Positions 1 to 39,017 of a stretch of 39,017 nt of DNA are shown here, in pieces. This DNA comes from an uncultured Bdellovibrionales bacterium (GTDB lineage Bacteria > Bdellovibrionota > Bdellovibrionia > Bdellovibrionales > UBA1609): assembly GCA_937936325.1 (NCBI GenBank), contig CALGWV010000066.1, positions 1 through 39,017 of the forward strand. The letters run 5' to 3'. The translations under genes and the position numbers were made by a program. The notes beneath the pieces are model-generated. The model had not been told where the DNA came from. It saw only the letters and a list, made by a program, of their open reading frames with translations, and did not search any database. Every line of letters starts with the position of its first letter. Within the stretch, counting starts at the first letter, position 1.

Positions 1-39
1 TGATTCAGTTTTCTGCTTCTGATTCCAGCGGCCTTGAGG

Positions 40-308
40 CCTGAGTTGAGTTTAAAACTGCCAAGATACATGAAAGACCAACTTAAGCCGAGCCAGTCTC
101 AGCGTATGTCTCAACCTGGCCGAAGGCTCAGGGAAAACAAGCATTAAAGATAGAAAGAGGTTTTATGAAATTGCACTCGCCTCTCACAGAGAAACACAGT
201 GCTTTGATAGAGCTCATAAATGATCAGAAACTGGCCGAAAAAGCCGATCACTTGGGCGAATGCCTGTTTCAGCTGGTCCGAGTTCTGAAAGCTCAGGCAG
301 GGGGCTGA
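40..308 (+). pseudogene. Four-helix-bundle (23S rRNA IVS-type) protein, frameshifted remnant
   Basis: This is the broken remainder of a protein of the four-helix-bundle / 23S rRNA intervening-sequence family. Three pieces in different frames follow one another: one ending MKDQL (to about 84), one reading SRASLSVCLNLAEGSGK through DRKRFYEIALAS (86 to about 205), and one reading ALIELINDQKLAEKADHLG to a TGA at 306-308. Joined, they follow the family order: KDQLxRASLSI, LNLAEGSGK, RKRFYxIALxS, then a final helix. At least two frameshifts are needed, and the N-terminal helix is degraded or lies before the window. Function is not known for stand-alone copies. The match to the copy at 38647-38923 supports the call. 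Sequencing indels are an alternative explanation, though that copy is also broken. Confidence 0.72.
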
Positions 309-326
309 CCCCCAATTTCAGAAGAG

Positions 327-368
327 AACCATGATCAGCTGGGTGCCAGTCTCTATAAACTGACTTAA
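327..368 (+). pseudogene. C-terminal fragment of a second four-helix-bundle gene
   Basis: The reading frame DQLGASLYKLT followed by TAA matches the last helix of the four-helix-bundle family. It is the same as the C-terminus encoded by the minus-strand copy near 38650-38700. Everything upstream of this helix is missing, so this is a fragment of a second tandem gene placed about 20 bp after the stop of the first. What is seen is the fragment; the tandem ancestor is inferred. Confidence 0.6.
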
Positions 369-434
369 GTCTACCAGCCCATGAAGCCGGGGGGCCTTGG
401 GGCCGGAGTTGCTCTTAAAATCCCCAATTTCAGA
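331..434 (+). repeat. Dispersed repeat block A (left copy)
   Basis: This block of about 100 bp starts in the fragment coding for DQLGASLYKLT, runs through a GC-rich stretch (CCGGGGGGCCTTGGGGCC) and ends at CCCCAATTTCAGA. It recurs inverted at 38597-38700. The end motif CCCCAATTTCAGA also occurs at about 310-322, so a short direct repeat brackets the block. The pattern fits recombination among tandem gene copies. Confidence 0.75.
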
Positions 435-593
435 AAAAAACCCAAAAGGAAAAATTATAGTGCCTAAAATATTAGCGGAGTGTCGATTTTTGGCAACTGT
501 TTTGTTGTTTAGGCTAGAAATCGCCAATAGGCGTGGCTGAATATTTGCTTTTAAGGGGTAGGACGATAATTTACTTTTCAAAGGAGATAAGAA

Positions 594-2024
594 ATGAAAA
601 CAATACGCCCTTTACATTTTATTACTGTAGCTACAATTCTATTCGGATTTGGAACTGCCTGTACCAACAAGAGTCAAATCGGTTTAAAAACTAAGAGTAC
701 AACTGCTCAAAGTTTATTTGCTGGAGTGACCTCTCAAACCCAAGCGCAAATAAGTCAGTATCAAAAAATTATAACTCAGTTGAGTGCAGAAGATATGACT
801 AAAATGAGTGCCAAAGAGTTAGTAGATCTTAACGGAAAAATTTCAGGTTATATGGTTGAAATAGAAGCCCTTAAGGCTAAAATTAAAGACCGTGCCGAAG
901 AACAGATTAGAATAGCTATTGAAAACAATGCTGCTGAAATCATGAGGATTAACGAACTTAACGAAAAAGAAACTGCCAAGGCTAGAAAAGAAATGTCACC
1001 GAAAATGAATGACAGTAAACGAAGACATGCAGCCAGAACTAAAAATCAGACAGCCATTAATATGTCTAATGATAAACTTTCAAAAACTAAAGCTGCCATC
1101 AATGCGGGTAAAGATTCTACATTGTCTTCTCTCAACGCAGTTGCGGACTCTCTTAAAGAGCTAAACCAATCCGTAGTTTATAATGGTTTGGTTTTAGAAC
1201 TTCGTAGTCTTTACGACACGGCTGAGGAAGTTACTTTAGGTGAGGCTGCTGTAAGCGTAGATGAAATCATTGAATATCTTAAACAGCTTAAGAAAATAAA
1301 GAAAGTTGCAAACAGTGAGCTTTCAGAACATCGTGAAGCCGAGGTCCTTAATTCTATAGACTTTCTAAAATCTAGTTTTAAATCATCTAAAAGGAAGATG
1401 GTTCATGATATTGAAATGAAAAAAGCTGATGATAAGAGAAAAATCAAGGAAATGAAGAGAATTGGTCGAAATCATAAGATTTCATTCCAAAGTGAAATGG
1501 ACTCTTTTGTAAGAGGTGTTAAAAACCTTGAGACTGTCCGATTGGGAAGAGCTGAAGGTTCAACTACATTAGAGCAGAAAAAACATGCTTTAGTTTTAAA
1601 AGCACATTTAATGTATGTGAGTTTTGATGAGGATCAAATTCAAGACCCTAAAGTAATATCATCATATAGAAGATTGGGTTCAATCACAGCTGATTTAGAG
1701 AAAAAAATGAAGGCAGACTCTATTGATTTTACACCAGCAAACGAAGTCGTTAAGGCTGAATTACTCAAGTCGATTCAATCAGCTATGGATAAAGCTGAAA
1801 AAGCTTTAGACGCAGCAAAGTCTACTTCAAATGCCTGGAAATCAGCTCGACCCAAAGAGAAAGAACAACCTAACATTTCAGTATTAAGATTAAATTTGAG
1901 GTTATCATTGATTGAACTGAAAGGAGTTTTGAGTCATTATGAAACGGAGATAAGAGAGCAGTTGATACGAGATTTAGTTAAAGCTTTGCAAAAGCTGATA
2001 GAAAAAGGCAACTCTCAAAGTTAA
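594..2024 (+). CDS. Predicted coiled-coil lipoprotein of unknown function
   Basis: The 476-residue product starts with a signal peptide of about 22 residues: basic MKTIRP, a hydrophobic core, then FGTAC. Cys23 is a plausible lipidation site, although the lipobox is not ideal because of Gly at -3. The rest is highly charged, rich in Lys, Glu and Ala, and strongly helical, with long heptad-like stretches and no Pro-rich or beta segments. It is likely an extended coiled coil anchored to a membrane facing the periplasm or surface. A good Shine-Dalgarno (AAAGGAG) lies before the ATG. A strong terminator follows at 2089-2121, so it appears to be a single-gene unit. I recognise no family and assign no function. 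Confidence 0.8.
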   Translation: MKTIRPLHFITVATILFGFGTACTNKSQIGLKTKSTTAQSLFAGVTSQTQAQISQYQKIITQLSAEDMTKMSAKELVDLNGKISGYMVEIEALKAKIKDRAEEQIRIAIENNAAEIMRINELNEKETAKARKEMSPKMNDSKRRHAARTKNQTAINMSNDKLSKTKAAINAGKDSTLSSLNAVADSLKELNQSVVYNGLVLELRSLYDTAEEVTLGEAAVSVDEIIEYLKQLKKIKKVANSELSEHREAEVLNSIDFLKSSFKSSKRKMVHDIEMKKADDKRKIKEMKRIGRNHKISFQSEMDSFVRGVKNLETVRLGRAEGSTTLEQKKHALVLKAHLMYVSFDEDQIQDPKVISSYRRLGSITADLEKKMKADSIDFTPANEVVKAELLKSIQSAMDKAEKALDAAKSTSNAWKSARPKEKEQPNISVLRLNLRLSLIELKGVLSHYETEIREQLIRDLVKALQKLIEKGNSQS

Positions 2025-2088
2025 AAAGACTCATTAACCATCAGAGACACGATTAGCTTTCGGTAAAAATTTGCAGAAAGTTATTTAG

Positions 2089-2121
2089 AAGGCCCCTTTA
2101 TAAATGAAGGGGCCTTTTTTT
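2089..2121 (+). terminator. Rho-independent terminator
   Basis: A perfect 10-bp stem, AAGGCCCCTT paired with AAGGGGCCTT, has an 8-nt loop and is followed by a run of T. It lies 65 bp after the stop of the lipoprotein gene and ends that transcript. Confidence 0.9.
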
Positions 2122-2307
2122 GTATTCTTGAGGAATAATTATTTTAGTATACTCAACTGAAAATAAAAATATTCTCGCTGAGTCTGAAAGATGAGATTTA
2201 ACTCTCTAATTCGTTTTTAAACCAGGTATTTGAGCTAACAAAAATTTGTTATTTAAAGAGATTGAGTTACGATTTAAAATCGATAAAGGTTTTTAGAGGA
2301 AACTTTC

Positions 2308-2465
2308 TAGAGATCTCGGATTCTGTTTTTCTTAGAAAGAAACATCGAACGACTCCGCTGGTGTGTATCGTGGGGTGAGGTATGTAAACATAGCGCACCC
2401 CGGGAGACTCGATGGGTGAGAGAGTGGTTTCTTTTCAATAAAGACAGGAGGATCCGAGATTTCTA
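2308..2465 (+). repeat. Long-armed palindromic element E3 with structured core
   Basis: The gap 2025-2596 holds no gene. It contains the terminator and this element. The arms (2308-2343 and 2427-2465) are imperfect inverted repeats, for example TAGAGATCTCGGAT against the complement of ATCCGAGATTTCTA. The core holds a nested hairpin: GGGGTG and TATG pair with CATA and CACCCC (2372-2401) around a TAAA loop. It is flanked by GTGTATCGTG on the left and CGGGAGAC on the right. The same flanks occur in the elements at 10704 and 15201. This copy is the most divergent of the three, and its middle stem is less clear. It lies upstream of the hydrolase gene in the same orientation. Confidence 0.65.
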
Positions 2466-2596
2466 AAAAAACTCATTCAAAAAATTGTACAAGATGGGCT
2501 GTATTTTGGTCACAGCATGAAAATAAAAGCTTTGTGATATTCTGTGTTTTTCATTAAAGATCTAAAGGAAAAAGCTCTAAAAAAAGGAAAAAGCAA

Positions 2597-3394
2597 ATGG
2601 ACATCAGTAAGTTTCATATCAAACATTATAGTGATAAAAACTCCAAAAAAAAAATGATTTTTGTGCACGGGTTGCTTGGGGCTTCAAATAACTGGGGGCC
2701 GGTAGCTCAAGAATTTCAAGACTTCCACATTCTAGCCTACGACCAAAGGGGACATGGGAGGTCAGCTTGGTCTCCGGATCATGATTATAGTCTTCAAGTT
2801 CTGTCTAAAGATTTAAAGCAAATCATTCAGACACATGCATTTAGCGACGTTATTTTGGTTGGTCATTCTCTTGGGGCCCGAGTGGTGCAAAATTATGCCT
2901 CACAGTTTCAATGTAAAGGCTTGGTGTTAGTAGATATGGGGCCCGAGCCAGAGCCTCAAAGTTCCAATCAAACCACTCTAATGTTAAAATCAATTCCCAC
3001 CCCTTTTTCAAGTCATAAAGAAATGACCGAGTTTTTTAACAATTCTTTATTAGAGCCTTCTTTAAAAGCGTTTTTAAGAATGAACATCAAGGCTAATGAT
3101 CAAGGGCAGTACGATTGGCGTGTAGATATCCAAGGAGCTTACGACATCTTAGAAGAGGGCCTAAACAGCAGGTGGGACGAGTTTAAAAAAATTGTAAGTT
3201 CCTGTTTGGTGATTAGAGGTGAAAACTCCAAACACCTGGCCCAAGCTACTTATCAAAAAATGATTGCTGAACATTTCTGCTCAGGAGAGGTGATCCCTGG
3301 AGCTGGTCATTGGGTGCATCACGAAAAAAAAGATGAATTCACCAAGGCGTTGAGGGGCTTCGTTGATGGACTCTTTTTAGAATCTAAGTTATGA
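2597..3394 (+). CDS. Alpha/beta-fold hydrolase (esterase-like)
   Basis: This 265-residue protein has the standard alpha/beta hydrolase layout of the YbfF-like esterase group. The oxyanion region is at HGLLG (24-28), followed by DQRGHGRS (49-56). The nucleophile elbow is GHSLG with Ser91, an Asp region follows at LVLVDMG (about 109-115), and the catalytic His is His238 in GAGHW. No signal peptide is visible, so it should be cytoplasmic. Substrate cannot be read from the sequence; short acyl esters or thioesters are typical for such enzymes. An A-rich AAGGAAAAAGCAA precedes the ATG. The helicase gene starts 44 bp downstream on the same strand, and the two may be co-transcribed. Confidence 0.85.
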   Translation: MDISKFHIKHYSDKNSKKKMIFVHGLLGASNNWGPVAQEFQDFHILAYDQRGHGRSAWSPDHDYSLQVLSKDLKQIIQTHAFSDVILVGHSLGARVVQNYASQFQCKGLVLVDMGPEPEPQSSNQTTLMLKSIPTPFSSHKEMTEFFNNSLLEPSLKAFLRMNIKANDQGQYDWRVDIQGAYDILEEGLNSRWDEFKKIVSSCLVIRGENSKHLAQATYQKMIAEHFCSGEVIPGAGHWVHHEKKDEFTKALRGFVDGLFLESKL

Positions 3395-3438
3395 AGTAAT
3401 AATAGATAAACCTATCTGTTCTCAAGTATTCACGGAGT

Positions 3439-4950
3439 ATGCATTTGAAATTTGAAAATCTCATTAAAAACAAGAGTTTATTAGACAATATCACTAAAAT
3501 GGGATTTGAAGACGCCACGCAAGTGCAGGAGGAATCCTATCCTCATCTTGTGGCTGGCTCAGATGTGGCGGGACTCGCTCAAACTGGAACAGGAAAAACG
3601 GCCGCATTTTTAATTCCTTTTTTAGAAAGGTATTTGGCCACTCAGTCTGAGGCAGAAGTTGAGGGTGTGAAGCCTTACGATACCTGGAATGATCAGAATT
3701 TTGTATTGGTTTTGACCCCTACAAGAGAACTTGCCGAACAGATATTTGAGAGGTTTAACTCTCTCTCTGAGGGACTAGGTTTAAAATCCTTGTCTATTAT
3801 TGGTGGCAGAGATTATGAGTCTCAAACCGGTGTGCTCTCAAAAGGGGTGCAACTTGTGATTGCCACTCCAGGACGACTTATTGATCTACAAAAACAAAAA
3901 GCTTTAGACTTGAATGCTTGTAAGACCATTATCTTTGATGAAGCCGACCGTATGTTTGATATGGGGTTCAGAGATGATATGTGCTACATCTTAGACCGAG
4001 TTCCTAAATCCCGACAGCTGATGTTTTTTAGTGCCACAATGAATTTTGAGGTTCTAGAGGTGGCCTATGAGTATGGATCAGATCCGGTTGAAATTAATAT
4101 TGGAAAGGATTCCATTACTGCTGAGAATATTGATCATACCATGTTTCATGTTGGGAAAGATGAAAAACCAAAATATTTACTGTCTTTAATTGCAAAAGAA
4201 AAGCCAAAACAAATTATTGTTTTTAGTAACTTCAAAAGAAATATTCCTAAGATTGAAAAGTTTTTAAATATGAATGGCATCAAGGCCATGGGTATCTCAA
4301 GCTCTTTGTCTCAAAACCAAAGGTCTCGAGTGATGGATGATTTTAGAGAAGGACGTATCCGTGCTCTGATTGCTACGGATGTGGCAGCAAGAGGCTTAGA
4401 CGTTAAAGGTATTGATTTAGTTGTGAACTATGAAATTCCATCTGAAGCCGAGGCCTACGTTCACAGAATTGGACGCACCGGGCGTGCTGGTGAAAGTGGC
4501 AAAGCTTATAGCCTTTGTACTGAACTTGACATTGCTTCACTCAGTCGTGTGGAAGATTATCTAGGTGAAAAAGTTAAAAATGCTTGGATAGAAGATTCTG
4601 AGTTCGTAAAAGACTTTAAAGCTTTTCCATATCGCTATGATCCAAAAAGAGAATTTGAAACTGTTAAAAATTTAAAGAATGAAAGGTTTGATAAAAAAAA
4701 TAAACCTACGAAAAAGCCCTACACTAAGAAACACGAACCTCGTGATGAAAAGCCTAAAGATTTTAAAGCTCGAGACTCAAAGCCGAAGGACACTAAAAAG
4801 ACTCCTCAACGAAAAAAGAAAGCCCACACAGCACAACCGCCCAAAAAAGTTCGTGTTTCAAAGGCTCGCAAGACTTCAAGTCGATTTAAAGACTTCAAAC
4901 CAGCAAAGACAAAAAAGTCGATTTTAGCTCGTTTGTTTGGTTGGGATTAG
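3439..4950 (+). CDS. DEAD-box ATP-dependent RNA helicase
   Basis: All helicase motifs are intact: a Q motif near GFEDATQVQ (22-30), motif I AQTGTGKT (47-54), PTRELAEQ, TPGR, DEAD (167-170), SAT (198-200), the motif V region ATDVAARGLD, and motif VI HRIGRTGR (342-349). The two RecA-like domains end near residue 400. A tail of about 100 residues follows, very rich in Lys, Arg and Pro, of the kind that binds RNA in RhlE/RhlB/CsdA-type proteins. The enzyme unwinds short RNA duplexes using ATP and probably acts in ribosome assembly or RNA decay. The tail is low-complexity, so subfamily assignment is uncertain; RhlE-like is the best guess. Confidence 0.95.
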   Translation: MHLKFENLIKNKSLLDNITKMGFEDATQVQEESYPHLVAGSDVAGLAQTGTGKTAAFLIPFLERYLATQSEAEVEGVKPYDTWNDQNFVLVLTPTRELAEQIFERFNSLSEGLGLKSLSIIGGRDYESQTGVLSKGVQLVIATPGRLIDLQKQKALDLNACKTIIFDEADRMFDMGFRDDMCYILDRVPKSRQLMFFSATMNFEVLEVAYEYGSDPVEINIGKDSITAENIDHTMFHVGKDEKPKYLLSLIAKEKPKQIIVFSNFKRNIPKIEKFLNMNGIKAMGISSSLSQNQRSRVMDDFREGRIRALIATDVAARGLDVKGIDLVVNYEIPSEAEAYVHRIGRTGRAGESGKAYSLCTELDIASLSRVEDYLGEKVKNAWIEDSEFVKDFKAFPYRYDPKREFETVKNLKNERFDKKNKPTKKPYTKKHEPRDEKPKDFKARDSKPKDTKKTPQRKKKAHTAQPPKKVRVSKARKTSSRFKDFKPAKTKKSILARLFGWD

Positions 4951-5333
4951 TGTTACTTTTAAGGTGTAATATCCACCAACTCAGCACCTATAAAAACGCT
5001 CTTGTCGCTTAAAGGCGGCTCTAGGGGCGTGAAACTTAGAAAAATCTATTGAAAAAACCATAAGTCTAAATTAAACGTGGGCCTTTTTCTTATGCTGAGC
5101 TGCCTTTATTGTTTGCATTCACCAACACTTCCATCTTCCACAGCTCCTAAACGCCTCCTTTTATATTTGTACCCATTGCATAAGAAATAGTCAGAATTAA
5201 GACTTGCTGCGTTCTGAGTGTTAGCCTGTCAATAGAGAGGGCTAAATTTTGTTAAATTTTGGTTAGGCTCTAGTCACTTTAGAGCCGTTTTGTGAAACTT
5301 AAGTGTTTAGTAAAAATACCTGAGAGGTGAGCT
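4951..5333. other. Intergenic region with weak palindromes
   Basis: There is no credible gene in these 383 bases. Between about 4980 and 5099 there is an imperfect inverted repeat (CTCAGCA against TGCTGAG, with partly pairing inner arms around 5030-5080). A clearer hairpin, GGCTCTA paired with TAGAGCC (5266-5286), lies about 50 bp before the next gene and is followed by GTTTT. It could be an attenuator or the end of an upstream transcript. I see no convincing promoter. Confidence 0.5.
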
Positions 5334-6185
5334 ATGAGGTTTATTGTATTTATTTTATTTGGATTCCTAATTTTCAACATTGAAGCCGCTGCAGCTGAGA
5401 GTTCTGAAGTTGTAAAGCCTGATGTTGAAAAATCTGGGGCTGAAGAATCACAAACTCCAAAACTTAATAGTAAGTTTTGTCGAGGGTACCAAGATGTCAT
5501 TCGTACTAAAGTCATTTATGACTATGATGACTCAAACCGTTTATATCCATTTTATATTGAAGATGTCGGCGCTTACAAAGATTTGAAGCGAGATGAGTTT
5601 TCGGCTCAAGAGCTCCGAGCCTTAGATCTTTATAATAAAAGTTTCCCAATGAGCCAGGAAGATGAATTAGTTCTCATTGTTGACGAGATTTTCATCGGTT
5701 ATACAAAACATCAAAAAGGATACGAAGTGACATACGGGCCTGATGAAGATCATTTGCTTTATTTAAAAAATACACCAAAAGATTTTTTTAAAGGTATCAA
5801 TGACGTTGGAAAAGAGAAGCAAACGACAGGAAAACCTATACTTCCTCACGGAACGCGTATGGCCTTAAGTTATACTGTTTTACCCCTTCGTAGCTTCCAA
5901 CAGCCGTCTATCAATCATGAGGAAGTTTACCTTAGCGCTTTTGGAAAAATTAAAAGAGGTGAGGAGGGTTATGTGGGGACAGAGGTTCTTGAAAAGCTGA
6001 GGTATGTTAAAATGTACTTTTATACTGATTCTACTTTTCACAGTTTTCCCAATCACCTAAATCAATTTGATGATGATAAAAAAAAATTAGAATATCTCCA
6101 GAGCTATCATACAAAAGCTCTGTTTCAAGATGTTTACTCTGATGCTGACTCAAAGTATGAACCATTATGCGAAGCCCCGGACTAA
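5334..6185 (+). CDS. Exported protein of unknown function
   Basis: The 283-residue product begins with a typical signal peptide (MRF, a hydrophobic core, then EAAAAES), with cleavage probably near residue 20. The mature part is acidic, rich in Asp, Glu and Tyr, and mixed alpha/beta by appearance. It has two Cys (in KFCRGYQ and near the C-terminal LCEAPD) that could form a disulfide in the periplasm. The Shine-Dalgarno GAGAGGTGAGCT precedes the ATG. The gene converges on the next one with only 7 bp between stop codons. I recognise no family. Confidence 0.75.
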   Translation: MRFIVFILFGFLIFNIEAAAAESSEVVKPDVEKSGAEESQTPKLNSKFCRGYQDVIRTKVIYDYDDSNRLYPFYIEDVGAYKDLKRDEFSAQELRALDLYNKSFPMSQEDELVLIVDEIFIGYTKHQKGYEVTYGPDEDHLLYLKNTPKDFFKGINDVGKEKQTTGKPILPHGTRMALSYTVLPLRSFQQPSINHEEVYLSAFGKIKRGEEGYVGTEVLEKLRYVKMYFYTDSTFHSFPNHLNQFDDDKKKLEYLQSYHTKALFQDVYSDADSKYEPLCEAPD

Positions 6186-6192
6186 TTTTTAT

Positions 6193-6723
6193 TTAATCCA
6201 GGTTCCAAGAAAAACTTCGAATCAGTTGATTGCAATTCACTAAAAGAGCCTTTTGGCTCTTTTTTTTGGATTGACATGTGATTAAAACAATATTTTTTTT
6301 CTTTTTAAAAATGGCTTGCCTCTGATAACTGTCAATTGTGTTGTGTTTCAGGTCTACGAGATAGGCTGTCATTTGATTTATTTTAACAGGCTGATGGGTT
6401 AACTTCGTAAAATTAAATTTTTCATAATCTCGGATCCATTGGTGAACATAAGTTTTGAAATTCATTTTTTTTTCTAACTTGAACTCTCGCACTTCAGCTC
6501 TTAGTAAGTCACCGCTTGCAATACTCTTTTGAAACTCAGCAGCCATTGAAGTTTTAGATTTGAGCTTCCAAGAATTTAATGGAATGGAAATCTTTATGTT
6601 TTGACCAAAGTAGAGTTCAGCAATTTTAGGAGCCAGAGATTGACCATGGAGAAAAGGCATCAGCTCACTCCAAGCCGGCAGAGTTAAAGTTAAAATAAAA
6701 ATAAACTTAAGAATCAAAGACAT
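6193..6723 (-). CDS. Small exported protein of unknown function
   Basis: The product has 176 residues with a signal peptide (MSLILKFIFILTLTLPAWS). The mature chain alternates short beta-like and helical segments and ends with YLVDLKH, SYQRQAIF, NIVLITC and a SFSW tail. That layout resembles small PsbP/DcrB-like periplasmic folds, but the resemblance is only by eye. The gene is convergent with its left neighbour. Its last codons contain the terminator of that neighbour. The region up to 6885 is the divergent promoter region shared with the dioxygenase-like gene. Confidence 0.7.
   Translation of the reverse strand: MSLILKFIFILTLTLPAWSELMPFLHGQSLAPKIAELYFGQNIKISIPLNSWKLKSKTSMAAEFQKSIASGDLLRAEVREFKLEKKMNFKTYVHQWIRDYEKFNFTKLTHQPVKINQMTAYLVDLKHNTIDSYQRQAIFKKKKNIVLITCQSKKKSQKALLVNCNQLIRSFSWNLD
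6242..6267 (+). terminator. Terminator of the exported-protein gene, inside the opposing CDS
   Basis: A perfect 9-bp stem, AAAAGAGCC paired with GGCTCTTTT, with a 4-nt loop, runs into a T tract. It ends the plus-strand gene that stops at 6185. It lies within the last 75 bases of the minus-strand coding region, so the two transcripts overlap at their 3' ends. Confidence 0.85.
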
Positions 6724-6884
6724 AAATCATTGTAGCCTTTGAAAATAGAAAAATCCAATGACAGTCATAAATAGAGTTGTTAGGTGAATAGGTTCTAAAG
6801 AGCTTAAAGTAGAAGGAGTTCATATTTATAAATGATTTATGTGTATAGAGCTAAAGTATTAAAAAATTTTTACAGAGAGGGATC

Positions 6885-7979
6885 ATGTCTAAGGAAAATA
6901 AATCACGTCGTGAATTTTTAAAGTTAGCTGGAATTAGCGCGGGTAGCATAAGCTTAGCATCGAGCTTGGCTCGAGCCGAAACACCGGACCATTCCACGGG
7001 GCCTTTTTTCCCAAACCCTGGTACCACTAGTGTTCAAACAACACAAGTGCCTGCTACTGTCAGAGCGGTATCGATGCCAGATGGAGTTGAGCCCATTGAA
7101 CCTGTAAGAACTATACAGCCTTCGCCTCCTAGTTTTTTTGATCAAGATAATGATCTGACACAAATTAGAAACCGCGGGACACAAGCTCAAGGAGCTCTAT
7201 TTAACCTGAAGGGTTCTGTTAAAGGGGCTAACACGGGAGAAATGCTAGAAGAAGCTCTGGTTACGATTTGGCAGGCAAACCATCATGGTCGTTATGACCA
7301 CAGTGCTGATATAAACAATCTTGATTTTATTGACCCAAGGTCTTTACAGGCCGGAAGTGTAAAGTCCATTCAAAGAGACCTAGACCATGAGTTTCAGTAT
7401 TTTGGTAAAGATACAACAACGAGAATGGACCCTATCAACCGACAAGGGGCTGGTAATTTTGAGTTTAAAACAATTATTCCGGGTTTTTATCCAGCTTCTG
7501 TTTCTGAAGATTTGTCTGTTACCGGAAGTTGGTATCGCCCACCCCATATCCACATACAGGTAGAAGCTCAGGGAAAAAAGTTTGTAACACAAATGTACTT
7601 TAGAGGTCGTGACCTAAAAGACAATGATTTCATTCAAGAGCTGAATGAGAGAGATAGCTTGCTTAACCTTACGCTTCTCTCTAATGCTTTTTCAAAACTC
7701 ATACAAGCAAATTCAGAAATTGATTTGACTCGAAAACTACAAGCTTTATTAGATAATAGTTTAACTCAGGCCAAAATAAGCCCAGAGCTTCATAGACAAA
7801 TTTCGTCTGAGATGAGACGAAGCCCTGGAAGTCTAAGTCGTCATATATGGAATAGACTTAGAATTGCAATTGACCCAAATGATGTTAAAGATCCACGTAA
7901 TTTATTAATTGTAGATTGTGCAAAAAATGAGAGTGGTGTTTTAGAGGGTGAGCTTCATCTAGAAATCCCAGGACTATAG
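6885..7979 (+). CDS. Tat-exported intradiol ring-cleavage dioxygenase-like protein
   Basis: The N-terminus carries a twin-arginine signal (SRREFLKLAG, Arg8-Arg9) followed by a hydrophobic segment and an Ala-x-Ala type site near residue 30. The core resembles protocatechuate/catechol intradiol dioxygenases, with LKGSVKGANTG near 108, VTIWQANHHGRY, FEFKTIIPGFYP, RPPHIHIQV and TQMYFRG. The four expected iron ligands are present: Tyr137, Tyr202, His221 and His223. These enzymes open aromatic diols using non-heme Fe(III). An insertion of about 80 helical residues (roughly 245-330) splits the core from its last strand, which is unusual. No aromatic-degradation genes are nearby, so the physiological substrate is unknown. 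A GAGAGGGATC Shine-Dalgarno precedes the ATG. Confidence 0.85.
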   Translation: MSKENKSRREFLKLAGISAGSISLASSLARAETPDHSTGPFFPNPGTTSVQTTQVPATVRAVSMPDGVEPIEPVRTIQPSPPSFFDQDNDLTQIRNRGTQAQGALFNLKGSVKGANTGEMLEEALVTIWQANHHGRYDHSADINNLDFIDPRSLQAGSVKSIQRDLDHEFQYFGKDTTTRMDPINRQGAGNFEFKTIIPGFYPASVSEDLSVTGSWYRPPHIHIQVEAQGKKFVTQMYFRGRDLKDNDFIQELNERDSLLNLTLLSNAFSKLIQANSEIDLTRKLQALLDNSLTQAKISPELHRQISSEMRRSPGSLSRHIWNRLRIAIDPNDVKDPRNLLIVDCAKNESGVLEGELHLEIPGL

Positions 7980-7994
7980 TATACTGAACACACT

Positions 7995-8146
7995 TAGGCT
8001 CTCCCAATTTCTGACGAGCGCTTTTTTGTCAAATTTAATTTGATCGCCTTCAAATGAGCTACGGCCAGTATTTCAGGCGCAGGCATCAAATTTGATTCAA
8101 AAATCACTTCGCCAGAAAGCGCAAAAACCTAAAGTGCGCTCACTAA
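7995..8146. repeat. Long imperfect palindrome between convergent genes
   Basis: The arms pair across this gap: TTTCTGACGAGCGC and AAATTTAATTTGATCGCC on the left fold onto GGCATCAAATTTGATTC and TCGCCAGAAAGCGC on the right, around a loop near ACGGCC. It lies between the stops of the dioxygenase-like gene and mutY, and the right end reaches the mutY stop. It may act as a two-way terminator. Its core does not match the core shared by the elements at 2308, 10704 and 15201. Confidence 0.6.
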
Positions 8147-9108
8147 AGTTCTAAACTTTGAAGTGTTTTTTGAATTAATGAAAAAGGCGCATGCTTAGAG
8201 ACATCAGTGGGTAGCACCCATATCCCTTTGGCTTTGGGTGCAGAGTTTACTTTTCTTGAAGACCCAAAAATTTTGTAACAAGTGATAGAATGTTTAAAGT
8301 CAAATTTCAATGGTTTGTCTTTAAGCCGTTTAGATTGGCCGGGTAAACAATATTGTTTTTTTAAAAAAGGAGCTTCGTGGTCGCGAGTTAAAAATATCTT
8401 TTTATTTTTGATATAGATCAATGCTTGCCAGCTCCAAGTTTGAAACTCTTTTTTGGGCTTTTTTATCGGGAGTTCTTTTTGAGTTTTATTTTTAAAAGCG
8501 AGGCACTCTTTTTGAAGGGGGCAAAGAAAACACTGTGGAGATTTAGGCGTGCAAACTGTGGAACCCAATTCCATGAGGGCTTGATTCATGTCTGAAGGGT
8601 TCACACCATGAACTTGTTTATTGGCCCAAGTTTGTATTTTGATTTGAGCAGCTCGGTTCCACCATAATTCAAAATCATTGTTGAGTCTTGAGTAAACACG
8701 TATGACATTGCCATCAACAACTCCTACTTGCTCACCAAAGGCTTGGGAGCTTATAGCTCGGCTTGTATAAGGCCCAAGTCCTGGGAGTTCTTGAAGCTCT
8801 AAATATGAGTTAGGGAATTGAGACATTGAAGCGAGTGCTTTGGCTGCTTTATGAATATTGCGAGCTCTGGAGTAATAGCCCAGCCCAGTCCACTTTTCTA
8901 AAACCTCAGACTCCGGGGCCTTAGCTAAATCTTGAACACTTGGAAAACGTTCCATAAAATTATTAAAATAAGGGATGACCGCTTTAACCGTAGTTTGCTG
9001 AAGCATGATTTCTGATATCCAAATAGGATAGGGGTCTCTGTTTTTACGCCAAGGCAGCACACGTTTGTTCTCAAGGTACCAAGGTAGAAGTTTTAAAGAG
9101 TGAGGCAT
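8143..9108 (-). CDS. mutY: A/G-specific adenine DNA glycosylase MutY
   Basis: The enzyme removes adenine mispaired with 8-oxoguanine in base-excision repair. Visible features are the catalytic glutamate in SEIMLQQT (Glu33), the helix-hairpin-helix LPGLGPYTS, the catalytic aspartate in VVDGNVIRV (Asp132), and the 4Fe-4S cluster cysteines Cys186, Cys193, Cys196 and Cys202 with C-x6-C-x2-C-x5-C spacing. The C-terminal part that reads 8-oxoG (NUDIX-like) is present but short and divergent. A TTG one codon upstream could also be read, but the ATG at 9106-9108 gives the normal MutY N-terminus. No strong Shine-Dalgarno is seen. The gene is divergent from the decarboxylase, with a palindrome in between. 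Confidence 0.93.
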   Translation of the reverse strand: MPHSLKLLPWYLENKRVLPWRKNRDPYPIWISEIMLQQTTVKAVIPYFNNFMERFPSVQDLAKAPESEVLEKWTGLGYYSRARNIHKAAKALASMSQFPNSYLELQELPGLGPYTSRAISSQAFGEQVGVVDGNVIRVYSRLNNDFELWWNRAAQIKIQTWANKQVHGVNPSDMNQALMELGSTVCTPKSPQCFLCPLQKECLAFKNKTQKELPIKKPKKEFQTWSWQALIYIKNKKIFLTRDHEAPFLKKQYCLPGQSKRLKDKPLKFDFKHSITCYKIFGSSRKVNSAPKAKGIWVLPTDVSKHAPFSLIQKTLQSLEL

Positions 9109-9132
9109 CAAATAGAATTATCTCACACTTAG

Positions 9133-9183
9133 GTGCCAGTCCCCTTTTTAGAATGCAGCGCATCCTAAAAAGGGGACTGGCAC
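9133..9183. repeat. GTGCCAGTCCCC palindrome (REP-like), copy 1
   Basis: A 24-bp stem with one mismatch has a 3-nt loop. The left arm begins GTGCCAGTCCCCTTTTTAG; the right arm is its complement ending GGGGACTGGCAC. The same palindrome with slightly different inner sequence lies at 34026-34077. The layout resembles REP elements mobilised by tyrosine transposases of the RAYT family; no such transposase gene is in the window. It sits between the divergent mutY and decarboxylase starts. Confidence 0.88.
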
Positions 9184-9208
9184 TGAAGTAGCAGGCATGA
9201 TTTTGTTT

Positions 9209-10603
9209 ATGTCGATTAAAACTCAATTTTATAAACTTAAAGAAGCCGGTTTTTTAGATCACATCTTTCAGGCTCTTGAATCTTCATTAACAGCTCCAGT
9301 TCAAAAGTACTTAAGTGCATCTGAACGGTTAAGTGAAAACCATTATAAACTTGAGAAAAAAAGCAGTTCAGAGTCTGAAGTTTTGGCTGATGCTCTTAAT
9401 TTTATTAAGAATTCTATAAACACAAACCATCCGCTTTTTGTAAACCAACTTTACTCTGGGGCTCATCCGATCTCCTGGTATGCTGAATTTATTGTGGCTG
9501 CACTAAATACTTCGATGGCCACTTATGAGATTGCTCCTGTAGGTACGCTTATGGAAAAAGAAATAGTACTTCAATTTGCTGATCTCCTGAATATGCAACT
9601 TGAGGGGTTGATGGTGCCTGGCGGGAGCTACGCCAATATGATGGGGCTTCATCTGGCTAGATATCAAAGTGACCCAAAAATAAAAATAAAGGGCTATGGG
9701 GCTGAAAATAAGTTTAAAATCTTTATTTCAGATCAGGCACATTATTCTTATAAAAAGTCTATGAACATTATGGGCCTCGGTGAAGATAATATTGTTATCA
9801 TTAAATCTGATTCTAGAAAAAAAATGGATCTTCAGGATTTAGAATCACAGATTCAAAAGTGTTTATCTGAAAATAATAAGCCTCTTGCCGTAGGCAGCAC
9901 CCTTGGCACAACGGTATATGGAGCCCTTGATCCGGTTGAAGAGATTCAAAAAATTTGTAGCGAATATAAAATTTGGCACCATGTGGATGCAGCATGGGGT
10001 GCACCACTTGTTGTGAGTGGTGAGTTTCCTGAAAAGCTAAAACATAAATTTGATTCCTTGACTCTAGATTTTCATAAGTCTCTTGGCCTCACTCTATGTA
10101 AATCTTTTGTGCTCACTCCCCACAAGGAGTTATTGCTCAAAGCCAATCACGGAGGAGGGAGTGCTTATTTATTTCATGAAACTGAGAATGAAAATTACAA
10201 TACAGGCTCTTACGCGATTCAGTGTGGAAGAAAACTAGATTCATTTCCAGTTTGGCTCACTTGGAAGCTTTTAGGAACAGATGGGTTTAAAGACAATTAT
10301 CAAAAGCAAAGACAGCTTTGCCTTGAAGCCTTTGATTACCTTAACACTATAGAAAGAATAAACTGTTTACATAACCCAGAATTTTTAAATCTTTGCTTTC
10401 AAGTAGAGCCTAAAGATCCAGAACAAGAGAAAAACCAATACCAAAAAGATCTAAGGCAAAAACTAGTAGAATCAAACGAGCTCTTTTTAAACTTTTCTAC
10501 AGAAAACAATAAAACCTTCTTCCGCTGGTCCTTTGCAAACCAAAGCACAAGCCTAAAAGACTTCAAAAAAGCGATAGTAATAATGCTAGAGCTAGACAGT
10601 TAA
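9209..10603 (+). CDS. PLP-dependent decarboxylase (group II, glutamate/aspartate/sulfinate type)
   Basis: The protein belongs to the pyridoxal-dependent group II amino-acid decarboxylases. Recognisable parts are LYSGAHPISW and GLMVPGGSYANMMGL (cofactor phosphate site), AHYSYKKSMNIMG, VGSTLGTTVYGA, HHVDAAWGAP with the Asp that contacts the pyridine nitrogen, and DFHKSLG with the Schiff-base lysine (Lys290 from this start). Substrate is not readable; cysteine sulfinate, aspartate or glutamate are the usual ones. An ATG at 9197 is in frame but has almost no room for a ribosome site, whereas AGG at 9194 is better spaced for the ATG at 9209. The gene converges on the arginase-family gene. Confidence 0.88.
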   Translation: MSIKTQFYKLKEAGFLDHIFQALESSLTAPVQKYLSASERLSENHYKLEKKSSSESEVLADALNFIKNSINTNHPLFVNQLYSGAHPISWYAEFIVAALNTSMATYEIAPVGTLMEKEIVLQFADLLNMQLEGLMVPGGSYANMMGLHLARYQSDPKIKIKGYGAENKFKIFISDQAHYSYKKSMNIMGLGEDNIVIIKSDSRKKMDLQDLESQIQKCLSENNKPLAVGSTLGTTVYGALDPVEEIQKICSEYKIWHHVDAAWGAPLVVSGEFPEKLKHKFDSLTLDFHKSLGLTLCKSFVLTPHKELLLKANHGGGSAYLFHETENENYNTGSYAIQCGRKLDSFPVWLTWKLLGTDGFKDNYQKQRQLCLEAFDYLNTIERINCLHNPEFLNLCFQVEPKDPEQEKNQYQKDLRQKLVESNELFLNFSTENNKTFFRWSFANQSTSLKDFKKAIVIMLELDS

Positions 10604-10671
10604 CTCAACAAACTCAAATGATAATAAATAAAAAAAATAGATAAATTTTTGATAAAAAATTTTAAAAAAAA

Positions 10672-10692
10672 ACGCAGCTAGAAGCTGCTTAA
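10672..10692 (-). terminator. Terminator read on the minus strand
   Basis: On the minus strand, GCAGC TTCTA GCTGC is followed by G and a run of T. This should end transcription coming from the arginase-family gene after it has passed the palindromic element at 10704-10873, so that element would be part of the transcript's 3' untranslated region. Confidence 0.65.
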
Positions 10693-10703
10693 AAAGCTGA
10701 AGC

Positions 10704-10873
10704 TAGAGCTTGGAGTTTATATAAAGGAAAACTAGGAGTATGAAGCTAAAGCGAAGTGTGCATGGCGTATCTTGAGCCGCGCCATTTACTAATGGTGAGG
10801 CTCGGGAGACGACCTGCACCCACAAGCGTGCTTTATATTCCTAGTTTTCCTTTATATAAACTCCGAGATTCTA
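10704..10873 (+). repeat. Long-armed palindromic element E1 with structured core
   Basis: The arms of about 43 bp pair almost perfectly: TTTATATAAAGGAAAACTAG on the left with its exact complement on the right. Inside, AAAGCG and AAGCGTGCTTT bracket a core in which GUG-UGCA-GG pairs with CC-UGCA-CC-CAC. Then comes GCGTATCTTG, a hairpin made of GAGCC/GGCTC and GCCATT/AATGG, and CGGGAGACGACCTGC. The core motif matches the element at 15201-15400 in sequence and fold, while the outer arms share nothing. The right end stops 1 bp before the arginase-family stop codon. Confidence 0.78.
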
Positions 10874-10874
10874 A

Positions 10875-11735
10875 CTAAGCCCCAATAAGCGCCTTCAAGC
10901 AAGAGCCCAGTGTGGTGTTGGACTGCGCTAAATCCTCAGGCGTCTGACAAAGCTCAGGATTAAATTCCACAAATTCTGCAGATTTCACCTTCTCAGTTTG
11001 GCTGAGCCTCTCAAGCAGGGAGAGTGTCTTAGGTAAATTGAGTCCTTGGTTCACCGGAGTTCCTGTGCAGGGAAAGTCCTTCGGGTCTAAGCTATCTACA
11101 TCAAAACTGATATGGATGGACTCGCCAAAAGAGTTGTCTTTTAAATATAAAAAACTCTCTGAAAATAACTGATCTACTGATTTGTTGTTATAGTCATCTG
11201 CGCTAAAAAATTTGACAGAAGATTCGTCCAAAAAAGCCACTTCATCAGGATCTAAATCTCGCAAACCAAAGTAGACGATTTGTTGAGGTTGAATAAAGTG
11301 ATTGGATTTTAAGAAATCAAACCTTTCTTCTAGAGGAGTCCGATTCATTAGATAAGCTAAAGGCATTCCGTGAAGGTGCCCTGTTGGAGAGGAGTCCGGA
11401 TGATTGACGTCACCATGGGCGTCAAACCAAAGTATGCCACGTTTTGGATCATTTTTTAATATGGAAGATAGGCTGGCGATGGAAAGAGAGTGGTCCCCAC
11501 CGATAATCATGAGATTTTTTTCAGTTTGGCATTCGTCATGTAGAAAATGAAATTTGTTGACCATCGCTTCTGAAGTTTTATTCGCGTCGTCATAAAATTT
11601 AAATTCGTTAAATTTGCTTAACAATGGAGAGTGAGTGTCTCTCAAATGTTCCAATAAAGTTTGTCCGCCCAAGCAAACACCTTTATGTGTTTGCCCCTCA
11701 TGAATAGGTGCATCAAGCCATTTCCATTGTGTCAT
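10875..11735 (-). CDS. Arginase/agmatinase (ureohydrolase) family enzyme, probably arginase
   Basis: The 286-residue enzyme carries the two-manganese ureohydrolase site: GGDHS (His82), WFDAHGD (Asp105, His107, Asp109) and SFDVDSLDP (Asp212, Asp214). GTPVNQGL and EFVEFNPE follow as in arginases. These enzymes split a guanidino or formimino group from arginine, agmatine or formiminoglutamate. SPTGHLHGMPL and the length favour arginase, but substrate is not certain. A TTG start further upstream (11765) is possible, but a very strong Shine-Dalgarno, GGGAGGGG, sits 4 bases before the ATG at 11735, so that start is preferred. The gene is divergent from ftsZ across about 140 bp. Confidence 0.87.
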   Translation of the reverse strand: MTQWKWLDAPIHEGQTHKGVCLGGQTLLEHLRDTHSPLLSKFNEFKFYDDANKTSEAMVNKFHFLHDECQTEKNLMIIGGDHSLSIASLSSILKNDPKRGILWFDAHGDVNHPDSSPTGHLHGMPLAYLMNRTPLEERFDFLKSNHFIQPQQIVYFGLRDLDPDEVAFLDESSVKFFSADDYNNKSVDQLFSESFLYLKDNSFGESIHISFDVDSLDPKDFPCTGTPVNQGLNLPKTLSLLERLSQTEKVKSAEFVEFNPELCQTPEDLAQSNTTLGSCLKALIGA

Positions 11736-11878
11736 CTTACCCCTCCCAAGTTTTATAAGAATCAAGTTTCATCATTAGGACCTAAGGAGTGACAGTCAAT
11801 AAGGATTAGGTCAAAATATACTTTTAGGGTCTATTATTTGTATTTTAGCCCTTATAAACCCAAGTTTCGAGGGAAAAT

Positions 11879-13450
11879 ATGTTTGAAATTGAAGAAAGTC
11901 CAAATGTAGGTGCCACAATTAAAGTCATCGGAGTAGGTGGCGGAGGCAGTAATGCTGTCAAAACCATGATTGAAAATGGTTTGTCTGGTGTGCATTTTGC
12001 TGTGGCTAACACAGACATTCAAGCTCTTTCAGCAAGTAATGCCGACAACAAAATTCGTTTAGGTTCTGATCTTACTAAAGGTCTTGGCGCCGGAGCAAAT
12101 CCTGAAATTGGAAAACGTGCCGCTATTGAGTCTTATAATGCCATTGTAGATCAAGTTGAAGGTGCTGATATGGTTTTTGTTACTGCCGGTATGGGGGGCG
12201 GGACAGGAACGGGTGGCGCACCTGTAGTTGCAAAAATTGCAAAAGAATTAGGAGCACTCACAATTGGAGTTGTGACTAAGCCTTTCATGTTTGAAGGTCG
12301 CAAACGCACGAAGCATGCCAACGCAGGAATTCAAGAACTCAAAGAAAATGTAGATACTTTAATTGTAATACCAAATCAAAAGCTTCTTTCTATTTCTGAT
12401 GAAAGCACACCTCTAGTTGAAACCTTTAAAAAAGCAGATGAAGTTTTACACCAAGCGGTTAAAGGAATTTCTGACCTAATTAATATTCGTGGTCTTATCA
12501 ATTTGGATTTTGCAGACATTAGAACAGTAATGTCTTGTCAGGGCTTAGCCATTATGGGATCTGGAATCAGAACCGGTGAAGGCCGAGCCACTGAAGCTGC
12601 AAAAGTTGCAATATCTTCTCCTCTTCTAGAAAACGTGGCTATCGATGGTGCCACTGGAATTATAATTAACGTAACGGGTGGTCCAGGGCTGACCCTTTGG
12701 GAAGTGAATGAAGCTTCAACACTGATCACAGACGCTGCAGACGAGGACGCTGAAATCATATTTGGTGCAGTGATTGATGAAAGCATGGGGGATGAAATTC
12801 GAGTGACAGTGATTGCCACTGGCTTTGATAAAAACGCAGGAGCTCATGCGGGGATTGATCCTACCAAGAGCTCAACAGTGAGTTTTGGCTCTCAGGTCTT
12901 TTCGCAGAATTTACCTCCAGCTGTAGCTGTTCCAGTTCTACCTGAGGCCGTATCACCACAAGCCCCTGCACCAAGCTCAGCTCCGGCCCCTGAGCCACAA
13001 GTGCAATTTCATCCCGAGCAAATACTAAAAGATCAATTAAATGAGCAAATGCTAAAGGTTCAAGCTGCAAGCATAGATGCTCCTGCTCCAGCAGCTGAGG
13101 TTTCGGGCTCTGCCGGTATTGTAGTGCCGAATCAACCTCCTGCTGCCACACATATTGCCCCAAGTGCACCGAATTCGGAGCCTCAAGTTTCAACTCTTGC
13201 CCAACAAGGCGCACAGCCAGCGGCAGAGGTCTCGACTTCAATTGTTCCTGAAGCTCATCAAGTCAGCCCTGCCAACCCCTACCCAGCAGCTAAAGCTGAA
13301 TCTTTAGAGCCGGTAAAACAAGAACCTCTTCCAAGAGACACCCTTTTGGAAAAGGCGCGACTTTTTAAGGAGAGGCAAGAGCTCTTTACAAAAAAAACAC
13401 CGGAAGATTTTGTGAGCCAGCACGAACCCAAAAAAGATATCAATCCATAG
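11879..13450 (+). CDS. ftsZ: Cell-division tubulin homologue FtsZ
   Basis: FtsZ polymerises with GTP into the division ring at midcell. The product has [12 protein letters not shown] near the N-terminus, the tubulin signature GGGTGTGG (106-113), [11 protein letters not shown], and the catalytic T7 loop NLDFADIR (about 208-215). The GTPase and C-terminal domains end near residue 318. A long Pro/Ala/Gln-rich linker (about 330-480) and a charged end ([13 protein letters not shown], then KKDINP) follow. The usual C-terminal peptide with a D-x-P-x-F/Y-L-R core, which binds FtsA and ZipA, is not visible. ftsA and ftsQ are not next to it. It starts alone, divergent from the arginase gene. CGAGGGAAAAT lies before the ATG. 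Confidence 0.97.
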
Positions 13451-13478
13451 CATTTGAAAATCTGATTTTGTTTGAGTG

Positions 13479-13503
13479 TTTAGGTCATTTGTAGATGACC
13501 TAA
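13479..13503. terminator. Hairpin after ftsZ, possible terminator
   Basis: A perfect 9-bp stem, TTAGGTCAT paired with ATGACCTAA, with a short loop, lies about 30 bp after the ftsZ stop. There is no T tract, so it may stabilise the mRNA end rather than terminate. Confidence 0.5.
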
Positions 13504-13609
13504 GCTAATACCCAGTCCGAGGATAATTGGAGGTGAAGCCCCATGAAGCCCACGCCTCTAACATCGTGTTCAAAATGTTCTCTTTCAGCTTTTACAGGTG
13601 AGTAGGATT

Positions 13610-13687
13610 CAAGAGAAAATTTCTGCGCTAGACACTGCTGAAGCAGGTTTGATGGGTTTTTCCTCACCGCTTATTCGCCGATCTGGG
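13610..13687 (+). repeat. Dispersed repeat block B (middle copy)
   Basis: The 78-bp block from CAAGAGAAAATTTCTGCG to GATCTGGG recurs inverted at 38512-38588 with roughly 85-90% identity by eye. One frame stays open in both copies (residues such as EKISALD, AEAGLMGFSSPLIR against EKVSALD, AEACLMGFSPPLIR), and one frame on the other strand is also open, so a decayed coding origin is possible. A short upstream match (CCCCATGAAGCCC) hints at a larger decayed unit. It lies 35 bp before the lpxH-like gene. Confidence 0.72.
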
Positions 13688-13722
13688 CTAGTATTTGGTG
13701 TTCAATCCTGTATTTTATAATA

Positions 13723-14439
13723 ATGGACCAAGATCAAATTTTATTTTTTTCAGACCTTCACTTTCATTCAGAAAATGAAGACTCCTATCAGAGGTTCAAA
13801 GCTCAATTAGAAAATAAAATAAAAAATAATGAAATTCAGGTCCTAGTTTTCTTAGGAGATATTTTTGATCTTTGGATCGGGCCAAGCCAATTCTACCAAA
13901 GAAAATTCTCAAGCTTTTTAAAGTTATTAGAACTCGCACAAACTCATAAAATTCGGACACTCTACTTTGAAGGCAATCACGACCTGCATTTAAAGAAGTT
14001 TTTAAAAAAATATGCCGTGGAAGTCTATACAGAACCCACATTAGTAAAAATAAAAGAAACAGAGTACTTTTTAGAACATGGTGATCAGATAGATAAAAAG
14101 GATAAAAGCTATCTCAGATTAAGAGGCTTCTTAAGGTCCGCGCTCATGAGGTTCTTGATAGAAAAAGCCCCAGGCTCGTGGGTACACTGTGTAGCTAAGA
14201 AATTGGTCCCAAAATTAAAAAATAAAACCAAATCCAATGATGAAATCAAAAAAAGATATCAAAAATTACTGTTAGAAAACACCAAAGAGCAAAAAGCAAA
14301 TCACCCTAAAGCCAAATACTTCATCTCCGGCCACATGCACTACAGTTTTGAGAAAGAGATTAATGACTACAAAGTCATCAACCTCGGTTTCGGAAATATT
14401 GATGGGTTCGCTATTTCGAGTAAAGGTTCTTTTTTATGA
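13723..14439 (+). CDS. LpxH-like UDP-2,3-diacylglucosamine pyrophosphatase / metallophosphoesterase
   Basis: This 238-residue protein has every calcineurin-like phosphoesterase motif in LpxH order: SDLH (Asp11, His13), GDIFDLWIG (45-53), GNHD (84-87), EHGDQID (118-124) and GHMH (203-206). LpxH cleaves UDP-2,3-diacylglucosamine to lipid X in lipid A synthesis on the inner face of the cytoplasmic membrane. GDIFDLWIG and the E. coli-like length fit LpxH, but some relatives act on other substrates, so the exact role is inferred. No other lipid A genes lie in the window. The ATG lacks a clear Shine-Dalgarno, and repeat block B ends 35 bp before it. Confidence 0.82.
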   Translation: MDQDQILFFSDLHFHSENEDSYQRFKAQLENKIKNNEIQVLVFLGDIFDLWIGPSQFYQRKFSSFLKLLELAQTHKIRTLYFEGNHDLHLKKFLKKYAVEVYTEPTLVKIKETEYFLEHGDQIDKKDKSYLRLRGFLRSALMRFLIEKAPGSWVHCVAKKLVPKLKNKTKSNDEIKKRYQKLLLENTKEQKANHPKAKYFISGHMHYSFEKEINDYKVINLGFGNIDGFAISSKGSFL

Positions 14440-14560
14440 AAATTATTGCTGAGAATGATTAAAAGGGGATTTCTCTAATGTCTGAGTTTTTTTTGTAAGC
14501 TAGAAGGGTGTTGAATAGAATTATGTTTATGGATAATTTTCCAAAGATTATTTTTTTTTT

Positions 14561-15034
14561 CTAAAACATAGGTAGTTCTACCCCATTCGTTCCATTTTTC
14601 TGATTTGACAGTATAGTTTGCTGTATAAACAGCGATGCTGCCAAAATTTTCACTCTTTGATTATGGTTGCGAGATTCTAAAGTAGGCTTATGCGAGTCTT
14701 CTTCCTTGTGAATATCAATATGTCGTTTTCTCTTCCTCCAGTTATTCAATTGTCGACGAGCTAAAAATTCAACAAACTCACTGTTTTCATCAAGATACTT
14801 ATAAGATAATTCTGGATTAACCGACATCAAGGAAAAGTCCATCAACATCTGATCAATAAGCTTAATAATGACAGCTTCTTCACTATCTGAGCCATAATCC
14901 TCTAAAGTCTTTTGCTCAAAGTGGGGAAAAGAAAAAGTAATCTCAGGGTCCGCTTGAGAAGCCCCCTGACGAGAGCGAGAAGTAAAAAGAGTAAGTAAAT
15001 CATCTGTCAGCTTTTTAACCAAAGAATGAGTCAA
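14561..15034 (-). CDS. Small cytoplasmic protein of unknown function
   Basis: The 157-residue product has no signal peptide or membrane segment. It is polar and mostly helical by appearance, with a basic patch (RRQLNNWRKRKRH, around residues 93-105) that could bind nucleic acid or acidic partners. The start is TTG, with GGAG about 9 bases upstream; no in-frame ATG exists nearby. It lies downstream of recN on the same strand, separated by about 360 bp that include the element at 15201-15400. I recognise no family. Confidence 0.6.
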   Translation of the reverse strand: MTHSLVKKLTDDLLTLFTSRSRQGASQADPEITFSFPHFEQKTLEDYGSDSEEAVIIKLIDQMLMDFSLMSVNPELSYKYLDENSEFVEFLARRQLNNWRKRKRHIDIHKEEDSHKPTLESRNHNQRVKILAASLFIQQTILSNQKNGTNGVELPMF

Positions 15035-15200
15035 AATAAAATCTCCACAAGTTAAAGCTATGATAGTGTATCAAAATAGAGTTTTTTTGGATAGGATTCA
15101 AAACTTCTCACAAGTTTAATCCACTCAAGTCATATCATTAAAATCAAATCCTTAATGAGTTGTCATATCTGCCAAAAAACAATCCTATCTCTAGGAGAAA

Positions 15201-15400
15201 AATTCGAATAAGGAAAGATTTATTCCATCAGTTTCAAATCTGAGAAGACTACTTTTAAAAGCGTCCAGCGTCGCGCAGAGCGTATCTCGCTTGGCGCCAC
15301 GAAGTGGAGCGATGCGGAAGACGACCTGCGGCCGAAAGCGTGCTTTTGAAAGTGGTCTTCTCAGATTTGAAACTGATGGAATACGGCCCTCATTCAATTT
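15201..15400 (+). repeat. Long-armed palindromic element E2 with structured core
   Basis: The gap 15035-15393 holds no gene but holds this element. The main arms, 15221-15262 and 15339-15383, pair over about 41 bp with two mismatches (ATTCCATCAGTTTCAAATCT and its complement). The core has UCG-CGCAG pairing with CUGCG-GC-CGA, then GCGTATCTCG, a hairpin made of TCGCT/AGCGA and CCAC/GTGG around GAA, and GCGGAAGACGACCTGC. Core and right flank (AAAGCGTGCTTT) match the element at 10704-10873, but the arms do not. The outermost right arm contains the recN stop codon (15394-15396). Confidence 0.78.
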
Positions 15401-17085
15401 AGAAGAAGTTTTTCCGCATGTATTAGGCTTTCCCTCGTCGGCGTATCATCCGAAAACAAACCCGCCACTTCAGTAATACGCTCTTCAGTTGAAAGCAGTT
15501 TCATGGACACTTCTGTTTTGGTTTTACTATGGATCTTGCTGATTTTAAAATGAAAGTCACCAGCAGAGGCCACCTGGGGTAAATGAGTGACACAGATCAC
15601 CTGCTGGTCTTTGGCCATACTTTTTAATTTTTTAGCCACTTTTTTAGCAATACGGCCACTGACTCCTGTGTCGACTTCATCAAAGAGATAGGTGCGAGGC
15701 ATTTCTGATTGGCCCACTAGATTTTTTAAAGATAAAAGTATACGACTGAGCTCTCCACCTGAAGCCGTTTTTATAAGAGCTTGGGGTTGGCTTGAATTTT
15801 CGTTTTTAAGAAAAAACTCGACATCTGATGAGCCAAAAAAATCCGGTTCTTTTTTTTGAGTGACCCCAATGATCAGCTCTAGTCCTTTCATTTCTAAGTC
15901 TATAAGTTCTTGATTGATTTTATCTTGAATTTTAGGGCTGGCTTTGAGCCTTTTTTCATGAAGCTCTTGGGCAAGCTTAATGATTTCAGCCTTTAAGGGT
16001 TCGAGTTGTAATCTTTTTTCCTCAATTTCAAAGTCAATTTGTTTAAGGCGGTCGAAGTCTGCCTGCAAAATCTCTTGAGCCTTTAAAATTTCAGAAAGTT
16101 CTCGTCCATGTTTTTTTTGTAATTGTCTAAGTTGGGCCAGTCGTTCTTCAAGTTGGGGCCCCTCCGAGTCTTGGCTGCTGAGATTACGAATCACGTTCTG
16201 GCATTCAAATGAAACTTCGTTGAGCTCCAGAACAATTTGATTGAGTTGAAACTTTAAGTTTTTTAGGGCTGTGTCGGTGTCGTCTAATTTTTGCAGTCTT
16301 TCATTTAGTGGTCCCAGGGCAGCAACTGGGGAGTGGCTCGGGTGTTCAAAGCAAAGTTCAATGTCTTGGAGGATATCCATGACTTTGCTTTTTTGCTTGA
16401 GGCTTTTTACCCGCTCATCTAATTGTGAGTCTTCTTCAATATCTAAATTAAACTTAAGAAGCTCATCAAGTTGAAAGCTAAAATAATCTAGTTTTTGATC
16501 TCTATCTTTTTGATCTAATAAGAGCTGATCCAAAGTTTTGAGCGTTTTTTCATAATGTGCATATTTTCTTTGATAAGTTTTAAGCTCTACTGTGGCATTT
16601 GAGAGATAATCTAAACATTGTCTATGATAGGACTTATTCAAAAGGTTCTTGCTATCATGTTGCCCTGTGATTTCAATAAGAGGGACTGCAGCACCAGTGA
16701 GCTCAATGATGGGTAAAACTAATTTTTTTAATACACTTAGAGGGCAAAGGCTGCCATTAATATAAACTCTATTATTAGATTTTTTAGTGAGGACTCGTCT
16801 GACAATGAGGCCTTCAGAAGCTTCAAAAGGAATATCTAAATCATTGAGATAGTTTTGTATATCCGCTCTGGTGTCTATTGAAAAGTAACCTTCCACACTA
16901 GCTGAACCAGAACCTTCTCTAATCCAACTTGGGCTTGCCGTTTGTCCCATGAGAAGGCCTAAGCTTTTTAATAAAACAGATTTTCCTGAGCCAGTTTCAC
17001 CGCTTAAAACATTAAAGCCAGGATAGAACTCTACAGATAGATCCTCGATAATGGCAAAGTTTTTGACTTTAAGTTCTAAAAGCAT
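15394..17085 (-). CDS. recN: DNA repair protein RecN
   Basis: RecN is an SMC-like ATPase that holds broken DNA ends together during double-strand-break repair. The product has Walker A GETGSGKS (29-36), a long central coiled coil (about 150-380), the ABC signature SGGELSRILLSLK, Walker B YLFDEVDTGVSG, and the switch VTHLPQVAS. The length (563) is normal. The ATG is preceded by AGGGAG at good spacing, 9 bp after the nadK stop. The order peptidase-nadK-recN indicates a three-gene operon, and nadK-recN adjacency is common in bacteria. I cannot see a clear LexA-type operator. Confidence 0.96.
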   Translation of the reverse strand: MLLELKVKNFAIIEDLSVEFYPGFNVLSGETGSGKSVLLKSLGLLMGQTASPSWIREGSGSASVEGYFSIDTRADIQNYLNDLDIPFEASEGLIVRRVLTKKSNNRVYINGSLCPLSVLKKLVLPIIELTGAAVPLIEITGQHDSKNLLNKSYHRQCLDYLSNATVELKTYQRKYAHYEKTLKTLDQLLLDQKDRDQKLDYFSFQLDELLKFNLDIEEDSQLDERVKSLKQKSKVMDILQDIELCFEHPSHSPVAALGPLNERLQKLDDTDTALKNLKFQLNQIVLELNEVSFECQNVIRNLSSQDSEGPQLEERLAQLRQLQKKHGRELSEILKAQEILQADFDRLKQIDFEIEEKRLQLEPLKAEIIKLAQELHEKRLKASPKIQDKINQELIDLEMKGLELIIGVTQKKEPDFFGSSDVEFFLKNENSSQPQALIKTASGGELSRILLSLKNLVGQSEMPRTYLFDEVDTGVSGRIAKKVAKKLKSMAKDQQVICVTHLPQVASAGDFHFKISKIHSKTKTEVSMKLLSTEERITEVAGLFSDDTPTRESLIHAEKLLLN

Positions 17086-17094
17086 TTTTACTCC

Positions 17095-17922
17095 CTAGGC
17101 TCGTTCTCCAAATTTAAACTTTTCTCTTAAAAGTTCAAAATAGGTGTCACCGGATTGTCTTAGAAGTGTGTGGGTCTTAGGAGATTTATTAATGTAAAGC
17201 TCATACTGATCCGTGAGCTGTTGAGGCTCTGAACCATCAACAGTGAGGTTGGCACTTTGATCCCCTGAGGCCAATCTTAATTTCAGTGTGAGATGATCTG
17301 GAAACACCAGCGGTCGACTAGTAAGACTATGAGGTGCTACAGGAGTGACAGTAATCACAGAACTTTGATGGTGCACGATAGGTCCGCCGGCGGCCAGATT
17401 ATAAGCCGTACTTCCTGTGGGGCTAGAAAAAATCAGCCCATCAGCCTTGAGGTCATAAACCAGGTCTGATTCGCAATAGAGCTGGAGCCGAACCATTTGA
17501 GTTCTAGCTCCTCTTTCAATGACAATATCATTTAAAGCAAAGTGGGATGAGATCGTTTTCGAACCATGGGTGAGTTTGTAATCAAGAAGGGACCGGGGGA
17601 CTTTTTCTAATTTTTGACTCAGTGCTAAATCGATAGCTTGGAAGGCTTCTTCTTTTCGGACCTCTGTTAAAAACCCCAAGGATCCCATATTAATTCCTAA
17701 AATGGGGATATCTTGTCCTTGAATTTTGTGTACGGCGGATAAGTAAGTGCCGTCTCCCCCAAGGACAACCACGAGTTCAGGCTCAAAGCCAGGAGCTAAA
17801 TCTTGATCTGAATCCAAGAGTAAGGTTTTCTTATCTTGGCCTTCAAGATATTTTTGGATCTCTTTTCCAAGGCGTGAGGCTTCAGGGGTTTCTTTACGAA
17901 GAACAATTAAAACAGAGTTCAT
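17095..17922 (-). CDS. nadK: NAD kinase
   Basis: The enzyme phosphorylates NAD to NADP in the cytosol, using ATP or polyphosphate. The family signatures are VVVLGGDGTYL (GGDG, 55-58), ILGINMGSLGFL, LNDIVIERG (the NE/D motif), and SPTGSTAYNLAAGGPIV, followed by VTPVAPHSL. The length of 275 is typical. Its ATG overlaps the TGA of the upstream M3 peptidase gene in an ATGA (17919-17922), so it is probably translationally coupled. It has no strong Shine-Dalgarno of its own, which agrees with coupling. Confidence 0.96.
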   Translation of the reverse strand: MNSVLIVLRKETPEASRLGKEIQKYLEGQDKKTLLLDSDQDLAPGFEPELVVVLGGDGTYLSAVHKIQGQDIPILGINMGSLGFLTEVRKEEAFQAIDLALSQKLEKVPRSLLDYKLTHGSKTISSHFALNDIVIERGARTQMVRLQLYCESDLVYDLKADGLIFSSPTGSTAYNLAAGGPIVHHQSSVITVTPVAPHSLTSRPLVFPDHLTLKLRLASGDQSANLTVDGSEPQQLTDQYELYINKSPKTHTLLRQSGDTYFELLREKFKFGERA

Positions 17923-19943
17923 TGAAGTCCGTTGCGCTTTAAAATAGCTTCAGTTGTAGCTTGGCGCCCTCTAAAATTTTGATAGAGCTCTTCAGGTTCT
18001 AAAGTCCCACCTTTTTTGAGAATTTCATTTTTAAATTTAGTACCAGTATTAGAATCTAAAATTCCATTTTCTTTAAAGGCTTCAAAAGCATCGGCGTCTA
18101 AAACTTCGGCCCAAAGATACCCATAGTAACCAGCAGCATAGCCACCATTAAAAATATGGGAAAATCCAGCACATCTGAAACTATCGTATGTAGAGATGTG
18201 GTGTTTTTGCATCAGGTCTTTTTCAAATGACTTGAGGTCTTCCGGCGTGGATTCTAATTCGTGGAGGACTAAATCCAGCTTTGAATTTCCAATATGTCTG
18301 AGAAGTCCTATGGCAGTCATAAAGTTTTTCTTTTGTGAAAACTTTTCAATCATAGCATCTGGTATCACTTCACCTGTCTTATAGTGAAAGGCAAACAGTT
18401 TTAAAAACTCCTTTTCGATGACCCAGTTTTCGAGGAGTTGAGAAGGGAGCTCCACAAAATCCCAAAGGACGCTAGTACCAGAGAGACCTTTTCTTTGAAC
18501 CTGCGAAGACAAGGAATGCATGGCATGGCCGAACTCATGAAAAAGAGTTTGAACTTCTCTTAAACCTAATAGGCTTGGTTGGTCTGCGGTGGGTTTCGTA
18601 AAGTTACAAACAATAGTGATATGAGGTCGAACGTTTTTTCCAGTCTCGTCATGATGCTGCTCACGATATGTGGTTTGCCAAGCACCTTGTGATTTTCCAT
18701 CACGAGGGAAAAGATCAAAATATATAAGTCCCATATATTTATCATTTTCATAGGCTTCAAATACACGGGCTTCAGGGTGGGGTTTGGGAAGCTCGGTGTT
18801 CTCTTTAAAATCATAATTGAATAATTTTTTTGTAAGGAGGAAAATAGCTTTTAAAGTATTGTCTAGAGAAAAGTATTCTCTAGAGGCTTCTTCATCAAAG
18901 TTAAGCTCTTTTTTTGCCAACTCTTCGATGTAAAAACTTAAATCCCAAGCTTCAAGTTCAATGCCATCTTGTTTGAATGCAAATTGTTTTAAAGTTTCAT
19001 ATTGTGTTTCGGCTTTCTTGTAAGTGGGTTTGTAAAGTTGATTCAGAAGATTGTGAACTTTGTCTGTGGTCTTAGCCATTTTATCCGATAAAGATAATGC
19101 GGCATAATTTTTAAAACCCAACAGTTGAGCCTGCTCCTGGCGTAAATTAAGAAGTTCTTTAGCAATTTCTAAATTGTTATTCTCATTATCAAAAGCGCAG
19201 AGGTTGTTGTAGTTGTGGTAAACCTTTTTTCGGAGTTCGCGGTCTTTTAAAAATTTAAGGCAAGCCACAGATACCGTTCCATCAGGGCTAATGGCATAGG
19301 GGTAGTCAGCGTTTAGTGATTTGGCTTTGGTTTTGCACATTTCTTTAATGGCGTTGGGGAGACCTTCGAGTTGAGACTCTTCATAGACTGGAATATGGAG
19401 AGTTTTAACTTCTTCTACCATATGATTTCCAAAAGTATTTGAAAGCTCAGAAGCTTTTACATTTATTTCGGCAAGTCTTTTTTTGGACTCAAGCTCTAAG
19501 TCTGCGCCATTTTTTGTATAGTAGTCATAGGTTTTCTCTAAAAGTTTTAAGTCTTCGTCATTTAAACTCAGATTTTTTTTGTTTTCAAAAAGAGATTTAA
19601 TTTTTTTGAAAATTTCCGAGCTAAATAAAACTTGATCATTGAATGTGCTTAACTTTGGTAAAACTTCTTCAGCTTTTTTTTGCAAATATTCTGTTTGGTT
19701 CGAATGGTTTTGGTTGAAGAAGTAACGAGCCACAACATCGAGTTGAGGTGTCAGTGTCTCAAGCCTCAGTATGGTATTTTTAAAGTTAGGCTCAGAGTCA
19801 TCATTTTTAAAGTCTTCCAAGTTCTGTTGTGCTTCTTTAAAAGCATGCTCAAAGGCTTCGTCAATATGTGCATTTGTGATGTTTTCAAAATCAAGTGCGT
19901 TGTCAAATAAGGAACTTGTTGTGAGTAATGGGTTCAAAGTCAT
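17919..19943 (-). CDS. M3-family zinc oligopeptidase (oligopeptidase A / Dcp type)
   Basis: This 674-residue metallopeptidase has the zinc motif HEFGH (469-473, catalytic Glu470) and the third ligand Glu498 in DFVELPSQ. The C-terminal AAGYYGYLWAEVLDADAF typical of PrlC/OpdA and Dcp is also present. There is no signal peptide, so it should degrade peptides in the cytoplasm, including fragments made by larger proteases and cleaved signal peptides. It is the first gene of the nadK-recN operon. The Shine-Dalgarno AAGGAG directly touches the ATG at 19943; it is ideally placed for the TTG two codons later (19937), which may be the real start. Confidence 0.94.
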   Translation of the reverse strand: MTLNPLLTTSSLFDNALDFENITNAHIDEAFEHAFKEAQQNLEDFKNDDSEPNFKNTILRLETLTPQLDVVARYFFNQNHSNQTEYLQKKAEEVLPKLSTFNDQVLFSSEIFKKIKSLFENKKNLSLNDEDLKLLEKTYDYYTKNGADLELESKKRLAEINVKASELSNTFGNHMVEEVKTLHIPVYEESQLEGLPNAIKEMCKTKAKSLNADYPYAISPDGTVSVACLKFLKDRELRKKVYHNYNNLCAFDNENNNLEIAKELLNLRQEQAQLLGFKNYAALSLSDKMAKTTDKVHNLLNQLYKPTYKKAETQYETLKQFAFKQDGIELEAWDLSFYIEELAKKELNFDEEASREYFSLDNTLKAIFLLTKKLFNYDFKENTELPKPHPEARVFEAYENDKYMGLIYFDLFPRDGKSQGAWQTTYREQHHDETGKNVRPHITIVCNFTKPTADQPSLLGLREVQTLFHEFGHAMHSLSSQVQRKGLSGTSVLWDFVELPSQLLENWVIEKEFLKLFAFHYKTGEVIPDAMIEKFSQKKNFMTAIGLLRHIGNSKLDLVLHELESTPEDLKSFEKDLMQKHHISTYDSFRCAGFSHIFNGGYAAGYYGYLWAEVLDADAFEAFKENGILDSNTGTKFKNEILKKGGTLEPEELYQNFRGRQATTEAILKRNGLQ

Positions 19944-20034
19944 CTCCTTGATACAAAAAAGCCATTATAGCTTAGTTTCTAAGAGGTGCCTATATTTGAA
20001 CCTGTTTTGTGCGAGGGCGAAACATGATGCAGGA

Positions 20035-20454
20035 TTAAGCTTTAGTTTCTACACCGATAGCGTAAAGCCAATCATCTGTAGGGGGAATGAGCTTTCTGGT
20101 TTTCATATCAAAAAAGCACCATTTAAAAACTCCAGTTGAGGCTATGCTGCCATCAGCATGAAGCATTTTTTGTTGGGTCACGCCCACCTTATGGTCATAG
20201 TTCTGAGTTTGGGTGGTGATTGTGATCAGATCTCTAAGTTTAATTTCTTTAATGAATTTGATTTGAGCCTCAAGTATTACGGGACCTTTTTGCTCTTTCA
20301 TAGCGGTCTTATGTCCGTAGCCACGTTGGGTGATGACCTCCCAGCGGGCTTCCTCATAGAGGGCTAAATAGGTGGCATTATTCACATGGCCAAAACTGTC
20401 TAAGTGATGTTCACGAATTAAAACCTCATAACTTAAGATCACGGATTCAGACAT
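20035..20454 (-). CDS. Acyl-CoA thioesterase, 4HBT (YbgC/FadM-like) family
   Basis: This 139-residue hot-dog protein has the catalytic signature DSFGHVNNATYLALYEEAR (Asp19) of 4-hydroxybenzoyl-CoA-type thioesterases. These small cytoplasmic enzymes hydrolyse acyl-CoA or acyl-ACP thioesters; the acyl chain is not readable. It begins 3 bases after the stop of the AceE-like gene and is very probably co-transcribed. That context could mean clearance of acyl-CoA products near a 2-oxoacid dehydrogenase, but this link is inference. Confidence 0.88.
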   Translation of the reverse strand: MSESVILSYEVLIREHHLDSFGHVNNATYLALYEEARWEVITQRGYGHKTAMKEQKGPVILEAQIKFIKEIKLRDLITITTQTQNYDHKVGVTQQKMLHADGSIASTGVFKWCFFDMKTRKLIPPTDDWLYAIGVETKA

Positions 20455-20457
20455 AAA

Positions 20458-23196
20458 TTAAGACCAAAGCTCTTTCCAAGATGTGCTTGGGCTCATTTGG
20501 GTTTCAGTGATTTTTTGAGTGTTGATTTGCACTTGTTCTAAAGCGGTTTCTGCAAGGACTTTCCCTGCGGCTTCAACCACACTGTCAAAATCTATTCCAT
20601 GGTATTTATAAATATCTTCTGGGGTTCCACATTTTGAGTGTTTTCTAACAGATAGACACTCGTGGCGAGTTCCTACAATAGATCCAATGTTATCCATTAA
20701 GCCTGGCTCACCATCATGAACACTAACAATAGGAACTCTGGAGCCTGAAAAGGTTTGGACTTCTCCTCCTAGTGCTGCGCCGTTAGAGAGAGGCTTTAAA
20801 TAAAGATCTGAAGTGATATTTAAATTCTTTCTTAAGTGCTCATACTCATTTTTGTGAGCTAAGTTCCCAATTAAAAGATCCGGCGATGTCACTACGATCA
20901 CATTGGCGTAAACCCCTTTTTTAAGGAGTTTTTCAGAAGCAGTAATGGCCTCAGTCGTGAGTGAGCCTAAAGAAAATATGTTTACAACATTATCTCCAGG
21001 GTTATAGCCCGCATAGTTTTCATAATTGATAAGATAATAGGCTCCTGCGAGAACCTCTTGGCGGATGACTTCAAGAATATCTTCATCACTTTTGTTTGAG
21101 ACTTGGCCTACTTCCGTCGCATTGTCGAGGACTTGGTCTTTAGGGTGCAAGAGCTCATCGCTTGTTTTAAATCTAGATTGAGTTTTGAGGTGTTTCAAAA
21201 AAAGTTTTTGATCTACACCACGGGTCACACAACGAATCAAGGCTCCGTTTTTTTCTGCATTGTCATAGGTAAAATGCTTTTCAAGGCTCTGGCAAAAAAC
21301 CCAATCTAACTCTTGACAGAAAAAAGGCTCCCAAGTCACTTGGTTTGGAATCTGAAAGTCAGATTTCCACCCGTGCTGAGCTCCTTCAGGTGATAAGGTC
21401 ACTCCTGCAGGTGTTCCGCATAAAATGAAACTTGAGTTCCAATAAAGGTCATAAAAGTACTGATCATGGGCGCGTTTAATAAAGAAGTCATAAACGGTCA
21501 TTAAAGGTAAAAGGGGAACGCCTATGATGTCTCTCATTTTTCCAAAAGAGCCCATGCAAGACATGGTATTGGCTTCTGCAATTTCAAATCTTAAGAAACG
21601 ATCATGCTCTTCTTCACCTGGGACTAAATCAGGTATTTTAAGATCTTTCACTCCCACTTCAGTTTCATAATCTTCAGTTTCAAGGGATTGGAAGACCTTT
21701 CCATCCATTGAAGGGTTTAGGTTCGTGCTAGAGCCCACATCAGGGGCCATATAAACCATAAACTCTGAAGGCAGCTTCCACTGAGTTTCAACATCTGTTT
21801 TAAGACTGCTTTTCTGGCTATTGGCGAGTCTTGAAAGTTTTGAAGTGAGTTGGCCTAACATCCACTGTGTGTGAGGGTAGCTGGCAAACTTAAGATTAAT
21901 GCCTAAGCTTTTTGGAAACTCTTTCATTTCAGATAGAAAACTATTTTTATTTACTTTTTTAATTTCATGTTGCTTTTTGATTTCGGCGTAGAGCTCTTCC
22001 CCGCGGGTTTTAAGAAACTTTTGTGCAGGAGTGCCCTCTGCAAAACGTCCAAACTTTGTCTCCAGTCCTTGTTTTTTTTGCAAGGCTTCCATTTCGCTTC
22101 GATCAGGAAGGGCAGAGTGATTATTACTCTGTGCCGCCATCTCTAAACCCCAGCCTTTTAAACTGTGGGAAATGATGATGCAGGGACGGTTTTTATTTTT
22201 CTTAGAGTCTTCTAAGGCTTTAATGACCTGCTCTGTATCGTGCCCGCCGAAGTCTCTTAAGGCGAGGTGCAAATCTTGGTCTGAAACCTCTTTCAAAAAT
22301 AATTTGAGAGCTTTGTAGTCTTTTAGAATTTGCTTTTTTAAATCTTTAGGGTTCTTGACTAGGAGTAAAGCTTGGAGCTCGTAATCTGACAGTTCTTTTT
22401 CTAGCCAGTTTTTAAAGAGCTTTCCTTCTTTAGTTTTAAAGAGGTTTTTTCTCAAGCTTCCATGTTGAAGCTGAATCACATCCCAACCATTGGCCTTCAT
22501 TGTTTTTTCGATGCGAAGGGCATCCGTTCCTTCAAAGCTAGAGACATTGTTGATGCGGACACCATCTAAACTTTGACGATTGTAATCTACAATCCAAGTG
22601 AGATTTCCGATTTCTCGTTCGGCGAAATCAGGAACGGCTTCAAAAAGAGAACCTTCTCTAAATTCAGAATCTCCTATTAAACTCCAAAAATGAGCTTCGG
22701 GCACATTGTAGCCATGTTTTTTTGCATAAGAATATGCCAAGGCTAGGTAACCTGCATTGACTGGGGGGATTCCCACTGTGCCAGAAGGGAAAAAGTTGTG
22801 TTGATCAGGATCCCACTGAGAATGGTAGCTCTGAAAAACAGGTTCCCCGTTTCTAGAAAAAGCTCTGAGTCCATCCATTGCAGTATTGCAGTCTTCTAAG
22901 CTGAGTCGGTCTAGATTGGAATCTAAAAACAAATCTAATAGATAGTTGAAAGAATGATCGGCAGGAGAGGCATGGGGCTTGTTGCAAATATGGTCAAAAC
23001 CAGATTTTACGAAGAGGTGCAAAGCCCCCAAAATATGAAGGGCGCTGGCTGAGGCCGAACTATGCCCGCCCACTTTAGGGTGGCCTTTGAGTTTGTCTTT
23101 TCTATCATTGGCTGAAAAGATCATTTGGTTCGCTAAATAATGAGCTCGACTGAGGATTTCATCTACAACTTTACTTGGCGGTTTCTTTGTGGCCAT
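20458..23196 (-). CDS. Homodimeric pyruvate dehydrogenase E1 (AceE)-like thiamine-diphosphate enzyme
   Basis: The protein resembles the single-chain E1 of 2-oxoacid dehydrogenases and transketolase-like enzymes. It has a GGHSSASAS region near 43-51. The thiamine-diphosphate motif begins GDSEFREGS (about 175-183), followed by LTWIVDYNRQSLDG. A central pyrimidine-domain part and a C-terminal transketolase-like domain follow. The usual GDG is GDS here, still with an acidic metal ligand. Length (912) is near AceE (887). Pyruvate decarboxylation is likely, but no E2 or E3 genes are adjacent. An in-frame ATG at 23220 exists, but AAGGAG sits at ideal spacing before the ATG at 23196. It forms an operon with the thioesterase. 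Confidence 0.85.
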   Translation of the reverse strand: MATKKPPSKVVDEILSRAHYLANQMIFSANDRKDKLKGHPKVGGHSSASASALHILGALHLFVKSGFDHICNKPHASPADHSFNYLLDLFLDSNLDRLSLEDCNTAMDGLRAFSRNGEPVFQSYHSQWDPDQHNFFPSGTVGIPPVNAGYLALAYSYAKKHGYNVPEAHFWSLIGDSEFREGSLFEAVPDFAEREIGNLTWIVDYNRQSLDGVRINNVSSFEGTDALRIEKTMKANGWDVIQLQHGSLRKNLFKTKEGKLFKNWLEKELSDYELQALLLVKNPKDLKKQILKDYKALKLFLKEVSDQDLHLALRDFGGHDTEQVIKALEDSKKNKNRPCIIISHSLKGWGLEMAAQSNNHSALPDRSEMEALQKKQGLETKFGRFAEGTPAQKFLKTRGEELYAEIKKQHEIKKVNKNSFLSEMKEFPKSLGINLKFASYPHTQWMLGQLTSKLSRLANSQKSSLKTDVETQWKLPSEFMVYMAPDVGSSTNLNPSMDGKVFQSLETEDYETEVGVKDLKIPDLVPGEEEHDRFLRFEIAEANTMSCMGSFGKMRDIIGVPLLPLMTVYDFFIKRAHDQYFYDLYWNSSFILCGTPAGVTLSPEGAQHGWKSDFQIPNQVTWEPFFCQELDWVFCQSLEKHFTYDNAEKNGALIRCVTRGVDQKLFLKHLKTQSRFKTSDELLHPKDQVLDNATEVGQVSNKSDEDILEVIRQEVLAGAYYLINYENYAGYNPGDNVVNIFSLGSLTTEAITASEKLLKKGVYANVIVVTSPDLLIGNLAHKNEYEHLRKNLNITSDLYLKPLSNGAALGGEVQTFSGSRVPIVSVHDGEPGLMDNIGSIVGTRHECLSVRKHSKCGTPEDIYKYHGIDFDSVVEAAGKVLAETALEQVQINTQKITETQMSPSTSWKELWS

Positions 23197-23289
23197 TTTA
23201 AACTCCTTAACTGATGTCATATACTTTTTTCAAAAGTAAAACATGCCTTCGTAATCCTATCAACATACTTCGAGGGGAAATGGCGGCGT

Positions 23290-24162
23290 CTAACCTTCTA
23301 AGATAAAATCCCACATAAAGCGAATTTTACCATCTGACTCTTTTAAAGCTGAAGGGGGGTTGGTAAAAGGGGCCGCAGCTTGAAAGGCCGTCACCGCTGC
23401 GTGATCGATGGCGGGGACTCCTGATGTTTTTAAGAGTTCGAGTTTATCTAGGGCTCCGTTGGCTTTTAGTGTGACCCTTAAAGATGTGGACTTATCATTG
23501 AAGCTAGTTGGGGCTCGTCCCTGACTAAACAACATTTTGACATTGGAACGTATTTTTGGATGCCAGTGAGATCTGACTTGCTCTTTGATTCTCATAAAGT
23601 AGGAATAATGAAGAAATTTTTTAGTATTGAGGAGTGTATGAGCGCCTTTTTCGATATCTTTAAGGTGGTCTTCGGTTTGACTGACAGTGGCTCCAGTTCC
23701 ACCATACCCGTGAGGCTTTGAGATCTCATCAATGGCCAAGCCTGATAAGCCTAAATCTGCTTTTTTTCTAGCCACTGTTTTTTTAGAAACTTGTTGAGCG
23801 GGGCTGCCAGATTTTGAGGCATTATGAAAACGTCCTGTGCGCCGAGCCCGTGTTTGGATTTTGACTTTTTGGTTATTTTTGCTTAAAAAATCTGCTCTTT
23901 CAGGTATTTCATCGTTTATGGAAGTGGGGCTTTGTTCTACGATCTGCTTTAGATCTTCTTTGAGATCTACAAGCTCAACTTGAGTGACAACATCTTTGGT
24001 TTTGTCTTCGACTGTATGTGAGTATTTGTCTTTGAATTCATTCACCCATAAGGATGCAAGATAATTAGAAGATCCAAAATAAAGACCCATGTGAACCAAC
24101 ACCGAAGCCAAAACAAATAAAAAAACAGGGGACACTCTTTTGCGCCTAGGAAAGCTCATCAT
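23290..24162 (-). CDS. TonB-like energy-transducer family protein
   Basis: The 290-residue protein has a basic N-terminus (FPRRKR), one membrane helix (about 12-32) and an extended charged periplasmic region. The C-terminal domain (about 190-290) has the TonB/TolA layout: YFMRIKEQVRSHWHP, SLRVTLKANGALDKLELLKTSG and AIDHAAVTAFQAAAPFTNPP. Such proteins span the periplasm and pass inner-membrane proton-motive force to outer-membrane transporters. exbB and exbD are not nearby, and the Pro-rich spacer is weak, so it could instead be a TolA-like or gliding-type structural protein. The start (ATGATG) has no good ribosome site. Confidence 0.82.
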   Translation of the reverse strand: MMSFPRRKRVSPVFLFVLASVLVHMGLYFGSSNYLASLWVNEFKDKYSHTVEDKTKDVVTQVELVDLKEDLKQIVEQSPTSINDEIPERADFLSKNNQKVKIQTRARRTGRFHNASKSGSPAQQVSKKTVARKKADLGLSGLAIDEISKPHGYGGTGATVSQTEDHLKDIEKGAHTLLNTKKFLHYSYFMRIKEQVRSHWHPKIRSNVKMLFSQGRAPTSFNDKSTSLRVTLKANGALDKLELLKTSGVPAIDHAAVTAFQAAAPFTNPPSALKESDGKIRFMWDFILEG

Positions 24163-24332
24163 TATCTATTGTATCGGATGTCTGAGCAGATGACTAAGCT
24201 TGACCTTAGGAGAGTTCTAGAAGGGGCTTGGGCTGTAATGTAGCCCTGAGCTTCAGTCTATAGTAAGGCTTGGTCGGTTCGGCTCTTTCTCAAAGATTTG
24301 TGTTTTTTTCAATTTCCAAGCAACCTAGTGGG

Positions 24333-25070
24333 ATGTCATATCTACTCAAAATGCAGGCCTTTGGCCTCACTCATCAAGGGCTCAGTCGTAAGGAAAATCA
24401 AGACTCTATTTTAGTAGCCCCAGAGCTCGGTATAGTCGCCGTAGCTGATGGGATGGGGGGGCATTCTTATGGAGAGCTAGCATCACAAATGGCTGTGGAG
24501 CTTTTACATCAGGAATTTCAGAGCTCAAGCAGTCCCTTGGAGCCAGATGTGAGGTTAATCAATCTCTATGAGCATACGAATCTCATGATTTATAAAAAAT
24601 CTTTAGAGATTGCTAGCAGCGGTACCGAGAATAAAGGGATGGGGACCACTCTGGTTTCTCTTAATTTTCATGAGACTTCAGCTTATATTTGTAACGTGGG
24701 AGACTCTCGGGCTTACTTGTATAGAGATGGAGGGCTGTGGCCTATGACCGAAGACCATTCTGTAGTGAATGAGCAAAGACGCGCCGGGGTTGAGTTTCCT
24801 GAAATCAAGAATAAAAGTATGATCACCCGAAGTGTGGGCTTTGAGTCTCAAATAAAATCAGATGTATTTTTTAGAAGAGTTCTTAAAGATGATGTTTTCA
24901 TTCTTTGCTCCGATGGGCTTCATGGGTTTACTACAGAGCAAAAAATGTTGAACGTTCTTAATGAGACTGAGTTTTCTGAGGTGCCACAAAAAATGATTGA
25001 TATTGCCCTCGAAGGCGGAGGAGGGGATAATGTTTCTTGCATTATTTGTAGAGCCACGGAGAATCAATGA
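24333..25070 (+). CDS. PP2C-type serine/threonine protein phosphatase
   Basis: This cytoplasmic PPM-family phosphatase removes phosphate from Ser/Thr using two metal ions. All motifs are present: GLSRKENQDS, VAVADGMGGHSYGE (metal Asp and Gly), GMGTTLVSL, NVGDSRAYLYRDG, TEDHS, ITRSVG, FILCSDGLHGF and GGGDNVSC. An upstream in-frame TTG at 24270 gives 21 extra residues without family match; the ATG at 24333 is preceded by AGTGGG and gives a normal N-terminus. Its TGA overlaps the next ATG in an ATGA, so it is coupled to the M23 peptidase gene. The partner kinase is not in the window. Confidence 0.92.
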   Translation: MSYLLKMQAFGLTHQGLSRKENQDSILVAPELGIVAVADGMGGHSYGELASQMAVELLHQEFQSSSSPLEPDVRLINLYEHTNLMIYKKSLEIASSGTENKGMGTTLVSLNFHETSAYICNVGDSRAYLYRDGGLWPMTEDHSVVNEQRRAGVEFPEIKNKSMITRSVGFESQIKSDVFFRRVLKDDVFILCSDGLHGFTTEQKMLNVLNETEFSEVPQKMIDIALEGGGGDNVSCIICRATENQ

Positions 25071-26077
25071 ATACCAAATATTGGACCCTGCTTTTAACTT
25101 CTAACGATCTGGACCAAACTCGCCAGTGGAGCGTGAGCCAAAGATTCCTCAAATGGTGTGTTCTCGCTTTATTAGCCCTAGCTATTTTACTTATTTTTAT
25201 CTGTGTCGATTATTTTAGAATTTCAGGGCATCAGGCTGAGATCGATAGATTGAATGAAAAAAATAAAATTTTAGAACAAAGATTTAGTGAAATTAATGCC
25301 AAGCTTTTAACAAGCGAAACCCAAGTAGACAAAGTTCAATCCATGGCCATTAAGTTAGATTTGATCACAAGTGTGGATCAGTCTGAAAATGACTTGGACC
25401 TTAAGTTTGATCAAGATGAGCTTGTGCCGGGAAATAATCTTGAACCTCATTTACAAAAATCTAAACCAGAAAGAGATCCCTTTCAATTCCTTAAGAATCT
25501 CTTTGGTTTCAAAGTACTCAATAATGCACAAGGCTCTTATTGGACTATGGACACCAGTGTTTTTGATGGCGTGGAGTACCGCATTGAAAATTTAGAAAAA
25601 AAAGCACAGCTCACTGAAACTAAATTGTCAGATCTGTGGAGCCGCCTTTCTGAAAAAAAAGATATTTTAATCTCCACGCCTAGCATTAGTCCTGTTAGAG
25701 GAACTTGGCTTTCTTCAAGGTTTGGGTATCGCATAGATCCTTTTACTGGGCAAAAAACCTTGCATCGAGGTTTAGACTTTGCGGGAGCTACGGGAACACC
25801 TGTCTACTCCACAGGCCAAGGCATTGTGTCTTATGCTGGTTTTGATTCCGGTTACGGCAAAGTTGTTTCTATTGATCATGGATTTGGTCTCGTCACTCGA
25901 TATGCCCATCTCTCAAAAATTTATGTGAAGCTAGGGGACAAAATTAACCGAGGCATTCGCATTGCCGATGTGGGCTCCACGGGCAGATCCTCTGGTCCTC
26001 ACCTCCACTACGAAGTACGCAAGAATGGAATTCCAGTGAATCCTAAGAATTATATCTTGACATCAGAAACGATTTAA
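25067..26077 (+). CDS. M23 (LytM) peptidase with membrane anchor and coiled coil
   Basis: The protein has one membrane helix (about 30-48), a coiled coil (about 50-100), a linker, and a C-terminal LytM domain (about 210-330). Zinc ligands are His233 and Asp237 in LHRGLDFA and His314 in PHLHYE; His281 and His312 are the other active-site histidines. The domain is complete and should be either an active peptidoglycan endopeptidase or, as in EnvC/NlpD types, an activator, although the full ligand set favours activity. It faces the periplasm. The start codon overlaps the phosphatase stop by 4 bases, which links the two products in expression and perhaps in function. Confidence 0.93.
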   Translation: MNTKYWTLLLTSNDLDQTRQWSVSQRFLKWCVLALLALAILLIFICVDYFRISGHQAEIDRLNEKNKILEQRFSEINAKLLTSETQVDKVQSMAIKLDLITSVDQSENDLDLKFDQDELVPGNNLEPHLQKSKPERDPFQFLKNLFGFKVLNNAQGSYWTMDTSVFDGVEYRIENLEKKAQLTETKLSDLWSRLSEKKDILISTPSISPVRGTWLSSRFGYRIDPFTGQKTLHRGLDFAGATGTPVYSTGQGIVSYAGFDSGYGKVVSIDHGFGLVTRYAHLSKIYVKLGDKINRGIRIADVGSTGRSSGPHLHYEVRKNGIPVNPKNYILTSETI

Positions 26078-26151
26078 TGGGCCGCCAGCAGACTCTAAGG
26101 GCGTCAGCGTATTTTTTTTGAGTCTCTATTGAAAAATAAATTTTGCAAATA

Positions 26152-26178
26152 AGCTCCCCTTCTAGTACTAGTGGGGCT
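26152..26178. terminator. Hairpin after the M23 peptidase gene
   Basis: The 26078-26378 gap holds no gene. It contains AGCTCCCC pairing with GGGGCT around an inner CTAGTACTAG, about 75 bp after the stop of the peptidase gene. There is no T run after it, but a T tract precedes it at 26111-26119. It probably marks the end of the phosphatase-peptidase transcript. Confidence 0.4.
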
Positions 26179-26378
26179 GCGGAAGATTCATATTGATTTT
26201 GTAAGCCTCACCTCCAAAGAATTTGAACTATGCTCGCCTAAACTCTTATCGAAGCCGCTCAAGGCCAATCCTTTGGAAAGCTCAGTCGGGGCTCAGCTCG
26301 ACTTCAGTTGAATTTGATGCTTCTAAAACCAATATGAATCTTCCACAGTCCCTAGTTTTATGGGAAGGAGAGGTTGTT

Positions 26379-26942
26379 TTGAAGATTTTTTTAATTATAA
26401 TTTTACCCATGCTTGCCACACAGGCCTTTGCAGAGCCGAAGAGCCGGTTTAAACCTAGCAAAAAGTATTTCTGTGAGAAGTTTGAGCAAATTAATAAAGA
26501 TCTTTTTGATTTAAATATTTTATTCAGTGCTATTTCTTCTTACGAATGTGGGGCTGATAATAAACCCTGTCGTTTTCTTGATTTTCTTGATTTTCTTGAT
26601 TTTGGAAGAAGAAAACTGTTTGACCATGTAAATCAAATTTTACTCAAGTTCAATTATTTAATTGAAGCTGAATCCACTGCTTTTTTAAGAACCATCAATT
26701 TCCCTGAAGAATTCCTTGGTAATGATAGTGCTGATTATAGGCCTGAACTTGCAGATGCAAACTTTTATTTAAAGATGAGGCTTGATAGCGCTCTTGAATA
26801 TAATTTTCATTATGAATCCCCAAGGGTGGTCACTGAGAGTAGTTTTGCAAGCTTTATAGAGAGTTCCTATAATCTTAACTTTGAAATTTTCATGGATGAT
26901 TTAAATAGTGTGCATGCTCAATTTTGTCCACTTAAAGAATAA
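26379..26942 (+). CDS. Small exported protein of unknown function
   Basis: The likely start is the TTG at 26379, preceded by GGAAGGAG at good spacing. It gives MKIFLIIILPMLATQAFAEPKS, a clean signal peptide cleaved after AFA. An upstream ATG at 26223 would put this signal inside the protein and is unlikely. The mature protein (about 165 residues) is helical and acidic and has Cys in YFCEKF, YECG, KPCRF and QFCPL, possibly two disulfides. A 9-base tandem repeat encodes FLDFLDFLDF. The last codons and stop form one arm of a hairpin. No family is recognised. Confidence 0.72.
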   Translation: MKIFLIIILPMLATQAFAEPKSRFKPSKKYFCEKFEQINKDLFDLNILFSAISSYECGADNKPCRFLDFLDFLDFGRRKLFDHVNQILLKFNYLIEAESTAFLRTINFPEEFLGNDSADYRPELADANFYLKMRLDSALEYNFHYESPRVVTESSFASFIESSYNLNFEIFMDDLNSVHAQFCPLKE

Positions 26943-26966
26943 GGACTAGCTTTATTCTTTAAGTGG
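26928..26966. terminator. Hairpin overlapping the stop codon
   Basis: A perfect 15-bp inverted repeat, CCACTTAAAGAATAA and TTATTCTTTAAGTGG, surrounds a 9-nt loop. The left arm includes the TAA of the exported-protein gene (26940-26942). It may stabilise or terminate that transcript and could also stop minus-strand transcripts coming from rpsI. Confidence 0.6.
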
Positions 26967-27042
26967 AGCTTCATTAAGTATCAAGTTAGATTTTGAAATG
27001 AGTTGAAAGAATTTTAAATTGATAAAGTGAATGGCTAATTCT

Positions 27043-27079
27043 GCCAGAAGTTGTTCTGGCTGCTCGTATTAGAGCAGCC
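27043..27079. terminator. Double hairpin downstream of rpsI
   Basis: Two overlapping hairpins, GCCAGAA/TTCTGGC and GGCTGCTC/GAGCAGCC, lie 16-52 bp beyond the rpsI stop on the minus strand. They share GGC, so only one can form fully at a time. No clear T tract follows, so the terminator role is likely but not certain. Confidence 0.5.
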
Positions 27080-27094
27080 AAACTCTTGAAGATA

Positions 27095-27487
27095 TTAACG
27101 TTTTGAGAACTGTGAGCTTTTTCTGGCTTTTTTGAGTCCATACTTTTTACGCTCTACTTTACGTGCATCTCGTGTGAGGAGACCTTCTTTTTTTAAGGGC
27201 CCTCTAAACTCTTCTTCATTTAAACCATTGAGAGCACGTGCAATACCATGGCGGATAGCTCCAGCTTGGCCTGAGAGACCCCCGCCAGCCACTGTCACGA
27301 AGATATCAAACTTATCTCTAGTCTTAGTGATGTCTAAAGGTTGCAATACAACCTGACGTCTTGTGGAGTCTACAATGTAGGCATCAAGTTGTTTTCCGTT
27401 AATGGTCATTTGACCAGAACCCGGCTTTAGAAAAACACGGGCTGAGCTGCTTTTTCTACGACCAGTAGCGTAAATGACGTCTGACAT
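27095..27487 (-). CDS. rpsI: 30S ribosomal protein S9
   Basis: The 130-residue protein is complete, from [15 protein letters not shown] at the N-terminus, through [19 protein letters not shown] in the middle, to the basic C-terminal tail [12 protein letters not shown], whose last residues contact P-site tRNA in the small subunit. The start ATG overlaps the stop of rplM by one base (TAATG), and GGAG within the end of rplM serves as ribosome site, so the two are coupled. Confidence 0.98.
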
Positions 27488-27936
27488 TAGGCTCTCCTAG
27501 TAGGAATTTTAATTTCTAAATTTTTAGGATTTTGAGCTTCATGAGGATGCTCAGAACCTTTGTAAACTTTAAGCTTAGAGAAAACGCTTTTTGCAAGCTT
27601 GTTTTTAGGAAGCATTCCTAAAACGGCTTTTTTAATCACTTGTTCTGGATTTTTTTGAAGAAGCTCACTATAGGGAGTTTCCTTAATTCCACCAAAATAG
27701 CCTGTATGATGAAAGTAAGACTTCTGTTGGCTCTTTTGGCCTGTCACAAGAATTTTTTCAGGGTTAATCACGACAACATAGTCACCCATATCTACATGAG
27801 AGGCAAAAGTCGGTTTATGCTTACCTCTAAGAACCTGGGCCACTTGAGTTGCAAGGCGTCCTAGCTTCATATCTGTGGCATCCACAATCCACCACTCAGG
27901 GTTTCTGTCTGTGCTTTTCGGGTTCCAAGTGTTCAT
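27487..27936 (-). CDS. rplM: 50S ribosomal protein L13
   Basis: The product from the ATG at 27936 has 149 residues, as expected for L13: [52 protein letters not shown], and [19 protein letters not shown]. It binds 23S rRNA early in large-subunit assembly. An open frame continues upstream to 28074, but GGAG five bases before 27936 and the family length fix the start. The 205-bp gap to truA may hold the promoter of rplM-rpsI; a weak CCCC/GGGG hairpin (about 28095-28125) could end the truA transcript. Confidence 0.98.
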
Positions 27937-28141
27937 TATATCTCCATGTACAAAAGACGAATTCAATCCCATTAAATTTAAACGTTTTTTTGAGCTGAAT
28001 TTAGCGAAATTTAGAGCCTTATTCAATAAAGTCATACTCGACGTGCTTATTGGCACGCCTACGTGAGCTTTCAATCATAAAATCTAACTTTCACAAAATT
28101 CCCCGTAATGACGTGATTATTTAAGGGGAGTGGATAAGAAT

Positions 28142-28921
28142 TTAGAGCTTGATACACTTTATGTCAAGATGTTCAGGATAGTCCACTTTTAAAAGATAAA
28201 GCCCGTTTGCTGCGGCTGTTTTAAAACTGGAGGAGCGTTTCAGGGATTTAAGATATGCAGCTCCAGCCCCTACCTGGTGTGGACGTTCCCAATGTCGATG
28301 AAGTAAAAATCCCAGGATATTTCTGACCATTTGCTTTAAAAAGCCATCGCCCTCCACCAAAAAGTGCACCTCATCATTAGGCATAAGTGTCCAGCTGGCT
28401 TGGAACAAGCTTCTCACCGTGTGTGGGACATCTGTTCCTGTATTTTGAAAGCTCTTAAAATCATGTTTTCCCAGGAGCTCTTGGGTGATTAGGTTAAGAT
28501 ATTTAATATCTAATGGAGTTTGTATCCAATGCTTGAGTTCAAAGCTAAGAGGGCAAGGCGTGTTTCTGTTAACGATTTTATAAAGATAGGTTTTTTTTAC
28601 AGCTGAGCTCAAAGCATGAAAATCATCAGGAGCTCGAAAAGCTTTTTGAACTTTAATATCCTCAGGTAAAAAAGAATTTAGGCCTCGAACAATATCCATG
28701 TTTTTTGTGAGCTTATCTATTTGAAAATGAACCACTTGATCCAAAGCATGAACCCCAGCATCTGTACGCCCTGCTCCAAAGCTACGTATTGGGGTTTGAA
28801 ATAGGGCCTCAAGGGCCTGATCCAGTTGACTCTGAATAGTCTGTGATGTTCGAGTTTGCTTTTGCCAACCCTGATAGTGGGTGCCTTTGTAAGAGAGATG
28901 AAGCCTTATTTTTTGTGGCAC
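28142..28921 (-). CDS. truA: tRNA pseudouridine(38-40) synthase TruA
   Basis: TruA converts uridines 38-40 of the tRNA anticodon arm to pseudouridine. The catalytic aspartate is Asp54 in GAGRTDAGVHA; YKGTHYQGWQKQ at the start and FLKQMVRNILGFL near the end are also family-typical, and the 259-residue length is normal. The start codon is GTG, immediately after the TAA of the upstream surface-protein gene, which suggests coupled translation. truA beside rplM-rpsI, and truA near an asd-like gene, are both arrangements known from other bacteria; here they are combined. Confidence 0.96.
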   Translation of the reverse strand: MPQKIRLHLSYKGTHYQGWQKQTRTSQTIQSQLDQALEALFQTPIRSFGAGRTDAGVHALDQVVHFQIDKLTKNMDIVRGLNSFLPEDIKVQKAFRAPDDFHALSSAVKKTYLYKIVNRNTPCPLSFELKHWIQTPLDIKYLNLITQELLGKHDFKSFQNTGTDVPHTVRSLFQASWTLMPNDEVHFLVEGDGFLKQMVRNILGFLLHRHWERPHQVGAGAAYLKSLKRSSSFKTAAANGLYLLKVDYPEHLDIKCIKL

Positions 28922-31624
28922 TTAAAATTCAAAACCTAAGCCGGCGTGGATAAACTGGCTAGTCAGGTCGTAATTAGAGGAAAAACTCAAATGATATCTG
29001 TACTCTATGCTTAAATAAATTTTATTTATTCCATAATCACTGTCTAAAACAAATGAGGTGTGTGAGCTCAGCCAGTTTAGTCCAAGCTGAACACCGGCGG
29101 CTCCATGGGCACCTAAAGACCCTAAAAGTTTTGGATCTTTGAGAAAACCCTGATACTCGAGGAAAACATAATAATCTAAGCCACCAGTGACATAGGGTAC
29201 GATCCACTGTTGTGTGTCCCATTTTAGCTCTAAAATTAAGCCCAGGGAATTTGGAAAGCCCACTAGGGTGATTTCTTCTCCAGGAGTGATGGGGGTTCCT
29301 AAAGAGGTTGTGCCGGCTGGAGGAATGGCTGCGTTGAGTGCCGGGTTTGAGTACTGAGCAGATCCAGAATCATAGAGAAGGCCGGAAGCCAGCTTGAGTC
29401 TGAAAAAATGAATATGACTAAAAAGTTTCCAATAAGTATCTGCATAAAGAGATAAAGCTCCATCTGCTCCGTATATTTTGCTGTAAGAAGTTCCACTGGA
29501 ATTTTGTAATGTCTCAGGTTTGAAAAGTCCGCCTCTTAAGGCAATTCCATATTTTTTAGGGCTACGATCAGATTTATAAAGATAGGTCCCGTCTGCTTTG
29601 ATTCGGTAAAGCCCTTTGGAAGAATCAGGGTGAGAGATATATCTTCCGGTCCGAGTTGTCCTTTCGGAGGCCGTAGGTTCTATGCTGTCAGTTTCCAAAA
29701 CTTCTCTGTCGTCAGCTGTGGGCACGTCAATAATGTTATCTTCGTTGGAATAGTCTATGGTTTCAATTTCAAAGTCATCATCTAACTCTGTTTCGTCCGA
29801 AAGCTCTAAGTTGCCCTCCTCTAGTTCTTCAAAGTCTTCGTCTAAACCCTTTTCAGTGATGCTCTCAAAGGGGACAAATTCAGCATCTTCAAATCCCATA
29901 TCCTCATCACTTGTATCGTCAGAAGAAAAGAAATTCTCAGGGAGTTCATCGGATATTTCTGTGACTCTTTTCTTTATCTTTTTTCTAATTTTTTTGGATT
30001 TTGATTTTCGCGGCGTTATTAATTCACTCTCTTCAAAAAGTTCTGGAGCATCCTCATCAAAGAGCTCTTCAAGTTCATCTTCAGAGACATCTTCTCCGTA
30101 GGCGGGTTCTAAGTTCATATTTAGAATACTCAAGCTCAAAATGCCGACGAAGAGTAAGTGAGTCAGGTGTTTTCTGTAGAAAAGAACTAAGAGCAATAAA
30201 AGATGTATCAAAAGCCAAAGCGACATTGAGGTATTCCAAAGGCTGACTTCTAAAACCAGAGGGGTGAGAGCAAACCTAATGAAGGCTTTAGAGCTGGGGT
30301 TATTATGGATCCAGCGAGCCCAGTCAGGTCCATAACTATAATAAAAATCAATGAACTGGCGTCCTACATAAAAAGTTTTGAGGGTCTGATCGCGAAACTG
30401 TCGAAGGCTTCTAAGCTGCCAAGACCAAGGGGATCCGTAGGTCGCTGTGGCAATAAAGCAACGAAGGTCATCTTCAAGTAAACCAGCCACCTCAGAGGGG
30501 ATAGCCACATAGGGGCAGTTTAAATAAGTGCCTAGATCGGCCGTTGAGGTGCCACTCACCGTTAAAGTGCTGGCACTTGTTGCAGGCAAACCACAAGAGG
30601 TAAAAAAGCTATCTCCTGTGATGTGTGAAATATTTCCAGCTTCATCAACAATACCTGCTTTTACAAAGTAAATTTGATCATTCACAAGTCCATCTACAAA
30701 GTTATCAAGCACTGAGGTATTTCCTAGGCCAAAAGAAGCGGCTCTGACTAAGGCACTTCTTTTGGTCGGGGATCCGAAATCAATACTTTGATAGCTCGTA
30801 CTGTTAAACCAAAAGTAAAAACCAATATATTGAGAGTTAGAAGTTCCAGAGACGCTACCTAAAGAGTTAATTCTTTTCGTGCCTTCTTCCACAATACGGA
30901 AGCTTTCATCGGAGCCCTGGACTTCAAAGTCACAGAGTCCATCAGCATTTGCTGAAGGACTTGTGCAACCAGAAGGGGAGAAGCTTGCAGGACTGTAAAT
31001 GTAATTCGTAAAACTGAGATCAGGAGTTGAGAATTTAAATCTGATGATCTCTCCATTATCTATGGCGCCATCTGAAATGCTGGCATTAACGCTTGCCGAA
31101 ATTCCAAAGTTCACTTCAATGAAAGTTTCCGTTGCAGAGCATGAAGTGCGCGTGGATCCATTATTGAGTGTCTCTGAGTTGACCGTGCCAGCAAGTCTTG
31201 AGCAGAGTTCTCGCCAAGTAAAGCTTACAGACGCTACGTTGTTCGAATTATATGAGATAGTGGAGGTGTCTAATTCTACATTCACCCCTGCGGTGGTTGT
31301 AGGTCTTATGTAGGCCACAGCCCTGCGACCTGTAAATTCGGAGTCATCAATGAAGCTGATTGTGATAATTGTATCTAAGTTCACTCTATTAATATTGCAA
31401 CCTTGAAAGTTATTAGGAGTGGCGCTGAGAACATTAGCGGCATAGAGTTCGCAATTATTTGCTGGTGGATTATTTGCCGGAAGGTCAGGTCCAGCAAAAC
31501 CCCCGTACGCTGTTCTGGGGATTTCATTGACCATGCGAGATACGCCATCGACATTAATATTAGTGATAGCTCCATAGCTTTGTTGCCAAAACATCAAGAG
31601 ACTTAAAAAAAAGATGAGTTTCAT
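28922..31624 (-). CDS. Large surface protein: CFI-box domain, membrane helices, acidic linker, C-terminal outer-membrane barrel
   Basis: The 900-residue product has a signal peptide (1-18) and a beta-rich extracellular-type region with several Cys (about 20-380). A CFI-box segment (RCFIATATYGS, then LRQFRD, VGRQFIDFYY, WARWIH; 388-460) is followed by two hydrophobic stretches (about 465-482 and 486-505). The second, with its RKHLTH lead and PAYGEDVS end, looks like an internal signal peptide. An acidic linker (about 510-650) has a Lys-rich island at 540-553. The last 240 residues alternate like a beta-barrel and end in GFEF, a typical outer-membrane signature. It looks like a fusion of two genes. 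It starts 4 bp after asd and abuts truA. Confidence 0.75.
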   Translation of the reverse strand: MKLIFFLSLLMFWQQSYGAITNINVDGVSRMVNEIPRTAYGGFAGPDLPANNPPANNCELYAANVLSATPNNFQGCNINRVNLDTIITISFIDDSEFTGRRAVAYIRPTTTAGVNVELDTSTISYNSNNVASVSFTWRELCSRLAGTVNSETLNNGSTRTSCSATETFIEVNFGISASVNASISDGAIDNGEIIRFKFSTPDLSFTNYIYSPASFSPSGCTSPSANADGLCDFEVQGSDESFRIVEEGTKRINSLGSVSGTSNSQYIGFYFWFNSTSYQSIDFGSPTKRSALVRAASFGLGNTSVLDNFVDGLVNDQIYFVKAGIVDEAGNISHITGDSFFTSCGLPATSASTLTVSGTSTADLGTYLNCPYVAIPSEVAGLLEDDLRCFIATATYGSPWSWQLRSLRQFRDQTLKTFYVGRQFIDFYYSYGPDWARWIHNNPSSKAFIRFALTPLVLEVSLWNTSMSLWLLIHLLLLLVLFYRKHLTHLLFVGILSLSILNMNLEPAYGEDVSEDELEELFDEDAPELFEESELITPRKSKSKKIRKKIKKRVTEISDELPENFFSSDDTSDEDMGFEDAEFVPFESITEKGLDEDFEELEEGNLELSDETELDDDFEIETIDYSNEDNIIDVPTADDREVLETDSIEPTASERTTRTGRYISHPDSSKGLYRIKADGTYLYKSDRSPKKYGIALRGGLFKPETLQNSSGTSYSKIYGADGALSLYADTYWKLFSHIHFFRLKLASGLLYDSGSAQYSNPALNAAIPPAGTTSLGTPITPGEEITLVGFPNSLGLILELKWDTQQWIVPYVTGGLDYYVFLEYQGFLKDPKLLGSLGAHGAAGVQLGLNWLSSHTSFVLDSDYGINKIYLSIEYRYHLSFSSNYDLTSQFIHAGLGFEF

Positions 31625-31628
31625 AAAT

Positions 31629-32588
31629 TTATCTTTTGAAAATCTCTTCTAAGATTTGAAAAGAATTCCAAGCAGCTCCTTTTAAAAGGTTATCTGCGGT
31701 CACCCAAAGCTTCAAGCCTTGGGGTGAATCTGGATCAATATGGATACGGCTCACATAAACATGGGGTGTGCCAGAAACCTCATTGTAATGAGGAGAGCTC
31801 TCTAAGAGCTTGATGTTTTCAAAGTCTCTTAAGGCCTCTGTGGCTTGCTCTATAGCAACTTCATGATCCCACTTCACCCAAACCGCTTCTCCATGAACAT
31901 TAGGAGTGGGAACTCGCACACAAAAAGCAGAAATATCGAGCTCAGGGAGATTTAAAATTTTTCGAGTCTCTCGTTGTATTTTGTTTTCCTCTGAGCTCAG
32001 TCCAAAAGAATCAAATGAGCCTATTTGAGGCAAGCAGGTTCCCGCAATTGGGTAGGGGAAGACAGAGGTTTCTGGGTCATGGGTTTGGTTTAAGAGCTCG
32101 TTAATAGCGGGGGTGCCGGCACCACTCACGGACTGGTAAGTGGCAACATGAACTGATTTTAAGGGGCCTAATTTTTGTAAAGCTTTTAAGACCATCACCA
32201 ACTGAATGGTGGAGCAATTAGGGTTGGCGATAATATCCAGGGTTTTTGGGATCAGCTCAGCATTGATTTCAGGTACTATTAAGGGGTGATCACTGAGTCT
32301 AAAAGCAGAAGAGTTGTCTATGACGTAAAGTCCGAGTTTAAGAGCTTTTGGGGACCACTTTAAGCTCAGCTCCTCTCCTGTTGAAATAAAAAGCACTTGA
32401 AAATCTTTAAGTACATCTTCTGAAATAACCTCGATACCATAAGATTGGCCTCTAAAATTAATTTGTTTACCTAGACTTGAAGGGCTGGCAAAAAATTTGA
32501 TTTTAGAGACTGAAAGTGTGGAGTCTTCAAGGATTTTTATAAATTTCTGACCCACAAGACCCGTGGATCCAAGAATAGCTATTTTCAT
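31629..32588 (-). CDS. asd: Aspartate-semialdehyde dehydrogenase
   Basis: The enzyme reduces aspartyl phosphate to aspartate semialdehyde with NADPH, the branch point to diaminopimelate, lysine, threonine and methionine. The Rossmann motif GSTGLVGQ (7-14), the catalytic cysteine in ANPNCSTIQ (Cys125), SVSGAGTPAINEL, and the catalytic histidine in RVPTPNVHGEAV (His232) are intact. Length is 319. It heads the minus-strand group asd, surface protein, truA. Its start lies only 30 bp from that of the divergent murE, whose product uses the DAP made through this pathway. A Usg-type paralogue is an alternative, but the intact Cys and His favour an active enzyme. Confidence 0.94.
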   Translation of the reverse strand: MKIAILGSTGLVGQKFIKILEDSTLSVSKIKFFASPSSLGKQINFRGQSYGIEVISEDVLKDFQVLFISTGEELSLKWSPKALKLGLYVIDNSSAFRLSDHPLIVPEINAELIPKTLDIIANPNCSTIQLVMVLKALQKLGPLKSVHVATYQSVSGAGTPAINELLNQTHDPETSVFPYPIAGTCLPQIGSFDSFGLSSEENKIQRETRKILNLPELDISAFCVRVPTPNVHGEAVWVKWDHEVAIEQATEALRDFENIKLLESSPHYNEVSGTPHVYVSRIHIDPDSPQGLKLWVTADNLLKGAAWNSFQILEEIFKR

Positions 32589-32618
32589 AAAGACATAAAT
32601 ACATTAGATTGAGACACA

Positions 32619-34043
32619 ATGAAAGCATTAAAAGATTTACTTCAGTCTGCTCAAAAACAAGCTTGGAAAGCCAGCACCCATGATAAAAGTAGTGGGGTTT
32701 TTTTTGCCTGCCGCGGAGTGAGTTCAGATGGGCATAGTTATCTTGAATCTGCTTCAAAAACCCACCAGGCTCTTGTGGTTTCAAAAGATGTTCATCTTAA
32801 AAACTACAGTGGCATCATTTTTAAGGTAGAGGATGTAAACCTGGCTTTAGAGCTCTATTTACAAAGTTACTTTCAAATTGATTTTGAAAGCCTTCAGCTG
32901 ATAGCGATTACGGGGACCAATGGTAAAACCACCTGTGCCCACATGTTAGAGCATATGCTGACTCAAGTGGGCTACCAAGTGGGTGTGATGGGGACGATCA
33001 ATCACCATATTGGGGACAGGGTTTGGGAGACCAACTTGACCACGCCGGGGCTTATTTCATTTTATGAACGCTTGAATGATTTTAAAAACTTAAAAGCAGA
33101 TTATGTTGTTTTTGAAATCTCAAGCCACGCCTTGGAGCAAGAGCGTGTGGGGACGCCACCGCTAAGGGCTGCCGTTTTTACAAACTTATCCCAAGATCAC
33201 TTGGACTTTCATAAAGATATGGAGTCTTATTTTAAAAGCAAGCTCAAGTTGTTTACAGAAGTCCTTGCAAAGAGTCCGATTAAAAATAAATTTGCGGTTC
33301 TTAATGGGGACACTCCCCAAAGCGATAAAATCAAATCTGAAATTTCAAATCAAAATATAATCACTGTGAGTTTAAACGAGGTCAAAAATATTAAATCTGA
33401 TTTTAATAAAACGAGCTTCTCTTTAGATCATGAAAAGTTAGAACTCAACTGCTTTGGTCCTTTTAATTTGCATAATTGGCTTATGATGTGGCGTCTCTGT
33501 GAGGAGCTATTAAAAGAGAACCCCGAGCTCACAAGTTATAAAAACCATAAAAAGCTTTTAGAAAGCTATAAAACCACATCCGGTAGAATGGAAATGGTTC
33601 ATGTCAAGCCTAGAGTGTTTGTAGACTTTGCTCACACACCAGAGTCATTATCTGGGGTTCTAAAAAATTTAAAAGCTTTAAACCCATCTCGTTTGTTAGT
33701 ATTGTTTGGGTGTGGCGGTGATCGAGATACCACAAAGCGCGCCCTTATGGGGCAGGCTGCCGAAGAATTTTCAGATGGAGTTATTTTAACCTCAGATAAT
33801 CCAAGAACGGAAGCTCCTGAGAAAATCATAAAAGACATTAAGCGAGGCCTTGTTAGAGCTCCCTTGTTTGAGCATCCAGATCGCGCCAAAGCCATCGAGT
33901 GGGCCTTGGCAAAGCTTGAACCCGATGACTGTTTGTTAATTGCAGGTAAAGGGCACGAGCAGACTCAAGAGGTTGATGGAGTAAAATATAAATTTTCAGA
34001 TCAGGCCATTGTAAAGAAGACTTTAGCGCCAGTCCCCTTTTGA
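32619..34043 (+). CDS. murE: UDP-MurNAc-tripeptide synthetase MurE (meso-DAP-adding)
   Basis: MurE adds the third residue to the peptidoglycan precursor in the cytoplasm. The 474-residue protein has ATP site TGTNGKTT (98-105), TTPGL, EISSHALEQ, NLSQDHLDFH, the lysine carbamylation region SYFKSKLKLF, DFAHTPESL, GCGGDRDTTKR, and the DNPR motif (393-396) that marks meso-diaminopimelate specificity. The last five residues and stop codon (LAPVPF region) come from the inserted GTGCCAGTCCCC palindrome, so the natural C-terminus has been replaced just after FSDQAIVKKTL. There is no clear Shine-Dalgarno. The usual upstream ftsI and ftsL are absent. Confidence 0.96.
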   Translation: MKALKDLLQSAQKQAWKASTHDKSSGVFFACRGVSSDGHSYLESASKTHQALVVSKDVHLKNYSGIIFKVEDVNLALELYLQSYFQIDFESLQLIAITGTNGKTTCAHMLEHMLTQVGYQVGVMGTINHHIGDRVWETNLTTPGLISFYERLNDFKNLKADYVVFEISSHALEQERVGTPPLRAAVFTNLSQDHLDFHKDMESYFKSKLKLFTEVLAKSPIKNKFAVLNGDTPQSDKIKSEISNQNIITVSLNEVKNIKSDFNKTSFSLDHEKLELNCFGPFNLHNWLMMWRLCEELLKENPELTSYKNHKKLLESYKTTSGRMEMVHVKPRVFVDFAHTPESLSGVLKNLKALNPSRLLVLFGCGGDRDTTKRALMGQAAEEFSDGVILTSDNPRTEAPEKIIKDIKRGLVRAPLFEHPDRAKAIEWALAKLEPDDCLLIAGKGHEQTQEVDGVKYKFSDQAIVKKTLAPVPF

Positions 34044-34077
34044 GGATAGGGTGTATCCTCAAAAGGGGACTGGCACC
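34026..34077. repeat. GTGCCAGTCCCC palindrome (REP-like), copy 2, overlapping the murE stop
   Basis: The arms of about 23 bp (GCGCCAGTCCCCTTTTGAGG on the left, with a T-to-C change from the right arm's complement) flank a 5-nt loop. The left arm encodes the last murE residues, and its TTTTGA supplies the TGA stop at 34041-34043. The outer 17 bp are the same as in copy 1 at 9133-9183. It lies between murE and murF, 36 bp before the murF start. Confidence 0.88.
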
Positions 34078-34112
34078 AAAGAGGGCTTAAATAGTTTCAA
34101 GGTGGGTAAAAA

Positions 34113-35498
34113 ATGAAGTGGGATATAGATCAAATTTTGGAGTGGACTGGGGGGAGCTTGGTTCAAAGTGGAGAAAGCTCTTCGTGGGATCAGGTCACTA
34201 CAGACACTCGTAAATCAAATGGGGGGCAATTTTTTATACCTCTTTTGGGTCCAAATTTTGATGCCCATGATTTTATAGAGCAGGCCCTTGATTCTGGGGT
34301 TACGGCTTTCATCACACATAAAGACATAGAAAATATTCCTAAAAACGTGACTGTCATTCAGGTCAAAGATACATTGCTGGCTCTTCATAAATGGGCGCGA
34401 GCTTATCGTCAAACTTTAAATTTAAAAGTTCTCGCCTTTACGGGAACCAACGGCAAAACAAGCACTAAAGAGTTTTTAAAAACTATAGTTTCCCCTTACA
34501 GAAAGTGTTTTTCCCCTGAAGGCAGTTTTAATAATCACTGGGGCGTGCCCTTAAGTCTTTTGAAGCTGGACTCCACCCATGAGATGGGTCTTTTTGAGCT
34601 TGGAATGAATCATGCTGGAGAGATAGCTGAGCTGGTAGATTTGGTTTTACCTGATGCCGTCCATGTCACTAATGTGGGAGCTGGCCATATGGAATTTTTT
34701 AAAAGTTTGGAGGATGTCTCTTTGGCCAAGGCTGAAATTTATCAGGCTTCAGAGGCTCAGGTCTTATTCAATCTAGACAACCCTTGGACATTGAAACATT
34801 TTGAAGAGTACCAAGAATCAAAAATTCCACTGACTTATTCAGAAAATAAAAAAGAGGCGGACCTTTGTTTTTACATCAAAGAATCTCATTGGGATCATTT
34901 TGATATTGAGGCTCGAATATTAGATCAAAATGCTGTTTTGAAAATCCCTTTAGTGGGAAGCTTTCATGTCGGCAACCTCATGGCGGCTTCCGGTCTGGCT
35001 TTGATGGGGGGGCTCACTCCCCAAGAGATTTTTAAAAGTTTGCCTCAAGTTCAAGCTTTTTGGGGGCGCATGCAAAGTTATAGGGTTGAATCTGGTCCAC
35101 AGCTTTTATTTGATGCTTATAACTCTAACCCGCAGAGCTTTCATGCTCTTTTAGAGCATATCGAAAAACATATTAAAGATTTACCAGGAGAGCTTCATTT
35201 TGTTTTAGGAGATATGTTAGAGTTGGGGAAGCTTTCAGAAGATGAGCATGTTAAAATTTTTAAAAGACTGGAGGATTTAAATCTTAAAAGCATTTTGTAT
35301 TTTGGTGAGTATTCTGGGCTATTGTTTTCAGAAAACAAATGCAATACAAAGCTTTACAGTGATACTGAGTTTAATGTGAGTTTGGCTAATGAGTTTGTTC
35401 AACGGGTTTCTGACGATGCTCTTGTTATTTTTAAGTCTTCCAGAGGAGGACGCTTGGAGAGAGTTTTGGATATATTTTTAGATAGGGATGAATTATGA
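34113..35498 (+). CDS. murF: UDP-MurNAc-tripeptide:D-Ala-D-Ala ligase MurF
   Basis: MurF adds D-Ala-D-Ala to complete the UDP-MurNAc-pentapeptide. The product (461 aa) has the substrate-binding start with [18 protein letters not shown] site GTNGKTST (111-118), [46 protein letters not shown] and [10 protein letters not shown] good Shine-Dalgarno (AAGGTGGG) precedes the ATG. The stop overlaps the mraY start by 4 bases, so the pair is translationally coupled. Confidence 0.97.
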
Positions 35499-36571
35499 TT
35501 TATGAATGGATTTATAGTTTTTCAGATTCTTATTCTTATTTAAATGTGTTTCGATATGTGACCTTCAGAACTTTTATCAGTTTTTTAACTGCCTTTTTTA
35601 GCTCACTTATTCTAGGACCAATACTCATTCGCAAACTTAAAAGTCTTCAGTTCAAGCAAAGTATTCGTGAGCTAGGTCCCAAGTCTCACCAAAAAAAATC
35701 AGGCACTCCAACGATGGGTGGGCTTTTGATTTTAGTCAGTCTTTTAATTCCGAGTTTATTGTGGATCCAGCTTTCAAATCCCCTTGTGCTTTCATTACTT
35801 TTTGTCACTTTTAGTTTTGGATTGGTTGGGTTTGTAGATGACTACATGAAAGTGGCTTTTAAAAGCTCTGATGGCCTGTCTGGAAAGATCAGGTTGGTTT
35901 TAGAATTTGCATGTGCTTTCTTAGCTGTTTTTTTTCTGACTCAATCGGGCTATATCGATACAGAGCTTACAGTTCCATTTTTGAAAAATACGAGTTTTGA
36001 CCTGGGTCTTTTTTATACTTTTTTTGGAAGTTTTGTGATTGTAGGTTGTGCCAATGCTGTAAACTTTACAGATGGTTTGGATGGCTTAGCCATTGGCCCT
36101 GTGATGGTGGCCGCCAGTACATTTTTAATTTTTAGTTATATATCTGGTCATGTGATCATAGCTGAATACCTAGGAATACCTTATGTGAAAGGAGCTGCAG
36201 AGCTCACTCCTTTAATAGCAGCTTTAGTGGCCTCGGGTATGGGGTTTTTATGGTTTAACTCCCATCCTGCTGAGATTTTCATGGGGGATGTGGGGAGTTT
36301 AAGCTTAGGAGGCACTTTAGGGATGCTTGCCGTTTTGACTAATAATGAAATTTTGTTGGTTTTGCTAGGTGGAATATTCGTGGTAGAAACCCTTTCAGTG
36401 ATTATTCAGGTGCTTTACTTTAAACGCACGGGCAAAAGGGTCTTTCGAATGGCCCCAATACATCATCATTTCGAGCTCAAAGGCATGGATGAAACCAAAA
36501 TTATTGTGAGATTTTGGATCGTCTCCATTTTGCTGGCTGTTGTCTGTCTGACGACTCTCAAGTTAAGATAA
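35495..36571 (+). CDS. mraY: Phospho-MurNAc-pentapeptide transferase MraY
   Basis: MraY is a membrane enzyme that transfers phospho-MurNAc-pentapeptide to undecaprenyl phosphate, making lipid I. The 358-residue protein shows about ten membrane helices and the family motifs KSGTPTMGG (68-76), FVDDYMKV with Asp115-Asp116, the catalytic region [12 protein letters not shown] (190-201), [12 protein letters not shown], and [11 protein letters not shown] near the end. It follows murF with an ATGA overlap. The next mur gene is separated by 285 bp containing a foldback element, which is unusual in this operon. Confidence 0.97.
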
Positions 36572-36647
36572 TTAACATTAAACCAGGGGCCATTCCCTGT
36601 TGCTCCGACACTTCTACTTTATGCTAAGACATATTACCTTACTGAGC

Positions 36648-36830
36648 AGGGTCTGTTGAAGATGGGTAAGTGCACTGCAAAAACCATCTCAAGTCGAAAT
36701 TAAAATGGACGCTGACTAAATAAAGCTCGACTTAGTTAGAACTAAGCCATCACTTTATTCAGTCTGCGTGCATTTTACTTTCTCGTGAGTTGATTTTTTC
36801 GTTTGCACTTACCCACCTTCAACAGACCCT
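36648..36830. mobile_element. Foldback MITE-like element between mraY and murD
   Basis: The whole 183 bp is one long imperfect palindrome. The ends are inverted repeats of 27 bp with one mismatch (AGGGTCTGTTGAAG, then TGGGTAAGTGCA), the arms pair with scattered mismatches to the middle, and the centre is CTTAGTT AG AACTAAG. It encodes nothing. The end GGGTCTGTTG resembles IS6-type ends loosely; family is not settled. I see no clear target-site duplication. It interrupts the mur operon 77 bp after mraY and 26 bp before murD. Confidence 0.82.
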
Positions 36831-36856
36831 ATTAATTAAATTGAGGAGATCTCCAA

Positions 36857-38287
36857 ATGGAAGACGTCAATGCAACTCAAGCTCTGAGTCTAAAGAAAAT
36901 AGCTAAATTGACTGATATTAAGGGCAAAAAAGTCCTTGTGGTCGGCTTAGGTCGAACAGGTGTGTCTTTATGTCACTTTTTACTCAAATATGGGGCCCTT
37001 GTTACTATCAGTGATCATAAATCCAAAGCAGAGCTGGCTCATTATATAGAGGATATTGAAAAGTTAGACCTTAAGGTTGAACTTGGAGGGCATACTCCAA
37101 AAACCTTTTTAGATAATGATGTCATTATTATGAGCCCAGGTATCTCTCCTCATCTTAAAATTTTTGATTATGCAAAAAATAATGGTGTTGAGGTTACTGG
37201 AGAGTTTGAGTTTATAGCCCAGTTTTTAAAAGAGCCGACTATTGCTGTCACGGGAACGAACGGAAAGACCACGACTATAGCGTTGATCAATGAAATGTTA
37301 CAAAAATCTGGAGTTAAAGTTTGGGTTGGTGGAAACTATGGAGCTCCTGTGTCTGAATACTTTTTACAGGGCGAAAAAGCAGATGTGGTTTTACTTGAAG
37401 TTTCGAGCTTTATGCTTGAGCACGTGATGAATTTTTCTCCAAGCAATGTGGTTTTTACAAACTTAGCGGAAAATCATTTAGACCGGCACAAAAGCATGGA
37501 AGAGTATGTGAACGCAAAGCGAAGGCTTTTCCTCAATACTAACCCTCAGACAATCAGTATTTTAAACGCCGATGACCATGCCGTTTTAGAGCTCGCCACA
37601 GATCTTTCTGTTCAGCGTGGAGCCATCTATTACTTTTCAAGAAAGCCCTCTTTAGAGCCCCAAATTATGGAAATCTTCGGTGCCGTTCAGCTTCAAAATG
37701 AAATTAAGGTTCGCACTGGGGTCGATGACACTCACGTGTACTCTATTCGCAAAGTGAAAATGAAAGGGGTTCATGCCATTGAAAATATTATGGCAGCCAT
37801 CTTGGCAACCACTCGCATGGGAGCCACGAAAGAAGGGGTTCAAAAAACAATTGATTCCTTTACTGGCCTTGAGCATCGTTTGGAATATGTGCGCAAAGTT
37901 GGTGGAGTTGAGTTCTATAATGATTCCAAAGCTACTAATGTCCATTCAGTGATGAGAGCTCTTAAAGCCTTTGATGAAAATATTGTTTTGATCATGGGGG
38001 GTAAAGACACAGGTTTAAATTATGCCCCATTAAGAGAAGAAGTGCGCCGTAAGGTCAAATCTTTAATTGTAGTGGGTGAAGCCAAAGAAAGAATCAATAG
38101 AGATTTGGGCGATTTTAGTGAAACTTTTTTAATCGGAACCTTTGAAGAAGCCGTTCATATGGCTTATTCAAAATCTAGAATTGGAGACAGAGTCTTACTT
38201 TCTCCTGGAGCCTCAAGTTTTGATATTTTTGATGATTACCGTGAACGGGGCAACAGCTTCAAAAAAATCGTACTAGGTTTAAAATAA
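36857..38287 (+). CDS. murD: UDP-MurNAc-L-alanine:D-glutamate ligase MurD
   Basis: MurD adds D-glutamate to UDP-MurNAc-L-Ala in the cytoplasm. The protein (476 aa) has the N-terminal Rossmann-like GLGRTGVS (30-37), ATP site GTNGKTTT (133-140), NLAENHLDRHKSMEEY with the lysine-carbamylation region, YNDSKATNVHSV, IMGGKDTGLNY, and LLSPGASSFDIFDDYRERG. A GAGGAG Shine-Dalgarno lies before the ATG. It is the last gene of the murE-murF-mraY-murD group and is followed by a terminator; ftsW, murG and murC are not here. Confidence 0.97.
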   Translation: MEDVNATQALSLKKIAKLTDIKGKKVLVVGLGRTGVSLCHFLLKYGALVTISDHKSKAELAHYIEDIEKLDLKVELGGHTPKTFLDNDVIIMSPGISPHLKIFDYAKNNGVEVTGEFEFIAQFLKEPTIAVTGTNGKTTTIALINEMLQKSGVKVWVGGNYGAPVSEYFLQGEKADVVLLEVSSFMLEHVMNFSPSNVVFTNLAENHLDRHKSMEEYVNAKRRLFLNTNPQTISILNADDHAVLELATDLSVQRGAIYYFSRKPSLEPQIMEIFGAVQLQNEIKVRTGVDDTHVYSIRKVKMKGVHAIENIMAAILATTRMGATKEGVQKTIDSFTGLEHRLEYVRKVGGVEFYNDSKATNVHSVMRALKAFDENIVLIMGGKDTGLNYAPLREEVRRKVKSLIVVGEAKERINRDLGDFSETFLIGTFEEAVHMAYSKSRIGDRVLLSPGASSFDIFDDYRERGNSFKKIVLGLK

Positions 38288-38318
38288 TTCAAGGAGTGAT
38301 CCGCGCAGTAGCGGGCTA

Positions 38319-38357
38319 AAACACTCTCAATGCAACTGCAGAGAGTGTTTGTTTTTT
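38319..38357 (+). terminator. Rho-independent terminator after murD
   Basis: A 10-bp stem, AAACACTCTC paired with GAGAGTGTTT, has a 12-nt loop and a T tract. It lies 32 bp after the murD stop and closes the mur operon. A small CCGC/GCGG hairpin precedes it. Confidence 0.9.
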
Positions 38358-38511
38358 AATCGTTGATAATTTCGACAAGAGCAAAGATTTCTCCAGCATA
38401 AAAACCGCTGTACTGTATAATACGAACTTTGGTTTCTTACGCTAAGAGTTTTTATGAGTTTTTTATACTTCTTTCTATTCTTTTTCAGTTAGCTCTAAAA
38501 GAATATTTATA

Positions 38512-38588
38512 CCCAGATCCGCGGATAAGCGGCGGTGAAAAACCCATCAAACATGCTTCAGCAGAGTCTAGCGCAGAAACTTTCTCTT
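38512..38588 (-). repeat. Dispersed repeat block B (right copy)
   Basis: This is the inverted second copy of the block at 13610-13687, from CCCAGATCCGCGG to CTTTCTCTTGG on the plus strand. Between the murD terminator and this block (38358-38511) I see no gene. A perfect TATAAT at about 38416-38421 has no matching -35, and the open frame that follows runs into the repeats and looks spurious. Confidence 0.72.
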
Positions 38589-38596
38589 GGTTCTCA

Positions 38597-38700
38597 TCTA
38601 AAATTGGGGGTTCAAGGAACAATCCAGGCCCCAAGGCCCCCCGGCTTCAGGGGCAGATAGACTGAGTCAGTTTATAGAGACTGGCACCCAGCTGATCAGT
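38597..38700 (-). repeat. Dispersed repeat block A (right copy)
   Basis: This is the inverted copy of 331-434. Read on the minus strand it starts in the last helix of the adjacent four-helix-bundle pseudogene, passes the GC-rich stretch ending GGGGCC and ends at CCCCAATTTTAGA. On that strand it continues directly into block B, so A and B together are a unit of about 190 bp here. Confidence 0.75.
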
Positions 38701-38923
38701 ATCTGAGATTAAAGTTTCAAAATTTTCTCACTCTCATAAACAATATACTTCTCTTAAGCGAGCCAAGTGCTATGAAGTAATATCGCCTTCTCTCTTTATC
38801 AGTTTGCTTTGCACTTCCTTCAGCTAAATTAAGACAGATACTGAGGCTCGCTCTTAAGAGTTGATCCCGAGCAGATCCTTTGATCGGAAGCTGTTTGCAT
38901 TTTTGATAAAGGGACTTCGCCAT
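38647..38923 (-). pseudogene. Four-helix-bundle (23S rRNA IVS-type) protein, frameshifted
   Basis: From the ATG at 38923 the frame reads LYQKCKQLPI, then ARDQLLRASLSI, CLNLAEGSAKQ, RRRYYFIALGSL. It then leaves the family sequence at about 38740 and stops at 38717. In another frame the family continues (ISDTDQLGASLYKLTQSI) to a stop at 38647-38649, with two stops in between, so the gene is broken. The first helix is also missing: the frame is closed just upstream of the ATG. Family members of about 115-120 residues occur inside 23S rRNA genes or alone; no rRNA is present here. It lies directly after the remnant at 38933-39017 in the same orientation. Confidence 0.75.
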
Positions 38924-38932
38924 TAGCTAGTT

Positions 38933-39017
38933 TTAACCTGGGAATTCAGTCTCTGCCTGAGCTTTCAGAGCGCGGAACAGTAGAACCAGACAAGAGCTCA
39001 GTGATCTGTTTATCTGC
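38933..39017 (-). pseudogene. C-terminal remnant of a four-helix-bundle gene at the window edge
   Basis: On the minus strand this reads a degraded version of the end of the pseudogene at 40-308: both contain CTGAAAGCTCAGGCAG (residues LKAQA) before the stop, preceded by an alignable GATCAC start of the last helix. The stop is at 38933-38935. It shows that the right locus also held two tandem genes, of the same two types and in the same order as the left. Confidence 0.55.

What the first reader, a model, noticed from the sequence alone, without database searches (positions are those of the whole stretch)
36648..36830. 183-bp foldback element inside the mur operon
An almost full-length palindrome with 27-bp terminal inverted repeats separates mraY from murD in a cluster whose other genes overlap or nearly touch. 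It has no coding capacity, so it looks like a MITE or a solo foldback element needing a transposase elsewhere. Its hairpin in the mRNA could reduce read-through to murD or create an RNase III site, giving murD separate control.
Basis: partly seen in the sequence, partly recalled or inferred. Interest (0 to 1): 0.6.

Follow-up and report, generated by a model that had tools for sequence, protein, structure and literature searches.

The report
Repeated hairpin element splitting mraY-murD
The 183-base hairpin between two cell-wall genes is one of about 40 scattered, slowly decaying copies of a small non-coding mobile DNA element (a MITE) in this predatory-bacterium relative; it is a new family of a well-known kind, and nothing shows that it was built to control murD.

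Summary
In detail: window 36648-36830 is a 183-bp near-perfect foldback with 26/27-matched ends (RNA fold -86.9 kcal/mol, z = -12.2). It sits in a 285-bp mraY-murD gap. The MITE reading is well supported. The same genome (2.06 Mb, order of Bdellovibrio) holds about 40 full or partial copies, almost all intergenic and in both orientations. Their consensus ends are TAGGGGCTGTGGAAGATTC...GAATCTTCCACAGCCCCTA. Of 28 aligned copies, 21 keep TA on both sides, inside a YTA...TAR target. None of 39 relatives has the element, and most have only about 0-10 bp between mraY and murD. No transposase with these ends was found in the genome or among the related transposases tested, so the mobilising partner is unknown. 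The arms covary along the whole length (35 of 72 pairs; 0/500 shuffles). These paired changes mostly separate subfamilies, whereas changes private to one copy mostly break pairs. So the palindrome is kept in the source lineage while inserted copies decay, which argues against a selected RNA function at each site, murD included. Related ends occur in another genus of the family and in two gammaproteobacterial contigs. Verdict: new member of a known kind; effects on murD are untested by-products.

The parts
36648..36830 (.). the foldback element (MITE copy), 183 bp
   Evidence: fold z -12.2, matches at 37 distinct places in the genome
36648..36674 (+). left terminal inverted repeat, 27 bp
   Evidence: 26 of 27 match the right end
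36804..36830 (-). right terminal inverted repeat, 27 bp
36646..36648 (.). left target remnant GCA; consensus here is YTA, so the left T is mutated in this copy
   Evidence: TA at the 5' end in 24 of 28 copies
36830..36831 (.). right TA of the presumed TA target duplication
   Evidence: TA at the 3' end in 24 of 28 copies, both ends in 21 of 28
36675..36700 (+). left subterminal conserved block CACTNCAAAAANCATCTCAAGTCGAAA, the best-conserved part of the family together with its counterpart; contains conserved unpaired bases
   Evidence: 0.92 identity against 0.82-0.83 in the terminal repeats
36777..36804 (+). right subterminal conserved block ACTTTCTCGTGAGCTGNTTTTCTCGTTTG
   Evidence: 0.93
35495..36571 (+). 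mraY, upstream neighbour
   Evidence: TIGR00445, 410 bits
36857..38287 (+). murD, downstream neighbour
   Evidence: TIGR01087, 409 bits
26171..26354 (.). second foldback in the window: same terminal repeat, different interior (family 2; 9 copies aligned)

Best explanation
The element is one copy of a lineage-specific family of non-autonomous mobile elements (MITEs) about 183 bp long. A transposase acting in trans, not identified here, recognises the roughly 19-27-bp terminal repeats (TAGGGNCTGTKGAAnATTC) and pastes the element into YTAR sites, leaving TA on both sides (inferred from anatomy). The whole element is a palindrome, and its pairing was maintained in the source lineage while subfamilies diverged, either because the transposition machinery needs it or because replication template switching keeps repairing one arm from the other. 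After landing, copies decay (shown: changes private to one copy mostly break pairs). This copy landed between mraY and murD in an ancestor of this genome. It now adds a long hairpin to any mraY-murD transcript, which may lower or cleave the message as a side effect (inferred, untested).
For: 37 distinct places in G000 plus two more full copies. Terminal motif 143 times against 30 for the reversed control. Ends pair at about 185 bp. TA on both sides in 21 of 28 copies, Y before it in 25 of 28 and R after it in 24 of 28. Nearly all intergenic, both orientations: 18 tandem (12/6), 11 divergent, 2 convergent. Absent from 39 relatives. mraY-murD gap about 0-10 bp in most relatives against 285 bp here. 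Full-length covariation, 35 of 72 pairs, 0/500 shuffles, slid controls far lower. Singleton changes: 55 of 71 break a pair and 5 are Watson-Crick doubles; shared changes include 89 Watson-Crick doubles. Sister families with the same ends and other interiors, one of them 93-99% identical. Related ends on 92-bp and 49-bp foldbacks in another genus of the family and on foldbacks in two gammaproteobacterial contigs.
Against: No autonomous element with these ends was found: DDE_Tnp_1, DDE_3, IS5_3, Y1 and DDE_Tnp_1_2 families in the own genome, ends checked, IS630-type and IS4/IS5-type transposases of the order. No clean empty site could be shown: no close relative is held, and other genera are too diverged. 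Only the ends, not movement, point to transposition. The interior block is better conserved than the terminal repeats, which is not the usual MITE pattern.
Confidence: 0.87

Rival explanations
1. A fixed cis-regulatory RNA of the mur operon: the hairpin evolved to separate murD expression from mraY, by attenuation or RNase III cleavage.
For: Very stable hairpin within an operon gap; placed just upstream of murD's start.
Against: Same sequence family at about 40 unrelated sites in both orientations; absent from the genomes of all relatives tested, most of which have almost no mraY-murD gap; no Rfam family beyond two sub-threshold plant-type microRNA hairpin matches; no coding-strand terminator or promoter; private changes mostly break pairs.
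Confidence: 0.03
2. A family of functional structured RNAs or protein-binding sites spread by duplication, where the hairpin and its conserved internal loops are the selected product (RNA-level function at many loci).
For: Covariation along the full length; best-conserved part is a subterminal block with conserved unpaired bases.
Against: Compensation sits in subfamily-level differences, not in single copies; 16-bp deletions of half of the conserved block in five copies and one-sided remnants are tolerated; no consistent gene orientation.
Confidence: 0.07
3. A REP/BIME-type palindrome moved by a REP-associated tyrosine transposase or other single-strand mechanism.
For: Palindromic, intergenic, dispersed; full-length hairpin conserved.
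Against: No Y1 transposase in the genome; symmetrical TA ends and a TA target are not the GTAG/CGTC-tagged REP pattern (title and abstract of PMC3733652).
Confidence: 0.03

Closest known systems
ERIC and YPAL elements of enterobacteria
   Same: Dispersed, mostly intergenic, 127 bp and about 168 bp, predicted to fold into stem-loops (PMC2267715); ERIC hairpins change neighbouring transcript levels (PMC2267715, PMC10969869).
   Different: Different order of bacteria; no sequence comparison with them was made. To my knowledge the enzyme that moves ERIC and YPAL is also unknown.
RUP of Streptococcus pneumoniae
   Same: Short, non-coding, terminal repeats, TA target, about 100 copies (PMC2229807).
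   Different: RUP ends match IS630-Spn1; no IS630-type element fetched from this genome or order carried the present ends.
Correia/NEMIS elements of Neisseria
   Same: Small foldback element; transcripts cut by RNase III (PMC2229807, PMC10969869).
   Different: 106-158 bp, other ends; RNase III cutting is not shown here.
Template-switch-maintained hairpins
   Same: Mechanism proposed to create and maintain paired changes in hairpins (abstract of PMC8794818).
   Different: Here it is only one of two possible reasons for the covarying arms.

Membership tests
MITE (100-400 bp, terminal inverted repeats, usually TA at the ends, no proteins, stable stem-loop; PMC5896051) | short, non-coding, with terminal inverted repeats | tested here: met
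   183 bp, 26/27 bp ends, no ORF of 80 aa or more
MITE | multiple dispersed copies in the genome | tested here: met
   about 40 places
MITE | target duplication (TA) | tested here: inconclusive
   TA on both sides in 21 of 28, YTA/TAR context; no empty site found; this copy has CA on the left
MITE | mobilised in trans by an autonomous element sharing its ends | tested here: inconclusive
   none found among the transposase families tested; the assembly is in 138 contigs and not all families were tried, so this is not a firm absence
IS630/Tc1-mariner-derived MITE | ends like those of an IS630 element | tested here: not met
   no IS630-type locus fetched from the order carries TAGGGNCTGTKGA ends, though several show their own TA-bounded ends
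REP/RAYT system | Y1 tyrosine transposase in the genome | tested here: not met
   no match
Rfam RNA family | match above gathering score | tested here: not met
   only MIR841 at 43.1 bits (gathering 200) and MIR946 at 21.9 (gathering 190)
Correia/NEMIS-like regulator | RNase III processing of the hairpin | not testable with these tools
   needs RNA data

The most novel reading that the evidence does not exclude
The whole hairpin with its conserved asymmetric internal loops, and not just the terminal repeats, is what the mobilising enzyme recognises (a folded single-strand or cruciform substrate), so that the arms must covary along the full length for the lineage to keep moving.
Probability: 0.12. 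Interest if true: 0.6.

Novelty: new member of a known kind. Interest (0 to 1): 0.3.

Why it matters
It adds a MITE clan to the order of the predatory bacterium Bdellovibrio: a search of the held papers for MITE terms together with Bdellovibrio found none. Its subfamilies give a clear natural test of how bacterial foldback elements keep both arms matched: paired changes accumulate in the source lineage and are lost after insertion. The mraY-murD insertion shows that even an essential cell-wall operon tolerates a 183-nt hairpin.

Tried and rejected
Exact interior pattern in genome contigs: no match (the own genome may be left out). Blast of the element and flanks to plasmids and phages: no match. 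Ends of the IS-like loci L040-L044 compared with the terminal repeats of all foldback families: no convincing match. IS630-type and IS4/IS5-type loci of the order scanned for the ends: none. Joined flanks as empty sites: the two kinds of spanning hit were a 12-bp overlap into another repeat and a self-match. Rfam hits to plant microRNA hairpins were rejected as chance likeness of long stems. RNAalifold with default settings recovered only the outer 17 pairs, so pairs were counted on the consensus fold instead. Integron attC sites were considered and dropped by eye: no cassette array and no GTTRRRY-type ends (from memory, not tested).

Full report
Observation. The foldback is real and at the stated coordinates. 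The outer 27 bp match 26/27; the whole 183 nt folds at -86.9 kcal/mol with z = -12.2 and no shuffle as good. It carries no ORF of 80 aa or more. Its neighbours are mraY and murD. The genome is a 2.06-Mb, 138-contig assembly, 99.3% complete. It belongs to the order of Bdellovibrio: a same-family genome, G122, corresponds to the MAG 'Bdellovibrionales bacterium HKST-UBA07' (same contig positions and lengths), and a window protein matches the Bd0486 family.

Copies. A search of the own genome with the element gave 39 matches, resolved into 37 distinct places; a consensus query added full copies at C31:1393 and C39:19047. The terminal motif with up to 3 mismatches occurs 143 times on both strands against 30 for the reversed control pattern, and its occurrences mostly pair face to face at about 170-188 bp. 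The window copy is closest to C3:33112 (87%) and mostly 70-80% identical to the others; at least four subfamilies differ in their ends and interior. Short derivatives of about 50 bp, little more than two terminal repeats, and one-sided remnants also exist. Five copies lack the same 16 bp between two TTTCTCG repeats.

Ends and target. In 28 trimmed copies TA is present at the left end in 24, at the right in 24 and at both in 21; the base before is Y in 25 of 28 and the base after is R in 24 of 28. This is what insertion into YTAR with TA duplication would leave. The window copy keeps TA only on the right. From memory, IS630 targets CTAG with TA duplication, so this family's enzyme may be of that kind, but the test below did not support IS630.

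Placing. Almost all copies lie between genes: 18 tandem (12 in one element orientation, 6 in the other), 11 divergent, 2 convergent, 6 undecided at contig ends or large gaps (ORF-based, no annotation). No consistent position relative to starts or stops appears. In 27 relatives with both genes on the held stretch, murD follows mraY mostly within about 0-10 bp; a few have 40-126 bp and one about 220 bp, and the window genome has 285 bp. No relative among 39 has the element at all.

Structure and evolution. On a 72-pair consensus structure, 86.8% of cells pair; 35 pairs show changes on both sides against 17.6 +/- 2.7 in shuffles (0 of 500), and structures slid by 1-3 columns give a covariation score of 0.05-0.06 against 0.188. 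The structure was derived from the consensus of these sequences, so the percentage of pairing leans in its favour; the shuffles do not keep relatedness. The covariation includes the interior helix (12 of 27 pairs), not only the terminal repeats. Splitting changes by how widely they are shared is the key result: of 71 changes private to one copy, 55 break the pair and 5 are Watson-Crick doubles, whereas changes shared by more copies include 89 Watson-Crick doubles. Nearest-neighbour comparisons say the same: 311 one-sided against 74 two-sided changes, 30.6 expected by chance; these comparisons share sequences and are not independent. So matching arms are a property of the moving lineage, and inserted copies decay. 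Whether the lineage keeps its arms matched by a need of the transposition machinery or by template switching between arms (PMC8794818) cannot be told here. The best-conserved part is not the terminal repeat (0.82-0.83) but a subterminal block on each side (0.92-0.93), including bases that do not pair; this is a candidate binding site.

Partner. DDE_Tnp_1, DDE_3, IS5_3, DDE_Tnp_1_2 and Y1 families were searched in the own genome. The few transposase loci found do not carry these ends; one IS630-type gene is interrupted by another insertion sequence, so its left end could not be read. Of IS630-type and IS4/IS5-type loci across 141 genomes of the order, those fetched do not carry the ends either. 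The partner may be lost, lie in a contig gap, or belong to an untested family.

Clan. Family 2 (9 copies aligned, including window 26171-26354) has the same terminal repeat and a different interior; family 3 (six copies, 93-99% identical) has TAGGGTGTGTTGACAATTC ends and looks recent. In G122, another genus of the same family, six places carry TAGGGGCTGTKGAAAATTC, with 92-bp and 49-bp foldbacks, and its interior resembles family 3 (weak blast match, 38 bp at 82%). A Legionella MAG has a 62-bp foldback and a gammaproteobacterial MAG a 146-bp foldback with these ends. The ends therefore look like those of a wider transposon group that I could not name.

Verdict. This is a new family of an ordinary kind. 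The murD control reading is unsupported and any effect is probably only a side effect of insertion. An RNase III or read-through effect is plausible by analogy with Correia elements (PMC2229807, PMC10969869) and can be tested easily.

Noticed in passing
window 38506-38590 and 13508-13687; also L015, L029, L036, L037, L045, L072: A second, unrelated foldback repeat (CCCAGATCCGCGGATAAGCGGCGGTRAAAACCCATG...), about 180-200 bp, many copies; one is inserted inside a copy of the studied element at C95:6156. Near the window's two ends longer repeated sequence matches in inverted orientation (I2, I8, I9), probably why the contig stops.
   Followed up: partly
window 26171-26354: Foldback with the same terminal repeat as the finding but another interior; nine copies aligned.
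   Followed up: yes
window 15221-15383 and 10709-10867: Two further 159-163-bp foldbacks with 92-95% complementary arms of 38-42 bp and other ends, one TA-bounded.
   Followed up: no
window 9127-9189 and 34021-34081: Short hairpin repeat with GTGCCAGTCCCCTTTT arms; one copy overlaps the end of murE and reaches into the murE-murF gap.
   Followed up: no
L063:962-1143, L064:967-1148, also L065, L066, L021, L067: Family 3 foldback, 182 bp, 93-99% identical between six copies: a recently active relative of the studied element.
   Followed up: partly
L053 and L082 (C14:19685-19851, C92:2315-2481): 167-bp foldback with TATACTGGGCACACTTAGG ends in two copies; the ends vaguely resemble the 3' end of the single IS630-type gene on C102.
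   Followed up: partly
L044/L083 (C102): IS630-type transposase gene cut by another insertion sequence whose ends read CCGACATTGATCA, also found on C2 (L041).
   Followed up: partly
L151:1015-1160 and L153:4928-4989: Gammaproteobacterial MAGs (one named uncultured Legionella) with foldbacks bearing nearly the same ends.
   Followed up: partly
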